Positions 1 through 34,073 of a stretch of DNA of 34,073 bases are shown one piece after another; position 1 is the first letter of the stretch, and every line of letters begins with the position of its first letter. The stretch spans positions 1-34,073 of the forward strand of contig CASEIR010000072.1 in NCBI GenBank assembly GCA_949287925.1, written 5' to 3'. This stretch comes from an uncultured Lachnospiraceae bacterium (GTDB lineage Bacteria > Bacillota > Clostridia > Lachnospirales > Lachnospiraceae). The notes beneath the pieces were generated by a model. That model saw only the letters and a list, made by a program, of their open reading frames with translations, did not search any database and was not told the origin of the DNA. The position numbers and the translations under genes are program-made.

Positions 1-122
1 AAATGAGCCGGGACGAACGGGAATGGCTGAATAACTATCACAAAGACGTGTACGAGAAGATCGGCCCTCACCTGACCGAAGAAGAAAGAGAATGGCTGAA
101 AGAATACACACGGCCGATCTAG
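1..122 (+). CDS. Xaa-Pro aminopeptidase (M24B), C-terminal fragment
   Basis: This is the last 39 codons of a gene that begins before the window; the frame runs from base 3 to the TAG at 120-122. The visible peptide has two 'EREWL' segments, a 'YHKDVYEKIGPHL' stretch and ends 'KEYTRPI'. This is the pattern of the short C-terminal domain that closes creatinase-type aminopeptidase P enzymes. These cytoplasmic metallo-aminopeptidases remove N-terminal residues preceding proline. The catalytic pita-bread domain lies outside the window, so the assignment rests on the tail only. The gene converges on the amidohydrolase at 208-1446, with a hairpin repeat between them. Confidence 0.72.
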   Translation, partial: MSRDEREWLNNYHKDVYEKIGPHLTEEEREWLKEYTRPI

Positions 123-193
123 ATTTTATAAAAAGGGACACCTTATATCTATAAAAGGGACGTAGCATTTTTGCAAAATGCTACGTCCCTTTT
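123..193 (+). repeat. 71-nt palindromic repeat, copy 1
   Basis: The element starts directly after the TAG of the upstream gene. It has three parts: an 18-nt arm (123-140, ATTTTATAAAAAGGGACA), a 12-nt variable spacer (141-152), and a 41-nt palindrome (153-193) with 19-bp perfect arms and a 3-nt loop. A second copy with the same 18 + 12 + 41 layout lies at 22656-22726 on the other strand. A T-run follows the palindrome, so it can also act as a terminator for both convergent genes. This is seen directly in the sequence; mobility is inference. Confidence 0.85.
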
Positions 194-200
194 TGTACTT
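153..200. terminator. Bidirectional terminator within repeat copy 1
   Basis: A perfect 19-bp stem (153-171 with 175-193, loop 172-174) has T-tracts at the outer edge on both strands. It sits between the convergent ends of the aminopeptidase (TAG at 120-122) and the amidohydrolase (stop at 208-210), where it could end both transcripts. Confidence 0.75.
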
Positions 201-207
201 TTTGTAA

Positions 208-1446
208 TTACATGAACATATTTCCGGTTCCTACATAACGGATTCCATCTTCAAATACCCGTTTCCCGCCGAGGGTTACCAGTTTTACATCGTTCAGCCG
301 CGTGATGTCCTTGCTGAGGTCGCCTCCGACCACCAGAAGGTCTGCGTCCAGGCCTTCTTTTACCAGGCCTCTTTCATTCTCTACCCCAAGAACTTTTGCG
401 GGATTGGAGGTGGCTGTCTGGATGGCCTGTGCCGGTGTGATTCCATATTCCACCATGTACTGCAGCTCTCTTGGCAGCGGGAGTAGCGGCGACTGATACA
501 TGACCATATCAGTTCCGGCGATCACGGTCACTCCGGTGTCGTAGAATTCTTTGAAATGATCCCGGTATGCCTTGTAAGCCGGCTCAAAGTACTGATAGTC
601 TTTCATCTCTTTTTGCATTACCGGATCGTTCACCGGCTTGCCTGCATTCTTCTCCAGATTCTCTTTGCAGATATCATAGAGCAGCGTATAAGCCATAATG
701 GTAGGCGTCCAGGCAATGCCCTTCTCTGCCATCTGACGGGCGTGATCCACCGTCATGAAGGTGGCGTGTTCTATGGTGTCGAAGCCTGCGTCGATACACA
801 TCTGGATTCCGGGATTGGTTCCGGCATGCACGCCGCATTTAATCCCTCTTCTGTGGCACTCATCTACCGCAGCATTCAGCTCTTCCTGGGTCAGCTCCGG
901 AATGTGAGACCGGTGAGTCGTCAGCACTTTCACCCATTCTGCTCCATCCCGGACCTGCTTACGGATCTCTTTACGCACTTCCCATGGGCCGTCCACCTGC
1001 TCCACTTCCTCCCAGCCGTGACCGCCAGTCATACAGATTCCGGTATCTGTATGCGTAATTCTGGGAATGGTGATAAATCCTTTTTCTGCAGCCAGTTTCA
1101 GATTCTTGCAGACTCCGTGGGCAGAAGACATATCACGTACCGACGTGATTCCCCGTTCAAATGCCGCCTGTGCGTGCTGCAGGGCATACAGCATAATCAG
1201 CTGTGGTCCGTAATTGAAACTATCCGGCTGAGAATACCAGTATCCCAGATGGACATGCATGTCACAAAGTCCCGGAAGTAAAGTAGCTTCTCCGTAATCC
1301 TTCACTTCTTCCTCCGGATAAGCCTTCACAAGCTCCTCTTTGGCGGCGATTTTCTGAATCTTGCCGTCCGCTCCGGTTAACACGGCCTGATCTTCCAGTA
1401 CCGTTTTCCCGTCTCCTGTCATCAGATATTTTGCACAAATAATCAT
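208..1446 (-). CDS. Metal-dependent amidohydrolase (imidazolonepropionase/prolidase-like)
   Basis: This is a 412-aa amidohydrolase-superfamily protein, probably cytoplasmic; no signal peptide is visible. Numbered from an ATG three codons upstream, the motifs are in order: the HxH pair in DMHVHLG near residues 67 and 69, a candidate carbamylated Lys in WVKVLTT (176), His in GVHAG (210), His in IEHAT (230), and the metal-binding Asp in AGTD (316). This set fits the binuclear-metal imidazolonepropionase/Xaa-Pro dipeptidase-like group. The substrate cannot be read from sequence. The ATG at 1446 is preferred because AAGGAG lies 9 nt upstream, whereas the ATG at 1455 abuts that site. The gene starts about 20 nt after the leuA-araC stop and is probably co-transcribed with it. 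Confidence 0.85.
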   Translation of the reverse strand: MIICAKYLMTGDGKTVLEDQAVLTGADGKIQKIAAKEELVKAYPEEEVKDYGEATLLPGLCDMHVHLGYWYSQPDSFNYGPQLIMLYALQHAQAAFERGITSVRDMSSAHGVCKNLKLAAEKGFITIPRITHTDTGICMTGGHGWEEVEQVDGPWEVRKEIRKQVRDGAEWVKVLTTHRSHIPELTQEELNAAVDECHRRGIKCGVHAGTNPGIQMCIDAGFDTIEHATFMTVDHARQMAEKGIAWTPTIMAYTLLYDICKENLEKNAGKPVNDPVMQKEMKDYQYFEPAYKAYRDHFKEFYDTGVTVIAGTDMVMYQSPLLPLPRELQYMVEYGITPAQAIQTATSNPAKVLGVENERGLVKEGLDADLLVVGGDLSKDITRLNDVKLVTLGGKRVFEDGIRYVGTGNMFM

Positions 1447-1466
1447 GCTTTTCATCTCCTTCGTAT

Positions 1467-3455
1467 CTATTTTTGATTCCGGAACTGCATCGGAGTCATC
1501 TGGTAAGCCTTTTTAAACAGACGATTGAAATGCTCTACATTCTGGTACCCCACCGTCAGCGCAATGTTCTCCACCGTCATATTACTGCTCTTCAGAAGTG
1601 CTTTTGCCTTCTTCATGCGGATCTTCTTCACCAGCTCCCCGAAGGTCATTCCGGATTTTTCTTTAATATACTTGGAAATATAAGGTTTGGAGAGATAAAA
1701 TTTCTCTGCCAGGTCATCCAGGGTGATGTCAATGTAGTTTGCCTGGATATAATTCATGATCTCTAACATCCGCTCATCTTTACAGGCCTGGGCGCTGCCG
1801 ATCTCTTCGATCTTGTTGACTGCCACGATCAACGCCTCGATGGACGCTTTGATAATATCCGCGTCGATGCCCACGCCCCAGAAGGTCTTTCCCTTACAGA
1901 TTACGCCCACATAGGCAACCGCCTTGGAAGAAGATCCCTTGGTCAGAGAGTGTTCCTCATAGAAACTAAGCTCGTAGCTGATATTAAAATACTGCTTAAT
2001 GGCGTTGCTGACCGCGTCCAGACGGCCATTACCGATAGCGGTGATCACCCGGCTCTCTCCGCCGTGATTAATGGTGGCTTCCGCTGTTATACCATCAATC
2101 TGTTTGAAATGACACTCATCAATATGGAAGACCGGCTTAGTGTTAATATAGTTATCTGAGAAAATCTGATATACCCATTCCGGCGTCAGCTCCTTATGAG
2201 CCTTATCCGACACGTCTTTGACCAGATAACCTACTTCTTCTCTCATCTTTTGAGGCAGATTAATGCCGTGGCTCTGCTTCAGGATGTAATTTACGCCGCC
2301 CTTTCCGGACTGACTGTTGATCCGGATCACATCCGAGTCGTATTTTCTTCCCACGTCCTGAGGATCAATGGGCAGATAAGGAACCGTCCAGGTATCGCAC
2401 TGTTTTTCCTCTCTCCAGGCCATCCCTTTTGCAATGGCGTCCTGATGAGAACCGGAAAATGCGGTAAATACCAGATCTCCGGCATATGGCTGGCGCTCGT
2501 AGACGTGCATTCTGGTCAGCCGTTCATAAGTCTCACGAATGTGTTTCATGTCGGAAAAATCCAGTCCCGGATCCACACCGTGGGAATACATATTCATGCC
2601 CATGGTCACGATGTCCACGTTACCGGTACGTTCTCCATTTCCAAACAGTGTTCCCTCGATACGGTCTGCTCCTGCAAGAATTCCCAATTCCGCCGTTGCC
2701 ACGCCGCAGCCTCTATCGTTATGCGGGTGCAGACAGAGAATCACGTTGTCACGGTATTTCAGATGTTTATTCACATACTCCAGCTGGCAGGCGAATACAT
2801 GAGGCATCGCATTTTCTACCGTGGTCGGAATATTAATGATCGCTTTATTATCCGCAGTTGGTTTCCATACATCCAACACAGCGTTACATACTTCCACAGC
2901 ATAATCAACTTCCGTTCCCGGGAAACTTTCTGGGCTGTACTGGAAAGTAAAATTACCGTCTGTCTCCGACGCCAGCTTCAGCAGAAGTTCCGCGCCATCG
3001 ATGGCGATTTTCTTAATCTCCTCCTTATCCTTGCGGAATACCTGTTCACGCTGGGCCACCGAAGTGGAATTATAAAGATGGATCACTGCATGAGGCGCTC
3101 CCTTTACCGCTTCAAAGGTCTTCTTGATGATGTGCTCTCTTGCCTGGGTCAACACCTGTACCGTCACATCATCAGGAATCATATTCTTCTCAATCAGTGT
3201 ACGCATAAACTGGTATTCTGTCTCGGACGCCGCCGGGAATCCCACCTCAATCTCTTTAAATCCAATGTCCACCAGCATCTGGAAGAATTCCAGTTTCTCT
3301 TCCAGGCTCATAGGCTCGATCAAAGCCTGGTTCCCGTCTCTTAAATCCACACTGCACCAGATGGGCGGGCGGTCGATATATTCTTTCTTTACCCAGTCAT
3401 ATGTAATCTCCGGGGGCATAAAATAAGCCCTCTCATATTTCTGACAATTTTTCAC
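1467..3455 (-). CDS. leuA: 2-isopropylmalate synthase fused to C-terminal AraC-family DNA-binding domain
   Basis: This 662-aa protein carries a complete LeuA of the long, yeast-type form. DLRDGNQ (37-43) opens the catalytic barrel, HPHNDRGCG (243-251) supplies the zinc-binding HxH, GNGERTGN (272-279) follows, and residues about 440-552 form the LeuA allosteric domain (IGNGRLDAVSNA at 474-485). It condenses acetyl-CoA with 2-oxoisovalerate, the first committed step of leucine synthesis. The usual enzyme would end near residue 555. Here about 104 more residues (559-662) form a two-helix-turn-helix AraC domain: LAEKFYLSKPYISKYIKE is the first HTH, and IALTVGYQNVEHFNRLFKK plus TPMQFR is the second with the AraC signature. 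There is no stop or frameshift at the junction. The start is GTG with AGAGAGG 8 nt upstream. No leuBCD gene is nearby. The enzyme call is firm; a DNA-binding role is inferred. Confidence 0.93.
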   Translation of the reverse strand: MKNCQKYERAYFMPPEITYDWVKKEYIDRPPIWCSVDLRDGNQALIEPMSLEEKLEFFQMLVDIGFKEIEVGFPAASETEYQFMRTLIEKNMIPDDVTVQVLTQAREHIIKKTFEAVKGAPHAVIHLYNSTSVAQREQVFRKDKEEIKKIAIDGAELLLKLASETDGNFTFQYSPESFPGTEVDYAVEVCNAVLDVWKPTADNKAIINIPTTVENAMPHVFACQLEYVNKHLKYRDNVILCLHPHNDRGCGVATAELGILAGADRIEGTLFGNGERTGNVDIVTMGMNMYSHGVDPGLDFSDMKHIRETYERLTRMHVYERQPYAGDLVFTAFSGSHQDAIAKGMAWREEKQCDTWTVPYLPIDPQDVGRKYDSDVIRINSQSGKGGVNYILKQSHGINLPQKMREEVGYLVKDVSDKAHKELTPEWVYQIFSDNYINTKPVFHIDECHFKQIDGITAEATINHGGESRVITAIGNGRLDAVSNAIKQYFNISYELSFYEEHSLTKGSSSKAVAYVGVICKGKTFWGVGIDADIIKASIEALIVAVNKIEEIGSAQACKDERMLEIMNYIQANYIDITLDDLAEKFYLSKPYISKYIKEKSGMTFGELVKKIRMKKAKALLKSSNMTVENIALTVGYQNVEHFNRLFKKAYQMTPMQFRNQK
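1470..1781 (-). other. AraC-type HTH domain appended to LeuA
   Basis: This is the coding segment for residues 559-662 of the LeuA fusion. It holds both helix-turn-helix units of an AraC domain (I-A-x-x-V-G-Y ... F-N-R-L-F-K-K ... P-M-Q-F-R). It is complete at the C terminus, and the codons join the enzyme in frame. Confidence 0.88.
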
Positions 3456-3516
3456 GTTTGTTACCTCTCTTTCTATGACACCGTCGAGTAATAATCATCA
3501 ACTTTATTGTCTTATT

Positions 3517-3545
3517 TTAATACTTTCTTATCCTAACACATACAA
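3517..3545 (-). promoter_or_regulatory. Candidate sigma-A promoter of leuA-araC
   Basis: On the minus strand TTGTAT (3540-3545) and TATTAA (3517-3522) are separated by 17 nt, predicting a start near 3510 and a leader of about 55 nt. That is too short for a T-box attenuator. The -10 is weak. ATAAGA-like direct repeats (3526-3531, 3510-3515, 3502-3507) lie in and just downstream of it. Confidence 0.4.
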
Positions 3546-3548
3546 TCG

Positions 3549-3580
3549 AAAAAGGAAAGTGATGTTTTTAATCACTTTCC
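3549..3580 (-). terminator. Terminator of the sodium:solute symporter gene
   Basis: A 10-bp perfect stem (3554-3563 with 3571-3580, 7-nt loop) is followed on the minus strand by TTTTTCG. It lies just after the symporter stop at 3591 and just before the leuA promoter, separating the two units. Confidence 0.85.
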
Positions 3581-3590
3581 TTGATGTATT

Positions 3591-5120
3591 TTAATTTGCC
3601 TCCAGCGAACGCTTCTTAGTAATCGTAACCTTCTCTTCATAGCATGCAAAGATTCCATCCACCTTATCTCTGGAAAGCTTCGGAGTCAGAACACTGACTG
3701 CCGGAACCACGATCAGTCCGGCTACCATAGCAATGGCTCCTGCATTGATGGGAGATTCGATATACTTCAGAAACATATTAGAAACCGTAATTCCCACACC
3801 TGTGATAAAGCTAGCCCACACCGATGCGGTTGTGGTGCCTTTCCAATAAAGACCGTACAGCAGCGGCGCCAGGAATGCCCCTGCCAGCGCGCCCCAGGAG
3901 ATTCCCATCAATTGGGCAATGAATGTGGGCGGATCCAGCGCAATGATCACAGATATGGCAATAAAGAATACGATCAGAGCCTGCATGATCCGTACCAGCT
4001 TCTTATCTTCTACCTTTTTCAGGACATTATCTTTCAGAAAATCCAGCGTCAGTGTGGAACTAGAGGTCAGCACCAGGGACGCCAATGTAGACATGGAAGC
4101 CGACAGCACCAGAACGACGACGATACCAATCAGAATGTCCGACAGCGACGACAGCATGTGGGGGACGATACTGTCATAAACAACCGCTCCGTCTTCACCA
4201 TAGATTGCTGGATCGTCAAACAATCTGCCAAAACCGCCAAGGAAATAACATCCGCCGGAAATCACTACCGCGAACAAGGTTGAAATTACCGTACCGGTAT
4301 TGATGGATTTTTCATCCTTGATAGCATAGAATTTACCTACCATCTGAGGAAGTCCCCAGGTACCCAGAGATGTGAGGATTACAACCCCCAGCAGATTCAA
4401 CGGATCCGGTCCGAAGAACGAAGTAAAAGCTCCCGGCTGTCCCATGGTCACCGGTACGTCACTTGGAATCTCGGCCATCTTCCGAACAGCTTCCAGAAAT
4501 CCACCCTGCCCGGACAGTACCGCTCCGATAACCGCAATGATTCCGATCAGCATAATGATCCCCTGAATGAAATCATTGATCGCCGTTGCCATATAACCGC
4601 CCAGAATCACATATACTCCGGTAAATACCGCCATGGCAATTACACAATAATGATACGGTACATGAAACGCCATTTCAAACAGTCTGGACAGACCATTATA
4701 TATAGAAGCCGTATAAGGCACCAGAAAGATAAATACGATGGCTGAAGCTGCGATCTTCAGCGGCTTGCTTCCAAACCGGGCGCCAAAGAAATCCGGCATG
4801 GTCCTGGAATTCAGATGCTGGCTCATTACCTTCGTGCGGCGGCCCAGTACTACCCAGGCCATCAGACTCCCGATGATGGCATTTCCCAAACCGATCCAGG
4901 TACTTGCGATCCCATATTTCCAGCCAAACTGTCCTGCATAGCCCACAAACACTACTGCGGAAAAATAGGAGGTCCCGTATGCAAAAGCTGTCAGCCATGG
5001 TCCCACAGACCGGCCGCCAAGCACAAAGCCATCCACACTCATGGCGTGTCTTCTGCTATAAATACCTACAGCGATCATCACCAGGAAAAATGCAACCAGT
5101 AATATCAGCTTAATCATCAT
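3591..5120 (-). CDS. Sodium:solute symporter (SSS family)
   Basis: This 509-aa integral membrane protein has about 13 hydrophobic segments and no cleavable signal. The N-terminal region has the SSS layout: first helix, then SVDGFVLGGRSVGPWLTAFAYG with the small-residue-rich first core helix and a Ser/Thr/Gly-rich unwound stretch (TSYFSAVVFVGYAG). GWKYG, GGYMATAINDFIQG and the Ser-rich LVLSASMSTLASLVLTSSS stretch resemble the PutP/PanF group, where the latter contributes to the Na2 site. It would import an organic solute, perhaps an amino acid or carboxylate, with sodium; the substrate is not deducible. GAGG precedes the first ATG by 9 nt. The gene is monocistronic, with its own near-consensus promoter and terminator. 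Palindromic repeats in the leader suggest a dedicated repressor. Confidence 0.9.
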   Translation of the reverse strand: MMIKLILLVAFFLVMIAVGIYSRRHAMSVDGFVLGGRSVGPWLTAFAYGTSYFSAVVFVGYAGQFGWKYGIASTWIGLGNAIIGSLMAWVVLGRRTKVMSQHLNSRTMPDFFGARFGSKPLKIAASAIVFIFLVPYTASIYNGLSRLFEMAFHVPYHYCVIAMAVFTGVYVILGGYMATAINDFIQGIIMLIGIIAVIGAVLSGQGGFLEAVRKMAEIPSDVPVTMGQPGAFTSFFGPDPLNLLGVVILTSLGTWGLPQMVGKFYAIKDEKSINTGTVISTLFAVVISGGCYFLGGFGRLFDDPAIYGEDGAVVYDSIVPHMLSSLSDILIGIVVVLVLSASMSTLASLVLTSSSTLTLDFLKDNVLKKVEDKKLVRIMQALIVFFIAISVIIALDPPTFIAQLMGISWGALAGAFLAPLLYGLYWKGTTTASVWASFITGVGITVSNMFLKYIESPINAGAIAMVAGLIVVPAVSVLTPKLSRDKVDGIFACYEEKVTITKKRSLEAN

Positions 5121-5157
5121 AACACAAACCCTCTTCTTTCATTCTGCTATTATTTCT

Positions 5158-5200
5158 CACTTTAAACCGTTACACTTTAAAGTGATAAAGTTTAACTCTT
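5158..5200 (-). promoter_or_regulatory. Operator-like repeats in the symporter leader
   Basis: CACTTTAAA occurs at 5158-5166 and again at 5173-5181, where it extends into the perfect 12-bp palindrome CACTTTAAAGTG (5173-5184). A looser relative, AAGTTTAAC, follows at about 5188-5196. The spacing is 15 nt. The sites fall just downstream of the predicted transcription start (about 5198), where a bound repressor could block elongation. Confidence 0.55.
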
Positions 5201-5204
5201 GGAT

Positions 5205-5233
5205 AGAATAGCACAGCCGGGAATCTGTGTCAA
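5205..5233 (-). promoter_or_regulatory. Sigma-A promoter of the symporter gene
   Basis: On the minus strand, a perfect TTGACA (5228-5233) and TATTCT (5205-5210) are separated by 17 nt. The predicted start near 5198 gives a leader of about 78 nt containing the palindromic repeats. Confidence 0.8.
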
Positions 5234-5260
5234 TATATTTGTTCTGCTTTTTACAAATGT

Positions 5261-5297
5261 AAAGGCGAATCCAGCTTTTTCTTCACTGATTCCGCCT
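5261..5297 (-). terminator. Weak terminator-like hairpin after mgsA
   Basis: AGGCGAATC (5263-5271) pairs with GATTCCGCCT (5288-5297) with one bulge. Only a poor T-rich tail follows on the minus strand, so this is a plausible but weak end for the ppk-to-mgsA transcript. Confidence 0.35.
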
Positions 5298-5312
5298 GAT
5301 AATAAGATATAC

Positions 5313-5786
5313 TTATTTCATTTTTTTCACACGCTCTTCCACGGTTTTGTTAAAATTCTCTACTTTTCTTGCATATTCTTCTGACATATACTTAGAGTGA
5401 AGCATAAAATCAGCTGTTGCCAGGTTGTTTGCAACAGGAATATCGTATACTACTGCGATACGGAGTAATGCTTTTACATCTGGATCATGAGGCTGGGCTT
5501 CCAGCGGATCCCACAGAAAGATCATGAAATCAATCTGTCCTTCTACGATTTTCGCACCGATCTGCTGATCTCCGCCCAAGGGGCCGCTGTTGTAGCCTTT
5601 TACCGGCAATCCAGTCTTCTCGGCAATCAGCCGTGCTGTCGTTCCGGTACCGCACAGGAAATGACTTTTCAGAATCTCTTTGTTTTTATCACACCAGTCC
5701 ACCAGCTCTTTCTTTTTTCCATCATGCGCTACCAGTGCAATATGCTTGGTCTTCCCGATCTCAAATGTAACATAATTATCCTTCAT
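5313..5786 (-). CDS. mgsA: Methylglyoxal synthase
   Basis: This 157-aa cytoplasmic enzyme converts dihydroxyacetone phosphate to methylglyoxal and phosphate, a bypass that relieves phosphate-starved glycolysis. Recognised by HIALVAHD near the N terminus, LCGTGTTA (44-51) for phosphate binding, GPLGGDQQIGA with catalytic Asp73, and PHDPDVKALLR with His100. Length is typical of the family. The start codon lies inside the end of the upstream dehydrogenase gene (11-nt overlap), with GGAGGAG supplied by that gene's last codons, so translation is probably coupled. It is the last gene of the ppk-topB-transferase-dehydrogenase-mgsA run. Confidence 0.96.
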   Translation of the reverse strand: MKDNYVTFEIGKTKHIALVAHDGKKKELVDWCDKNKEILKSHFLCGTGTTARLIAEKTGLPVKGYNSGPLGGDQQIGAKIVEGQIDFMIFLWDPLEAQPHDPDVKALLRIAVVYDIPVANNLATADFMLHSKYMSEEYARKVENFNKTVEERVKKMK

Positions 5787-6663
5787 CTTCTATCTCCTCC
5801 ATCTCATAATATTTCATCAGCGCCTGGGTTCCCAGATCTCCATACCCTTCCGCTTCCAGCTCTTCATAATTGGCCAGAACCTGACTTAACACATCCAGAC
5901 ATAATCCGCTGCGGTTGGCTTCCATCAGCGCCAGCTTCATGTCTTTGATAAAATGCTTCAGGAAGAAACCGGGAGCATAGTCCTCCTTCAGAATCTTCGG
6001 GCCGAACGTATCCAACTGTCTGCTTCCTGCAGCGCCGGTAGAAACGGAGTTCAACAGCGTGTCAAGATCCAGCCCTTTCGCTTTCGCATAAGTGATGGCT
6101 TCGCAGACTCCGGACAAAGCACCGGCAATCATGATCTGATTGGCCAGCTTGGCATGTTGTCCGCACCCGGCCTGTCCCTGATAGTTGATATTCGTACCCA
6201 TAGCTTCAAACAACGGCTTACATACCTCATAATCTTCTTTCTCACCGCCCACCAGAATCGACAGCGTTCCTTCTCTGGCTCCGGCGTCGCCTCCGGTCAC
6301 CGGCGCATCCAACACCGGATATCCCTTTTCTTTCCCTTCCTTCCAGATCTTTTCTGCTAAAATGGGGCTGGTGGTGGTCATGTCGATCAGATAAGTCCCA
6401 GGATCGGCGCTGTCCAGGATATTCCCCTGGTCAAAATACACCTCTTCCACATCCTGTGGAAATCCCACAATGGTAATTACCGCTTCACGCCCCTTAACAC
6501 ATTCTGCAATGGAGGGATGGAAGATAGCTCCTTCCTGAATCACATCTTCTACTTTTTCCGGCTTTCTCGCATAAATATGCAGCTCATATCCCGCCTTCAT
6601 CAGATTACGCACCATGGATTTTCCCATGATTCCTACACCGATAAATCCGATCTGTTTCATCAT
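5776..6663 (-). CDS. NAD(P)-dependent beta-hydroxyacid dehydrogenase (3-hydroxyisobutyrate / tartronate semialdehyde reductase family)
   Basis: This 295-aa soluble oxidoreductase has an N-terminal Rossmann motif (GFIGVGIMG, 6-14), the family substrate motif DAPVTGGDAGA (119-129), and the catalytic-lysine helix GCGQHAKLANQ with Lys172. The C-terminal helical domain is complete. Family members reduce or oxidise short beta-hydroxyacids such as tartronate semialdehyde, 3-hydroxyisobutyrate or 4-hydroxybutyrate; which one cannot be told here. A role in aldehyde reduction next to methylglyoxal synthase is possible, but that is only an inference from the overlap with mgsA. Two adjacent ATGs (6663, 6660) both fit the AGAGGG site. 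Confidence 0.88.
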   Translation of the reverse strand: MMKQIGFIGVGIMGKSMVRNLMKAGYELHIYARKPEKVEDVIQEGAIFHPSIAECVKGREAVITIVGFPQDVEEVYFDQGNILDSADPGTYLIDMTTTSPILAEKIWKEGKEKGYPVLDAPVTGGDAGAREGTLSILVGGEKEDYEVCKPLFEAMGTNINYQGQAGCGQHAKLANQIMIAGALSGVCEAITYAKAKGLDLDTLLNSVSTGAAGSRQLDTFGPKILKEDYAPGFFLKHFIKDMKLALMEANRSGLCLDVLSQVLANYEELEAEGYGDLGTQALMKYYEMEEIEDEG

Positions 6664-6675
6664 TCTTGCCCTCTC

Positions 6676-7341
6676 TTAGTATTTTTCTACGATATCTCCC
6701 TGCTTTTTATAAATACTTCCTGCAGGAACAAATCCTCTCACACTGGATAATGGATAGATATTAGAATTCTTTCCGACCACACTACCAGGATTCAGAACCG
6801 TGCCGCAACCCACTTCCACATTGTCACCCAGCATGGCTCCGAATTTTTTCATGCCGGTTTCAATATTATCCTCCGGAGTCTTCACTACAACCAGCTTTTT
6901 ATCTGATTTCACATTGGAAGTAATAGATCCGGCTCCCATATGCGCCTTATATCCCAGCACCGAATCTCCCACATAATTATAATGCGGAACCTGTACTTTG
7001 TTGAACAGGATCACATTCTTCAATTCCGTAGAATTGCCTACCACCGCTCCTTCACCGACGATGGCATTGCCTCGGATAAAAGCACAGTGTCTTACCTCTG
7101 CCTCTTTTCCAATAATAGCGGGCCCATGAATATAAGCGGATTCGAACACCTTCGCTGATTTGGCGATCCAGACATCTTCACCGATTTTATCGTACTCATC
7201 TTCTGGCAAGGTCTTTCCCAGTTCCAGGATAAAATCATGGATCTTCGGCAGTACCTCCCATGGATACACCGCGCCTTCAAAAATATCTTTTGCAATAGTT
7301 TCATCCAGTGTGTACAGTTCTTCGATTGTCAATGCTTTCAT
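6676..7341 (-). CDS. Hexapeptide-repeat (left-handed beta-helix) acyltransferase-like protein
   Basis: This 221-aa protein has a helical N-terminal segment (about 1-50) followed by a left-handed beta-helix of imperfect hexapeptide repeats (GEDVWIAKSAKVFESAYIHG, PAIIGKEAEV, NAIVGEGAVVGNS, and a second block GAMLGDNVEVGCGTVLNPGSVVGKNS). It resembles the acetyltransferase half of GlmU, without the uridylyltransferase domain. Probably a cytoplasmic nucleotide-sugar or sugar acyltransferase; donor and acceptor are unknown. AAAGGAG lies 9 nt before the ATG. It is 15 nt from topB and 12 nt from the dehydrogenase, so it belongs to the same transcript. Confidence 0.8.
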   Translation of the reverse strand: MKALTIEELYTLDETIAKDIFEGAVYPWEVLPKIHDFILELGKTLPEDEYDKIGEDVWIAKSAKVFESAYIHGPAIIGKEAEVRHCAFIRGNAIVGEGAVVGNSTELKNVILFNKVQVPHYNYVGDSVLGYKAHMGAGSITSNVKSDKKLVVVKTPEDNIETGMKKFGAMLGDNVEVGCGTVLNPGSVVGKNSNIYPLSSVRGFVPAGSIYKKQGDIVEKY

Positions 7342-7356
7342 GTCTGATTACTCCTT

Positions 7357-9393
7357 TTATTTTGATTTTGATTTTTGACCAGTTCTTCTGGCAGACGTAT
7401 TCTTATAAAAGACGGCTGCCCTGTCGTAACATGCCCGGAGCTGAGTTTCATTTCTCAGATTCTTGACCCCTTCCGTTCTGCCGATAATAAAACGATCCAG
7501 CTTCTCCATATAGTCCTCTGATGTGATCGTACCCTCAGCCACATAATTCAGACCTTTCTCCCAGCTGGCTGTCAGCTCCGGATTCAGCAATGAACGGATG
7601 GAATGATCCACCACATCATAGATCATCTCCCCTTCCATGGTAGGAGTCACAATCTGAGTCTTTTTATTTAAAGCAAGATATTTATTATGAAAGAGCTTCT
7701 TGAGAATTTCACCCCTGGTTGCGCTGGTACCGATCCCGCTCCCTTTGATCTGGGCTCTTAGTTCCTCATCCTCGATCAGCTGTCCTGCATTTTCCATAGC
7801 AAGGATCAAAGAACCGGAATTATAGCGCTTCGGAGGAGATGTTTTACCCTCCTTGATTTCCAGGGACTGCGCCGGAAGCACTGTCCCCTTCTTTAACGAT
7901 TGTATCGTCTGGAAAAAGGTGCCGTCAACACTTTTTTCTTCCTCCTCGTTATTCTCTCCATTCTCCCGCTTCTGTCCCGGAATTCCCGCAGCTTTCAGGT
8001 ACCCTTCTTCCGCCAGAATCTTAAAATTGGAGAAGAAGGCTTCCCCGCAGATATCCGTTATAACAGCAACCTTCTGATAAACCGCAGGCGGATAAAATAT
8101 ACTCAGGAATCTTCTGACAATCACATCATACACTTGTTCCGACAGCCGCGACAAAGATTTGAGTGCTCCCATACCCTGTCCTGTAGGAATAATAGCATAA
8201 TGGTCAGTAATCTGTTTATCATTGACGTAACGGGTTTTTTCCAGGCCTTTATGGCTTCCGAATCTTACAATATCATTCAAGTATTCTACCGCCGGCTCGT
8301 ATTTCATTAGTCCGTTCAGGTTCTTATGAATCTCTTTTGCAACTGCTGAAGACAGCACCCTTGCATCTGTTCTCGGATAAGTAACCAGTTTCTTTTCATA
8401 GAGTTCCTGGACAACACGCAGCGTTTCATCCGGACTGATCTTAAACCGTTTGGAACACTCATTCTGAAGCTCAGCCAGATTAAACAGCAGCGGCGGATTC
8501 TTCTTTTCCTTTTTCTTTTCTACGGATATTATCCGGCCCTGTACCGGCTCCTTTTGTCTCAGATACCGGATCAGTTCTTCTGCCTTTTCTCTTTCCTTGA
8601 ATCCATTTTCCTTATATAGCTCAAAGGATTCAAACCATATGGACCCCTTTACCGCTCTCCATTCTCCTTCAAAAGTCTGTCCGTTTTCTCCAAACTCTGC
8701 CACAACACGATAGAACGGCGTCTGCGCAAACTCCCGTATCTCCCGTTCTCTTCGCACCACCATTCCCAGCACGCAGGTCATTACCCTGCCCACTGATACG
8801 ACGGAATATTTTTTATTCAGATAATTTGCGATTCCATTTCCATATTTCAGAGTCAGAAGTCTGGAAAAATTAATTCCCATCAGATAATCTTCTTTGGCAC
8901 GCAGATAGGCGGACGCCGACAGATTATCATACTCCTTGAGATCCTTTGCCTCCCGGATTCCCCGTAGAATCTCTTCTTCTGTCTGGGAATCAATCCATAC
9001 CCTTCTTCGTTCCTTTCCTTCCACCTTCGCTTCTTGTTCCACCAGACGGTAGATATACTCCCCTTCTCTTCCGGAGTCGGTGCAGACATAGATTACATCC
9101 ACATCGTCCCGGTTCAGAAGTCCCGCAACGATCCGAAACTGCTTAGACACCTGGGGAATCACTTCATATTTGAATTCCTGCGGTATAAAAGGCAGAGTCG
9201 CAAGGCTCCACCTTTTCAGATTCGGATCGTATGCTTCCGGATAAGACATCGTCACCAGATGTCCAACGCACCAGGTAACGATTGCCTCCCCGGATTCCAA
9301 ATATCCGTCCTGTCTTTTTGTTTTTAATTTCAGCGCTTTTGCAAATTCCTGCGCTACGCTAGGTTTTTCGGCTATATATAATGCTTTCCCCAT
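7357..9393 (-). CDS. topB: DNA topoisomerase III-like type IA topoisomerase
   Basis: This 678-aa enzyme relaxes or decatenates DNA by a 5'-phosphotyrosine intermediate. The TOPRIM domain opens with YIAEKPSVAQEF (6-17) and contains CTDSGREGEYIYRL, with the REGE motif. The active-site tyrosine is Tyr339 in LVTYPRTDARVL. The usual 'SVGRVQTPTL' motif reads SVGRVMTCVLG (200-210), a divergence from canonical TopB that may mark a lineage paralog. No C-terminal zinc ribbon is visible; the tail is basic (TSARRTGQKSKSK). AAAGGAG is 13 nt from the ATG, an unusually long spacing, but homology supports this start. It follows ppk by 18 nt. Confidence 0.93.
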   Translation of the reverse strand: MGKALYIAEKPSVAQEFAKALKLKTKRQDGYLESGEAIVTWCVGHLVTMSYPEAYDPNLKRWSLATLPFIPQEFKYEVIPQVSKQFRIVAGLLNRDDVDVIYVCTDSGREGEYIYRLVEQEAKVEGKERRRVWIDSQTEEEILRGIREAKDLKEYDNLSASAYLRAKEDYLMGINFSRLLTLKYGNGIANYLNKKYSVVSVGRVMTCVLGMVVRREREIREFAQTPFYRVVAEFGENGQTFEGEWRAVKGSIWFESFELYKENGFKEREKAEELIRYLRQKEPVQGRIISVEKKKEKKNPPLLFNLAELQNECSKRFKISPDETLRVVQELYEKKLVTYPRTDARVLSSAVAKEIHKNLNGLMKYEPAVEYLNDIVRFGSHKGLEKTRYVNDKQITDHYAIIPTGQGMGALKSLSRLSEQVYDVIVRRFLSIFYPPAVYQKVAVITDICGEAFFSNFKILAEEGYLKAAGIPGQKRENGENNEEEEKSVDGTFFQTIQSLKKGTVLPAQSLEIKEGKTSPPKRYNSGSLILAMENAGQLIEDEELRAQIKGSGIGTSATRGEILKKLFHNKYLALNKKTQIVTPTMEGEMIYDVVDHSIRSLLNPELTASWEKGLNYVAEGTITSEDYMEKLDRFIIGRTEGVKNLRNETQLRACYDRAAVFYKNTSARRTGQKSKSK

Positions 9394-9411
9394 AGGATGT
9401 CATGTACTCCT

Positions 9412-11529
9412 TTATTTTCGAAAGAATCCCATCAGCTTCCTGAAAACAGAGTCCTCCGTTTCCGGCGCTTTCCGTTCTGCATGTAGTGCTTCTTCCATAA
9501 ATCTGGCCTGTGAGTCCACCAGAATCTCCGATTCTTTCTTCTTTCTGTAGGTGCCGTCGTTCTGCAGCACCCTGGCCTTTACATTATCGCTTAGCATCAC
9601 TTTCATATAATGATTGATCTGTCTTTTGATATTCTCATCCAGAATCGGGCAGGCCACTTCCACTCGTTTTTCTGTATTCCTGGTCATCATATCAGCTGAA
9701 CCGATGTAGATTTTCTGCTGTCCTCCAGTTCCAAAGATAAAGATACGGGGATGCTCCAGATACCTGCCTACGATACTCATAATGCGAATATTATCGGTAT
9801 ACCCCGTAACACCCGGGATGATGCAGCAGATTCCCCTGACGATCAGGTCAATCTTCACTCCGGCTCTGGACGCCTCGGAAATCTTTTTTATAAAGTCCAC
9901 ATCCGTCAGGGAATTCATCTTCATAATGATTCTGCCTTCCGAACCTTTGCGGATCTCTTCATCTATCAGCCGCAGCACTTTTGATTTCAGACCGGTGGGG
10001 GCAACCAGCAGATGATTATAGTTCCCATCCAGATTGCCGATGGACATATTTTTAAAGAACTCAGCGGCATCCTTCCCAATCTCCTGATTTGCCGTCATCA
10101 ACGAAAGATCTGTATACATCGCCGCCGTCTTCTCGTTATAGTTGCCGGTTCCAATCTGGGTAATATACTGGATTTCATTCCGGTTCCGGTAAGTAATCAG
10201 ACACAATTTAGAATGCACTTTGTATCCTTCGAATCCATAGATTACCCTGCAGCCGGCCTCTTCCATTCTCTCGGACCATTCAATGTTATTCTGTTCATCA
10301 AACCTTGCCCGCAGTTCGATCAGTACCGTAACTTCCTTCCCGTTTTCCGCAGCCGCACAGAGATACTCTACCAGCCTTGCCTTTTTGGCCAGCCGGTATA
10401 TGGTAATCTTGATCGTCATGACATTCGGATCCGTAGACGCCTCCTTAATCAGCCTCAGGAACGGATTCATACTCTCATAAGGATAGAATAACAGAATATC
10501 TTTTTTCTTAATCTGCTTCATCATGCTTCCATCCTGGACCGCTGCAGAATTCTGGGGTGTAAAGGCAGGGTATGTCAGCGAACGCTTCATGGCATCCGGC
10601 AGATTGCCGCTGATACCGAACATATAAGAGAGCTTCATAGGCATCTTCGTACGGAAAATCTGCTTGGGCTCGATCTGGAATTTGTCGCAGAAATACTTCT
10701 CCATCTCCGGTTTCAGCTTCTCTGCCGTCTCCAGGCGGACTACCGCCATACGGCGACGTTTATGAAGCGTCTGCTTCATCAGGCAGCGGAAATCATCGGT
10801 GACTTCCAGCGACTCATCATCCGGTGTGATATCGGCATTGCGGGTCACACATATATAATTTGCCTCAGATACGTCATACTGGGCAAACACCAGATTCAGA
10901 TATTCCATAATCACTTTCTCCATCCGGATATAACGGATGTCATGTCCCGGCAGATATAATACGTCGGAAATAAATTGAGGAACAGGAACCAGTCCCAGTG
11001 TATTAATATTTTTCGAAGATTTATCCTTTGCAGTCAGATTCGCCGTTACATAGATCTCTTTGTTCAGCAGATGGGGAAACGGATGATTCGCGTCCACGAT
11101 CTGAGGAGACAGAACCGGAAGCACCTGCTCTTTAAAATATTTCTTCACATATTTCTTTTCCTGCTGTTCCAGCTCTTTATAGTCCAGGCCGCACACTCCA
11201 TAAGGGTGCAGCTGCTTCTTTATATCTGCATAAGTCTTGTCCCTCTCCTTATACAGAGGCGCTACCGTTTCAAAGATCTGATCCAGCTGTTCCCGGGGCG
11301 TCATTCCGGAACGTCTGTCTCTGGTATTCGCGTCTGTGTGCGCCATATCAAACAAACTTCCCACCCGGATCATAAAAAACTCATCCAGATTACTGGTAAA
11401 AATGGCGACAAACTTCATCCGCTCCAGAAGGGGAACGGTCTCATCCTGCGCTTCCTCCAGTACTCTGTGATTAAACTTAAGCCATGATAGCTCCCGGTTT
11501 TGTGTATAATTCAATATTTCTTTATCCAT
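9412..11529 (-). CDS. ppk1: Polyphosphate kinase 1
   Basis: This 705-aa enzyme reversibly polymerises the gamma phosphate of ATP into inorganic polyphosphate. Domains in order: N-terminal helical domain (NRELSWLKFNHRVLEEA, 11-27; FTSNLDEFFMIRVG, 44-57), a middle domain, and two phospholipase D-like domains. Catalytic His439 lies in GYKVHSKLCL; RARFDEQNNIEW (407-418), QIGTGNYNEKTA and the later FGTGGQQKIYIGSADMM are family hallmarks. Length is typical. It is the first gene of the probable operon through mgsA. The start is supported by AAGGTG about 11 nt upstream and by homology. Confidence 0.96.
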   Translation of the reverse strand: MDKEILNYTQNRELSWLKFNHRVLEEAQDETVPLLERMKFVAIFTSNLDEFFMIRVGSLFDMAHTDANTRDRRSGMTPREQLDQIFETVAPLYKERDKTYADIKKQLHPYGVCGLDYKELEQQEKKYVKKYFKEQVLPVLSPQIVDANHPFPHLLNKEIYVTANLTAKDKSSKNINTLGLVPVPQFISDVLYLPGHDIRYIRMEKVIMEYLNLVFAQYDVSEANYICVTRNADITPDDESLEVTDDFRCLMKQTLHKRRRMAVVRLETAEKLKPEMEKYFCDKFQIEPKQIFRTKMPMKLSYMFGISGNLPDAMKRSLTYPAFTPQNSAAVQDGSMMKQIKKKDILLFYPYESMNPFLRLIKEASTDPNVMTIKITIYRLAKKARLVEYLCAAAENGKEVTVLIELRARFDEQNNIEWSERMEEAGCRVIYGFEGYKVHSKLCLITYRNRNEIQYITQIGTGNYNEKTAAMYTDLSLMTANQEIGKDAAEFFKNMSIGNLDGNYNHLLVAPTGLKSKVLRLIDEEIRKGSEGRIIMKMNSLTDVDFIKKISEASRAGVKIDLIVRGICCIIPGVTGYTDNIRIMSIVGRYLEHPRIFIFGTGGQQKIYIGSADMMTRNTEKRVEVACPILDENIKRQINHYMKVMLSDNVKARVLQNDGTYRKKKESEILVDSQARFMEEALHAERKAPETEDSVFRKLMGFFRK

Positions 11530-11575
11530 ATATACAGACGCACCTTTCTCCTTTTTCTTGGAAACTATTTCTTAT

Positions 11576-11604
11576 ATTTTACCATCAGTTATTCCGAATG
11601 TATA
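11576..11604 (-). promoter_or_regulatory. Candidate promoter of the ppk1-topB-...-mgsA operon
   Basis: On the minus strand TATACA (11599-11604) and TAAAAT (11576-11581) are separated by 17 nt, just downstream of the asd terminator. The -35 is only a fair match. Confidence 0.4.
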
Positions 11605-11609
11605 GAGTT

Positions 11610-11644
11610 TCATAAAAATGAGGCTGTCCAAAAAACAGCCTCAT
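11610..11644 (-). terminator. Terminator after asd
   Basis: A 10-bp perfect stem, ATGAGGCTGT (11618-11627) with ACAGCCTCAT (11635-11644), has a 7-nt loop and is followed on the minus strand by TTTTTATG. It begins five bases after the asd stop codon. Confidence 0.88.
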
Positions 11645-11648
11645 ACTT

Positions 11649-12734
11649 CTATTTTTTCTGTATATATCCCTTCGCAGTCAGAGCTTCCGCACAAAGCACC
11701 GCTCCGCCGGCTGCGCCTCTTACCGTATTGTGAGACAGGCCGATAAACTTGTAATCATAGATGGAATCCTCTCTCAGACGGCCAATGGAAACTCCCATTC
11801 CCTTTTCATAATCCACATCCAGAGTGACCTGCGGACGATTGTCCTCTTCCATGTAACGCACAAACTGCTTTGGCGCGCTGGGCAGTTCCGCCTCCTGTGG
11901 GAACCCTTTATAATTCACCAGCTTTTCAATCAGCTGTTCCTTGGTAGGTTTCTTCGCAAACCGGATAAATACCGCAGCCGTATGTCCGTTCAGAACCGGC
12001 ACGCGGACGCACTGGCAGGTGATCTTCGGAAGTTCTGCCTTTACGATCTGTCCGTTCTCCACCTTGCCCAGGACACGCAGAGGCTCCTGCTCACTCTTCT
12101 CTTCTTCACCGCCGATATAGGGGATGATGTTTTCCACCATCTCCGGCCAGTCCTTAAAGGTCTTTCCGGCGCCGGATATTGCCTGGTATGTGGTAGCAAC
12201 CACTTCTACAGGCTCAAATTCTCTCCAAGCTGCAAGGCAGGGTGCATAGCTCTGGATAGAGCAGTTGGGCTTAACCGCAATAAATCCACGGGTGGTTCCC
12301 AGGCGTTTCTTCTGGTCTGCAATCACATCGAAATGCTCAATATTAATCTCCGGCACTACCATCGGCACATCCGGCGTCCAGCGGTGCGCGCTGTTATTAG
12401 ACATGACCGGTGTCTCCGTCTTCGCATATGCTTCTTCAATAGCCCGGATCTCATCCTTACTCATATCCACGGCGCTGAATACAAAATCAACAGTTTCCGC
12501 CACCTTCTCCACTTCATTGACATTGTATACTACCAATTTTTTCACGGCTTCCGGCATAGGAGTCGTCATTTTCCATCGGTCTCCTACCGCCTCTTCATAT
12601 GTCTTTCCTGCAGAGCGCGGGCTGGCAGCTACTGTTACCACCTCAAACCAGGGATGATTTTCCAGCAGCGAAATAAAACGCTGTCCTACCATACCGGTTG
12701 CTCCCAGGATACCTACTTTTAACTTCTGTTCCAT
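11649..12734 (-). CDS. asd: Aspartate-semialdehyde dehydrogenase
   Basis: This 361-aa cytoplasmic enzyme reduces aspartyl phosphate to aspartate semialdehyde, the branch to lysine/diaminopimelate, methionine and threonine. Features: NADP-binding GATGMVGQR (11-19), the SNNSAHRW segment (112-119), catalytic Cys158 in VKPNCSIQ, and the NGHTAAVFIRF region with the catalytic His. The sequence resembles the archaeal/fungal-type enzyme, which is common in Clostridia, rather than the E. coli type. It follows argH by 16 nt with a good GGAG site and ends the queH-argH-asd transcript. Confidence 0.95.
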   Translation of the reverse strand: MEQKLKVGILGATGMVGQRFISLLENHPWFEVVTVAASPRSAGKTYEEAVGDRWKMTTPMPEAVKKLVVYNVNEVEKVAETVDFVFSAVDMSKDEIRAIEEAYAKTETPVMSNNSAHRWTPDVPMVVPEINIEHFDVIADQKKRLGTTRGFIAVKPNCSIQSYAPCLAAWREFEPVEVVATTYQAISGAGKTFKDWPEMVENIIPYIGGEEEKSEQEPLRVLGKVENGQIVKAELPKITCQCVRVPVLNGHTAAVFIRFAKKPTKEQLIEKLVNYKGFPQEAELPSAPKQFVRYMEEDNRPQVTLDVDYEKGMGVSIGRLREDSIYDYKFIGLSHNTVRGAAGGAVLCAEALTAKGYIQKK

Positions 12735-12750
12735 TCTTTCCTTCTCCTTT

Positions 12751-14130
12751 TTAATATTCTTCCATATATTTTCTGTAAATCTCCAGAGTCTCTTTCATCG
12801 CCGTCTTTCCGGGCGCTCCTGTGGTCATCCGCTTATTTACACAGGTTTCCATACTGATGGCCAGATAAATATCTTCTTCAAATACCGGAGATATCTTCTG
12901 ATATTCTTCAATCGGCAGTTCATCTAAGGCAATTCCTTTTTCAATACAAAGAAGTACCAGCTGCCCTACGATCCCGTGGGCATCCCGGAATGCCACTCCA
13001 TGGTTCACCAAATAATCTGCCGCATCGGTGGCATTCGTAAATCCATGTCTGGCGCTGTCCTTCATCCTTTCCACGTTAAATTGCATGGTTCGCATCATCC
13101 CCGTAAAAAGTGTCAGACAGTTTTTTGCCGTATCAATAGCGTCAAAAGCCCACTCTTTGTCTTCCTGCATATCTTTATTATAGGCCAGCGGAATTCCCTT
13201 CATGGATACCAGCAGCGCCTGCAGCGCTCCATATACCCGTCCGGTCTTTCCACGTACCAGTTCCGCGATATCCGGATTCTTCTTCTGGGGCATAATACTG
13301 CTTCCGGTGCTGTAAGCATCATCAATCTCCACAAAGCGGTATTCATTGGAATTCCAGATGATCACCTCTTCGGAGAAACGGCTCAGATGCATCATGATAA
13401 TAGACAGAGCCGCCAGAAGTTCCAGCAGATAATCCCTGTCGGATACTCCATCCATACTGTTCAGCGTAGGCCCGGAAAAGCCCAGAAGTCTTGCAGTATA
13501 CGCCCGGTCCAGAGGGTAGGTGGTCCCTGCCAGCGCGCCAGAACCCAGCGGACAGGTATTCATCCTTTTATAAATATCTCTCAGACGTTCATGATCCCGT
13601 TTGAACATTTCAAAATAAGCTCCCATATGATGGGCAAGTGTAATGGGCTGCGCTTTCTGCAGATGGGTAAAGCCGGGCATATAAGTGTCAACATTCTCTT
13701 CCATAATAGACAAAATTGCATGAAGCAGTTCCTCGATCAAGTTATCCAGAAGATTCACTTCATCCCGGGTGTATAGCTTCATGTCCAGCGCCACCTGGTC
13801 ATTCCGGCTCCTGCCGGTATGTAACTTCTTTCCTGGTTCTCCGATCCGGTCAATCAGCGTTGCTTCTACAAAGCTGTGGATATCTTCATACTGCTCGGAA
13901 ATCTCCAGCTTTCCCTTCTCTACGTCGTCCAGAATCCTTTCCAGCCCTTCAATGATCTTCTCTTTCTCCAGGTCTGTAAGAATGCCCTGTCTTGCCAGCA
14001 TCATGACATGGGCAATACTGCCCCGGATATCTTCTGCATATAATCGTTTATCAAATCTAATAGACGCGTTAAAATTGTAAACCAGCTGGTCCGTTTCCTT
14101 TGTAAAACGGCCGCCCCATAACTGTGCCAT
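12751..14130 (-). CDS. argH: Argininosuccinate lyase
   Basis: This 459-aa cytoplasmic enzyme cleaves argininosuccinate to arginine and fumarate, the last step of arginine synthesis. It opens with LWGGRF; HTGRSRNDQ (104-112) is the substrate loop, GFTHLQKAQP (153-162) carries the conserved Thr-His, and GSSIMPQKKNPD (276-287) is the fumarase/lyase signature with the catalytic serine. Length matches the family. No argG is adjacent; the gene sits between queH and asd with 15-16 nt gaps, so the operon mixes amino acid and tRNA-modification functions. Confidence 0.97.
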   Translation of the reverse strand: MAQLWGGRFTKETDQLVYNFNASIRFDKRLYAEDIRGSIAHVMMLARQGILTDLEKEKIIEGLERILDDVEKGKLEISEQYEDIHSFVEATLIDRIGEPGKKLHTGRSRNDQVALDMKLYTRDEVNLLDNLIEELLHAILSIMEENVDTYMPGFTHLQKAQPITLAHHMGAYFEMFKRDHERLRDIYKRMNTCPLGSGALAGTTYPLDRAYTARLLGFSGPTLNSMDGVSDRDYLLELLAALSIIMMHLSRFSEEVIIWNSNEYRFVEIDDAYSTGSSIMPQKKNPDIAELVRGKTGRVYGALQALLVSMKGIPLAYNKDMQEDKEWAFDAIDTAKNCLTLFTGMMRTMQFNVERMKDSARHGFTNATDAADYLVNHGVAFRDAHGIVGQLVLLCIEKGIALDELPIEEYQKISPVFEEDIYLAISMETCVNKRMTTGAPGKTAMKETLEIYRKYMEEY

Positions 14131-14145
14131 GGACTTTCTTCCTTT

Positions 14146-14760
14146 CTATTTTTCATTACGGATCGAAAACTCACATCCGCAGTAATCCTGCCGGTATAAG
14201 CCGAATTCCTTCGAAAGCTCGATCGATCTCTTATAGCCATTCTTCTTTTTAAAATCCGAGGGAAGATATCGGACCTGATATTCCTTCTCCAGACGGGCGC
14301 CGATCTCATTCAGCCGCGCCGCATTCTTCAGAGGGCTGATACTCAAAGTGGTGGTGAAATATTCAAAACCGCCTTCTTCTGCGATTCTGGCCGTCTCTCT
14401 CAACCGGAACTCGTAGCACTTCAGACAACGAGCGCCGCCTTCCTTTACATCTTCCAGTCCTTTGGCCATCTCATAAAACCGGTCCTTATCATAAGTGCCT
14501 GCGATAAATGAGACGGGGTATTTTCCTTTCATCTTCCCGATCAGCGTCTGCTGTTCCAGAATTCGTTTGGTATACTCACTTTCCGGATAAATATTCGGAT
14601 TGTAATAGAATACAGTGATATAAAAATAATTACTCAGATATTCCAGCACATAGCTGCTGCAAGGTGCACAACAGCTGTGCAGCAGAAGAGACGGCGCCCG
14701 ATTCTCCTTTTCCAGAAGACTCAGTATCTTATCCAATTCTTTCTGATAATTCATCTGCAT
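14146..14760 (-). CDS. queH: Epoxyqueuosine reductase QueH
   Basis: This is a protein of about 204 aa of the QueH (formerly DUF208) family, which reduces epoxyqueuosine to queuosine in tRNA, replacing QueG. Diagnostic cysteines: LLHSCCAPCSS near residue 30 (adjacent CC and CxxC), RCLKCYEFRL mid-protein and YCGCEFS near the C terminus, together the ligands for an iron-sulfur cluster and a second metal site. YYNPNIYPESEY is a family motif. Three starts are possible (GTG 14763, ATG 14760, ATG 14754) behind GAGGAG; the middle one is listed. It is the first gene after a near-consensus promoter and is followed by argH. Confidence 0.93.
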   Translation of the reverse strand: MQMNYQKELDKILSLLEKENRAPSLLLHSCCAPCSSYVLEYLSNYFYITVFYYNPNIYPESEYTKRILEQQTLIGKMKGKYPVSFIAGTYDKDRFYEMAKGLEDVKEGGARCLKCYEFRLRETARIAEEGGFEYFTTTLSISPLKNAARLNEIGARLEKEYQVRYLPSDFKKKNGYKRSIELSKEFGLYRQDYCGCEFSIRNEK

Positions 14761-14798
14761 CACTCTCCTCAGACAGATCTTGAGTGTTATACCCTTGA

Positions 14799-14827
14799 AT
14801 TATACTCGTTTCCGGGAATTCTGACAA
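14799..14827 (-). promoter_or_regulatory. Sigma-A promoter of queH-argH-asd
   Basis: On the minus strand TTGTCA (14822-14827) and a perfect TATAAT (14799-14804) are separated by 17 nt, in the divergent region facing the ABC transporter genes. Confidence 0.85.
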
Positions 14828-14893
14828 GTGCAATCCGGCACGAAATCCCAATATTTGCATAAAATAGTGTATAGTCAATCCGGGAGGTCCCTT

Positions 14894-15661
14894 ATGGAAC
14901 AAGTATTAGAGCTGAAGCACATCCATTATTCTTATCATACTTTAAATGGAGAAACTCCTGCCCTGACAGACATTTCATTTTCCGCAGAAAAAGGAGAGTT
15001 CATCGCGGTTGTCGGGCCGTCTGGCTGCGGCAAAACCACACTTTTATCCATTATCGCAGGTCTGTTGGAGCCAGAAAAAGGACTGGTAAAAATTAATGGA
15101 AGATACGTAAGAGACAGTGTTACCAATGTGGGATATATGCTGCAGCACGACGAGCTGTTTGAATGGAGAAGTATTTACAATAATGTGGTCCTTGGTTTGG
15201 AGGTCCAGCATATGATGACTGCCAGGACAAAAGAACGGGCGCATGAACTGCTGGATTTCTACGGATTGAAGCAATTCAAGAATTCCCGGCCATCTCAGCT
15301 GTCCGGCGGAATGCGTCAGAGGGCGGCTCTGATCCGTACCCTGGTTCTGGAACCGGATCTTCTACTCCTGGATGAACCATTCTCTGCCTTGGATTATCAG
15401 ACCAGACTAAACGTTGGAGATGACATCGGGCAGATCCTGCGAAAAGAGAAGAAATCTGCCATACTGGTCACTCACGATCTGTCCGAAGCCATATCTCTGG
15501 CAGACCGGGTCATCATCCTGTCCAAACGGCCGGCATCCATTATCCAGACCATCCCTCTGATATTCCAGCTGGAGGAAGATACTCCCCTGAACCGCCGGAA
15601 CGCGCCGGAATTTAAAACCTATTTTAATCTGATCTGGAAGGAGTTGAACAGCAATGAATGA
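14894..15661 (+). CDS. ABC transporter ATP-binding protein (nitrate/sulfonate/taurine type)
   Basis: This is a 255-aa ATPase. Walker A GPSGCGKTT (41-49), Q-loop in YMLQHDELFEW (81-91), signature QLSGGMRQR (135-143), Walker B LLLLDEP (156-162), D-loop SALD and switch VTHDLSEA. It belongs to the SsuB/TauB/ThiZ-like group that energises import with a TauC-type permease. ATG 14894 is preferred over an upstream in-frame ATG at 14828 because GGGAGG sits 6 nt before it and homology starts there. The permease gene overlaps its end by 8 nt. No substrate-binding protein is encoded here, so the substrate is unknown. Confidence 0.9.
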   Translation: MEQVLELKHIHYSYHTLNGETPALTDISFSAEKGEFIAVVGPSGCGKTTLLSIIAGLLEPEKGLVKINGRYVRDSVTNVGYMLQHDELFEWRSIYNNVVLGLEVQHMMTARTKERAHELLDFYGLKQFKNSRPSQLSGGMRQRAALIRTLVLEPDLLLLDEPFSALDYQTRLNVGDDIGQILRKEKKSAILVTHDLSEAISLADRVIILSKRPASIIQTIPLIFQLEEDTPLNRRNAPEFKTYFNLIWKELNSNE

Positions 15662-16451
15662 CTTATCTGCAGGACAGGAAGATTATCTTCGCCAACACCG
15701 GAAACACCGGCGGATCGTCTGTATTTCCCGAATTCTGATCCTGCTCAGTTTCTTATTTATCTGGGAATTTACCGCTAACGTAGGAATCATTGATTCCTTT
15801 ATTTTCAGCAGTCCCTCCAAAATTGCGCTCTGCTTCTGGGATATGACTGCCGATGGATCTATCTTCATCCATATAGGTGTTACTCTATATGAAACTCTGA
15901 TCAGTTTCCTGCTTGTAATTATCGTCAGCATTCTGGCTGCCGTGGTTCTCTGGTTCAGCCCGAAACTCTCAGAAATTCTGGATCCCTATCTGGTGGTATT
16001 AAACAGTCTGCCCAAATCAGCTCTTGCTCCTCTGTTGATCGTATGGCTGGGCGCCACACAGACCACTATTATCGTAGCCGGTATGTCGGTAGCCATCTTC
16101 GGCGGTATCCTAAGCCTATACTCTAGCTTTATGACCGTGGATCCCGGTAAAATCAAGCTGATCTATACACTTGGAGGCACCCGGTTCCACGCCATGACAA
16201 AAGTAGTAATCCCAAGCTCCGTCCCCGCTATTATCAGTAATATGAAAGTCAATATCGGACTATGCCTGGTTGGTGTCATCATCGGAGAATTCCTGGCAGC
16301 GCGCAATGGGCTGGGATATCTCATCATCTATTCCAGCCAGGTCTTCAAGATGGATTGGTTGATTATGTCAATATTCCTTCTCTGTATCATGGCTATGGGA
16401 CTGTACGCAGTGATCGGCGCTGTCGAAAAAGTATGTAAAAAACGATTTTAA
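15654..16451 (+). CDS. ABC transporter permease (SsuC/TauC type)
   Basis: This 265-aa membrane protein has about six transmembrane segments. After a short basic N terminus comes the first helix (ISRILILLSFLFIWEF), the family region IFSSPSKI, and the permease EAA-like loop in TLGGTRFHAMTKVVIPSSVPAIISNMK, which couples to the ATPase. GEFLAARNGLGYLI near the C terminus is typical of sulfonate/taurine/thiamine-precursor permeases. It overlaps the ATPase gene by 8 nt. The usual third gene, a periplasmic-type or lipoprotein binding component, is absent on both sides. Confidence 0.9.
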   Translation: MNDLSAGQEDYLRQHRKHRRIVCISRILILLSFLFIWEFTANVGIIDSFIFSSPSKIALCFWDMTADGSIFIHIGVTLYETLISFLLVIIVSILAAVVLWFSPKLSEILDPYLVVLNSLPKSALAPLLIVWLGATQTTIIVAGMSVAIFGGILSLYSSFMTVDPGKIKLIYTLGGTRFHAMTKVVIPSSVPAIISNMKVNIGLCLVGVIIGEFLAARNGLGYLIIYSSQVFKMDWLIMSIFLLCIMAMGLYAVIGAVEKVCKKRF

Positions 16452-16551
16452 TCTCCGGAAAGATACTTAATTTTTTCTGAACATCGTTGATTTCTGATTC
16501 TGAAGACTTCATACTGTAATTATAAACAGATCAGAAAGTGAGTGAGTGCCA

Positions 16552-17046
16552 ATGGACATTAAAATCGCTGAGGACATTTCAGCTGAATACCTGGATCTCA
16601 TCCGGGAAATACTGGAGGACGAAGAATTCTGCAAGCTTTCCTGCTACATCCAGCATCTGAAAACTTCCAGACTGATCCACAGTCTGAATGTCTCTTACCT
16701 TTCCTGGATGATCGCCAAAAAATTAAATTGTGACAAGCGGGCGGCGGCGCGGGCCGGTCTTTTGCATGATTTCTTTCTTTACCGGTTCAGTGATCCGAAA
16801 CCGGTGAAAGAATTTCAGGCATTCTATCATCCAAAAGTCGCTGCACACAACAGCGCCCTTCGTTTTGATATTACCGAAAAAGAGCGGCTGGCAATCCTGT
16901 CCCATATGTTTCCGCTGGGGCCGGTCCCCAGCAGCAGAGAGGCCTGGATCATCACCTGTGCCGATAAGATCTGCGCGGCGATGGAGCTGGTATGTCTCCC
17001 CTTCGCATTATCGAAACAGGGACGTGTCACTGTAATGACCGTCTGA
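16552..17046 (+). CDS. HD-domain phosphohydrolase-like protein
   Basis: This is a small soluble HD-superfamily protein (about 164 aa). Metal-ligand motifs appear in order: His in RLIHSLNVSYL, the HD pair in AGLLHDFFLYRF, a further His in ILSHMFPLG, and a C-terminal Asp in TCADKICAAMEL. HD proteins of this size hydrolyse phosphomonoesters or nucleotides; the substrate is unknown. The ribosome site is weak (AGAAAGTGAG); a GTG at 16546 is an alternative start. It lies 94-100 nt after the permease gene and is followed at once by a strong terminator. The last residues after the metal Asp are short, so the end may vary among relatives. Confidence 0.78.
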   Translation: MDIKIAEDISAEYLDLIREILEDEEFCKLSCYIQHLKTSRLIHSLNVSYLSWMIAKKLNCDKRAAARAGLLHDFFLYRFSDPKPVKEFQAFYHPKVAAHNSALRFDITEKERLAILSHMFPLGPVPSSREAWIITCADKICAAMELVCLPFALSKQGRVTVMTV

Positions 17047-17057
17047 CTATGATAACG

Positions 17058-17089
17058 AAAAAGAGTTCCGGAAAACCGGAACTCTTTTT
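17058..17089. terminator. Bidirectional terminator between HD gene and tRNA-Thr
   Basis: A 14-bp perfect stem (17058-17071 with 17076-17089) with an AAAA loop has a 5-nt T-run on the 3' arm on either strand. It ends the plus-strand HD gene and the minus-strand tRNA. Confidence 0.92.
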
Positions 17090-17090
17090 A

Positions 17091-17163
17091 AGCTGGAAAT
17101 CGGACTTGAACCGACGACCCCTTCATTACGAGTGAAGTGCTCTACCGACTGAGCTATTCCAGC
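17091..17163 (-). tRNA. tRNA-Thr, anticodon CGU
   Basis: On the minus strand a full cloverleaf can be drawn: acceptor GCTGGAA/TTCCAGC, D-arm GCTC...GAGC, anticodon stem CTTCA/TGAAG around the loop CTCGTAA (anticodon CGT in DNA), T-arm GTCGG-TTCAAGT-CCGAT, discriminator T. It is 73 nt with no encoded CCA. It reads ACG codons. Confidence 0.95.
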
Positions 17164-17206
17164 AGACTATATAAAGAACCACTTCAGTACTTTTGATTCC
17201 TTAAAT

Positions 17207-17235
17207 AGTCTAATCGCAAACGCTGCTTTTGTCAA
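17207..17235 (-). promoter_or_regulatory. Promoter of tRNA-Thr
   Basis: On the minus strand, a perfect TTGACA (17230-17235) and TAGACT (17207-17212) are separated by 17 nt, between the mscS stop and the tRNA. No terminator is visible after mscS, so readthrough may contribute as well. Confidence 0.8.
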
Positions 17236-17244
17236 CCACTTTTT

Positions 17245-18117
17245 CTATTCTTTTCCACTCTCATGAATCGTCAGCTGGCTGTACGGAATATCAATTCCAT
17301 TTTCATCAAATGTTAATTTGATATCTTCCAGCAGTTTCCATCGGATCTTCCAGTATTCATCCATACTGGTCCAGGCACGGATTCCCAGAACCACTCCATT
17401 CAGTCCGAGTGAATCTACAAACACGTTCATTTCATGGTCGTTCATCACTCCCGGTGTATCTTTCAGAAGTTTCTCCAGCAGTTCCTTGGCGAGCTTAAGA
17501 TCCGATTCATAAGCGATATCGATCCGAAGATCCAGTTGACGCTCATCCTTTGCCGTTACATTGGTCAGACTGTTATTGGTCAGCATTCCGTTGGGGATCA
17601 CAATGGTCTTATTGTCCACTGTGGTCAGTTTCGTATGGAACAATTGAATTTCCTTAACGGTTCCTTCATTTTTATTATTGTCTTCGATAATATAATCTCC
17701 CACCACAAATGGCCGCAAGGTCAGGATTAAAACACCTCCCGCGAAATTGGAGATAACCCCCTGCAGTGCTAAACTGACTGCCACACCGGCCGCTGCAAGT
17801 ATGGTCGTGATAGACGAGAGATTTACTCCAAAACTGGTAATGATCAAAATGATCAACACCGTATAAGAACCAAATTTAATAATAGAATCAGTAAACTGCC
17901 GGACTCCCTGATCCGCATTAGATTTTTCGAATGCTTTCGACGCAATTCCTCTTACCATTCGTATGATCAGTTTTCCCAACAGGAAAAATAAAACAGCAAT
18001 TATGATTTTGATTCCGAATCCGATCAGATCCGGCAAATGATCCTGTGCATACTGCAGGAACATGTTCACATTTTCTACGGTTTCTTCCGTTGTCTCTGCA
18101 ATATCATTCGTGTCCAT
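17245..18117 (-). CDS. mscS: Small-conductance mechanosensitive channel, MscS family
   Basis: This 290-aa membrane channel opens under membrane tension to release solutes on osmotic downshock. It has a short N-terminal segment, three predicted transmembrane helices, and the pore-lining third helix with the Ala/Gly pattern in AAAGVAVSLALQGVISNFAGG followed by LTLRPFVVGDYI. The cytoplasmic beta and alpha/beta domains follow (ELDLRIDIAY, LGIRAWT) to a complete end. AAAGGAG is 7 nt before the ATG. It is the last protein gene of the rplS-side cluster, about 30 nt after pgeF. Confidence 0.94.
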   Translation of the reverse strand: MDTNDIAETTEETVENVNMFLQYAQDHLPDLIGFGIKIIIAVLFFLLGKLIIRMVRGIASKAFEKSNADQGVRQFTDSIIKFGSYTVLIILIITSFGVNLSSITTILAAAGVAVSLALQGVISNFAGGVLILTLRPFVVGDYIIEDNNKNEGTVKEIQLFHTKLTTVDNKTIVIPNGMLTNNSLTNVTAKDERQLDLRIDIAYESDLKLAKELLEKLLKDTPGVMNDHEMNVFVDSLGLNGVVLGIRAWTSMDEYWKIRWKLLEDIKLTFDENGIDIPYSQLTIHESGKE

Positions 18118-18146
18118 ATCCGTTCTCCTTTATATTTTCATACAGT

Positions 18147-18998
18147 TTACGTTTCCTTTAATGCCAGAAATGCGCTCAGGTTTCCCCTGTTCCAACCAAG
18201 GATCCGGTGAGAAAAGAGAATCTCCGGATTGCAACAGGTACATAAATTGGTGACTGCTATATGTTCGGGTATAATTCCCGATTCCAGCAGGTTCTGTTCA
18301 TTCGCTTTCCAAAGGTCCAGTTGATACTTCTTCGTCCCTTTCTGGCTTTCTTTTTGATAAAAAAGCGCGGGCCAGATTTTTTCATCATAATTTATTCTAA
18401 ATTGCTCAATTACATCCTCGCTTACTTCGTAACAATCCCTGCAGATAGATGGACCGACAGCCGCCAGGATATCTTCTGGATTACTTCCGTATATGTCCTG
18501 CATTTTTTCCACTGTAACATTTGCCATCTTTCCCACTGTTCCTCTCCATCCGGAATGACTGAGTCCAATCACCTTTTTTACCGGATCAACAAAATACAGC
18601 GGCACGCAGTCCGCATAGAATGTGACAAGGCAGATCCCCGGGACATTTGTAACCATGCCATCGGTTTCCTCAAAGCGCCTTCCCTTATCTTCAGGCCGGA
18701 CAACCGCCACATTGGTAGTATGGACCTGATGGGTATAAGTCATTCCTTCGGGACTGACACCAATGGCAGCGGCAATCCTTCGTATATTTTCCCGGACATC
18801 CTCCGGATCGTCTCCTCTGGTCGTACTGATATTCATCGTGGAACAATATCCTTTACTGACTCCTCCCAGCCGGGTAGAAAATCCGTGATGAACAATCCCG
18901 GTCTGTTCCAGCAACGGATAGGAAAGGTATGGAACGCCGCAGGATTCTTTTTCTTCTATTGTATATGCATTCGTTTTGTACTTGAGTCCAAGACCCAT
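18147..18998 (-). CDS. pgeF: Peptidoglycan editing factor PgeF (YfiH/multicopper polyphenol oxidase domain)
   Basis: This 283-aa protein of the YfiH/DUF152 family is known in other bacteria to hydrolyse misincorporated UDP-MurNAc-L-Ser intermediates or to act on purine nucleosides. Motifs: HGFSTRLGGVS at the N-terminal end of the domain, THQVHTTNV, the metal-binding YADCVPLYF and GLSHSGWRGT, and GPSICRDCYEV. The ATG at 18998 is chosen because GGAG lies 7 nt upstream; an upstream in-frame ATG at 19061 would overlap yraN and has no such site. It starts about 10 nt after the yraN stop. Confidence 0.9.
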   Translation of the reverse strand: MGLGLKYKTNAYTIEEKESCGVPYLSYPLLEQTGIVHHGFSTRLGGVSKGYCSTMNISTTRGDDPEDVRENIRRIAAAIGVSPEGMTYTHQVHTTNVAVVRPEDKGRRFEETDGMVTNVPGICLVTFYADCVPLYFVDPVKKVIGLSHSGWRGTVGKMANVTVEKMQDIYGSNPEDILAAVGPSICRDCYEVSEDVIEQFRINYDEKIWPALFYQKESQKGTKKYQLDLWKANEQNLLESGIIPEHIAVTNLCTCCNPEILFSHRILGWNRGNLSAFLALKET

Positions 18999-19008
18999 AA
19001 CATCACTC

Positions 19009-19368
19009 CTAATTCCATGTATAGTCAAAAGCGTTGGGATAGATCCGGATCCTGTTTCCAAGGATCGATATCACATCAAAACGGCATGGTTCTTCCAATA
19101 GTCCATGAACAGTCAGATAATACATCGCGCTCTCTGATATTCTCCTTTGCTTTGTCCTTCCTACTGCTTCCTCCGGATATCCGCACTCTGTTCCGGAGCG
19201 GAATTTCACTTCACAGAATACCAGATAAGCGCCCTGTCTTGCCACAATATCCACTTCACCCTTTGGGCATCTGTAATTATATTCCAGAATCTGATAACCC
19301 TTTTGAATGAGATATTGCCCTGCAATCTTCTCATATCCGCTTCCTACCTGTCTATAGTTCTTTTTCAT
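19009..19368 (-). CDS. yraN: YraN family (UPF0102) putative endonuclease
   Basis: A protein of about 119 aa with a restriction-endonuclease-like core: GYEKIAGQYLIQKGY, then CPKGEVDIVARQG and FCEVKFRSG, giving the PD-(D/E)xK pattern (Glu/Asp ... E-V-K). It is commonly beside rnhB, as here; function is not established, possibly recombination or DNA processing. The start is uncertain: ATG 19368 lacks a clear ribosome site, and TTG codons at 19377-19380 are possible alternatives, four codons upstream. Only 15 nt separate it from rnhB. Confidence 0.88.
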   Translation of the reverse strand: MKKNYRQVGSGYEKIAGQYLIQKGYQILEYNYRCPKGEVDIVARQGAYLVFCEVKFRSGTECGYPEEAVGRTKQRRISESAMYYLTVHGLLEEPCRFDVISILGNRIRIYPNAFDYTWN

Positions 19369-19383
19369 ATATTTCAACAATAA

Positions 19384-20043
19384 TCAGATAAAATTCTTAA
19401 TAAATGTCATTCGATGGATCGGCGATGGGCCAAGTTCTTTCAGCCCTGCGATATGTGCTTTGGTCCCATACCCCTTATTGCTTGCGAAATCGTATCCTGG
19501 TATCACCTTATCATATTCTTTCATTAAACGATCTCTTGTCACCTTAGCTATGATACTTGCAGCTGCAATAGAAATACTTTTGGCGTCCCCTTTGATAATC
19601 GGCACCTGGAGAATATCTATTTCAGGAATCGTCACTGCATCGTTCAAAAGCAGATCCGGCGTTACTTTCAGATTCAATATAGCAATACGCATGGCTTCAT
19701 AGGTTGCCTGCAGAATATTGATTTCGTCAATCCTGGCGGGACTGACCATACCGATCCCCACAGCCACCGCATGTTCCATGATCTCATCATACAGTGCTTC
19801 TCTTTTCTTCTCCGAAAGTTTTTTCGAGTCATTCAGATAAAGAATCGGATTTTCTTTAGGCAGAATCACTGCACCGGCAACTACTGGCCCGGCAAGAGGG
19901 CCCCGGCCTACTTCATCAATCCCGCATATATAAGAGCAGCCAGAATACTGTTTTTCATATCTACTCATTTCTTCTATGCGTGCAAGCTCTTTTTCCAGCT
20001 TTTCCTGCTGTTTTTTCCGCCGTTCTTCTTCTCTTTTATTCAT
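19384..20043 (-). CDS. rnhB: Ribonuclease HII
   Basis: This 219-aa enzyme removes ribonucleotides and RNA from RNA-DNA hybrids. The N-terminal 30 residues are a Lys/Glu/Arg-rich helix. The catalytic carboxylates lie in GIDEVGRGPLAGPVVAGAV, then LNDSKKLSEKKRE, DAVTIP and the C-terminal SNKGYGTKAHIAGL...GPSPIHRMTF motif. The gene overlaps the end of the upstream signal peptidase gene by 8 nt and follows rbgA/lepB as in many Firmicutes. Confidence 0.96.
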   Translation of the reverse strand: MNKREEERRKKQQEKLEKELARIEEMSRYEKQYSGCSYICGIDEVGRGPLAGPVVAGAVILPKENPILYLNDSKKLSEKKREALYDEIMEHAVAVGIGMVSPARIDEINILQATYEAMRIAILNLKVTPDLLLNDAVTIPEIDILQVPIIKGDAKSISIAAASIIAKVTRDRLMKEYDKVIPGYDFASNKGYGTKAHIAGLKELGPSPIHRMTFIKNFI

Positions 20044-20596
20044 GTTTGATCACTCCGATCTGATCAAACGGATAGATCCGTACCCAGGCTTTCCCTAGCA
20101 AGTCTTCCTGATGCAGCACACCCACATTGGGTTCCCGGCTGTCTGTACTATGATTCCGGTTGTCTCCAAGTACAAAATACTCATCTGCGCCAAGCGTAAT
20201 GGGCTGTGCCGCAATTCCCGCCGATTCCATTACTTCTGCTCCATATATATCTGAAGTCAGCTGTTCTCCATCGATATAAACATATCCGTCAGCTATCTGT
20301 ACCGTCTCTCCCGGCAGTCCGATAATCCGCTTGATGTAATATGTGTTTTCTTCATATTTGTAAGGAAAGACTATGATATCGAACCGTTCTGGATCTTTAA
20401 AGTGATAAGAAAGCTTATCCACGATAAGATTATCTCCGTCATGTAGCATCGGCTCCATAGATTGCCCACTTACACGGGTCCTCTGACCCACATAAGTTAT
20501 AATTACATAAGTAAGTCCGATGATAATAAGTATATATAAAAGCCATCCCAGCAATTCTCGGAATATGCCTTTTTCTTCTCTTGAACTTCGTCCCAT
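20036..20596 (-). CDS. lepB: Signal peptidase I (short paralog)
   Basis: This 186-aa membrane serine protease releases exported proteins from their signal peptides. It has a single N-terminal transmembrane segment (about 17-35) and an extracellular catalytic domain. The nucleophile is Ser46 in GQSMEPML and the general base is Lys89 in YYIKRIIGLPGE; LGDNRNHSTDSR is box E. It is the second of two signal peptidase genes in this cluster; rbgA lies between them. The start overlaps nothing upstream (38-nt gap to rbgA). Confidence 0.94.
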   Translation of the reverse strand: MGRSSREEKGIFRELLGWLLYILIIIGLTYVIITYVGQRTRVSGQSMEPMLHDGDNLIVDKLSYHFKDPERFDIIVFPYKYEENTYYIKRIIGLPGETVQIADGYVYIDGEQLTSDIYGAEVMESAGIAAQPITLGADEYFVLGDNRNHSTDSREPNVGVLHQEDLLGKAWVRIYPFDQIGVIKHE

Positions 20597-20633
20597 TACT
20601 GTATACCCCTTTCTTGCTATACCCTAGATTCTA

Positions 20634-21482
20634 TCACACTTCTTCAGGGTATTCCAGGGTGATTCGCCCCAGTTTCCCGCTGCGGAAATCGTCCAAAAGC
20701 AAAAGCGCTGCTTTCTCTGTGTCATATTGATTCCCTTTCACAAGACAATTCCGGCTTTCTGCCACTTGTTCCAGAAGTGTATATAGATCCTCTGCACCGG
20801 CAATTTCATACTTTTCTTCCAATACGCCCGGATAGTCCTGATTCAAAAAGCGCATCAATTCTATTGCCAGTTCTTCTGTCTGCAGAATCTCATCTTTCAT
20901 AGAACCAACAAAAGCAAGCCGAAGTCCCACCTCCTGATCCTCGAACTTCGGCCAGAGAATTCCCGGTGTATCCAGCAATTCCACCTGCTTATTCAGACGG
21001 ATCCACTGTTTCCCTTTTGTTACCCCCGGTTTGTTCCCGGTCTTGGCACAGGCCTTTCCTGCCAGTGAGTTAATAAATGTTGATTTCCCTACATTCGGAA
21101 TCCCTACTACCATTGCACGTACTGGCCGGTTCAAAATTCCACGTTTCCGGTCTCTTTCTATCTTTTCTTTGCATGCCTTCTGGATGACTCCATGAACACT
21201 TTTCATTTTTCCGGAATTCCGGGAATTCATTGTCACCACTTCATACCCTTTCTGCCGGAAGTACTCTGTCCATACATCATTCCATCGCTCTTCTGCCAGA
21301 TCTGCTTTGTTCAAAATAATCATTCTGGCTTTATTCTTTCCCAGTTCATCGATATCCGGATTCCGGCTGCTCACAGGAATCCTGGCATCTACCAGTTCAA
21401 TCACCAGATCGATCAGTTTCATATTTTCCTGCATCATACGCTTTGCTTTTGTCATATGACCAGGATACCATTGAAAATGCAT
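20634..21482 (-). CDS. rbgA: Ribosome biogenesis GTPase RbgA (YlqF)
   Basis: This 282-aa circularly permuted GTPase is required for maturation of the 50S subunit in Firmicutes. The motif order is permuted: G4 NKAD (LNKADLAEERW) comes before G1 GIPNVGKSTFINSL and G3 DTPGILWPKFED. The N-terminal FQWYPGHMTKAKRMM and the C-terminal helical RNA-binding domain are both typical. It lies 15 nt after the first lepB, consistent with the conserved rplS-lepB-rbgA-rnhB order. Confidence 0.95.
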   Translation of the reverse strand: MHFQWYPGHMTKAKRMMQENMKLIDLVIELVDARIPVSSRNPDIDELGKNKARMIILNKADLAEERWNDVWTEYFRQKGYEVVTMNSRNSGKMKSVHGVIQKACKEKIERDRKRGILNRPVRAMVVGIPNVGKSTFINSLAGKACAKTGNKPGVTKGKQWIRLNKQVELLDTPGILWPKFEDQEVGLRLAFVGSMKDEILQTEELAIELMRFLNQDYPGVLEEKYEIAGAEDLYTLLEQVAESRNCLVKGNQYDTEKAALLLLDDFRSGKLGRITLEYPEEV

Positions 21483-21497
21483 ATATTATATTATCTC

Positions 21498-22115
21498 CTA
21501 TTTTATTAATCCGAAATGTTCCCTTGGCGATACGATCAGCCAGGCTTTCCCGTAAATATATTCCCGCTTCACATTTCCCACGTCCGCGTTCCGGCTGTCT
21601 TCACTGTTTTCCCGATTATCACCCAGAACAAAATATTCGTCATTGGCAAGCTTTAATTCACCGTCCACAATGCCCAGATTATCAATATTTGTAGTTTCAT
21701 AATCTTCTTCCAGGCGTTCGCCGTCAATATAAATCCGGTTTTCCAGAATCTCCACCGTTTCTCCCGGCAGTCCTATAATCCGTTTAATATAATAATGAGA
21801 ATTCTCATTTCCTTTCGGTCTGAATACGATCACATCTCCTCGTTTCGGTGTCGTCGCATTATACACAATCCGGTTCACGAATACAATATCTCCGTTTTTC
21901 AGAACCGGATTCATGGAATCTCCTACGGTACTGACCCGTTGCCCGAAATACCAGACCGCAACATACGCCAAAAGACATACAACGGCAATCTGAAAAATCC
22001 ACTTCCCGGCCGCCGCAAGATGTCTTCGTTTCAGACGCAGCTTCCTTTTCGGTTTCACACTCCCAAGACTTTTCCGCCTTTTCGGTTTATATTTATACCT
22101 TGTTGTGCGTTTCAT
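21498..22115 (-). CDS. lepB: Signal peptidase I (long paralog with highly basic N terminus)
   Basis: This 205-aa signal peptidase has a cytoplasmic N-terminal tail of about 35 residues dominated by Lys and Arg, a single transmembrane helix (about 38-56), and the catalytic domain with Ser67 (GDSMNP), Lys111 (YYIKRIIGLPGE) and LGDNRENSEDSR. The ATG at 22115 is used because AAGGTG lies 5 nt upstream; an in-frame ATG at 22175 lies inside the rplS terminator hairpin and is unlikely. With the 186-aa copy at 20036-20596 it brackets rbgA, suggesting a local duplication. Confidence 0.93.
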   Translation of the reverse strand: MKRTTRYKYKPKRRKSLGSVKPKRKLRLKRRHLAAAGKWIFQIAVVCLLAYVAVWYFGQRVSTVGDSMNPVLKNGDIVFVNRIVYNATTPKRGDVIVFRPKGNENSHYYIKRIIGLPGETVEILENRIYIDGERLEEDYETTNIDNLGIVDGELKLANDEYFVLGDNRENSEDSRNADVGNVKREYIYGKAWLIVSPREHFGLIK

Positions 22116-22138
22116 ATAATCACCTTGCATGAAATATA

Positions 22139-22172
22139 GAAAAGGGACAACATACACTATGTACTTGTCCCT
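22139..22172 (-). terminator. Terminator after rplS
   Basis: GGGACAA (22144-22150) pairs with TTGTCCC (22166-22172), with an inner CATA/TATG stem and a small bulge. TTTTC follows on the minus strand. It lies 13 nt after the rplS stop. Confidence 0.7.
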
Positions 22173-22184
22173 CATTCTACATTC

Positions 22185-22532
22185 TTATTTTACTAATTCT
22201 TTTACTTTAGCCTTCTTACCAACGCGGTCTCTCAGGTAATTCAGTTTCGCTCTTCTGACTTTACCTCTTCTAACCACTTCTACTTTCTCAACATTCGGAG
22301 AATGCAGCGGCCAAGTCTTCTCAACACCGATACCGTTAGAATTCTTTCTTACAGTAAAAGTCTCTCTGGATCCGCCGCCCTGTTTCTTCAGGACTGTACC
22401 TTCAAAAATCTGAATTCTTTCACGGTTACCCTCTTTGATCTTACCGTAAACCTTCACAGTATCACCAACACGGAATTCTGGAGCAGACTCCTTCAGCTGA
22501 GTTGCTTCAATGTTCTTAATAATATCGTTCAT
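22185..22532 (-). CDS. rplS: 50S ribosomal protein L19
   Basis: This 115-aa ribosomal protein sits at the 30S-50S interface. Hallmarks are [32 protein letters not shown] and [11 protein letters not shown] followed by the [21 protein letters not shown] tail. AAGGAGG precedes the ATG. In most Firmicutes it follows trmD directly; here a thiamine unit lies between them, and rplS has its own promoter. Confidence 0.98.
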
Positions 22533-22616
22533 AATGCGTGACCTCCTTCATTACTTGGATGTTCATAAATACATACGTACCAGAGGACCATCTCTTTACT
22601 ATTCACAGCATGTAAT

Positions 22617-22645
22617 AGTTTAGCATAAGCACACAGGAAAAGCAA
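22617..22645 (-). promoter_or_regulatory. Promoter of rplS
   Basis: On the minus strand TTGCTT (22640-22645) and TAAACT (22617-22622) are separated by 17 nt. The start near 22610 leaves a leader of about 78 nt, in which an L19-type autoregulatory structure is possible but was not resolved by eye. Confidence 0.65.
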
Positions 22646-22655
22646 GCATTTTTTA

Positions 22656-22726
22656 ATTGGGGACGTAGCATTTTTACATTATGTTACGTCCCCAATTGCT
22701 GTTTCGCCTGTCCCTTTTTATAAAAT
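22656..22726 (-). repeat. 71-nt palindromic repeat, copy 2
   Basis: Read on the minus strand: the same 18-nt arm as copy 1 (22709-22726), a 12-nt unrelated spacer (22697-22708) and a 41-nt palindrome (22656-22696; arms of 15 bp with one mismatch). Relative to copy 1, three outer base pairs are replaced by other complementary pairs. The arm supplies the last two sense codons and the stop of thiC. No T-tract follows the stem, so it is a poor intrinsic terminator. Confidence 0.85.
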
Positions 22727-24028
22727 ATCGATATACTCTCCCGCAAGAGCTTTATTCATACTGCGTACGGCGCAGAATTTGCCGCACATGCTGCAGGTGT
22801 CACTATGGTCATCCTCCGGGCTTCTGCTATCCCGGATGGCTTTTGCAGTTTCCGGATCTAAAGCGCATGCAAATTGGCCGTCCCAATCCAATTTTCTTCT
22901 GGCTTCTGCCATACGGTCATCGATTTCGCGGGCTCCCGGAATTCCTTTCGCAATATCGGCTGCATGAGCGGCGATCTTAGAGGCGATGATTCCCTGTTTT
23001 ACATCGTCTACATTTGGAAGCGCCAAATGTTCCGCCGGTGTTACATAACAAAGGAATGCCGCCCCGTTCATTGCTGCTACGGCTCCGCCAATGGCGCCTG
23101 TGATATGATCGTATCCCGGCGCAATATCGGTGACCAGCGGTCCCAGCACATAGAACGGCGCTCCCATGCAGATGCTTTTCTGCACTTCCATATTGGCGGC
23201 CACCTGGTTCAGTGGCACGTGTCCAGGCCCTTCTACCATCACCTGTACGTTATGATCCCAGGCCCGTTTAGTCAATTCTCCCAGCCGTACCAGTTCCTCG
23301 ATCTGACATACGTCCGTGGCATCTGCCAAACATCCCGGACGACAGGCGTCTCCCAGGGAAATAGTTACGTCATATTCTTCACAGATATCCAGAATCTGAT
23401 CATAATATTCGTAAAATGGATTTTCCTCTCCTGTCATACTCATCCAGGCAAATACCAGACTCCCGCCCCGGCTTACGATATTCATCTTTCTTTTGTGCTT
23501 TCGTATCTGTTCGATGGTCTTTCTGGTAATACCGCAATGCAGCGTCACAAAATCCACTCCATCCTCCGCGTGCATGCGGATCACATCGATAAAATCCTGA
23601 GCCGAAAGGGTAGCCAGGTCTCTCTGATAATGGATCACACTATCGTATACCGGCACAGTTCCGATCATGGCCGGGCACTCCCGGGTCAGCTTCTGCCGGA
23701 ATGGCTGTGTGTTGCCGTGACTGGAAAGATCCATAATAGCCTCTGCCCCCAGTTCCACTGCACTTATCACCTTCTTCATCTCAACGTCATAATCTTTACA
23801 GTCCCTGGAAACTCCCAGGTTCACATTCACTTTCGTGCGAAGCATGCTTCCCACACCTTCAGCGTCAAGACATTTGTGATTCTTATTAGCGCAAATCGCA
23901 ACCTTCCCTTCCGCCACCAGCCGCATCAGCTGTTTGGAATCCATTTTTTCTTTTCTTGCCACCGTTTCCATTTGTGGCGTCAAAATTCCTTTTCTTGCCG
24001 CATCCATCTGGGTTGTGTAACGACTCAT
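22718..24028 (-). CDS. thiC: Phosphomethylpyrimidine synthase ThiC
   Basis: This 436-aa radical-SAM enzyme rearranges aminoimidazole ribotide into HMP phosphate, the thiamine pyrimidine. The unusual C-terminal cluster motif CSMCGKFC (CxxCxxxxC pattern continuing in that segment) is present; [37 protein letters not shown] and [14 protein letters not shown] are ThiC signatures. ATG 24028 is chosen because GGAGG lies 8 nt upstream and the Firmicute family begins with [10 protein letters not shown]; the frame is open further upstream without homology. It is the third ORF of a TPP-riboswitch operon. Its last codons lie within repeat copy 2. Confidence 0.97.
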
Positions 24029-24033
24029 TTCTT

Positions 24034-24171
24034 CTACCTCCGTGTCTCCTGATAAATTTTCATGACGCCGGCAGAATGCAGGACAGTGTTTTCCAGATGA
24101 ATCCACTTCCCGTTTCGGATGCCGACGCCTGCACCGGAACATCTTCCAGTGTTGATCACAGTTGCAAACAT
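24034..24171 (-). CDS. Small ORF (45 aa) between thiW and thiC, function unknown
   Basis: The ORF runs from ATG 24171 to a TAG that ends 5 nt before the thiC start; the thiC ribosome site overlaps its end. GAGG and GAGAG lie 4-13 nt before the ATG. The predicted peptide begins [19 protein letters not shown] and ends MKIYQETRR, with two hydrophobic patches and no recognised motif; it is not ThiS (no C-terminal GG). It could be a small thiamine-related protein, a leader peptide that couples translation to thiC, or a remnant of a deleted gene. Position and ribosome site are the only support. Confidence 0.4.
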
Positions 24172-24270
24172 ACTCTCTTTCCTCTTTCTACAACTTGATT
24201 TTTGTATAGCGGCCAAAAGTGGTGTCCCCGATCCGCCGCTTCTTAAGCGCCTCTGCGCTGTAAGACGAAC

Positions 24271-24774
24271 TTACGCTGCTTTCAGCTGATTTATAATGCC
24301 GCCCTTTATAAGTACGCTGATCAGCACAAATGCCAGAATACTTCCTGCCACTGTAGAAATCAAAAACGGCACTACATATACGAACAATCCTGCCGGTCCG
24401 ACTCCCATCAGGAATTCTGCCACAGGATAAGCGGCCATTCCGCCCAGTATGCCGGTTCCAAGCGCTTCCGCCATACAGGTAAGGCTCAGCTTTTTACACT
24501 TTGCATATACCATACCGCAGCAAAATGCGCCGATCATACTGCCGGGAAATGCCATAAGACTTCCAATTCCCAGCAGGTTTCTAAGAAGGCTCGCGGCAAA
24601 TGCTATTCCCACGCCCCACCACGGTCCCAGTGTTACTGCGGCCAGTATATTTACCATATGCTGAACCGGCGCGCACTGGCTTCCGGCCACCGGAAAACTG
24701 ATCATACTTCCCACCACTGCCAGAGCGGTCAGGACGCCTGCCATTGCTAATTTTTTTGTTGTTGTCTGCTGCAT
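24271..24774 (-). CDS. thiW: ThiW, thiazole/thiamine-precursor ECF transporter S component
   Basis: This 167-aa integral membrane protein has five or six hydrophobic helices. The N-terminal TKKLAMAGVLTALAVVGSM and the SQCAPVQHMVNILAAV segment are typical of ThiW, the predicted substrate-binding S subunit for hydroxyethylthiazole uptake, which pairs with a shared ECF energising module encoded elsewhere. ATG 24774 has AGGAG 8 nt upstream; the open frame further upstream runs through the riboswitch terminator. It is the first gene after the TPP riboswitch and so is repressed when thiamine diphosphate is abundant. Confidence 0.9.
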   Translation of the reverse strand: MQQTTTKKLAMAGVLTALAVVGSMISFPVAGSQCAPVQHMVNILAAVTLGPWWGVGIAFAASLLRNLLGIGSLMAFPGSMIGAFCCGMVYAKCKKLSLTCMAEALGTGILGGMAAYPVAEFLMGVGPAGLFVYVVPFLISTVAGSILAFVLISVLIKGGIINQLKAA

Positions 24775-24860
24775 ATTGAAGACTCCTTTCTTACGACTGG
24801 AAATCATGCCGGATATCTGAATACACTGCCCTGACTGACGGAATTCATCCGATTCCGCAA

Positions 24861-24887
24861 ATAAAAAAGAGGTGCGCAGGGCACCTC
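24861..24887 (-). terminator. Riboswitch-controlled terminator before thiW
   Basis: GAGGTGC (24869-24875) pairs with GCACCTC (24881-24887), followed on the minus strand by TTTTTTAT. It sits about 20 nt after the TPP aptamer, the expected layout for ligand-dependent termination. Confidence 0.88.
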
Positions 24888-24904
24888 GATCCATTCTTAT
24901 GATA

Positions 24905-25000
24905 TCCTATCCCTACGTTGGCATTATCCAAATCAGGTTGTGGGTCGAAACGAGATTACGCTTCCTCTCAGCCGGCTTACCGCCAGCTCCCCGTGCTATG
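24905..25000 (-). ncRNA. TPP riboswitch (THI element)
   Basis: On the minus strand the conserved THI-box segments occur in order: GCACGGGGAGC, GGCTGAGAGG, an extra P3a stem (GAAGCG/CGTTTC), GACCCACAACCTGATTTGGA and TAATGCCAACGTAGGGA. These are the pyrimidine- and pyrophosphate-sensing helices of the aptamer. Together with the downstream terminator it would switch off thiW, the small ORF and thiC when thiamine diphosphate binds. Confidence 0.96.
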
Positions 25001-25019
25001 TTATATTTGCACAAATATT

Positions 25020-25048
25020 ATTATAGGCTTGTTCCATCTGGATTGCAA
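25020..25048 (-). promoter_or_regulatory. Promoter of the thiW-thiC operon
   Basis: On the minus strand TTGCAA (25043-25048) and a perfect TATAAT (25020-25025) are separated by 17 nt, with transcription predicted to start about 13 nt before the aptamer. Confidence 0.88.
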
Positions 25049-25087
25049 GCCATTTTCCATACTTCGCTTGTTCTTTCTAAGCCTTAT

Positions 25088-25819
25088 CTATTCCTCCATG
25101 ATCCGTTTCGCAAGTATCTGCTCATCCGGCGTCAGTTCCGCTTTCTCCAACAAATCCGGGCGATTCTTTGCTGTGCGGATCACCGACTGCTCTCTACGCC
25201 ATTTTTCAATATTGGCATGATGACCGGACATGAGGACTTCCGGCACACGCTTGTCATGCCAGACCTCCGGTCTGGAATATTGCGGATATTCCAGCAGATT
25301 ATCCTGAAAGCTTTCAAATTCCGCCGATACATCATTATGGAGTACACCTGGAACCAGACGGGATATGGCATCCACCATGATCATCGCCGGCAGTTCTCCT
25401 CCGGTAAGAACATAATCCCCGATCGAAACATAATCTGTGACTATTTCCTCCAGAACCCTTTCGTCAATCCCTTCATAATGCCCGCACAGGAACGCCAGTT
25501 CCTCCTCGGAAGCAAACGCTTCTGCCATAGACTGGTTAAATGTTTTTCCCTGGGGAGACAGATATACCACCCTTGGCTTTCTGCCAATCCGTTCTGTCAG
25601 AGCCTGATAACACTGAAACACCGGTTCCGCCTGCATCAGCATGCCTGCACCGCCGCCATAAGGATAATCGTCAACACTATTATGTTTATTAAATGCATAA
25701 TCCCGGATATTTACCGCTTCTATAGAAAGCAGCCCCTGGTTCACCGCTCTGCCAATGATACTGGTATTCAGCCCGTCCATCACCATATCCGGAAACAAAG
25801 TCATAATATAAAATTTCAT
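25088..25819 (-). CDS. trmD: tRNA (guanine-37-N1)-methyltransferase
   Basis: This 243-aa SPOUT-class enzyme methylates G37 next to the anticodon of tRNAs reading CNN codons, preventing frameshifts. The N-terminal MKFYIMTLFPDMV, YPYGGGAGMLMQAEPV and, in the knotted AdoMet site, FLCGHYEGIDERV and SIGDYVLTGGELPAM are characteristic. It starts 12 nt after rimM. No terminator is evident before the thiamine promoter. Confidence 0.97.
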   Translation of the reverse strand: MKFYIMTLFPDMVMDGLNTSIIGRAVNQGLLSIEAVNIRDYAFNKHNSVDDYPYGGGAGMLMQAEPVFQCYQALTERIGRKPRVVYLSPQGKTFNQSMAEAFASEEELAFLCGHYEGIDERVLEEIVTDYVSIGDYVLTGGELPAMIMVDAISRLVPGVLHNDVSAEFESFQDNLLEYPQYSRPEVWHDKRVPEVLMSGHHANIEKWRREQSVIRTAKNRPDLLEKAELTPDEQILAKRIMEE

Positions 25820-25831
25820 CGCAGACCTCCC

Positions 25832-26338
25832 TTACACCAGTCCATCCATCAGATGAATCTTCATTCTGCCTGCCTTTACGTCAATGTCCAAAACACACTC
25901 CTTGATCGCAGGAATCAGTACTTCATCCCGGGAATTGCGGCTAATCACATAAACGTCGTTAGCCCCTGTACTGATCACATCTTTCAGTGTTCCAAAATAT
26001 CCGCCATCCTCCGTTATCACTTCCATGCCGATCATATCTGCGATAAAATATTCATCCTCTTCCAGCGGAACCGCATCTTCTCTGGTAACCAAAAGCGGGC
26101 ATCTCCTGTAACGCTCTACTTGATTGATGTCGTCATAACCCTTGAATTTCAAAATCACAAACTGCTTCAAAAATTTCACACTCTGTATCTCTAAAGGCAA
26201 TGTTTCTTTCCCTGTATCCAGCAATACCTTTTTCAGTTTTTTAAACCGATTCACATCATCTGTAGTAGGAAAAACCTTCACTTCCCCACGGATTCCGTGC
26301 GTCTGCGTGATCACACCCACCTGCAGCAAATCTTCCAT
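25832..26338 (-). CDS. rimM: Ribosome maturation factor RimM
   Basis: This 168-aa 16S rRNA processing factor binds S19 and helps assemble the 30S head. The N-terminal domain starts [21 protein letters not shown] and the C-terminal PRC-barrel contains [25 protein letters not shown] and [16 protein letters not shown] 26338 has GGAG 6 nt upstream and gives the usual family length; the longer open frame upstream overlaps the KH gene's end region without homology. Confidence 0.96.
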
Positions 26339-26426
26339 ACATCTCTCCATCTCTTCCGTCAGTAATAAATAAGGGCAGACGCTGCTGATACATGTCTGCC
26401 CTGCACGAATGGGCTGTCCCATTCCA

Positions 26427-26657
26427 CTAATCTAAAATATCAACGATGACTTTTTTGTCTTCCTTTGCAGCAGCTGCTTTTACAACAGAGCGGATTGCTT
26501 TAGCGATACGTCCCTGCTTGCCGATGACCTTTCCCATATCAGAATCCGCCACGCGCACTTCCAGTACCGTCGTTTTCTTTTCCTGCTTTTCTGTCACAAC
26601 TACACTGTCCGGATCGTCAACCAATGCTTTCGCAATTACTTCCACTAATTCTTTCAT
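26427..26657 (-). CDS. khpA: KH-domain RNA-binding protein KhpA (YlqC)
   Basis: This 76-aa single KH-domain protein has the GKVIGKQGR motif for RNA backbone contact. Family members bind RNA, often with KhpB/Jag, and influence cell division and translation. ATG 26657 has GGAGG 8 nt upstream. It lies between rpsP and rimM, the standard Firmicute position. Confidence 0.95.
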
Positions 26658-26680
26658 AGCGTGAACCTCCAAAGCAGGTT

Positions 26681-26926
26681 TTATTTTTCAATTCCTGCCG
26701 CTTTAAAAATCTTGCTGACTGTTTCTGTCGGCTGCGCGCCGTTAGCCAGCCATTTCTTTGCTGCTTCCTCGTCTACATTGATCGCGCTCGGATCACAGTT
26801 CGGATCATAGGTTCCAATCTCATCGATAAACTTTCCATCTCTTGGTGATCTGGAATCAGCCACGATGATTCTATAGAAAGGAGCCTTCTTCTGTCCCATT
26901 CTTCTTAATCTGATTTTTACTGCCAT
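26681..26926 (-). CDS. rpsP: 30S ribosomal protein S16
   Basis: This 81-aa ribosomal protein begins [20 protein letters not shown] and contains [21 protein letters not shown], the S16 signature. GGAGG lies 8 nt before ATG 26926. It is about 70 nt after ffh and 23 nt before khpA. Confidence 0.98.
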
Positions 26927-26998
26927 GTTTGTTACCTCCATATAATCATTCTCTTTTTTGTATCTATATAACGCGTAATACGCGGTATACCATATTCA

Positions 26999-28354
26999 CT
27001 AAAACGGCATGCGGAACCTTCCCCTTTTGCCGCCTTTTCCCATCATTTTCATGAGTTTTCTCATCTCGCCAAACTGCTTCACCATACGGTTGACTTCACT
27101 GATGTCAACGCCTGCGCCTTTGGCAATTCTATGTTTTCTGGATGGGTTCAGAAGATCCGGGTCCCTGCGCTCCGCCGGAGTCATAGAATAAATCATGGCT
27201 TCCATTCTGGCCATACTCTTCTCCGCCTGAGCGGTCTGTTCATCATCAAGACCTTTCATCTTGCCCATACCGCCCATGCCGCCAAGCCCCGGCATCATGC
27301 TCATAATGCTGGAAAGACCGCCCATACTTTTCATCTGTTTCATGCTTTCCAGATAATCGTCAAAGTCAAACTGGGCTTTCTTCATCTTCTGGGTCATCTG
27401 TCTGGCCTTTTCCTCATCGATCTGCGCCTCCGCCTTCTCGATCAGCGTCAGAACATCTCCCATCCCCAGAATCCTGGACGCCATACGATCTGGATGAAAC
27501 TGTTCCAGATCTGACAGCTTCTCTCCCATACCAACATACAGAATCGGCTTACCGGTCACAGCCTTGACTGACAAAGCGGCGCCGCCTCTGGTATCACCGT
27601 CCAGCTTAGTCACGATTACACCGTCTACCCCTACTTTATCATTAAAGTCCTTCGCCACATTAACCGCATCCTGTCCGGTCATTGCGTCAATAACAAGGAT
27701 CGTCTGATGCACAGTCACTGTTTCCTTGATCTCCTGAAGCTCGGCCATCATATCTTCGTCAATATGAAGACGGCCGGCCGTATCCAGAATCACAATATTA
27801 TTACCGTTTTTCTGGGCATGTTCCACAGCAGCCTTCGCAATATTCGCCGGCTTATGATTCTCACCCATGGAAAAAACTTCTACTCCTTGCTTTTCTCCAT
27901 TTACCTGCAGTTGTTTGATCGCTGCCGGACGGTATACATCGCAGGCAACCAGAAGAGGTTTCTTCCCTTTTAATTTATATTTTCCGGCAAGCTTCGCCGT
28001 CGTTGTCGTCTTACCTGCACCCTGCAGACCTGCCATCAGAATCACGGTAATGGCGCTTCCCGGCTGTAACTGGATCTCGGTTGTCTCAGATCCCATGAGC
28101 TTCACCAGTTCTTCATTCACAATTTTAATTACCATCTGTCCTGGATTCAGACCGTTCATTACATCCTGCCCGATGGCCCGTTCCTGAACATTCCTGATAA
28201 AATCCTTCACAACCTTAAAGTTAACATCTGCCGCAAGAAGCGCGCGTTTAATCTCTTTTAACGCCTCTTTAACGTCATCTTCTGTCAACCTTCCCTTACT
28301 GCGAAGATTCTTAAATATATTCTGAAGTTTTTCTGTCAAACTGTCGAACGCCAT
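26999..28354 (-). CDS. ffh: Signal recognition particle protein Ffh (SRP54)
   Basis: This 451-aa GTPase binds signal peptides of nascent membrane proteins and delivers ribosomes to FtsY. It has an N-terminal helical bundle, then the G domain with GLQGAGKTTTTAKLA (G1), DTAGRLHID (G3) and TKLDGDTRGGAA (G4), then the Met-rich M domain with a GGMGGMGKMKG linker and the basic end KGGKRGRFRMPF. The ATG lies one base after the ylxM stop with GAGGAG 7 nt upstream, so translation is probably coupled. Confidence 0.98.
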   Translation of the reverse strand: MAFDSLTEKLQNIFKNLRSKGRLTEDDVKEALKEIKRALLAADVNFKVVKDFIRNVQERAIGQDVMNGLNPGQMVIKIVNEELVKLMGSETTEIQLQPGSAITVILMAGLQGAGKTTTTAKLAGKYKLKGKKPLLVACDVYRPAAIKQLQVNGEKQGVEVFSMGENHKPANIAKAAVEHAQKNGNNIVILDTAGRLHIDEDMMAELQEIKETVTVHQTILVIDAMTGQDAVNVAKDFNDKVGVDGVIVTKLDGDTRGGAALSVKAVTGKPILYVGMGEKLSDLEQFHPDRMASRILGMGDVLTLIEKAEAQIDEEKARQMTQKMKKAQFDFDDYLESMKQMKSMGGLSSIMSMMPGLGGMGGMGKMKGLDDEQTAQAEKSMARMEAMIYSMTPAERRDPDLLNPSRKHRIAKGAGVDISEVNRMVKQFGEMRKLMKMMGKGGKRGRFRMPF

Positions 28355-28355
28355 A

Positions 28356-28700
28356 TCATAACTCCTCTATGATCTCTCCGGATATCCTGCGGATCCTTCC
28401 TATTACTTCCGACTCATCTCCTCCGGAATATTCTTCCAGCAACTCATCTATCTGTCTGACTTTATTTCGAATCGACATAAAACGTTCCACCAGATGCAGC
28501 TTTGTCTCATAAGCATTCAGCGTCTGACTGCAGCGTTTTACAAGATCATGAACTCCCTGCCGGCTGATTCCCTTCTCCCTGGCAATTTCACCCAGAGACA
28601 AATCTTCCTGGATAAACTGACCATAGATTTCTTTTTGATGATCCGTCAACAATTCTCCATAAAAATCAAACAAAAGCGCCTGTTCAAGTATTTCATTCAC
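28356..28700 (-). CDS. ylxM: YlxM-family SRP-associated DNA-binding protein
   Basis: A 114-aa helix-turn-helix protein: LFDFYGELLTDHQKEI, then DLSLGEIAREKGISRQGVHDLVKRC, a sigma-70 region 4-like HTH. YlxM is encoded with ffh across Firmicutes; in streptococci it modulates SRP activity. The start is GTG 28700: AGGTGA lies 7 nt upstream and the family begins with the NEILEQALLFDFY region. The ATG further upstream (28721) falls inside the -10 box of the promoter and cannot be used. The predicted leader is only about 10 nt. Confidence 0.93.
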   Translation of the reverse strand: MNEILEQALLFDFYGELLTDHQKEIYGQFIQEDLSLGEIAREKGISRQGVHDLVKRCSQTLNAYETKLHLVERFMSIRNKVRQIDELLEEYSGGDESEVIGRIRRISGEIIEEL

Positions 28701-28716
28701 ATTTATCACCTGTGTT

Positions 28717-28745
28717 ATCATACACGATAGCGCAGCGAGTGTCAA
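28717..28745 (-). promoter_or_regulatory. Strong promoter of ylxM-ffh-rpsP-khpA-rimM-trmD
   Basis: On the minus strand TTGACA (28740-28745) and TATGAT (28717-28722) are separated by 17 nt. The -35 is half of an inverted repeat GTGTCAAG/CTTGACAC (28739-28746, 28755-28762), a possible operator. Confidence 0.92.
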
Positions 28746-28844
28746 GGCTTTTTTCTTGACACCCGTTTTTTACAGAAATATAGAAACAAAATCCATGTTT
28801 GCTGGTCACTATTCTGGAATATGTCTTTTAGCGCTTTTGGTGAT

Positions 28845-29723
28845 TCATTCCAGTAGTCTCGAAACATTCAGGCATCCCCATCCCTGGCAATCCATGCCTG
28901 GAACCTTCATACAAGTCTCTCTTAATTTCAGCTTTAATTCTACATTAGTTGCCCCAGGATATCTGGACAGATACATTGCTGCCGCTCCAGCGACCACAGG
29001 CGTAGCCATGGAGGTCCCGCTTTTCACAGTATAAGGCTTTCGATTTCTGCCCGACACCGCATTACAGGAGATTACCTGACGTCCAGGCGCGACTACATCC
29101 GGTTTCAAAACACAATGCTCCGTAGGACCTTGACCGGAACAATTTATCGCATTTTCTTCCGCCAGCATCCCTACCGTAATGACTTTGCGGCTGGTTCCCG
29201 GCACAACAACCGTCCCTTCCCCAGGGCCTTCATTTCCAGCCGATACGATCACCGCAACTCCTTCATCCCACAGCATCTCCACCGCTTCTAAAAGCTTCTT
29301 CTCTTTCTCATACTCCAGGACATTTCTTGCACCGACTGACAGATTCACCACTCGGATTCCATATTTTCTGTAGTTCAGACAAATCCACTCCAGCCCTTCC
29401 AATATATACTCAACCCGGCCTTCTCCTCGATAGTCCAATACCTTCAACGCAATGATTCTGACAGCCGGAGCCATACCAGACAAGATTCCTCCTGACATTC
29501 TGCCGTCCCCGGCCAGAATTCCGGCCACATGTGTCCCATGCCCGCTGTCATCGTACAATTGCTGTCTGTGACTAACACAATCCAGGAATCCCAGAATTCT
29601 TCCTTTCAGATCCGGATGGGGCGCAAGTCCGGTATCCAAAACAGCCGTCACAACTCCCGCCCCATATCCGTTATCTAAAGAACCACCGACCGGATACCGG
29701 ATCATTCGTTTCACACGATCCAT
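28845..29723 (-). CDS. Subtilisin-like serine protease (S8), intracellular type
   Basis: This 292-aa protease has the complete catalytic triad: Asp30 in AVLDTGLAPHPDL, His62 in DSGHGTHVAGILAG and Ser238 in SGTSMATPVVAGAA, plus the oxyanion Asn164 in SAGNEGP. There is no signal peptide and no long propeptide; the domain starts almost at the N terminus, as in intracellular subtilisins. It may degrade cytoplasmic proteins, perhaps during stationary phase or sporulation; the substrate is unknown. AAAGGA is 8 nt before the ATG. It is a single gene between ylxM and the divergent J-domain gene. Confidence 0.94.
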   Translation of the reverse strand: MDRVKRMIRYPVGGSLDNGYGAGVVTAVLDTGLAPHPDLKGRILGFLDCVSHRQQLYDDSGHGTHVAGILAGDGRMSGGILSGMAPAVRIIALKVLDYRGEGRVEYILEGLEWICLNYRKYGIRVVNLSVGARNVLEYEKEKKLLEAVEMLWDEGVAVIVSAGNEGPGEGTVVVPGTSRKVITVGMLAEENAINCSGQGPTEHCVLKPDVVAPGRQVISCNAVSGRNRKPYTVKSGTSMATPVVAGAAAMYLSRYPGATNVELKLKLRETCMKVPGMDCQGWGCLNVSRLLE

Positions 29724-29780
29724 ACATATTTTCCTTTTTTCATTATCATATTCTTTTACAAAAACATCCGTACCTGTCTA

Positions 29781-29809
29781 TTGATTTCCCATTTGATTTG
29801 TCGTACTAT
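29781..29809 (+). promoter_or_regulatory. Candidate promoter of the J-domain gene
   Basis: TTGATT (29781-29786) and TACTAT (29804-29809) are separated by 17 nt, about 40 nt before the ATG. Confidence 0.5.
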
Positions 29810-29849
29810 AAACGTATTCGATTCCATGTATTAATAAGGGGAGGATATA

Positions 29850-30485
29850 ATGGAAGAAAAAAGATACTACGATATATTAGGAGTTTCTGTAAAAGCTACT
29901 GCAGAAGAGATCACTGCGGCTAAAAACCAGCTTGCCAAACGGTATCATCCGGACGCAAATATCAAAAATGGTATCGACACCACAACACAGATGCAGGAAA
30001 TACTGGAAGCCTACCGCGTGCTTTCCGATCCGGCACGCCGGGCTGAATACGACCGAAGCCTTACCGGGCGTACCGCTGCCATGCAGACTTTTGATCTGAA
30101 GAATACGGATGAAACCCAGGAAGAAAACGGCCTTTCCTTCGTGACTTACTGGAAATCAGCCGGCGAACTCTATGACATCATCACAGAAAGCGATCTGCTT
30201 TTTAAAGAAAAAAAAAGGTCTGCCCGGCTGGCCCAGCTTTCCATGCAGGCAATCCGCCACGTAATTGTCCTTCGTACTGCCGACATACCGGAACGTTACT
30301 GGCATCCGGATATTATGAACTGGCTGCTTTTCACCTGGTATCAGAACCGGAACATTACGATCTCTTATCTGCTTACCCTTTACGACGACCATATAAAGCA
30401 TGACGTTTCCACTCTTGACAAACTGAGGATGCAGAAACGGTCACACCACTTCCAGCATGCTGTAAAACGTCTGGTAAAATATTAA
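29850..30485 (+). CDS. J-domain (DnaJ-like) protein
   Basis: This 211-aa protein has an N-terminal J domain (about 4-70): RYYDILGVS, the HPD tripeptide at 33-35 in KRYHPDAN, and YRVLSDPARRAEYDRSL. The J domain stimulates Hsp70 ATPase. There is no Gly/Phe linker, zinc-finger or client domain of DnaJ; residues 90-211 form an unrecognised helical region rich in Trp, Tyr and Arg with a basic C terminus. It is a specialised co-chaperone of unknown client. GGGGAGG precedes the ATG. Confidence 0.85.
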   Translation: MEEKRYYDILGVSVKATAEEITAAKNQLAKRYHPDANIKNGIDTTTQMQEILEAYRVLSDPARRAEYDRSLTGRTAAMQTFDLKNTDETQEENGLSFVTYWKSAGELYDIITESDLLFKEKKRSARLAQLSMQAIRHVIVLRTADIPERYWHPDIMNWLLFTWYQNRNITISYLLTLYDDHIKHDVSTLDKLRMQKRSHHFQHAVKRLVKY

Positions 30486-30497
30486 ATTTCCAGCCGC

Positions 30498-30524
30498 ACA
30501 CATTCATCCGCTTTGCATATTATG
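30498..30524 (+). promoter_or_regulatory. Possible sigma-K-like promoter of the Cys-rich gene
   Basis: AC (30498-30499), 16 nt, then CATATTATG (30516-30524), one mismatch from the mother-cell sigma-K pattern AC-N16-CATAnnnTA. No good sigma-A promoter is visible in this 70-nt gap. Low-information motif. Confidence 0.3.
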
Positions 30525-30556
30525 TACTGTAAACATCATTAACGGAGGAATTTCAT

Positions 30557-30808
30557 ATGAGCGATTTAAGTGCTACAAATTGTGGATGCGGATGTGATTC
30601 AGCTGTAGGAAGAAGCGGGGACTGCGGATGTGGTTTTGGCGGCAACAATTGTCTGTGGATCATCCTGCTGCTTTGCTGCTGCGGCGGTTTTGGCAACAAC
30701 AACGGATGTGGATGCGGCAATGACAGCTGTCTGTGGATCATCCTGCTGCTCTGCTGCTGCGGCGGTTTTGGCGGCAACAATGGATGCGGATGCGACTGCG
30801 GATGTTGA
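30557..30808 (+). CDS. Cysteine/glycine-rich tandem-repeat small protein
   Basis: This 83-aa protein contains 19 cysteines. It resembles the Clostridia family annotated as chorion-class high-cysteine protein. An N-terminal CGCGC segment is followed by two copies of a 26-residue unit: a hydrophobic core CLWIILLLCCCGGFG, then an Asn/Gly linker with CGC. The DNA repeat has a 78-nt period (30651 and 30729). Each core is about 9-10 hydrophobic residues, short for a membrane helix, so self-assembly, metal binding or a disulfide-cross-linked coat is plausible. GGAGG lies 8 nt before the ATG and a strong terminator follows. The coding claim is firm; function is unknown. Confidence 0.85.
   Translation: MSDLSATNCGCGCDSAVGRSGDCGCGFGGNNCLWIILLLCCCGGFGNNNGCGCGNDSCLWIILLLCCCGGFGGNNGCGCDCGC
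30651..30784 (+). repeat. Two tandem 78-nt coding repeats in the Cys-rich gene
   Basis: The segment starting GTCTGTGGATCATCCTGCTG at 30651 recurs at 30729 with few substitutions through the GGCGGTTTTGGC block. The unit is in frame (26 codons). Confidence 0.9.
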
Positions 30809-30826
30809 TCATCTGAATCTGACATA

Positions 30827-30853
30827 ACGGCGGGGGTATCCCCGCCGTTTTTA
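30827..30853 (+). terminator. Terminator after the Cys-rich gene
   Basis: ACGGCGGGG (30827-30835) and CCCCGCCGT (30840-30848) form a 9-bp GC-rich stem with loop GTAT and a T-tract of five. Confidence 0.93.
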
Positions 30854-30897
30854 TAATGGCTAATCCGACATTCGAATTGCCAGAGCCTGGCAATATC

Positions 30898-31059
30898 CTA
30901 CAATCCAGAAATACGCTTTTCAGTATTCGGGGCAATTCTGCTTTCCTGAAATCGTCCGGAAGTTTCTTTATCCTCGTCCTTATCCACTCTCTTTTTCAGC
31001 ATACAGTCCTCGTCAATCTCATAGACCGCCGTACCGTCGATAATCAGATGTCGTTTCAT
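30898..31059 (-). CDS. Small uncharacterised protein (53 aa)
   Basis: The peptide begins MKRHLIIDGTAVYEIDEDC and continues into a strongly charged Lys/Asp/Glu/Arg stretch (KKRVDKDEDKE). ATG 31059 has GGGAGG 7 nt upstream, which is the main evidence. The N-terminal beta-hairpin-like HLIIDGTAVYEID recalls short conserved proteins of Lachnospiraceae; no function is known. It converges on the Cys-rich gene. Confidence 0.72.
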   Translation of the reverse strand: MKRHLIIDGTAVYEIDEDCMLKKRVDKDEDKETSGRFQESRIAPNTEKRISGL

Positions 31060-31093
31060 TTGGTAGCCTCCCTTTTTGTCAATCACTTTAATA

Positions 31094-31121
31094 TATATTA
31101 TGAATACGGACACCTCTTAGT
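31094..31121 (-). promoter_or_regulatory. Possible sigma-K-like promoter of the 53-aa gene
   Basis: On the minus strand AC (31120-31121), 17 nt, then CATAATATA (31094-31102), an exact CATAnnnTA match. No sigma-A -35 fits this position. Low-information motif in an AT-rich gap. Confidence 0.3.
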
Positions 31122-31190
31122 TTTTTACTTTTTCATATTTTCTATACAATCCGCATATATATACTTACAACGCTGCTCAAAGGAGTACAT

Positions 31191-31625
31191 ATGGAAGAGA
31201 AACATCCCCGGTTTATGACGCCGCTTGACACACTATGTACACCCGCTCATCTGTATACCCTGAAACTTCTGCTTCCTTACACTCCCTATTCCATGCAGCG
31301 GTTGCTTGCTGTACTGATCAAATTCCAGGAATTCCAAAACATCATACAGAATTTCCAACATTTTTCTTCCGGTTCATCCAGTCATATTCTGGATGAAATG
31401 AAACCTTATCTGACTCCGGAAGAACTGGAAACCTTCAGCCAGTTCGAGAATATGATGAATATGATGGAAATGCTGCAATCCATGCCTGCAGATTCAGGTC
31501 CGGATATGCCCTCATCCATCTATACATTCCTCAACCCGTTTATGAAAGGAGAATTCGATGAGCAACGAATGGATCAACCACCCGGCCATGAAGAACATGG
31601 ACCCCATGAAACTGGAACTGATTAA
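31191..31625 (+). CDS. Uncharacterised protein (144 aa), overlaps next gene
   Basis: I do not recognise this protein. The N-terminal half contains TPLDTLCTPAHLYTLKLLLPYTP and an amphipathic helix (QRLLAVLIKFQEFQNII); the middle is Met/Glu-rich (FENMMNMMEMLQSMP), and the end (residues about 122-144) is His/Pro/Glu-rich and encoded by DNA shared with the next gene in another frame. AAAGGAG lies 5 nt before the ATG. No membrane segments or enzyme motifs. It is co-directional and coupled with the 91-aa gene, so the two products may act together. Confidence 0.72.
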   Translation: MEEKHPRFMTPLDTLCTPAHLYTLKLLLPYTPYSMQRLLAVLIKFQEFQNIIQNFQHFSSGSSSHILDEMKPYLTPEELETFSQFENMMNMMEMLQSMPADSGPDMPSSIYTFLNPFMKGEFDEQRMDQPPGHEEHGPHETGTD

Positions 31626-31833
31626 AACCGCGGCAGCCCAAACCAGAGGGAAATCCGGCAAAAGCCTTGCCCCTGTCATGATGTCGCTGATCACCGGAGC
31701 CGGAAAGCGGGGTATCCGTTTTACACCTGATGAAATGTCCATGGTTATTGCAGTACTGAAGGAAGGAAAATCGCAAAAGGAACAAGAGCAGATTGATCAG
31801 ATGCTGAAAATGATGCGAGGCATGATAAAATAA
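31558..31833 (+). CDS. Uncharacterised helical protein (91 aa)
   Basis: A short basic, helical protein beginning MSNEWINHPAMKNMDPMKLE with repeated Met and the segment TAAAQTRGKSGKSLAPVMMSLITGAGKRG, then FTPDEMSMVIAVLKEG. It resembles short conserved proteins I associate with Lachnospiraceae, but no function is known to me. AAAGGAG lies 6 nt before the ATG, inside the upstream gene; the first 68 nt overlap that gene in a different frame. The stop codon is at the edge of the terminator stem. Confidence 0.75.
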   Translation: MSNEWINHPAMKNMDPMKLELIKTAAAQTRGKSGKSLAPVMMSLITGAGKRGIRFTPDEMSMVIAVLKEGKSQKEQEQIDQMLKMMRGMIK

Positions 31834-31872
31834 AAATCCGCAGTACGGGCACCTTCCGTACTGCGGATTTTT
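31832..31872. terminator. Bidirectional terminator between convergent genes
   Basis: A perfect 17-bp stem (31832-31848 with 31856-31872, 7-nt loop) ends in five T on each strand. It serves the 91-aa gene on the plus strand and the thioesterase on the minus strand. Confidence 0.95.
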
Positions 31873-31873
31873 C

Positions 31874-32350
31874 TTATATTCCCACTTCTTTTCGCATGGC
31901 GCGGACTTCCTTTCGAAGTTTCGCCTTCTCCCATTCCTCTTTTTCTTCCTCCGTCTCCAACTCCAGACGCGGAACCACACAAGGTTTATCATGATCGTCC
32001 AACGCTACCATAGAAAAATATGCGCGGTTGATCGGTGTCCTTGTCCCATCCTCTGCCTCCACATAGGTGTCCACTCTTACTTCCATCGATGTATTGCCTA
32101 CGTACGTAATTTTCCCGCGTATTACAACAACATCCCTCTGGTAAGCTCCCTTCAGGAACCTCAGATTATCTACTGCCGCCGTAATCACATTCATTCGTGC
32201 ATGACGTTTTGCCACCAGGCCTGCTATTTCATCAATCCATTGCATCAGGATGCCTCCAAACAGACGTCCGGCTGCATTCAGATGATTCGGCCGTACAATA
32301 TGAACCGTCTCTGCCGCAGAATCGGATACTTTTCTGCTTACTACACTCAT
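31874..32350 (-). CDS. Hotdog-fold acyl-CoA thioesterase (YciA/BACH type)
   Basis: This 158-aa cytoplasmic enzyme hydrolyses acyl-CoA thioesters. HIVRPNHLNAAGRLFGGILMQWIDE carries the family's Asn/His-Gly region and active-site Asp, followed by NLRFLKGAYQRDVVVIRGKITYVG and the highly charged C-terminal helix. ATG 32350 has GGAG 8 nt upstream and overlaps the previous gene's stop by 4 nt (ATGA), indicating translational coupling; upstream in-frame ATGs lack a site. Confidence 0.92.
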   Translation of the reverse strand: MSVVSRKVSDSAAETVHIVRPNHLNAAGRLFGGILMQWIDEIAGLVAKRHARMNVITAAVDNLRFLKGAYQRDVVVIRGKITYVGNTSMEVRVDTYVEAEDGTRTPINRAYFSMVALDDHDKPCVVPRLELETEEEKEEWEKAKLRKEVRAMRKEVGI

Positions 32351-32841
32351 ATCTGACACTCCAATCCACATTCCTTTCCAAGTATAATATACTGCTCCAA
32401 CTGCTGCTCTGACTGACAGAAAACCGGGAAGCACAAATCATAGTTTCCCCAGATTATTGCCTTTTTATCTGCAATGTAAAAGGAAGAGAACAGCCAGTTC
32501 CTAGCTGTAATCTCGTAGAGAAACTTCAAGATTTCCTCTTGTTCTACAGGGAAATACACCTGGTTTTTATCTGTTTCAAACCTGGCAAGCATTTCCTGTT
32601 CTTCTTTGCAAAGCCCCTGTTCAAATACTCTTTTCTCCGCCAGTTTCAGGGACGGATAATAAAAATCCGCATAAAAAAAACCAGAAGACAAACTCCAGAC
32701 CTTCCGGAGAAATTCCCACATCTTTGCACAATCCTCTGTTCGAAAAATGCGAAAAACATATCTGAGCCTTGCTTCTTTTACCGTATCCGCAACGATACAG
32801 CCCCGTTCTTCCAGCTCTTTTCTCGACAATGAAGGTATCAT
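32347..32841 (-). CDS. Uncharacterised protein (164 aa)
   Basis: I do not recognise this protein. It is soluble, aromatic-rich and mixed alpha/beta, with stretches WEFLRKVWSLSSGFFYADFYY, VYFPVEQEEILKFLYEI and WLFSSFYIADKKAIIWG. There is no signal peptide or known catalytic motif. GGAGG lies 10 nt before the ATG. The 4-nt overlap with the thioesterase gene implies they are co-translated; a linked role is inference only. It is divergent from the TruA-like gene. Confidence 0.7.
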   Translation of the reverse strand: MIPSLSRKELEERGCIVADTVKEARLRYVFRIFRTEDCAKMWEFLRKVWSLSSGFFYADFYYPSLKLAEKRVFEQGLCKEEQEMLARFETDKNQVYFPVEQEEILKFLYEITARNWLFSSFYIADKKAIIWGNYDLCFPVFCQSEQQLEQYIILGKECGLECQI

Positions 32842-32911
32842 TTTTCATGTTCCTCCGTCTGCAAAAGTTTATTTTCTTTTCCTGTGACCTCTTTTATTAT
32901 AGCATAAGATT

Positions 32912-32920
32912 TGATATACT
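32912..32920 (+). promoter_or_regulatory. Extended -10 promoter of the TruA-like gene
   Basis: TGATATACT (32912-32920) matches TGnTATAAT with one change. A weak -35 is seen 17 nt upstream. The start would be about 53 nt before the ATG. Confidence 0.5.
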
Positions 32921-32979
32921 AAAAATGATTTTTAACAATACCATCCATTGATGTTTCATAGATGAAGGAGTGCCATAGC

Positions 32980-33717
32980 ATGAGAAATATAAAATTAACG
33001 ATCGAATATGACGGGAGCCGGTATCAGGGCTGGACACGGCTTGGGAAAAACGAATCCAATAACACCATTTCCAATAAAATCCTGGAAGTCTTAAAAAAAA
33101 TGACCGGCGAGCCATTGATAGAGCTTAACTGTGGCTGCCGCACAGAAGTCGGCGTCCACGCATATGCACAGATCGCCAATTTCAAAACAGAATCTGATAT
33201 GGCTTTAAATGATATCAAACATTATCTGAACCGCTATCTGCCAATGGATATAGCCATTACCGCTGTAGAAGAGGTTTCAGAACGTTTCCACGCACAGCTG
33301 AACGCACAGTCCAAGACATATATTTACCGCATGACTATTGACGATGTCCCCAGCGTCTTTGACCGTAAATACACTTATCACTGTTACCGGATTCCGGATA
33401 AAAAGGCCATGCAGCAGGCAGCTGCTTTGCTGACTGGCAGACACGACTTCCGGAATTTTTCATCTGCCAAAAAGAGTAAATCTACCGAAAGAGAAATATA
33501 CGATATCCAGATCTACGGCGATACAGAAGAGATGCAGATTATGATCCACGCAGATGATTTCCTGCACAATATGGCTCGCTTTCTGGTTGGCATTCTGATG
33601 GATATCGGCTTTGGCACCAGAAAAAAAGAAGATATCGAGGATATCTTCTCCGGCATCCAGCAGCCAGGCGAACCCTGTGACCCGAAAGGTCTTTATCTGC
33701 AGGATATCAGTTATTAA
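32980..33717 (+). CDS. TruA-like pseudouridine synthase with Glu at the catalytic Asp
   Basis: This 245-aa protein has the TruA fold throughout: IKLTIEYDGSRYQGW at the N terminus, SKTYIYRM, LTGRHDFRNFSS and FLHNMARFLVGILMDIG near the C terminus. In TruA the catalytic motif is RTDxGVHA, where the Asp attacks uridine. Here the codon at 33145-33147 is GAA, giving CRTEVGVHAYAQ with Glu56. An insertion (GKNESNNT) also alters the segment before the active site. TruA normally makes pseudouridine at tRNA positions 38-40; this copy may be inactive on that substrate or changed. GGAG lies 9 nt before ATG 32980. A canonical truA elsewhere would make this a paralog. Confidence 0.86.
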   Translation: MRNIKLTIEYDGSRYQGWTRLGKNESNNTISNKILEVLKKMTGEPLIELNCGCRTEVGVHAYAQIANFKTESDMALNDIKHYLNRYLPMDIAITAVEEVSERFHAQLNAQSKTYIYRMTIDDVPSVFDRKYTYHCYRIPDKKAMQQAAALLTGRHDFRNFSSAKKSKSTEREIYDIQIYGDTEEMQIMIHADDFLHNMARFLVGILMDIGFGTRKKEDIEDIFSGIQQPGEPCDPKGLYLQDISY

Positions 33718-34073
33718 TTTTTTTCACGGCTTTTTTGCGCTTCTATCTTCTGCCTGGAATCTTCCTCCAAAACCCGGCGCAGCTCCTTAAGATACGGAAC
33801 CGCCGCAGCCTGCTCCTGTCCATAGGTCAGCTGCAGTTCATACTCGAGAGGAAGCCAGGTGTCGATAGCAGCTTCATTGTGCTGTATCACCGCCTCCATT
33901 TTATCCAGCGCATGTACAACCCTGGCCTCTAAAGTATGATTTTCTTCCAGTTCACGCAGACAATCTAATAATTCCAGACGGTATGTTTCCGGAAGCAGGT
34001 CCGCAATTTGTTCAACTGCCCTGCTTTCTTTTTTTCTGTCTTCTTCCCTCTTTTCAAAACAGGGAATATCTCC
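33714..34073 (-). CDS. HD-domain protein (HDDC2/YfbR-like), C-terminal part
   Basis: The frame is open from the window edge to the stop at 33714-33716, giving 119 residues. It contains GDIPCFEKREEDRKKESRA, LPETYRLELLDCLRELEE, TLEARVVHALDKMEAVIQHNEAA with the C-terminal metal-binding Asp of HD hydrolases, and TWLPLEYELQLTYGQEQA. This is the end pattern of the HDDC2/YfbR 5'-deoxynucleotidase-like family. The N-terminal H...HD motifs lie beyond the window, so the substrate is not assigned. Its stop overlaps the end of the convergent TruA-like gene by 4 nt. Confidence 0.78.
   Translation of the reverse strand, partial: GDIPCFEKREEDRKKESRAVEQIADLLPETYRLELLDCLRELEENHTLEARVVHALDKMEAVIQHNEAAIDTWLPLEYELQLTYGQEQAAAVPYLKELRRVLEEDSRQKIEAQKSREKN

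Follow-up and report, generated by a model that had tools for sequence, protein, structure and literature searches.

LeuA-AraC, a leucine-pathway enzyme fused to an AraC-type DNA-binding domain in Lachnospiraceae, and a candidate operator at its own promoter

Related systems and the architecture of the fusion protein

Trigger enzymes, i.e. metabolic enzymes that also act on DNA, are a known kind of regulator. As described in PMC8249747, which cites Commichau and Stulke 2008 on the subject, they include BirA, NadR, PepA, PutA and PyrH of E. coli, of which PutA has a single target, its own locus. Control of leuA by a T-box is likewise known, a T-box upstream of this gene having been reported (PMC2494555), and leucine binds the regulatory domain of LeuA and inhibits the enzyme (PMC10464499).

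The LeuA-AraC protein described here is a variant of the trigger enzymes, in that an enzyme is joined to a DNA-binding domain and binding is predicted. It differs from them as the biosynthetic enzyme of a committed step with a C-terminal AraC-type domain of two helix-turn-helix motifs (HTHs), and because it probably activates, the end product being the presumed signal. It shares the complete C-terminal two-HTH domain with the AraC/XylS regulators, but in place of the usual sensor stands a whole enzyme that brings a leucine-binding domain of its own. With the leucine T-box leaders it has in common the gene, leuA, and the presumed purpose; whereas the RNA senses uncharged tRNA, the protein presumably senses leucine itself. 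Compared to LeuA as such (PRK03739; solved structures 1sr9 and 3fig), the full catalytic and allosteric architecture is present and an AraC domain of about 100 residues is added. No paper on the fusion was found in a search of the open-access literature.

The gene lies in a stretch of 34,073 nucleotides from an uncultured Lachnospiraceae bacterium, which as a whole is called the window below. A reading made from the sequence alone had described a complete LeuA in frame with a complete two-HTH AraC domain, which is borne out by the open reading frame, Pfam and NCBIfam:

1467-3455, minus strand: leuA-araC fusion gene, 662 amino acids, open reading frame with a GTG start
2532-3362, minus strand: HMGL-like catalytic barrel, residues 32-308 (Pfam, 8.1e-71, above cut-off)
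2277-2477, minus strand: IPMS_D2 post-catalytic domain, residues 327-393 (Pfam, 4.5e-34, above cut-off)
1809-2192, minus strand: LeuA_dimer allosteric domain, residues 422-549 (Pfam, 7.4e-26, above cut-off)
1473-1772, minus strand: AraC-type DNA-binding domain with two HTHs, residues 562-661 (Pfam)

The NCBIfam model PRK03739 (LeuA) matches residues 5-548 with 808.8 bits against a cut-off of 455; for TIGR00970 (leuA_yeast) the fusion protein stays under the cut-off (668.7 vs 697.4). In the AraC-type part two Pfam matches are above cut-off, HTH_18 at residues 582-661 (2.6e-21, the profile being complete, 1-80 of 80) and HTH_AraC at residues 621-660 (5.4e-14). Ahead of the HTHs Pfam finds LeuA domains only, i.e. 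no dedicated non-enzymatic sensor or dimerisation domain. Residues R39, D40, H243, H245 and E275, which we take to be the catalytic residues, are invariant in 36 fused proteins, 40 near unfused orthologues and 43 distant LeuA proteins. The allosteric-domain motifs EHxxxxGxxxxAxAYV and WGVGIxxxIxxASxxAxxxAVN are common to the fusion and the solved LeuA proteins 1sr9 and 3fig, and the best solved matches of the HTH region are the AraC-type domains of response regulators (6swi and 3lsg). The AlphaFold model of the fusion protein has a mean pLDDT of 67.5 and is poor at residues 320-440 (23 sequences in the alignment); the HTH region, residues 561-660, has block means of 78-87 and seven helices. 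No second full LeuA was found in the window's genome (G000), a draft that is 83.6% complete and 6.4% contaminated.

Spread, conservation and history of the fusion

In 150 Lachnospiraceae genomes, one per genus and with the window's own included, a LeuA match was found in 135 and a full-length LeuA-AraC fusion in 34. An order-wide draw of 246 genomes, 141 with a LeuA match, gave 13 full-length fusions, all in Lachnospiraceae; none of the 109 LeuA-matching genomes from the order's other families has it. Within the window's genus it is present in three of three genomes, the other two genes being 95% identical to that of the window, and isolates of the genus carry the same gene at this identity. 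A random or recent fusion is ruled out by the full-length architecture in 34 of the 150 family genomes. The sequence-only reading had proposed to look for LeuA homologues with an HTH across the family, and had named a degenerate or truncated HTH as the outcome that would speak against it; the 34 genomes answer the former, and as to the latter, the HTH aligns over its full length in all 36 fused proteins of the first set.

The loci were compared in two sets. The family set holds 78 near orthologues (77 fetched plus the window), 38 of them fused or frame-split and 40 unfused, and 43 distant LeuA; 22 of the 135 LeuA-matching genomes were left out, all with at most 51% identity except for a 127-residue fragment in G149 at 63%. 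The named loci are the best 80 of at least 576 relatives and therefore lean to close kin. They were reduced to 78, as L232 has no LeuA hit and L229 only 47 nt upstream, and some are the same records as genomes of the family set (e.g. L190 and G002). Within these best 80 of at least 576 relatives, fused loci occur in Merdimonas, Dorea, Faecalicatena, Mediterraneibacter, Claveliimonas, Coprococcus comes, Hespellia and others, and the species with named isolates include Coprococcus comes, Faecalicatena contorta, Mediterraneibacter massiliensis and Merdimonas faecis.

The conservation along the protein was expressed as the mean frequency of the top residue. In the 36 fused proteins it is 0.743 for the HTH, 0.739 for the allosteric domain, 0.87 for the barrel and 0.444 for the linker, and the allosteric domain is better conserved than in the unfused near orthologues (0.621). 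The dN/dS ratios of 32 disjoint close pairs (HTH 0.010, barrel 0.016, allosteric domain 0.022) are rough because dS is saturated. The linker between LeuA_dimer and HTH has an identical length in 110 of 115 proteins, and only one enzyme position separates fused from near unfused proteins (at least 80% on both sides).

At two loci, L075 (G063) and L079 (G080), the HTH is intact and readable but out of the LeuA frame; the junction in G080 has a run of eight A's shortly ahead of the LeuA stop. A programmed frameshift, gene fission or an assembly error may be the cause, and the three are indistinguishable. Both frame-split loci retain the operator described below. We also note that G011, G016, G024, G110 and G146 have, besides the fused leuA, a second, distant unfused leuA (about 50% identity) without the operator.

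In a quickly built LeuA tree, with support by SH-aLRT only, all 38 fused or split genes are in one clade of 44 (SH-aLRT 95). Four of the six unfused members of this clade have a T-box and two have neither T-box nor operator; L077, an unfused gene with a T-box, sits within the fused genes on starred branches. The topology would fit one gain and then several joint losses of HTH and operator. The change counts on the tree are 5 for the fusion and 15 for the T-box, and an independent-pairs test of fusion against T-box gave a median p of 0.5 with three well-supported pairs, which are too few for significance.

Operator, promoter and T-box upstream of leuA

The fused genes share an upstream element, TTAAAANANATCAANNNNANTGATTAAA with a conserved tail, that makes up two direct half-sites. 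The window has the following features:

3558-3594, minus strand: operator O1, direct half-sites TTAAAnnnnATCA and TTAAAnnnATCA, 22-23 bp apart (sequence motif)
3530-3540, minus strand: extended -10 promoter TGTGTTAGGAT without a recognisable -35 (spacing and column conservation)
3491-3520, minus strand: O2, an operator-like copy that overlaps the assumed transcription start, 74 bp away from O1 (motif match)

The operator was scored as the number of mismatches over 21 positions, and the motif was discovered in and counted on overlapping locus sets. At most five mismatches are found at 36 of the 38 fused or split near orthologues vs none of the 40 unfused. Six mismatches occur at two fused loci, both with the full extended -10 in place, and at four unfused ones, none with one. 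If both elements are considered jointly (operator with at most six mismatches and an extended -10 matching 7 of 8), the counts are 35/38 and 0/40. With the two locus sets taken together, the operator is within 350 nt, with at most six mismatches, in 107 of 114 fused upstreams. In the remaining seven it is farther up: five times above a T-box, with 0, 1, 0, 2 and (L067) 6 mismatches, and twice, in L197 and L202, above an intervening reading frame, with a perfect operator at about -1040. By eye, the reading frame in the approximately 1 kb between operator and leuA at L197 and L202 appears hydrolase-like; it may form a two-gene operon with leuA under the same operator. These are also the two exceptions in the named loci (the best 80 of at least 576 relatives), where 76 of 78 have an operator with at most five mismatches within 700 nt. 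Markov shuffles reached four mismatches once in 1140 and never fewer, and the score of 83 unfused upstreams was never below six.

The distance from the operator start to the -10 is 59 bp in 97 of the 100 loci with a recognised -10; seven more loci are without one. A thinned alignment of 34 upstreams shows conservation of the extended -10, TRTGnTAnnAT, but of no -35 hexamer. This alignment was chosen on the operator core and the TA of the -10, so that the core and TA columns are inflated, while the O1 tail, the TRTG and the final AT were unselected. Relative to a start assumed 7 nt below the -10, O1 extends from about -75 to -36. As far as can be read from the sequence, this is a direct-repeat operator near the -35, as in the AraC/XylS regulators; the half-sites end beside the -35 position, presumably as at araI of AraC. 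A second match at an offset of 72-76 from O1 is seen in 93 of 110 loci, but in only 20 of 36 after thinning of similar sequences. In the window, O1 overlaps the final four bases of the upstream symporter reading frame as well as a terminator-like 12-pair stem followed by T's (3552-3594), so the same stretch may serve both as the terminator of one transcript and as the control site of the one that follows.

The T-box was called by its motif, with at most two mismatches within 700 nt, and occurs in 33 of the 40 unfused vs 5 of the 38 fused or split near orthologues. Most of these T-boxes have, by eye, the leucine specifier GAACTC or GAACTG. Rfam, run on 13 of the 78 loci, confirmed the T-box in all five fused loci and in L076, L078 and L081, gave 89 bits vs a gathering score of 93 for L077, and found no T-box at L080, L082, L075 and L079. 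At the fused loci L056, L057, L062, L067 and L069 both elements are present one after the other, first the operator and then, nearer to leuA, the T-box; such loci may be surviving intermediates in the exchange of one regulator for the other. The exchange has exceptions, since 7 of the 40 unfused orthologues have neither element. The T-box motif was found in none of 79 named loci, again from the best 80 of at least 576 relatives. For distant leuA it was reached in 2 of 43 fetched loci, and G013, which was not fetched, has a T-box just upstream.

No T-box was found in the window at the gathering score, and Rfam over 3300-3800 with E≤1 gave a single match, to a snoRNA family far under cut-off; with no match at cut-off, a T-box or other known RNA in the leader was rejected. 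A leucine-rich leader peptide was also rejected, as no run of leucine codons is seen by eye in the 67-nt leader. An earlier estimate of about 55 nt for this leader has to be corrected to about 67 nt (with the start assumed), but the conclusion that it is too short for a T-box stands. The related claim that the leucine attenuator is absent is right for the window and not for all relatives, five fused loci keeping a T-box below the operator. T-boxes have not been lost from G000 altogether, as nine matches (E≤0.001) lie at other places in this genome.

Other targets were sought with the 21-position pattern in 24 fused or split and 6 unfused genomes, with at most three mismatches. All 17 matches with at most one mismatch in the 30 genomes are at leuA-araC. 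A site at leuA on the right strand is within three mismatches in 23 of the 24 fused or split genomes, G100 having four, and in G000 O1 is the only match in the genome within three mismatches. Away from leuA, the fused or split genomes have 15 hits (2-3 mismatches) vs 8 for the reversed pattern, and a small number of additional targets may thus exist; the six unfused genomes have 4 hits vs 0, all with three mismatches. A shorter, 17-position pattern has a perfect match elsewhere in the unfused G129, among the matches listed, and for this reason only the 21-position pattern is used as evidence. Judged by sequence, LeuA-AraC has its target site in its own pathway, as is typical of trigger enzymes, i.e. 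at its own promoter.

The upstreams of leuC (26 of 29 matches, fused or unfused, up to 1.4 kb) have a best operator score of six mismatches, and no T-box motif with fewer than three mismatches was found at the same 26 loci; in the draft G000 no leuC was found. A leuA-leuC operon was rejected, as leuC, in the 19 fused genomes with a match to it, is 288 kb or more away from leuA or on a different contig. AT-rich, palindrome-like stretches, e.g. ATAACTTAAAGTTATA, are visible by eye upstream of leuC in L270, L279 and L284 and are perhaps a LysR-type site. The gene next to leuA-araC in the window is:

208-1455, minus strand: amidohydrolase gene, 11 bp downstream of leuA-araC (open reading frame and Pfam)

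It is possibly co-transcribed with leuA-araC. A homologue is downstream at only four other fused loci, L040, L041, L042 and L046, in the last one inverted.

Proposed regulation and its meaning

We consider it probable that LeuA-AraC is a single-target activator of its own gene that works when leucine is scarce and has largely replaced the leucine T-box. The parts of this proposal differ in strength. The sequences themselves show the fusion and how well it is conserved, the operator and its occurrence together with the HTH, the constant spacing to the promoter, the contrast in T-boxes and the loci with both elements. That LeuA-AraC binds its own promoter is strongly inferred, and activation appears likelier than repression. 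Leucine is inferred to be the signal because the allosteric domain is retained and the unfused orthologues carry a leucine T-box. The idea of the sequence-only reading, an enzyme that reports to DNA, is supported, as such an enzyme should be a conserved fusion whose own promoter has an operator dedicated to it, and this is the pattern seen.

In the proposed mechanism the LeuA dimer would bring two AraC domains to the half-sites of O1, which end at the -35 position, and leucine-free LeuA-AraC would activate the extended -10 promoter. When leucine fills the allosteric domain, which adjoins the HTH via a linker of near-constant length, activation would stop. In other words, a single binding of leucine would inhibit the enzyme and at the same time switch its synthesis off. 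At loci that have O2, this second site at the transcription start would probably add repression at a high protein level. LeuA-AraC would now fill the role that the leucine T-box had at the ancestral leuA. Since such a T-box switches its gene on when cells are starved of leucine, LeuA-AraC should activate under the same condition, and the position just upstream of the -35 is the usual place of activators, including those of the AraC type.

A fuller version is possible but somewhat doubtful. Here LeuA-AraC would be a two-operator homeostat, in which the leucine-free protein activates from O1 and the abundant protein represses from O2, the T-box having been displaced via intermediates with both elements in series.

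The same physiology with the opposite sign would result from an autorepressor, leucine-bound LeuA-AraC on O1 and O2 flanking the promoter and blocking the polymerase. The position of O2 over the assumed start in 93 of 110 loci suits a repressor, and an extended -10 promoter may not depend on an activator; both are points against activation. Nevertheless we regard the autorepressor as unlikely, since O1 is present at every fused locus examined and 16 of 36 divergent loci lack O2, and since O1 is upstream of the -35 position, where activators are usually found.

The signal could also be 2-ketoisovalerate, acetyl-CoA, the product or enzyme turnover rather than leucine, a reading that concerns the signal only and overlaps the others. 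Trigger enzymes such as PutA act as transcription factors without their substrate (PMC8249747), and the catalytic residues of LeuA-AraC are intact. We find this rather improbable, given that the unfused orthologues mostly have, at the same gene, a T-box whose specifier is by eye that of leucine, and that the HTH directly follows a leucine domain which is better conserved in the fused proteins (0.739 vs 0.621).

It is very unlikely that a separate AraC-type protein reads the operator and that the fused HTH is vestigial or structural: G000 does code for other AraC-type domains, but operator and fused HTH co-occur across the tree and the rate of change in the HTH is as low as in the catalytic barrel. 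Despite the 12-pair stem and T's in the window, we dismiss as hardly credible that the element is a mere terminator of the upstream gene and the HTH a passenger, as the element is kept at loci with other upstream genes and no G+C stem (by eye), lies at a constant spacing from the -10 and does not occur upstream of unfused orthologues.

If the proposal of a leucine-responsive activator is true, enzyme inhibition and gene control of one pathway are joined in a single leucine-binding event. LeuA-AraC, whose hosts are gut bacteria, could serve as a leucine biosensor. The loci also form a natural series, i.e. T-box only, both in series, operator only, and HTH and operator missing again, in which the replacement of an RNA switch by a protein regulator at one and the same gene can be studied.
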